The position numbers were made by a program, and so were the translations under genes. A DNA stretch of 15,916 bases, from assembly GCA_029062725.1 (NCBI GenBank), contig JAIDPP010000251.1, positions 1 to 15,916 of the forward strand, given 5' to 3'. This DNA comes from Muribaculaceae bacterium (GTDB taxonomy: Bacteria > Bacteroidota > Bacteroidia > Bacteroidales > Muribaculaceae). Position 1 is the first letter of the stretch. Each line of letters opens with the position of its first letter. The notes under the pieces were generated by a model. It was given only the letters and a program-made list of their open reading frames with translations. It was not told where the DNA came from and made no database searches. This document shows positions 1-15,916 of the stretch, in pieces.

Positions 1-317
1 AAATAAACCTTCGGATGAAAAATATTGAAATCACGGGTATGATAAATATATACTTCTACATTCCATCTTAAAACCTCCTCCAACGCTTCTTTGGAAGTAC
101 CTTTCTGATCTACTCCTAAGATTACTTTTATCTGCATCCCCTCGCTCTTTGCTTTTAAAACATAATCGGTAAGAGCTGATACGCCTCCAAAACTTGCAAA
201 TGCAACAAGACAGGTAAACGATGAATATCGCCCTGAATCAAATAATGCCACCAATTCTTTTGCAACCGACGTATTTTCCAACAAATTATATCCCTGACCT
301 ATGATTACTGTCTCCAT
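1..317 (-). CDS. PLD-fold nuclease, N-terminal part (truncated by window edge)
   Basis: An open frame of 105 codons runs from an ATG at 317 to the left edge of the window, so only the N-terminal part is present. The translation begins METVIIGQGYNLLEN and contains GVDQKGTSKEAL (about residues 68-79), then ends with FHPKVY at 100-105. The HPK gives the first HxK half of the HKD signature of phospholipase-D-fold enzymes, and the preceding beta-alpha pattern fits the N-terminal half of PLD-like restriction or repair nucleases. Members of this family usually cleave DNA and often sit in defence islands; the specific role here is inferred from family only. There is no clear Shine-Dalgarno sequence. 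Base composition is about 37% G+C over the first 300 bases, well below the neighbouring amylase gene, which hints at transfer. The C-terminal half, including any second HxK motif or fused domain, is outside the window. Confidence 0.72.
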   Translation of the reverse strand, partial: METVIIGQGYNLLENTSVAKELVALFDSGRYSSFTCLVAFASFGGVSALTDYVLKAKSEGMQIKVILGVDQKGTSKEALEEVLRWNVEVYIYHTRDFNIFHPKVY

Positions 318-380
318 GTATTGAAGTAGTTTTTATTTCCTCTAAATTAAAAATAATTTTTCTATTTTCAAAAATTAAGA

Positions 381-417
381 TAACAGGTGTACCGTCTTTT
401 TTACGATACACCTGTTA
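381..417 (-). terminator. Hairpin terminator after the amylase gene
   Basis: The arms TAACAGGTGTA and TACACCTGTTA form a perfect 11-bp stem, extended inward by CGT/ACG after one mismatch, around a T-rich loop. It lies 27 bases after the amylase stop codon. On the minus strand it is followed by an A+T-rich stretch with a run of five T. This fits an intrinsic terminator separating the amylase transcript from the PLD-fold nuclease gene downstream. Confidence 0.7.
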
Positions 418-443
418 CAAACGTATATCAAACTTCTCTTACC

Positions 444-1814
444 TTACTCTCCCGTGAATATCAGGTATTCGCCGGGAGCGAGAGTTTTGGGGAGGGAGGC
501 CGGCTCGCCGGTCATCCAATTGGTCATCCCCTTCACAGAAGGTGCTTTTTTGAAGGGCTTCACGGCGGTCTTTCCTAAATTGGCCACGGTTATCACATTG
601 CCGCGGCGGAAAGCTATCACATCATCGGAAGCGGTGGCCAGACGCTCCATCTTCGCGCCGTTGCCCGCCGCAAGCTCCCTGCGCTCATGTTTGAGCCGGT
701 TGAGGCGCTTGTAGAAAGCCGTGACATCAGCGTTGGAACTCCAGTCGGGAGCCTGATCCTTCTCAAAGAACTCGAAAGCCCGGTTGAGGCCCACCTCCTG
801 GCCCGTGTAGATAAGAGGCATTCCCGGGAGAGTGTAGATCAGAACGGCGAAAGCCTCCTGAAGATTCCCTAAACGGTCGAATTCCGTTCCCTCCCATGAA
901 TTGAGATCATGGTTGGTGATCATGTTCATCAGATAGGAGTCGCCGGGATAGGTCTTCGCCTCCTCCTCGAGACGGACGTAGATATCCGAGGCATGTTTCT
1001 CCGGAAAATCCTTCATCTTCCCTTCGGAATCCTTGAAGGAATACTGCCCCGAAGTAGCGGCTATAGCGCTGAAGAGGTCCTTCATCGGCCAGTTGTAACC
1101 CATATCGAACCCATGTTCGAGAAGTTCCGGATTGGGAGCCTCGGCCAGCATGAATATCCCGGGCTTCACGGCCTCGAGCTGCGGACGGTTCTCATTCCAG
1201 AAATCGGTAGGCACCTCAAAAGCCACATCGCAGCGGAAACCGTCGATATCGGCCTCGCGCAGCCAGAAAGCCATAGCGTCGGTCATGGCCTTGCGCATCT
1301 CCGGGTTGCTGTAGTCGAATTCATAGACGTCTGTCCAGTCATAAGGACCATACATCTCCCCCTTCTCATTGCGCTCATACCAGTCGGGATGGTTCTTCAC
1401 CCAGGCGTTGTCGCGTCCCGAATGGTTAGGCACCCAGTCGATGATCACCTTCATCCCGGCGTCATGCGCCGCCTTTACCACCTTCCGGAAATCGTCGATA
1501 TTTCCGAATTCAGGATTGACACCCTTGTAATCGCGGACCGCGTAATAGCTGCCCAACGTTCCTTTGCGTCCGTCCTCCGAAATGGGATGGATAGGCATGA
1601 ACCAGAGGATATCGACTCCCAGCTCCTTGAGGCGCGGAATCTGGGGGAGAAAAGCCTCGAAAGTACCCTCCGGAGTGGCCTGACGCACATTCACTTCATA
1701 AATCACTGCCTGACGGCTCCAGTCGGGATGGTTCACCGTGGTCTCCGCAGGCTGCTGCGCCATCCCCAGCAGAGACGCGCAGGCTCCTAACATAGATGCA
1801 AGAACTTTTTTCAT
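444..1814 (-). CDS. Secreted GH13 alpha-amylase-family glycoside hydrolase
   Basis: This encodes a 456-residue enzyme predicted to hydrolyse alpha-1,4-glucans (starch, glycogen or maltooligosaccharides). All four GH13 regions are visible: DWVPNH (126-131), GFRCDVA (192-198, nucleophile D196), LAEA (E225 acid/base) and ITNHD (D303). A small beta domain follows from about residue 395. The first 20 residues (MKKVLASMLG, then ending GMAQ) form a signal peptide, so it acts in the periplasm or outside the cell. An upstream in-frame ATG at 1925 would add 37 residues in front of the signal peptide and pass through the promoter region, so 1814 was chosen. It is divergent from amtB and ends before a hairpin at 381-417. 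No SusC/SusD pair is present, so it is a lone amylase rather than a classic starch-utilisation locus. Exact substrate specificity is not readable from sequence. Confidence 0.93.
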   Translation of the reverse strand: MKKVLASMLGACASLLGMAQQPAETTVNHPDWSRQAVIYEVNVRQATPEGTFEAFLPQIPRLKELGVDILWFMPIHPISEDGRKGTLGSYYAVRDYKGVNPEFGNIDDFRKVVKAAHDAGMKVIIDWVPNHSGRDNAWVKNHPDWYERNEKGEMYGPYDWTDVYEFDYSNPEMRKAMTDAMAFWLREADIDGFRCDVAFEVPTDFWNENRPQLEAVKPGIFMLAEAPNPELLEHGFDMGYNWPMKDLFSAIAATSGQYSFKDSEGKMKDFPEKHASDIYVRLEEEAKTYPGDSYLMNMITNHDLNSWEGTEFDRLGNLQEAFAVLIYTLPGMPLIYTGQEVGLNRAFEFFEKDQAPDWSSNADVTAFYKRLNRLKHERRELAAGNGAKMERLATASDDVIAFRRGNVITVANLGKTAVKPFKKAPSVKGMTNWMTGEPASLPKTLAPGEYLIFTGE

Positions 1815-1847
1815 GATAAGCTTTTGGGTTATACAGTTTTTCAGATG

Positions 1848-1855
1848 CAAATATA
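1848..1855 (-). promoter_or_regulatory. Candidate -7 promoter element of the amylase gene
   Basis: The minus strand reads TATATTTG, matching the Bacteroidetes sigma-ABfr -7 consensus TAnnTTTG, about 33 bases before the amylase ATG at 1814. No TTTG box is found at the expected 19-21 base spacing; the nearest is 25 bases upstream. The site is therefore plausible but incomplete. Confidence 0.4.
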
Positions 1856-1928
1856 TAAAAATTATCCCGAAAAAATTCATCAAATCTCCACCTTGAAAAA
1901 ATAATATTCCCTGATTTATTAACATATT

Positions 1929-1960
1929 TTTGCAAATTCCGGTTGAATCTATTAATTTTG
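1929..1960 (+). promoter_or_regulatory. Bacteroidetes-type promoter of amtB
   Basis: TTTG at 1929-1932 is followed after exactly 20 bases by TAATTTTG at 1953-1960. This matches both elements of the Bacteroides housekeeping promoter (TTTG, 19-21 bases, TAnnTTTG). Transcription would start near 1967, leaving an untranslated leader of about 40 bases before the amtB ATG at 2009. It is divergent from the amylase promoter in a 194-base intergenic region. Confidence 0.68.
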
Positions 1961-2008
1961 CACACGATTAAGGAGATTTTAAGGTAAAAAATCATAATAT
2001 CAATTACT

Positions 2009-3427
2009 ATGGGTATGTCTAAACAGAAAAAGCGCACCCTGGGCTGGACTTTGGTTACAGTCGCCTTGGGCGCGATCGCCCTGATAGGGTTGCGCGACAC
2101 AATCGATTCCGAACTCTTCGGCTTATCTTCCGACCACTTATGGGCCAACATCGCCTGGATGATCACCGCCACGATTTTCGTGCTGATGATGACTCCGGGC
2201 CTCTCTTTTTTTTATGGGGGTATGGTCCGTCCTAAGAATGTCATCTCCACCATGCTGCAGAGCTTCATAGTGATGGGCGTCGTCAGCGTGATATGGGTTG
2301 TGTTCGGCTTCGGACTCGCGTTCGGAAACGATATCTGGCATATCATCGGAAACCCGGTCGATTTCTTCATGTTTCATAATGTGGGTGTGACTAACGTCAC
2401 CTCCGCCGGAGATTCCTCTCAGATCGGACTGGCCGTGACCACTATCCCACTCGCGCTCTTCGCCCTTTTCCAGATGAAATTCGCCATCATCACCCCCTCG
2501 CTCATCACGGGAGCTTTCGCCGAGCGCGTCCACTTCGCCGGTTACCTCCTCTTCATGGTTCTCTGGACCATCATAGTCTATTGCCCTCTGGCCCATTGCA
2601 CATGGCATCCCGACGGACTCTTCGGGCTTCTCGACGTTCACGACTATGCGGGCGGAATCGTTGTCCATGCCGCCTCCGGCGTAGCGGCTCTCGCAGGAGC
2701 GATGTTCCTCGGCAAGCGTCAGGTTTCAGGCCATAACAAACCGGCCAACGTGCCTTTCGTTCTTTTAGGCGCGGCCCTCCTCTGGCTCGGCTGGTTCGGC
2801 TTCAATGGCGGTTCATCCTTGGCAGCCGACGGAATAGCGATCTCGGCATTCCTCAACACCAACACGGCAGCGGCCACGGCGATGGTATTATGGCTCGCCC
2901 TCGACGGCATGCGCGGCCGTAAGCCTTCGGCTATGGGCGCGGCCATCGGGGCCGTCGTGGGTCTGGTAGCCATAACGCCTTGTGCCGGATGGGTCACTTT
3001 AGGCCAGAGCATCTTCATCGCGGCCGTAATCACTCTCTGCTGCAATTTCGCCGTCTGCTGGAAAGGATATTCGCGTGTCCTTGACGATGCCCTCGACGTC
3101 TTCCCCACTCACGGATTGGGAGGTATAATCGGAACGCTCCTCACCGGTATCTTCGCATACGATTACTTCGCCCTTGAAGGGGGCGAGATGATCTCGCGCT
3201 GGCAGTTCTTCTTAAATCATCTGCTTGTGATGGCCGGTGTGTTCATCTACACCTTCCTGGTCAGCTACGCCCTCTATTGGCTTACCGATAAAATCATCCC
3301 CATGCGCGTTTCTCCCAAAGCCGAACGCGAAGGCCTTGATTCATCCCAGCACGATGAGAACTATGGCGACACAAGCGATGACACTCCTACCGTAGCGGAA
3401 TGGTTCCAAGGGATAGAGGAGAATTAA
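2009..3427 (+). CDS. amtB: Ammonium transporter AmtB
   Basis: This is a 472-residue inner-membrane ammonium channel of the Amt/Mep/Rh family, with about eleven transmembrane helices after an N-terminal hydrophobic segment that may be a signal peptide. Family hallmarks are present: the MTPGLSFFYGGMVR stretch (61-74), FAERVHFAGY (170-179), the conserved D212 and first pore histidine H220 in DYAGGIVVH, the GWFGFNGG segment (261-268, pore phenylalanine about 265) and the second pore histidine H368 in FPTHGLGG. The cytoplasmic tail keeps the REGLDSSQH pattern (440-448), the region through which PII proteins regulate AmtB in other bacteria. Unusually for AmtB, no glnK or glnB gene is adjacent; the next gene is convergent, so the PII partner must be encoded elsewhere. 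An in-frame ATG at 2015 is an alternative start. It has its own promoter at 1929-1960 and a hairpin terminator 18 bases after the stop. Confidence 0.97.
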   Translation: MGMSKQKKRTLGWTLVTVALGAIALIGLRDTIDSELFGLSSDHLWANIAWMITATIFVLMMTPGLSFFYGGMVRPKNVISTMLQSFIVMGVVSVIWVVFGFGLAFGNDIWHIIGNPVDFFMFHNVGVTNVTSAGDSSQIGLAVTTIPLALFALFQMKFAIITPSLITGAFAERVHFAGYLLFMVLWTIIVYCPLAHCTWHPDGLFGLLDVHDYAGGIVVHAASGVAALAGAMFLGKRQVSGHNKPANVPFVLLGAALLWLGWFGFNGGSSLAADGIAISAFLNTNTAAATAMVLWLALDGMRGRKPSAMGAAIGAVVGLVAITPCAGWVTLGQSIFIAAVITLCCNFAVCWKGYSRVLDDALDVFPTHGLGGIIGTLLTGIFAYDYFALEGGEMISRWQFFLNHLLVMAGVFIYTFLVSYALYWLTDKIIPMRVSPKAEREGLDSSQHDENYGDTSDDTPTVAEWFQGIEEN

Positions 3428-3445
3428 GGGCTCTCCTTTGAATTA

Positions 3446-3486
3446 ATGACGGTGTGTCAAATTTACGTAATTTGACACGCCGTCAT
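3446..3486. terminator. Bidirectional terminator palindrome, GTGTCAAATT family copy 1
   Basis: The arms start ATGACGG and end CCGTCAT and enclose GTGTCAAATT/AATTTGACAC, giving about 18 bp of stem with one G-T wobble. It lies 18 bases after the amtB stop and is followed on the plus strand by a run of T. On the minus strand it contains the stop codon of the convergent AAA-ATPase-like gene (TGA at 3483-3485), so it can end both transcripts. The inner arm is the same as in the palindrome at 5262-5304. Confidence 0.75.
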
Positions 3487-5045
3487 AGTTTTTCAATTAC
3501 ATATTGAAGGGCTCGGGACTCCCTGTTCTCCATGTAGTTAACCCCGATCAAAAACACTTGCCTTGGATCAACCGCAAGGTGACCTGCATAATCCCGGGAA
3601 TGAATCTGCTCCATCGCTTCCCGTACACTCCGGTTATATTTGAACTCGAAGAGATAAACGAACCTTGAGGTCTGTACCTCCAGATCGCTTCTCCCCCTAT
3701 AGGAATGGTGTTCTGCTATGGAAAGCGTGCCGCATAGCACCGTCAGCAGATATGTTATAGCCCGGTAAGATGATTCGCAATGGTCCTCCCGTGGCAAGTC
3801 TTTGAACAGCGCTTCCAGACGACGCATAAAGTCATCTATTCTCCCCTCATAAAGATCCTCCTTGAAGTCACTGAATTGGAAGGGACTATCCGGAGCATAT
3901 ACGATTGGCGCATACTGGCCGAGAATATCCTCATAGAATCCGATTTCAACCTCATAATTTGGAAATTGAAGTTGGTAAAGCTGAGTTTCCGGATTATAGG
4001 AACCTATAGTAAGATAACCTGTCTGGAACATCAAAGGAACAGGATTGCGGTCGCTGATACCGATTGTCATGAGTGATTTTTCAGTACATTTCCTTCCATT
4101 AAGATCCGGAGGGAAAGTACCCATATTCTTTATGCGCCTTGCGAGGAAAGTAGGAGTTCCGGTTGCGAACCAGAACGGACTGATCCTTTCATCGTCCAAG
4201 GCGCGGAGCACACTGTACGGGTTATAAAGACGGGATCCTTCGGGAGTAAAGAGATATCCATCATAATATCGTCTCATTTCCCGGAGAGTGGTGTCGAAGT
4301 CCTCCTTACGTTTTCGCGCCAGATTCTCTATCCCGGATTTAAATGAATCTACCATTTCCTCCTCTGTCCACCCGCAGATATCAGAAAAGCGGTCAACGAG
4401 CGAAATATCCTTCAGGTTGTTGATGTCGCTAAAAATGCTTACCCGGTTGAAGCGAGCCACTCCCGTAAGAAAGGCAACACGAATGAAGGCATCCATAGAT
4501 TTCAGGTTGCCGAAGAATCCTTTGAGGGTCGATTGATACCGCTCATACAGCTCTTCATTATCCTCCAGACCTAAAAGAGGTTTGTCATATTCATCAATAA
4601 GAATGACAACCTTCCTGCCGGTCTTTTCAAAGGCCGAGCGGATAAGTTGCCGGAAACGCTGAGCCGGTTCCGAATATTGTCGGTTGATTTCATAGAACTC
4701 CTCATGTTCGCGCAATTGCTGATCAAGAAGAGCCTCAAGACCGTTTTCCTTTTTATAATCCGAGGCATTGAAATCAAAATGAAGCACAGGATTCGGCGTC
4801 CAGTCAACATCCATAGAATCTATGGCAAGACCCTTGAAGAGCTCCCTTCTCCCCTCGAAAAAGGCATGAAGAGTCGATAGCAGCAGACTCTTCCCGAAGC
4901 GACGCGGACGACTCAGGAAATAGAAGGCTTCATTTTCTGCAATGGATTTGATGAAACGTGTCTTATCCACATAGGCGAATCCTCCCTCTATCAGTTTGGG
5001 AAAACTCTGGATTCCGACCGGATATTTAATTACTTCAGGATTCAT
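3483..5045 (-). CDS. AAA-ATPase-like / PD-(D/E)XK nuclease-fold protein
   Basis: This 520-residue protein has two domains. The N-terminal AAA-ATPase-like domain (PF09820 type, about 5-290) begins YPVGIQSFPKLIEGGFAYVDKT. It holds a Walker-A-like SRPRRFGKS (45-53; K52, S53) and a Walker B VVILIDEYDKP (146-156; D151, E152). The C-terminal nuclease-fold domain (PDDEXK_9, formerly DUF1703) shows GRSDLEV (D454), FEFK (E467, K469) and a following Q480, so the catalytic core looks intact. The biological role of this family is not established; a mobile, defence or toxin-like function has been suspected. Start choice: an ATG at 5069 would add eight residues, but family members begin near the ATG at 5045, and a near-consensus -7 box (TATATTCG) lies between the two. 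The gene is isolated, convergent with amtB, and bounded by related palindromes on both sides. Its G+C is lower than that of amtB. Confidence 0.9.
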   Translation of the reverse strand: MNPEVIKYPVGIQSFPKLIEGGFAYVDKTRFIKSIAENEAFYFLSRPRRFGKSLLLSTLHAFFEGRRELFKGLAIDSMDVDWTPNPVLHFDFNASDYKKENGLEALLDQQLREHEEFYEINRQYSEPAQRFRQLIRSAFEKTGRKVVILIDEYDKPLLGLEDNEELYERYQSTLKGFFGNLKSMDAFIRVAFLTGVARFNRVSIFSDINNLKDISLVDRFSDICGWTEEEMVDSFKSGIENLARKRKEDFDTTLREMRRYYDGYLFTPEGSRLYNPYSVLRALDDERISPFWFATGTPTFLARRIKNMGTFPPDLNGRKCTEKSLMTIGISDRNPVPLMFQTGYLTIGSYNPETQLYQLQFPNYEVEIGFYEDILGQYAPIVYAPDSPFQFSDFKEDLYEGRIDDFMRRLEALFKDLPREDHCESSYRAITYLLTVLCGTLSIAEHHSYRGRSDLEVQTSRFVYLFEFKYNRSVREAMEQIHSRDYAGHLAVDPRQVFLIGVNYMENRESRALQYVIEKL

Positions 5046-5190
5046 ATCGCGAATATAACACAATTTCACGGCAATTTAAAACCTTCTCGCCGAAGTTTTT
5101 TCCATCTTCCGCCGAACTTTTCTCTCTCCTATTGGTTATAATAGATGAAAAGTAATTCGTTTCATGATGTTAGGTTAGTTTAAAAGTATT

Positions 5191-5247
5191 ATGGAAAACA
5201 TGCGAATGTGGCGAGTCGTGATGACCCGCCACATTCGCGTTTTATAA
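5191..5247 (+). other. 18-codon open frame through a hairpin, probably not coding
   Basis: An ATG at 5191 opens a frame reading MENMRMWRVVMTRHIRVL and ending with TAA at 5245. Most of it is simply the translation of the hairpin at 5200-5240, whose symmetry explains the repeated Arg pattern. No TAnnTTTG promoter element is visible upstream on the plus strand. It is listed because it lies in the 260-base gap between the AAA-ATPase-like gene and the fimbrial operon, and is more likely incidental than translated. Confidence 0.15.
5200..5240. terminator. Strong hairpin with T-tracts on both sides
   Basis: GCGAATGTGGCG (5202-5213) and CGCCACATTCGC (5227-5238) pair perfectly over 12 bp. After one mismatch GTC/GAC also pair, leaving a five-base loop. 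The plus strand continues GTTTTAT and the minus strand continues TGTTTTCC, so it could terminate in either direction. No gene lies upstream on the plus strand. The useful orientation is probably minus, as a second terminator behind the one at 5262-5304, protecting the AAA-ATPase-like gene from fimbrial read-through. Confidence 0.6.
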
Positions 5248-5261
5248 ACACGTAATAAAGA

Positions 5262-5304
5262 AAGGGCGGCGTGTCAAATTTTGAAAATTTGACACGCCGC
5301 TCTT
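5262..5304 (-). terminator. Terminator of the fimbrial operon, GTGTCAAATT family copy 2
   Basis: GCGGCGTGTCAAATTTT and its exact reverse complement flank a single G, forming a near-perfect stem. AAGG/TCTT extends it by 4 bp (one G-T wobble) to about 20 bp. It lies 25 bases after the stop codon of the last fimbrial gene. The minus strand then runs into TCTTTATTA. The core GGCGTGTCAAATT is shared with the palindrome at 3446-3486. Confidence 0.72.
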
Positions 5305-5329
5305 AGGTTTTATTATTCAAAGATTGATC

Positions 5330-8300
5330 TTACTTCGGACCTGCGGAATATTCTTGAGCTTCGTTTTTAATAACGGGAATTGGGTTGGTTTCGTTACCGT
5401 TTCCATTGTTACCGTTATTGAAGATAATGTTTATATTCTTATCTTTCGGAATACATGAACGGTATCTGCCGTCACTCATTTTTGTCATGATATATCCCGG
5501 CCATCCGTTGTTTTCATCACCGTTATTAGGGTTGTACCAATATACATATACCTCACCCCAATTATTCGGGTTAGTATAGTATATGCTGTACATTCCTTCC
5601 GGGGTTGTCTGCTGAATAGTAAGGGGATTCGGACTGAAAGTTACGCTTGCTGTTTCATCGTTGCTGTTATATGAACAGATCCAGGATCCACCAAGCACAG
5701 TATTCTGAGATGAACCGGTCGGACTAACCCATGTATCGCCAACCACTTTCCAGCCGTTCAGCTCCGACGGTTTCTTATCCCTTGAATAAACCGTAGTATT
5801 GCCTTCTCCTTTGGACATCGAGTGCCAGACTCCATCCTCGGAACGGAAAGTGAATATCACATAAAACTGCTCGGGTCGAGTGTTGGGCGATTCATAAACG
5901 AAATTGAAATAATTATCGGGGTTACCCATGGTAAGGTAGTTGCCGATAGCTTGGCCGGGCCAGTTTGTCACGGCATTACGGTTCCCGTTCGTGTCGAGAG
6001 AATAGAGGAATACATGGGTAGCGCCTGCCACGTTGAAGTGCGTACGGTATTTTGTCGTCGTATTTTGCGTGATATTCACGCAACGAACCGACAAAGCGAA
6101 ACCGTTGCTTTCCTTACGTCCGTTCACCTCAGCATTATCGTATGAAGCGATGGAGCCGGCGATCTTCAGATATTTGAGCCAGTTTCCGATATGGTCTTTT
6201 TCAAATCCCTCGGAAGGTGTTGACGTCCAATAGTAACCGGTCTTGGAGTCGCCGGTCAGGGATCTGGTGGTCGCGTCGTAATAGCGCGATTTTGAGAAAT
6301 AAACTTTCTGTCCTTTCGCGTTGGTAAACTCAGCGTTATAGTCACTCAGATAACGGTTCATCTGGAAGTTCGGAGAGTTGCGTAGAGTGTTCCAGATATC
6401 CTGACGCGGAATCTCATATCCAGGAGGACAGAGATTGCTATACATAATCGGCTCACCGCCGTTATTATATTTGGCCGCCATATAGTATCCTCCGGCAGCA
6501 CTTTCTGTACCGAATACTGAAATGTTACCCTCACCCATGCAATAAGGATTTGCAGCCCTCGCTCCAAGATTGCGGTCCAGCCAGTGATAGGTTCCTGCCG
6601 GACCCTCGATCACTTCATAATAGTAGAAATCATCATCCGTATCAGTGCGGTCTATGCGATAATCCTTTGGATTCAGATCATTAGCTTTTTTGGCACCGCG
6701 GAAAACTGTCGGGCGGTCAAAGAAACCGGTATGATAAAGATCAAGCGAACAATCTGTAGAAGAACCATCCTCGGTAGAAGTTATTGTAAGAGTCAGCTTT
6801 CCGACCTCATATTCCCAGTTTGCCACTGAGGGATCATGCGTGATATTTATTTCAAGTTTCCCCGTCTTATTGTTCCCGCTGTAATTATCTAATGTTATAC
6901 CCTTGATACCGGTTGTCTCGATCTTCCAGTTATAGGGTTTCCCATTGTTGAGGTCATTGAACTCTACAGTATATTCATAGCTCCAACGTGCATCCGGACC
7001 TCCATAGTTAAGAGGGAAATGCAGACCGGCATCACGCACCTTATCGTTATTCTCAGATTTTTTCAAACCATGACATACGTTATGCACGAAATACCAGTAA
7101 TCTTCCGATCCGGTTGTCGAGTATCGGGTGGTTCCTGTGTTGTCTTTTATTGTAAGCTTTGCCGTACAAAGTTCCGCACCATTGAATTCGCGGCTCCATA
7201 TTACGGGAACTTCACGTGTGAGGCCTTTCCATGATACGATGATCTTCCCATTCAATTCACCCGGGGAAGGAGGATTACTGAAATCTACGGGAATTTTATA
7301 CAGAACCCCCTTGAAGGCTTCCTGACCCTGCATCGAACCAAATTCCGACGCTTCGGCAGGTTGAGGGGTTCCTAATGTCAGCCAGCGGCTGGTGGTGGTG
7401 ATGCTGACATCCTCGATATTCATCTCTGAAGCGTCAAGAGAATAGAGCCTTACATAAAGTGATTTCTGAGTCTCCGCAGTGGTCGCGTTTCCGCTGTGAG
7501 CCACCTCATGCGACACCCCTAACTCGCGTGTCCCGTCAGTTATCAGATTGAAGGCCTGCGGACAGTAGTCATAGATATCGGTCTTCAGAAGCGAAGTAGG
7601 ATTCTTGGCGGCAGCGGCGGCCGTAGTGTCTCCCTTGCCTCCGACTTCCAGTATCATTACCTGATACCAATGGTTTGAGTTGAGGTTGAGGGGAGTGACT
7701 GTCTTTGCATCCTTGTCAACTTTCTCGAACTCCACACGATAGAAATATTCCTTTCCGTCGCTATACGGAGCCTTTACGATTATGAAGGGACGGTTGGCAT
7801 CATCACGTCCGTTATTTTCGGTAGGATGAAAATAAGGCTCCGCGGGGGTGGTGACATCATCGGCAGTGACGTTTACCGGTCTTGAAGAGGGAAGAGCGGA
7901 GTCTTCCGCAAAAGTAGCTGCCACAACACTTGAATTCTCCGCTGTGCCGAATACCTGAAAATTATATGCGTTATCTCCGGGTACATACTCCCCCTCCACT
8001 ATTTTAGCATCGGTGACCGTAACTTTCGCCCCGTTGCGCTTAAGCGCTACAGACTCCTTGGTTCCTCCAACGATATCGCTTAGCGATGCGTAACCGCTCA
8101 TCACCATGTTGGATCCGCTCATCACCTCAGATGTCTTCTCCTGAAGTTCCCCCTCGGAGAGACCCGAGGTAAAGGAAACTCCTTGTGGAACGTTGGCGAT
8201 GAAATAAAGTTTCAGACCGCTTTTGGTACGGAGGGCGGAATTAAGCTCGCAGGAAACGGTATGGCGGTTTCCGGAGGATGTTATTTCCGAACCGGAAAAA

Positions 8301-8521
8301 GATTTGATCTGTGCCACACCGGTCTCGTCGAGAACCAGCATAGTGACATTGGCCACGGCATCTTCCGAGGCGCGTGTTCCTACTATCTCCATCCCGGGAA
8401 CGGCAAGATTGACGGTCAGTTCTCCGTCGGATCCAAGACCCGACGGAGAATAAAGCTCGTCAACGCTGCAGGCCGAAAGACCTAAGGCAAGCGTGGTATA
8501 TATGAAAAGTTTGCGTATCAT
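5330..8521 (-). CDS. Fimbrial tip-type lipoprotein with FISUMP-like and tandem CBM26-like modules
   Basis: This 1063-residue lipoprotein (signal with LGLSAC, lipid-bearing C18) is the last gene of the fimbrial operon and probably a tip adhesin. TRA at 49-51 is a likely arginine-protease maturation site. Residues about 35-300 look like fimbrillin beta domains, ending in HWYQVMILEVGGKG (284-297). Residues about 310-600 are further beta-rich repeats, possibly Ig-like. About 640-816 is a FISUMP-type domain: WLDRNLGA (647-654), CPPGYEIP (698-705), YYWTST (763-768), SVRCVN (811-816). Two modules resembling starch-binding CBM26 follow: about 826-905 with NWPG (853-856), and about 976-1045 with TNPNNW, VYVYWYNPNN, GWPG (1006-1009) and IIFNNG (1032-1037). 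It starts 13 bases after the previous gene and is followed by a terminator. G+C falls from about 52-55% at its 5' end to about 37% at its 3' end, suggesting module acquisition. The adhesin role is inferred; the lipobox and WPG motifs are seen directly. Confidence 0.82.
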   Translation of the reverse strand: MIRKLFIYTTLALGLSACSVDELYSPSGLGSDGELTVNLAVPGMEIVGTRASEDAVANVTMLVLDETGVAQIKSFSGSEITSSGNRHTVSCELNSALRTKSGLKLYFIANVPQGVSFTSGLSEGELQEKTSEVMSGSNMVMSGYASLSDIVGGTKESVALKRNGAKVTVTDAKIVEGEYVPGDNAYNFQVFGTAENSSVVAATFAEDSALPSSRPVNVTADDVTTPAEPYFHPTENNGRDDANRPFIIVKAPYSDGKEYFYRVEFEKVDKDAKTVTPLNLNSNHWYQVMILEVGGKGDTTAAAAAKNPTSLLKTDIYDYCPQAFNLITDGTRELGVSHEVAHSGNATTAETQKSLYVRLYSLDASEMNIEDVSITTTSRWLTLGTPQPAEASEFGSMQGQEAFKGVLYKIPVDFSNPPSPGELNGKIIVSWKGLTREVPVIWSREFNGAELCTAKLTIKDNTGTTRYSTTGSEDYWYFVHNVCHGLKKSENNDKVRDAGLHFPLNYGGPDARWSYEYTVEFNDLNNGKPYNWKIETTGIKGITLDNYSGNNKTGKLEINITHDPSVANWEYEVGKLTLTITSTEDGSSTDCSLDLYHTGFFDRPTVFRGAKKANDLNPKDYRIDRTDTDDDFYYYEVIEGPAGTYHWLDRNLGARAANPYCMGEGNISVFGTESAAGGYYMAAKYNNGGEPIMYSNLCPPGYEIPRQDIWNTLRNSPNFQMNRYLSDYNAEFTNAKGQKVYFSKSRYYDATTRSLTGDSKTGYYWTSTPSEGFEKDHIGNWLKYLKIAGSIASYDNAEVNGRKESNGFALSVRCVNITQNTTTKYRTHFNVAGATHVFLYSLDTNGNRNAVTNWPGQAIGNYLTMGNPDNYFNFVYESPNTRPEQFYVIFTFRSEDGVWHSMSKGEGNTTVYSRDKKPSELNGWKVVGDTWVSPTGSSQNTVLGGSWICSYNSNDETASVTFSPNPLTIQQTTPEGMYSIYYTNPNNWGEVYVYWYNPNNGDENNGWPGYIMTKMSDGRYRSCIPKDKNINIIFNNGNNGNGNETNPIPVIKNEAQEYSAGPK
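5387..5596 (-). other. Region encoding CBM26-like module 2
   Basis: It encodes residues 976-1045 of the terminal tip protein. The order of motifs (YYTNPNNW, then VYVYWYNP, GWPG, a DGRY strand, IIFNNG) follows starch-binding CBM26-like modules, where aromatic residues stack on glucan chains. Assignment is by eye. Confidence 0.6.
5807..6046 (-). other. Region encoding CBM26-like module 1
   Basis: It encodes residues 826-905 of the terminal tip protein: THFNVAGATHVFLYS, NWPGQAIG, then a strand with FYVIFTFRSEDGVWHS. The layout parallels module 2 (FN or NPNNW, V-Y-Y strand, NWPG), so the two look like diverged tandem copies. The match is weaker than for module 2. Confidence 0.5.
6074..6604 (-). 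other. Region encoding FISUMP-like domain
   Basis: It encodes residues 640-816 of the terminal tip protein. The spaced signature of W-LDRNLGA, a CPPGYEIP segment, YYWTST and a closing SVRCVN is that of the Fibrobacter succinogenes major paralogous domain (TIGR02145/PF09603) and related lectin-like folds on Bacteroidetes surface proteins. Its ligand is unknown. Confidence 0.68.
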
Positions 8522-8534
8522 TTCTGATTATTGT

Positions 8535-11500
8535 TTATAAGGTTGCTTCATAGCGCTTTGTCGCCGTATTATACTTAAAGAGGCTTACATTCTTGTTATA
8601 TTCCGGATCTTGCGCATCCAGCTTATACTTGACTGTCGTAGCTCCGGTTTTGGTAGGAACAAATGTATAGACGCCGTTGTAGGTTGCCTGATTGTTCCAA
8701 TCCCCGTTATTTTTGTTAGCACTGTAAGCATCCCCGTTATCATCGCTCCAAGCCCACACTTTATGGGAAACTCCCGGGAAAACAAGTGCGTAGGTCTTTC
8801 CAACCTCGAATGTGGTAGTGGTTGACCCTTGTGTCGGCTCATCAGGCGTCGGAGGTATGGGGGGTGTCGGTACACCGGAAGGCTTACCTCCCTCTCCACG
8901 GCCTACTTCCAAAATCGTATAGTGGAAACAACCGTCTTCAAATTTGAAAGTACTTGCGTTAAATGACGGCTGCTCAGTATCATATTTACCTTTTGTCTTT
9001 ATCCTTTGATAATTTATATTGCCTGACAATTGATTTTCCTGTACGTCGAATTCAACGTAGGCGTAATAGTCGTTATATTTATGGAAGCTTGCTCCCCCCT
9101 TAGTATCCTTTGTCACTACATTTCCCGCGCTGAAGTCAGAAGGTGGATATACTTCATCACCCCATGCGTTGTCTTTCCATACATTCAGCCCCTGCCAGTC
9201 TCCGGAATTATAAGGCCAGTAGATGCGGTATTTATATATAGTGACCGGAATAGTAGTGGGCTTATAGGAAACGAATGTCTGGTTCGCTTTTCCATCCACA
9301 TAATAGAACCATCCCTCTTTTGAAGGATAATCGAAGAGAGCCACACCCGGTTCTTCGTGTGCAGGATAACGATTACCGGCCTCTGCATGACTGTTCTCTT
9401 TACAGTCCGTGAACATGATCATAGCCTTACCGGGAGTTGCCACTCCGGAGAGGTCAAATTCCCACCAGCCATCACCTTCACTTTTCATGTGGATGCCGGG
9501 GAAGCCCCTGTCATGGTTTTTCGGGTGAGAGGGGTCATAACACTGAGAGCAAACTCCGTTGAGTGTTTTGCGATAGGTCTCGCAGAAGTCAAGGTCATAA
9601 TAATGGTCGGTCCAGTTGGCCGTTCCGGGATTCCATCCCCCGGCACTGTTGCCGGTGAAGAACCAGAAACCACCGTTAAGCCTTCCGACGTCGTCCGGAT
9701 CATTATGCTCGCCGACGTTCCATCCCATGAAGGCAGCCCCACCGGTAAAGTCATATTCGAGCGCCGCTGTTGTAGCGGAATAGCCTACAATCTTACCGGG
9801 AACTCCGCCGTGTGTATAGGTCACGTCAGCCGGCAACTGGAGACATTGATATACGTATATATGAGGATGAGACCAGGTAGGCGCATATAGATGCACCTTA
9901 TATGTGTCGTTGCTGGAGATTATATAGATAGACACCGTACACTTTACCTCATTTCCTTCATAATCGTGCCCCTTGAGAACAAGCGACATGGTATGATTCT
10001 TTTTCCAGAGTTCACGTGTTCCGTTCAGATCATTAAAACGAACGTTAAGCTTCACCTTTCCGTCTTTGGGTTCTAACGTCGCGCCGTTCTCGAGCGGATG
10101 ATTAGAGCTGTCAAGTATTTGGAGGGAGCCGTCGCTGTTCTCCTCGGGCCAGTCCACTTGCTCCAAGGTGAACGATGCAAGGTTGGATTTAAGATTTACT
10201 GCAATATCTCCACTATAGTCGCCGGATTCCTTTCTGCGGGCCACATCGATAGTTACAAGCTCATTATCGGCGGTGATAAATTCATTAAAAATGATATCGC
10301 CTACATCTACCTTCTTTACCAGAGGTCCGGCAAAAAGTTTGAAATATTTCCAATCATTGCCCTCCTTGATGGTATTGAATTCAGCATGGTCGATCGCGGG
10401 ATTAAGAGTAATGCTGATATGACCCTCCCCTGTCTTCTCATCGACAGGAGATACTGTGATATCATAGATTTTGTCTAATCCGAATGATTCGCAGTCGGCG
10501 GTGACAGGAGCATTTGATTTATAGGTGATATCGACTGTCTCGCCGGCAGTGATCGTAAAGCCGGTCTTATCTATGTCGAGGATCGTCGGACCATTGAGCG
10601 CACCGATCATAGCAATTGGCGACCACTGCTGAACATCCAGAATGAATTTGCCGTCAGAAGTGCCTATATAGTCGTAGAAATGAGAGCGTTCTACAATCTT
10701 ACCCTTCACTGCGTCGGTATGGTTGATCGGCAACGGAAGAGAAACATTTCCTATCTGTATGTGCGCGGTAGTGGCGTTCTGCGACTGATCAAGCTGCTCG
10801 GGAACATAGAACACTGTCTGCCATGCCCAGGGAGAGGTTGCTGAAGCAGTGATATCGCCGAGATTCTCTACATCCAGATTCTTCAGATCGTCAGCCGGAA
10901 GGGTTGCGGGAAATCTCTTGTATCCTCCGGCAGGTTCGAGTCGTGAACCCTGTCCCGGGGTATATTGACCGTCGCGGAGCATAGCCGATGCGTCAGAATG
11001 ACCGTCAACATAAAAGGCGTTTACCATGTCAGCCGGGTGAAGGTCGTTAAGGACAGTAACCCTTACCTTCGCCACAGCGAATTTCAGATTTGCCTTGATG
11101 CGGGTGCTGACACCTGAATTAACGGTAATGGTTCCGTTTCCAGCCGGGGTATAGTTGCCGTTATTATCCCTTGTCAGAAGGTCTGAATGGGTGCACGACA
11201 TCGGAAGTCCGGTAGCCGCGATGTCTGCCGGAACTGTAGCAGTCATCTTGAGAAGGTCCTCCTCCTTTATTGTCTCCGGATCCGAGAACGCGGTATTGGC
11301 CACGACGTAGCATCTGTATTCCCCGTTCTCAAGATCGAGTCGGTATCCGGTCTTGAAATCAGGGTCACCGGTATTGGAAATCTTCGTACATTCCGTGGTA
11401 AGCTCGTAAGTCACCGGGATGTCTTTACCATCCGCGTAGGCGAACAGCCTGATATTCTTTATCGCTCCCTCTGTGGCATTGAAGTCTTTCGTAGAGCCGG

Positions 11501-11678
11501 CGCGTGTGCCGCTCTCTTCCGGCACAACACCTTCCGGCACCTGAGGGATATATATCACGACTCCGTTTTCAGAATCGGAGACGTTATTTTCGCGAACCAC
11601 AATGTCATCGCTGCATGATGTCAGCAACCCGGCCGTTGCGGCCATTATCGCGAAGATATTTCTGTTAAGAAGTTTCAT
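8535..11678 (-). CDS. Large fimbrial tip-type lipoprotein with starch-binding-like modules
   Basis: This 1047-residue lipoprotein (signal LLTSCS, C22) is the second-last gene of the fimbrial operon. TRA at 58-60 fits arginine-specific maturation. Residues about 65-360 are fimbrillin-like, with IKNIRLFAYADG (73-84) and AVAKVRVTVL (201-210). About 365-590 are beta-sandwich repeats. About 591-800 resemble Bacteroidetes starch-binding modules: YKVHLYAPTW (593-602), FPGIHM (726-731), GWWEFDLSGV (737-746), a PGKAMIMF strand (749-756), RYPAHEEPGVALFDYPSKEGWFYY (770-793, given in part). A further beta domain (about 810-925), a Pro-rich linker (935-948) and a final domain with VWAWSDDNG (974-982) follow. 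An insert with C699, C710, C713, H718 and H722 is unusual. It begins 27 bases after the previous gene and ends 13 bases before the next, so it is cotranscribed. A tip adhesin is inferred from size, position and modules. Confidence 0.8.
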   Translation of the reverse strand: MKLLNRNIFAIMAATAGLLTSCSDDIVVRENNVSDSENGVVIYIPQVPEGVVPEESGTRAGSTKDFNATEGAIKNIRLFAYADGKDIPVTYELTTECTKISNTGDPDFKTGYRLDLENGEYRCYVVANTAFSDPETIKEEDLLKMTATVPADIAATGLPMSCTHSDLLTRDNNGNYTPAGNGTITVNSGVSTRIKANLKFAVAKVRVTVLNDLHPADMVNAFYVDGHSDASAMLRDGQYTPGQGSRLEPAGGYKRFPATLPADDLKNLDVENLGDITASATSPWAWQTVFYVPEQLDQSQNATTAHIQIGNVSLPLPINHTDAVKGKIVERSHFYDYIGTSDGKFILDVQQWSPIAMIGALNGPTILDIDKTGFTITAGETVDITYKSNAPVTADCESFGLDKIYDITVSPVDEKTGEGHISITLNPAIDHAEFNTIKEGNDWKYFKLFAGPLVKKVDVGDIIFNEFITADNELVTIDVARRKESGDYSGDIAVNLKSNLASFTLEQVDWPEENSDGSLQILDSSNHPLENGATLEPKDGKVKLNVRFNDLNGTRELWKKNHTMSLVLKGHDYEGNEVKCTVSIYIISSNDTYKVHLYAPTWSHPHIYVYQCLQLPADVTYTHGGVPGKIVGYSATTAALEYDFTGGAAFMGWNVGEHNDPDDVGRLNGGFWFFTGNSAGGWNPGTANWTDHYYDLDFCETYRKTLNGVCSQCYDPSHPKNHDRGFPGIHMKSEGDGWWEFDLSGVATPGKAMIMFTDCKENSHAEAGNRYPAHEEPGVALFDYPSKEGWFYYVDGKANQTFVSYKPTTIPVTIYKYRIYWPYNSGDWQGLNVWKDNAWGDEVYPPSDFSAGNVVTKDTKGGASFHKYNDYYAYVEFDVQENQLSGNINYQRIKTKGKYDTEQPSFNASTFKFEDGCFHYTILEVGRGEGGKPSGVPTPPIPPTPDEPTQGSTTTTFEVGKTYALVFPGVSHKVWAWSDDNGDAYSANKNNGDWNNQATYNGVYTFVPTKTGATTVKYKLDAQDPEYNKNVSLFKYNTATKRYEATL
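8835..8876 (-). other. Region encoding a proline-rich linker
   Basis: It encodes residues 935-948 (GVPTPPIPPTPDEP) of the second-last fimbrial protein. The linker separates the beta domains from a C-terminal module of about 95 residues, which indicates an independently folding terminal unit. Confidence 0.75.
9279..9908 (-). other. Region encoding starch-binding-like module with Cys/His insert
   Basis: It encodes residues 591-800 of the second-last fimbrial protein. A FPGIHM motif (compare WPG in CBM26), a GWWEFDLSG strand, a PGKAMIMF strand and a closing KEGWFYY segment follow the pattern of Bacteroidetes starch-binding-like domains. The stretch at 9513-9584 encodes the cysteine/histidine cluster C699, C710, C713, H718, H722. 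Assignment is by eye, without a profile search. Confidence 0.5.
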
Positions 11679-11705
11679 GATTAATTTTTTTGGTATGCTG
11701 ATTTA

Positions 11706-12875
11706 TCAGAAATGGAAAACATCTCCTACCGTGTGATCCCAGGGGGTGGCTTTGAGCACTACCTCCACACCTCCCGTCGGGGGACGGTGAACCACGAAAG
11801 TATAGACTGTGTTTCGCATCACGCCCTGCCATGCGCCGTTATCGACGGTGGCGAGATCGGCCTCGGCATCCACCACGAAATCGCGGTGAGGAGCAAATGT
11901 CAGCGTTGTCGTGCTGCGGGAGGTGTTCTGAAGACCGGAATCCTCGTTGGCATAGATCAGCGCGATGTCGCGCACGGGATCTGTCGGAGCCGCGAGGTTG
12001 CCGTCCGCGTCATAGAAGGAGCTCTCGAAAGAATAGAACTCGTAGGCGCGGCAGGCCGCGCCGTTGTAGCTGACCGTGGCGTTGGATGCCGAAAGGGTCT
12101 GCTTGAGCGTCAGGGTCGAGACAGCCGGAACATGCGGACGCAACACCCGGTCGCCATTCATCCAACCGGTAGGCTCGGGGCAGATATAGCCGTATTGCGG
12201 CGTGTCGAGCTCCACCTTGTCGATAATGCCGTCGGCATCGACGATCACTATCTTGGCCAGCGCTCGGGTCATGTCCACGTCGGGGAGACGCATCGCGTTG
12301 CGGGCGCTGTAGATCTCCTCGTTATACTGCTTCATGGTAGCCGCCGAGACAGCAGTGCGCCCGGCCATCGGCATATTGTTGACACCCTCTTCCGAATAGG
12401 GATTCCAGACATAGCCGTCGCTTGCCCGGCCCGGCCATACGAGAGTGTTCATGTCGGCGTTATCCATATTCGCCAGAGAGAAGGTTTTGGAGCGCATCGC
12501 CGCAGGAACGTTAAACGCGGCGGTGGTGAACCCATCCTTATAATCCTCCTTTTTCAGATGGGCGGCGACCGCCGGGCCCCAGTTGGGGAGGAAGTAATAG
12601 GCGCGGAGATCGGTGTTGGCCTTCTCGCTGTCAGGACCGTTGAAGATCATATCCTTGAGAGTGCCGTCGGCGTTATAGGTGGCGAAAGCGAGCTGGTTCT
12701 TCTGAAGCGACTCCACTTCCGGGGAGACGGCGCGGGTAGGAGCGGTTCCGCCGATCGACATGATCACGCTGAACTCACCCTCGAGCGGTGCCTCGGGAGC
12801 CTCCTTGTCGGAGGAGCAGGCGCCCGCGAGGACTAATAGCGGCAGGGCCGCAGAAAATTTTATATACTTATTCAT
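11706..12875 (-). CDS. Accessory fimbrillin lipoprotein (Mfa3/FimC-like position)
   Basis: This 389-residue lipoprotein (signal ending LAGAC, C20) is the third structural gene of the fimbrial operon. Two fimbrillin beta domains are suggested by FSVIMSIGG (35-43), the PMAGRTAVSA and DMTRALAKIVIVDADG segments in the middle, and a C-terminal RNTVYTFVVHRPP followed by VEVVLKATPWDH. TRA (47-49) lies 28 residues after the lipidated cysteine, matching the arginine-protease site of polymerising fimbrillins. In Porphyromonas the third gene of the mfa and fim clusters encodes an accessory or tip-adaptor subunit, which is the best guess here by position and fold. It starts 15 bases after the anchor gene stop, with AAAGG before the ATG, and is followed by the first tip gene after 27 bases. 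Exact orthology to Mfa3 or FimC/FimE cannot be set from sequence alone. Confidence 0.72.
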   Translation of the reverse strand: MNKYIKFSAALPLLVLAGACSSDKEAPEAPLEGEFSVIMSIGGTAPTRAVSPEVESLQKNQLAFATYNADGTLKDMIFNGPDSEKANTDLRAYYFLPNWGPAVAAHLKKEDYKDGFTTAAFNVPAAMRSKTFSLANMDNADMNTLVWPGRASDGYVWNPYSEEGVNNMPMAGRTAVSAATMKQYNEEIYSARNAMRLPDVDMTRALAKIVIVDADGIIDKVELDTPQYGYICPEPTGWMNGDRVLRPHVPAVSTLTLKQTLSASNATVSYNGAACRAYEFYSFESSFYDADGNLAAPTDPVRDIALIYANEDSGLQNTSRSTTTLTFAPHRDFVVDAEADLATVDNGAWQGVMRNTVYTFVVHRPPTGGVEVVLKATPWDHTVGDVFHF

Positions 12876-12890
12876 AGCGGTTTGCCTTTA

Positions 12891-13910
12891 TTAATTCCAT
12901 TCCATATTGTTTTCTATAACTCGGTAACCGTTGATATAGACGGTGACGTGGGTCGTCAGGACGAGGTCGATGCGGTAATAATCCTGACGGTCGAGATATT
13001 CCTGAAGGTCCATTCCCGGCGCTATGCGGTTCTTGAGCTTCATGAAGAGGTCTATGAGATTGCTGCGGAAGAACTCGTCGCCTGTGTCGGTGCGGGTGAT
13101 GAGGAGCTCCGCCTGAGAGTCGGCCATCAGTCGGCCGTGGTGCATCTCGGCCACTACTGCATAGTCGGCCTCAGTGGTGTAGCCGCCCTCGCCGTCGGAG
13201 ATATTATACTCTCCGGAAAGCCAGCGTGCCGGTTGATATACCACTTCTCCGGAAACGCTGTTGTCATGCCCCATGACGCCGTTGACGTCGGTGATCTCCA
13301 CGTTGTAATCCGATGCCACGAGAGCCTCGTTGCGTGTCGAACGGATAAGGACATCTATAAGGTTCGTATTCTTTATAAGATCCACGGTTCTCTCCTCCGG
13401 ACCATCCTCCACCTCATATCTCACGCTCGTCGTGGAATGGAAGAGATGGCTTGGGAATCTGCTGGCAGATACGTTGCGCCCCGAGGCGTCGGTCTCCGTG
13501 CCGAGGCGGCAGGTAAGGTCTTCCTTGGTGGTGACGGCTCTTGTGCCGTCGAGCGAGAAGGGGGATTCATCCGTGAGTCCGCCCCAGACCACGAGGTCAT
13601 AATCCTGAGACCTTTCAAGGTCGATGGGCAGTGTCCAGTCGTTGTCGATAAGAGTCTGCCGGTCGGCCCTTGAGACAGCGGCGAGCTTCCCCTCCTTATC
13701 GAAGGCATAGACTTCGGCCGCATGCACGTCGCTGACCTTCTGCGCCCCCGACATATTATAGTCGTAGGAGAGCCTAACCCTGTATTCTGGCACACAGGGG
13801 CGAAGGTCTTCATAGACGAAAGAGGAGTCGCATGAGGAGAGGGCAAGCGAGATCATCGCAGCCATAGCCCACGCGGCGCCTTTGCGTTGTTTGAGATTCG
13901 ATAGAAACAT
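12891..13910 (-). CDS. mfa2: FimB/Mfa2-family fimbrial anchor lipoprotein
   Basis: This 339-residue lipoprotein has a signal with a basic start (NLKQRK), a hydrophobic core and lipobox ALSSC (C27). The N-terminus carries the FimB/Mfa2 family pattern (PF08842): YEDLRPCVPEYRVRLSYDYNM (33-53, given in part), then AAEVYAFDKEGKL and a YDLVVWGGL strand. In Porphyromonas this protein stays lipid-anchored in the outer membrane, holds the base of the fimbria and limits its length. It has no TRA cleavage motif after the lipobox, unlike the other four subunits, consistent with an uncleaved anchor. The start was set at 13910: the longer frame from 13955 begins inside a hairpin and adds residues before the signal peptide, while 13910 is preceded by an A-rich leader like that of the Mfa1 gene. 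The C-terminus ends NNMEWN, similar to the NEMEWK end of Mfa1. Confidence 0.88.
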   Translation of the reverse strand: MFLSNLKQRKGAAWAMAAMISLALSSCDSSFVYEDLRPCVPEYRVRLSYDYNMSGAQKVSDVHAAEVYAFDKEGKLAAVSRADRQTLIDNDWTLPIDLERSQDYDLVVWGGLTDESPFSLDGTRAVTTKEDLTCRLGTETDASGRNVSASRFPSHLFHSTTSVRYEVEDGPEERTVDLIKNTNLIDVLIRSTRNEALVASDYNVEITDVNGVMGHDNSVSGEVVYQPARWLSGEYNISDGEGGYTTEADYAVVAEMHHGRLMADSQAELLITRTDTGDEFFRSNLIDLFMKLKNRIAPGMDLQEYLDRQDYYRIDLVLTTHVTVYINGYRVIENNMEWN

Positions 13911-13939
13911 ATAGATTGTTGTTTTAATTTTCCTGGTTA

Positions 13940-13965
13940 TCGCAGGGGGTATCACCCCCCTGCGA
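13940..13965 (-). promoter_or_regulatory. Intercistronic hairpin 2 between mfa1 and mfa2
   Basis: TCGCAGGGGG and CCCCCTGCGA pair perfectly over 10 bp around a six-base loop. It lies about 30 bases before the mfa2 start. No T-run follows directly on the minus strand, so partial termination or protection of the upstream mRNA 3' end is more likely than full termination. Confidence 0.6.
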
Positions 13966-13979
13966 CATTTATATTCTCT

Positions 13980-13999
13980 TTCTCCGGAAATCCGGAGAA
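13980..13999 (-). promoter_or_regulatory. Intercistronic hairpin 1 between mfa1 and mfa2
   Basis: TTCTCCGG and CCGGAGAA pair over 8 bp around a four-base loop, 16 bases after the mfa1 stop codon. Together with the hairpin at 13940-13965 it forms a tandem structure in the only long gap among the structural genes of the operon. Confidence 0.55.
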
Positions 14000-14015
14000 G
14001 CGGTTCATGCGCTGA

Positions 14016-15668
14016 TTACTTCCACTCCATCTCGTTTGTCAGCGTTCTCCAGGGGAGGACATTGACGCTCATGTGGAGGTAGTAGTCAGAATCCTTGGGG
14101 TCGGGACCATCGAGAGGAACAATGGGAGTGTTGGGTCCGGGAAGACCGATACCCATACCGCCGATACCTGTGATCTTGATGTCATAGTAATGGTTACGGA
14201 CAACCATCTCATAGTCATCTTTGGAAACGGAGGTCGGAACGTGATTAATGGCTTTTGAATAGTAGCCGTAGCCGCCGTGATATTTCACGCAGCGGGTCGG
14301 GAGGCTCTTCTCCTTGACAACCATCCAGCCTGTCCAGTTAGACCATTTATCGTCTCTTGCGCCGGGAATATTCACGTCTGCAGCGGCGAGCACATCCTCC
14401 GGGATGAGGGTGTCGTGGTGAGTGTCGTCAGTCCAGTCGCCACCCATAGCGAGGATAGCGTCTTTCTCGCTGCTATAAACCTGGAAATGATCCTGGAAAG
14501 CCACAAGCCAGAAAGATCCGTCGGCGGCAGCAAGGTTATTGCCGGCATTGTCTTTCACCTCATATTTACCGAGAACAACAACTGAAGTCTTGCGGGTATC
14601 TTTGGGATTACCGTTATCGAAAGCATAGAAGGTAAGAGGAGTAGTCTTGTTGTAAGCCTTTGCGGCTGTGGTTGTGATATCCTTAAGCTTGCCGTCAGCC
14701 TCAACAACATCGCTGGTAGCACCGAAGGGCATTTTGTTGGCATCCTGAATCTCTGTCAACGTGGGCCATTCGATGTTAGTAGAGCGGTCGCGACGCAGCA
14801 TACCGGACCAGCGGTTCTCCACACTGTTGAAGCCTTCCCAGCCAAGAATGTCGGTGTTGAATGAACCGTAATCAGGAAGCTTCTTGATTGTGTAGGTATT
14901 TTTACGATATCCGGTGAGGAAGGTGTATTCAGGTTTGAAAGTAACCTTGGCGTTCACTTCCTTATCTGTCTGCTTGGCAAGAGGATCAAGTTTGCCATCT
15001 GCGTCGAGGGTATAGTCAGCGCCATACTGATTGCTGATCTTGACTTTAGCAACAAGGTGCTCCACATTCACAATCACCGGTTTACCGTATGTCGCGCCGG
15101 ACTCGGCATTGATGGCGTCCTCCTCTTTCTTGAACAGCATTTCTCCGGTGATAGGTGTCTTGTTTGTACGCTCACCGTTTGCATCGTAGTAGCGTGCGCT
15201 ACTCATAAAGAAGAGGTTGTTGGTGCCGCGAGAATAATGATCAATATCAAGGTCCTGAGCCGTGATGTCTCCTTCATACTCTCTTTCACCATTGATAACA
15301 ACAGTAACGGCGTTAGGCATCTTCGAGAGCTTAACTACGGCACACTTGTTACCGGTCTGGCCATCATGTTCAACCCATTGAGCACGATCCTTAGGATCAG
15401 GAGTCTTACGGGCGTAGCGGGTCACGGGCGCTGAGCCATCGGCATAATCGAAGATGAAGGCTGCCTCCTCGATCTCATTCTCGAAATCGTAGGGAGTTAC
15501 CTCCGACACGGCACGTGTAGCAGAAGAGGGGAACTCGATGCGGAGATAGCCGATCGTTCCCTCGTCATCTACGGGAGTGGGATCGTAGCCCAGAGGCTCG
15601 TCCTGACTGGAGCAACCGCCGAGCATCAGCATGGCTGAGGCAAGGGCAAATGCATAAGTTTTTTTCAT
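14016..15668 (-). CDS. mfa1: Mfa1-family fimbria major (shaft) subunit
   Basis: This 550-residue lipoprotein precursor (lipobox MLGGC, C19) is the likely shaft subunit. The N-terminus has the strand YLRIEFPSSATRA (41-53), with R52 as the expected maturation site. In Porphyromonas Mfa1, arginine-specific cleavage at this region frees a groove that accepts the C-terminal strand of the next subunit. Other family signs are the EEAAFIFDYADG strand (67-78), FFMSSARYYDANG, VEHLVAKVKIS, and the C-terminal YYLHMSVNVLPW followed by NEMEWK. It is the first fimbrial structural gene, 41 bases after the TPR gene, with an A-rich leader and no strong Shine-Dalgarno. Two hairpins follow the stop, which could favour its expression over the downstream anchor and tip genes. 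Export is by the lipoprotein route to the outer membrane. Its length is similar to known Mfa1 proteins. Confidence 0.88.
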   Translation of the reverse strand: MKKTYAFALASAMLMLGGCSSQDEPLGYDPTPVDDEGTIGYLRIEFPSSATRAVSEVTPYDFENEIEEAAFIFDYADGSAPVTRYARKTPDPKDRAQWVEHDGQTGNKCAVVKLSKMPNAVTVVINGEREYEGDITAQDLDIDHYSRGTNNLFFMSSARYYDANGERTNKTPITGEMLFKKEEDAINAESGATYGKPVIVNVEHLVAKVKISNQYGADYTLDADGKLDPLAKQTDKEVNAKVTFKPEYTFLTGYRKNTYTIKKLPDYGSFNTDILGWEGFNSVENRWSGMLRRDRSTNIEWPTLTEIQDANKMPFGATSDVVEADGKLKDITTTAAKAYNKTTPLTFYAFDNGNPKDTRKTSVVVLGKYEVKDNAGNNLAAADGSFWLVAFQDHFQVYSSEKDAILAMGGDWTDDTHHDTLIPEDVLAAADVNIPGARDDKWSNWTGWMVVKEKSLPTRCVKYHGGYGYYSKAINHVPTSVSKDDYEMVVRNHYYDIKITGIGGMGIGLPGPNTPIVPLDGPDPKDSDYYLHMSVNVLPWRTLTNEMEWK

Positions 15669-15709
15669 GTTGGATAGTTTAAATTATTGTTGTTTAAAAA
15701 TTTATTTTT

Positions 15710-15916
15710 TCAGTCTGTGAATACGGTCACCTGCGGCGCTGTCATTCTCGCGAGGGTCTTCTCGGCTCCGGCGGTATCGATTCCGGCGGCCTTGGCTTTG
15801 GCGAGCATCTCGGCGGCCTTGGTGTAGTCGCCCTGCTTTGCGGCAAGGATGGCACGCGCATATACGGCCTGGGCGTATCTCCCGCCTTGGCGAGATAGTT
15901 GGCGGCCTGGGTGAGA
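15710..15916 (-). pseudogene. C-terminal part of a TPR protein, apparently frameshifted near 15878
   Basis: The frame ending with TGA at 15710-15712 reads YAQAVYARAILAAKQGDYTK and then AAEMLAKAKAAG, a clear tetratricopeptide-like helical repeat ending LARMTAPQVTVFTD. Upstream of about 15878 the TPR pattern continues only in another frame (LTQAANYLAKAG), and adding one base would join them as KAGDYAQA. A one-base deletion, real or from assembly at a contig edge, is therefore likely. In Bacteroidales, fimbrial operons are often preceded by DUF3868- or OmpA-type outer-membrane proteins with such TPR tails, so this may be one of those; that is inference. It lies 41 bases upstream of mfa1 on the same strand, so it is probably cotranscribed. 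The rest of the gene is outside the window. Confidence 0.55.

Follow-up and report, generated by a model that had tools for sequence, protein, structure and literature searches.

A type V pilus tip-type protein from a Muribaculaceae bacterium with a predicted CBM26 module as a candidate α-glucan binder

Fimbrial tips, CBM26 modules and starch loci

The closest described counterparts of the operon reported here are the Mfa1 and FimA type V fimbriae of Porphyromonas gingivalis, in which lipoprotein precursors with a fimbrillin fold and an Arg site are encoded in one operon with an Mfa2 anchor and downstream accessory tip genes. The tip proteins of the FimA fimbria are FimC–E. According to the available excerpts of one paper, Arg cleavage takes part in the maturation of P. 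gingivalis fimbrial subunits, and Mfa5 carries a von Willebrand A domain in place of modules such as those described below (PMC5954841). Excerpts of a second source state that tip pilins often have an additional ligand-binding domain, in some cases lectin-like, and that their ligands are little known (PMC12632263).

The relevant CBM26 modules come from Ruminococcus bromii (Sas6, Amy10 and Amy16) and Eubacterium rectale (Amy13K), where, together with the CBM26-like domain of Sas20, they are found on Gram-positive amylases or amylosome proteins. The Sus locus comprises SusC, SusD, a surface binder, GH13 and GH97, and that of B. thetaiotaomicron is not known to contain pilus genes. In the CBM26-like domain Sas20d1, as described in the accessible part of the paper, maltotriose sits on Y60 and W72, with Q127 bonding to it; the W72A variant bound neither ligand, whereas Y60A retained maltoheptaose binding (PMC9112005). 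The accessible text on S24-7 (Muribaculaceae) genomes describes an enrichment of GH13 and CBM26 and, in a separate statement, fimbrial genes in 80% of the genomes (PMC4936053). Within the partial texts of the open-licence literature (a scope outside which subscription papers and preprints fall), a CBM26 joined to a pilus was not found, and co-mentions of fimbriae and starch binding proved to be a cited reference or a SusD-like protein; the words fimbri- and pili- are absent from a survey of gut CBMs (PMC13003330).

A five-gene fimbrial operon and its last gene

The window, that is, the whole stretch of 15,916 nucleotides that was analysed (contig JAIDPP010000251.1, C170 among our contigs), belongs to a 1.83-Mb draft genome that is 79.6% complete. 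Five co-directional minus-strand genes, with an inter-ORF spacing of 13–60 bp, are followed by two strong hairpins.

14016..15668, minus strand: Mfa1-type major fimbrillin (shaft); PF15495 (Fimbrillin_C), 51.7 bits; NF038041, 115.2 bits against a cut-off of 130
12891..13955, minus strand: Mfa2-type anchor; PF08842, 154.5 bits; Cys at the lipobox position
11706..12875, minus strand: p3, in the accessory fimbrillin position; Cys at the lipobox position and TRA site
8535..11678, minus strand: T2, paired tip protein of 1047 aa; Mfa3-like N-domain at residues 38–352
5330..8521, minus strand: T1, fimbrial tip-type lipoprotein of 1063 aa
5202..5300, minus strand: two terminator-like hairpins 3' of T1

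This unit, with an Mfa1-type shaft gene and an Mfa2-type anchor gene upstream, bears out the original prediction of an Mfa-type fimbrial operon of which T1 is the last gene. Both strands of 4900–5500 hold five terminator-like sites, compared with a mean of 0.6 (sd 0.8) in shuffles. The lipobox Cys and the start of the TRA motif are at positions 19 and 51 in the Mfa1-type protein, 20 and 47 in p3, 22 and 58 in T2 and 18 and 49 in T1, whereas the Mfa2-type anchor has C42 and lacks a TRA motif within the first 120 residues. No Pfam or NCBIfam family matched p3, and the FimD and FimA models scored the operon below their thresholds. In the loci of relatives, Mfa2 lies upstream in 29 of 41. As a separate matter, an inverted repeat indicative of a phase-variable promoter was sought at 15400–15916, where the contig stops, and none was found.

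T1 itself begins with a signal/lipobox region, in which C18 was judged by eye, and continues from the N- to the C-terminus as follows.

8369..8377, minus strand: T-R-A motif, residues 49–51; candidate Arg maturation site
7559..8434, minus strand: fimbrillin-fold N-domain, residues 30–321
6725..7537, minus strand: two Ig-like domains, residues 329–444 and 451–599
6074..6598, minus strand: FISUMP-like domain, residues 642–816; TIGR02145, E 9.6e-7
5747..6049, minus strand: module A, about residues 825–925; diverged CBM26-like
5336..5596, minus strand: module B, residues 976–1062; canonical CBM26 by profile (PF16738)

The N-terminal 300 residues align with the FimD tip adhesin model NF052322 (664 positions, compared with the 1063 residues of T1) and give 71 bits, short of the equivalog cut-off of 170; T2 gives 42.2 bits with the same model. 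R50 is present in 74 of the 76 rows of an alignment of T1 homologues (A1). A Foldseek search with the whole T1 model returned mostly unrelated chains and placed Mfa1 at rank 24; plain phmmer searches of the PDB with T1 and T2 were uninformative. The type V features found in T1, namely the predicted N-terminal fimbrillin fold, the lipobox Cys, the Arg site of the TRA motif and an operon with shaft and anchor, support its assignment as a probable pilus-tip protein. For the FISUMP-like domain, also part of the original prediction, the TIGR02145 match and precomputed PF09603 annotation in several homologues speak, but the score of 29.6 bits is below the curated cut-off of 41.65. A diversity-generating retroelement acting on this domain was set aside, with zero RVT_1 matches in the source genome (about 80% complete).

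The C-terminal CBM26-type modules

The C-terminal part of T1 had been predicted to consist of tandem starch-binding modules. For module B the profile search agrees, with 58.8 bits for PF16738 in the whole protein and 54.1 bits for the stretch, both above the gathering cut-off of 28.1. A phmmer search matched it to Sas6 (E 7.5e-8), and a 17-row profile of tip modules matched Amy16 (6.1e-27), Amy10 (5.4e-16), Amy4 (1.6e-13), Amy13K (1.5e-12), Sas6 (7.9e-11) and the CBM of ALPHA-AMYLASE G-6 (2c3g; 0.0038) in the PDB. The predicted fold is likewise the CBM26 β-sandwich, CBM26 chains being the matches listed for residues 976–1062, and Y996 and W1007 align as the probable counterparts of the two-aromatic platform; E1044 occupies a position at which Q is commonest among relatives. 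By profile and predicted fold, then, module B is a CBM26. It resembles the R. bromii and E. rectale modules and the Sas20 domain in sequence, fold and both aligned aromatics, and differs from them in its attachment to a Bacteroidales pilus-type protein. The SusE/SusF family is absent from the Pfam and NCBIfam output for T1. Within the source genome, the tip modules of T1 and of a second T2-type protein (contig C428) score 54.1 and 48.5 bits against PF16738, and the CBM26 modules of three amylases bracket them at 27.8 to 56.2 bits.

Both platform aromatics are kept in 39 of the 47 separate CBM26 domains found among 240 listed homologues (34 of the 39 T1 domains and 5 of the 8 T2 domains); for proteins outside the build set of the profile the share is only 15 of 23. 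The profiles made locally for CBM26, module A and T1/T2 derive in part from sequences that were later scanned with them. Of 93 rows, the count draws on 47, the other 46 being excluded for their overlap with module A or the T2 core, and it replaces the figure from alignment A5, the 17 rows of which were chosen as CBM26-like with a WPG, so that W1007 in 17 of 17 is no evidence.

Module A is more distant. Alone it scores 19.2 bits against PF16738 (E 0.0014), below the gathering cut-off, and this family picks up 18 of 25 such segments at E ≤ 1, the best at 4e-7; profile–profile comparison with six CBM26 gives E 1e-5 and a probability of 82%, and its profile found zero CBM26 matches in the PDB. Y840 and W854-P-G occur in all 76 rows of A1, and position 842, the second platform site, is not aromatic (G, L, E or V in 57 of the 76). 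At least one xWPG occurs in every one of the 120 listed T1 homologues (264 found), although these were sought with residues 640–1063, module A included. The search patterns for loci lie outside module A, and of the 41 T1 ORFs in these loci 39 include the module; the remaining two ORFs are cut (L039 stops with its contig, and L043 is split). Judged from its sequence, module A is a diverged CBM26, and the predicted tandem stands for canonical module B but only loosely for module A, which is sub-threshold and without one platform aromatic.

A separate CBM26 is present in 38 of 120 T1 and 8 of 120 T2 listed homologues (38 and 7 by the criterion of the platform count), and a separate C-terminal one in only 14 of the 41 locus T1 proteins, so module B cannot serve as the binding module of the whole family. 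With Y840 and W854 invariant and position 842 non-aromatic, the wider family thus has a half-preserved site, to which a subset adds a canonical CBM26. After its N-domain, T2 has a CBM26-like core with a long insertion, followed by two more C-terminal modules.

9243..9908, minus strand: T2 core, residues 591–812; PF16738 stretch at 725–761, 21.5 bits, below the cut-off

Among 149 genomes, with at most five candidates scored in each, T1 was counted in eight at 168 bits or more, a threshold fixed after inspection of the list; a looser tally of 63 is dominated by matches that cover just the CBM26 or the fimbrillin part. A match of 77 bits at positions 475–789 near its own T2 probably marks a ninth T1 genome (G087), and one of 75 bits at positions 5–309, covering the N-part only (G057), was left out. 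Searches at the level of the order gave at least one and at least two of 295 genomes, with the first two candidates per genome scored and the T1 of G007 missed, and are therefore disregarded as counts. Some close T1 homologues bear the source name Muribaculaceae bacterium.

Starch loci of relatives and the proposed role of the tip

Three relatives, in which T2 and T1 lie in or beside a Sus-like locus, strengthen the starch link. In G440 (L035/L055; CAMWXH010000009.1), one strand carries DUF6377 (truncated where the stretch ends), SusC, SusD, a CBM26-repeat lipoprotein, GH13, Mfa2, p3, T2, T1 and GH97, and the T1 has a CBM26. Contig C3 of G441, a different MAG, ends with DUF6377, SusC, SusD, CBM26x3, GH13 and a partial Mfa2 (genes identified by tblastn to G440), and L031 starts within Mfa2 and continues with p3, T2, T1, GH97, CBM26x3 and GH13/CBM26x2; the two probably form one locus across a contig break, although its T1 is without a separate CBM26 by the local profile. 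In both, the pilus genes are placed between the GH13 and GH97 of the Sus locus. G442 (L038/L056) has T2, T1, DUF6377, SusC, SusD, CBM26x3, GH13 and GH97 in this order, and the tip genes adjoin the DUF6377–SusC end. Of GH97, G440 has a single copy, G441 has two, on two duplicate contigs, and G442 has one together with a further sub-threshold match. The surface binder of these loci is a CBM26 protein, unlike that of Sus, and the source genome is without such linkage.

The flanks of G440 and G441 are closely similar (SusC 92%, SusD 92%, CBM26x3 protein 78%, GH13 88%, Mfa2 81% and GH97 93% identity), whereas p3, T2 and T1 share 37, 40 and 44%; the tip cassette therefore appears to have been exchanged or to diverge much faster than its surroundings. 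Owing to the SusC identity, the two were counted as one lineage. The T1 proteins of the three relatives are 28–34% identical to that of the window, and the transfer of the starch inference is reasonable, not certain. A starch locus is linked in only four of 41 loci (three genomes) and not in the other 37, within up to 10 kb per side of T1 and less at contig ends; next to the T1 of L021 and of L029 there are weak candidate matches that resemble GH13 or CBM26. GH97 occurs on the contig of T1 in none of nine family genomes checked, the source genome included, all as draft assemblies. A GH13 at 444–1925 in the window was considered as starch evidence and set aside as weak, as the genome has ten GH13 places in 1.83 Mb (about 0.09 expected per 16 kb); AmtB, on the opposite strand, separates it from the operon. 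This GH13 is the best source-genome match to the GH13 of the G440 Sus locus (196.9 bits, the next being 47.6).

From domain content, predicted folds, aligned platform residues, operon order, T2–T1 pairing and the starch-locus linkage in three relatives, T1 is most likely a type V pilus tip carrying a CBM26 that would bind α-glucan. The operon product would be a pilus of the Mfa/Fim class; T1 and T2 would be lipoprotein precursors that are cleaved at the conserved Arg and incorporated distally by way of their fimbrillin N-domains. The C-terminal part of T1, with its FISUMP-like, diverged CBM26-like and canonical CBM26 modules, would jut outward as an adhesive head, in which module B may bind an α-1,4-glucan (starch, glycogen or a similar polymer) and so tether the cell to it. 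Such C-terminal modules are extra to the Mfa3–5 tips of P. gingivalis. We give this explanation as a whole a probability of roughly 0.62. The original observation of the module architecture is confirmed, and the proposal of a pilus for starch or another polysaccharide is partly supported: CBM26 match and fold, platform alignment, tip placement and Sus-linked relatives favour it, but module A is one aromatic short, E1044 stands in place of Gln and most loci are unlinked. The outcome named beforehand as speaking against the proposal, a lack of any significant CBM match and of a suitable fold, did not arise.

The pilus tip may instead present CBM26-type modules as a generic adhesive scaffold for a different glycan or a protein, for instance mucin or a host glycan, or the capsule or exopolysaccharide of a neighbour. 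The retention of module A despite its incomplete platform, the variability of the C-terminal modules (YRIYW, KTYAL or CBM26) and the little that excerpted literature records of fimbrial ligands (PMC12632263) would fit this alternative, which we nevertheless judge unlikely, at about one chance in a handful, in view of the aromatics kept in module B and in most T1-homologue CBM26 domains, of the amylase-like score of module B and of the Sus-like loci that embed or flank pilus genes. That T1 is a monomeric SusE/SusF-like surface starch-binding lipoprotein with a borrowed fimbrillin N-domain, and no pilus subunit, is improbable: its lipobox Cys, the Sus-like genes that adjoin it in three relatives, the source name 'starch-binding protein' on some homologues and the failure to see an Mfa2 homologue beside T2–T1 in L038 point that way, but the fimbrillin fold, the conserved R50, the TRA-less anchor and the Mfa1 and Mfa2 genes of the operon argue against it, as does the separate lipoprotein in the SusE/F position of G440 (three CBM26 repeats with the local profile and two stretches with Pfam). 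It is more improbable still that the modules are vestiges, shuffled in from amylases and since released from selection for sugar binding, as E1044, the incomplete platforms of module A and eight of the 47 separate domains and the patchy presence of module B might suggest, given the aromatics kept in the other 39 and the occurrence of CBM26 on T2 as well, both on C428 and among several relatives.

In conclusion, a probable pilus tip with a recognisable CBM26, together with the pilus genes of relatives within a Sus-like locus, points to a concrete and testable ligand for gut type V pili. Tentatively, and at somewhat less than even odds, some gut Bacteroidales may possess a dedicated starch pilus with a two-protein α-glucan tip, in some lineages encoded within the Sus locus, the fibre of which would capture starch and pass it to the SusCD–amylase machinery. 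If so, an adhesive organelle would join the Sus model of starch capture, and this would help to explain the grip of Muribaculaceae on food particles.

C-terminal modules of T2 and a second T2-type protein

T2 (window 8535-11678, minus strand), the tip protein paired with the fimbrial tip-type lipoprotein T1, carries two C-terminal modules without a family name:

T2 residues 812-935, YRIYW-type module
T2 residues 951-1047, KTYAL-type module

The YRIYW-type module is present in 21 of the 120 listed T2 homologues, a count that was unchanged after one iteration, and in two of the 120 listed T1 homologues, and the KTYAL-type module is present in six (eight after one iteration) and one of these, respectively. 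Both are possibly further binding modules. A second T2-type protein is encoded in the same genome (G000:C428:1-3166, locus L003); it scored 601.9 bits in the T2 profile search and contains a full CBM26 match of 48.5 bits, and its partner T1 was not seen because the contig is short.

In two other genomes the matched stretch is interrupted by in-frame stops, three in a T1 (G037:C6:79240-82146) and two in a T2 (G145:C29:10295-13189), which may represent decayed copies, errors or joins made by the search.

Genes around the operon

Beside the fimbrial operon, the window also carries

3483-5069, minus strand, AAA-ATPase_like/PDDEXK_9 protein, after the operon
444-1925, minus strand, GH13 protein

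Among the 41 loci a single homologue of the former was found, at 40% identity; it stands after T1 in L027. Among the GH13 matches in the genome, the latter is most similar to the GH13 encoded in the Sus locus of the relative G440, with 36% identity. Weak GH13-like and CBM26-like matches, considered as candidates, lie beside T1 at L021:13669-20495 and L029:12889-15465.

Sus-like loci of relatives

Upstream of SusC, each of the three Sus-like loci (L055, L056 and L057) encodes a DUF6377 protein, which takes the regulator position.

Between G440 and G441, p3 (at the accessory fimbrillin position), T2 and T1 share 37-44% identity, whereas the remaining compared genes of the locus share 78-93%. Judged from these sequences, the tip cassette may be diverging fast or may have been replaced in place.
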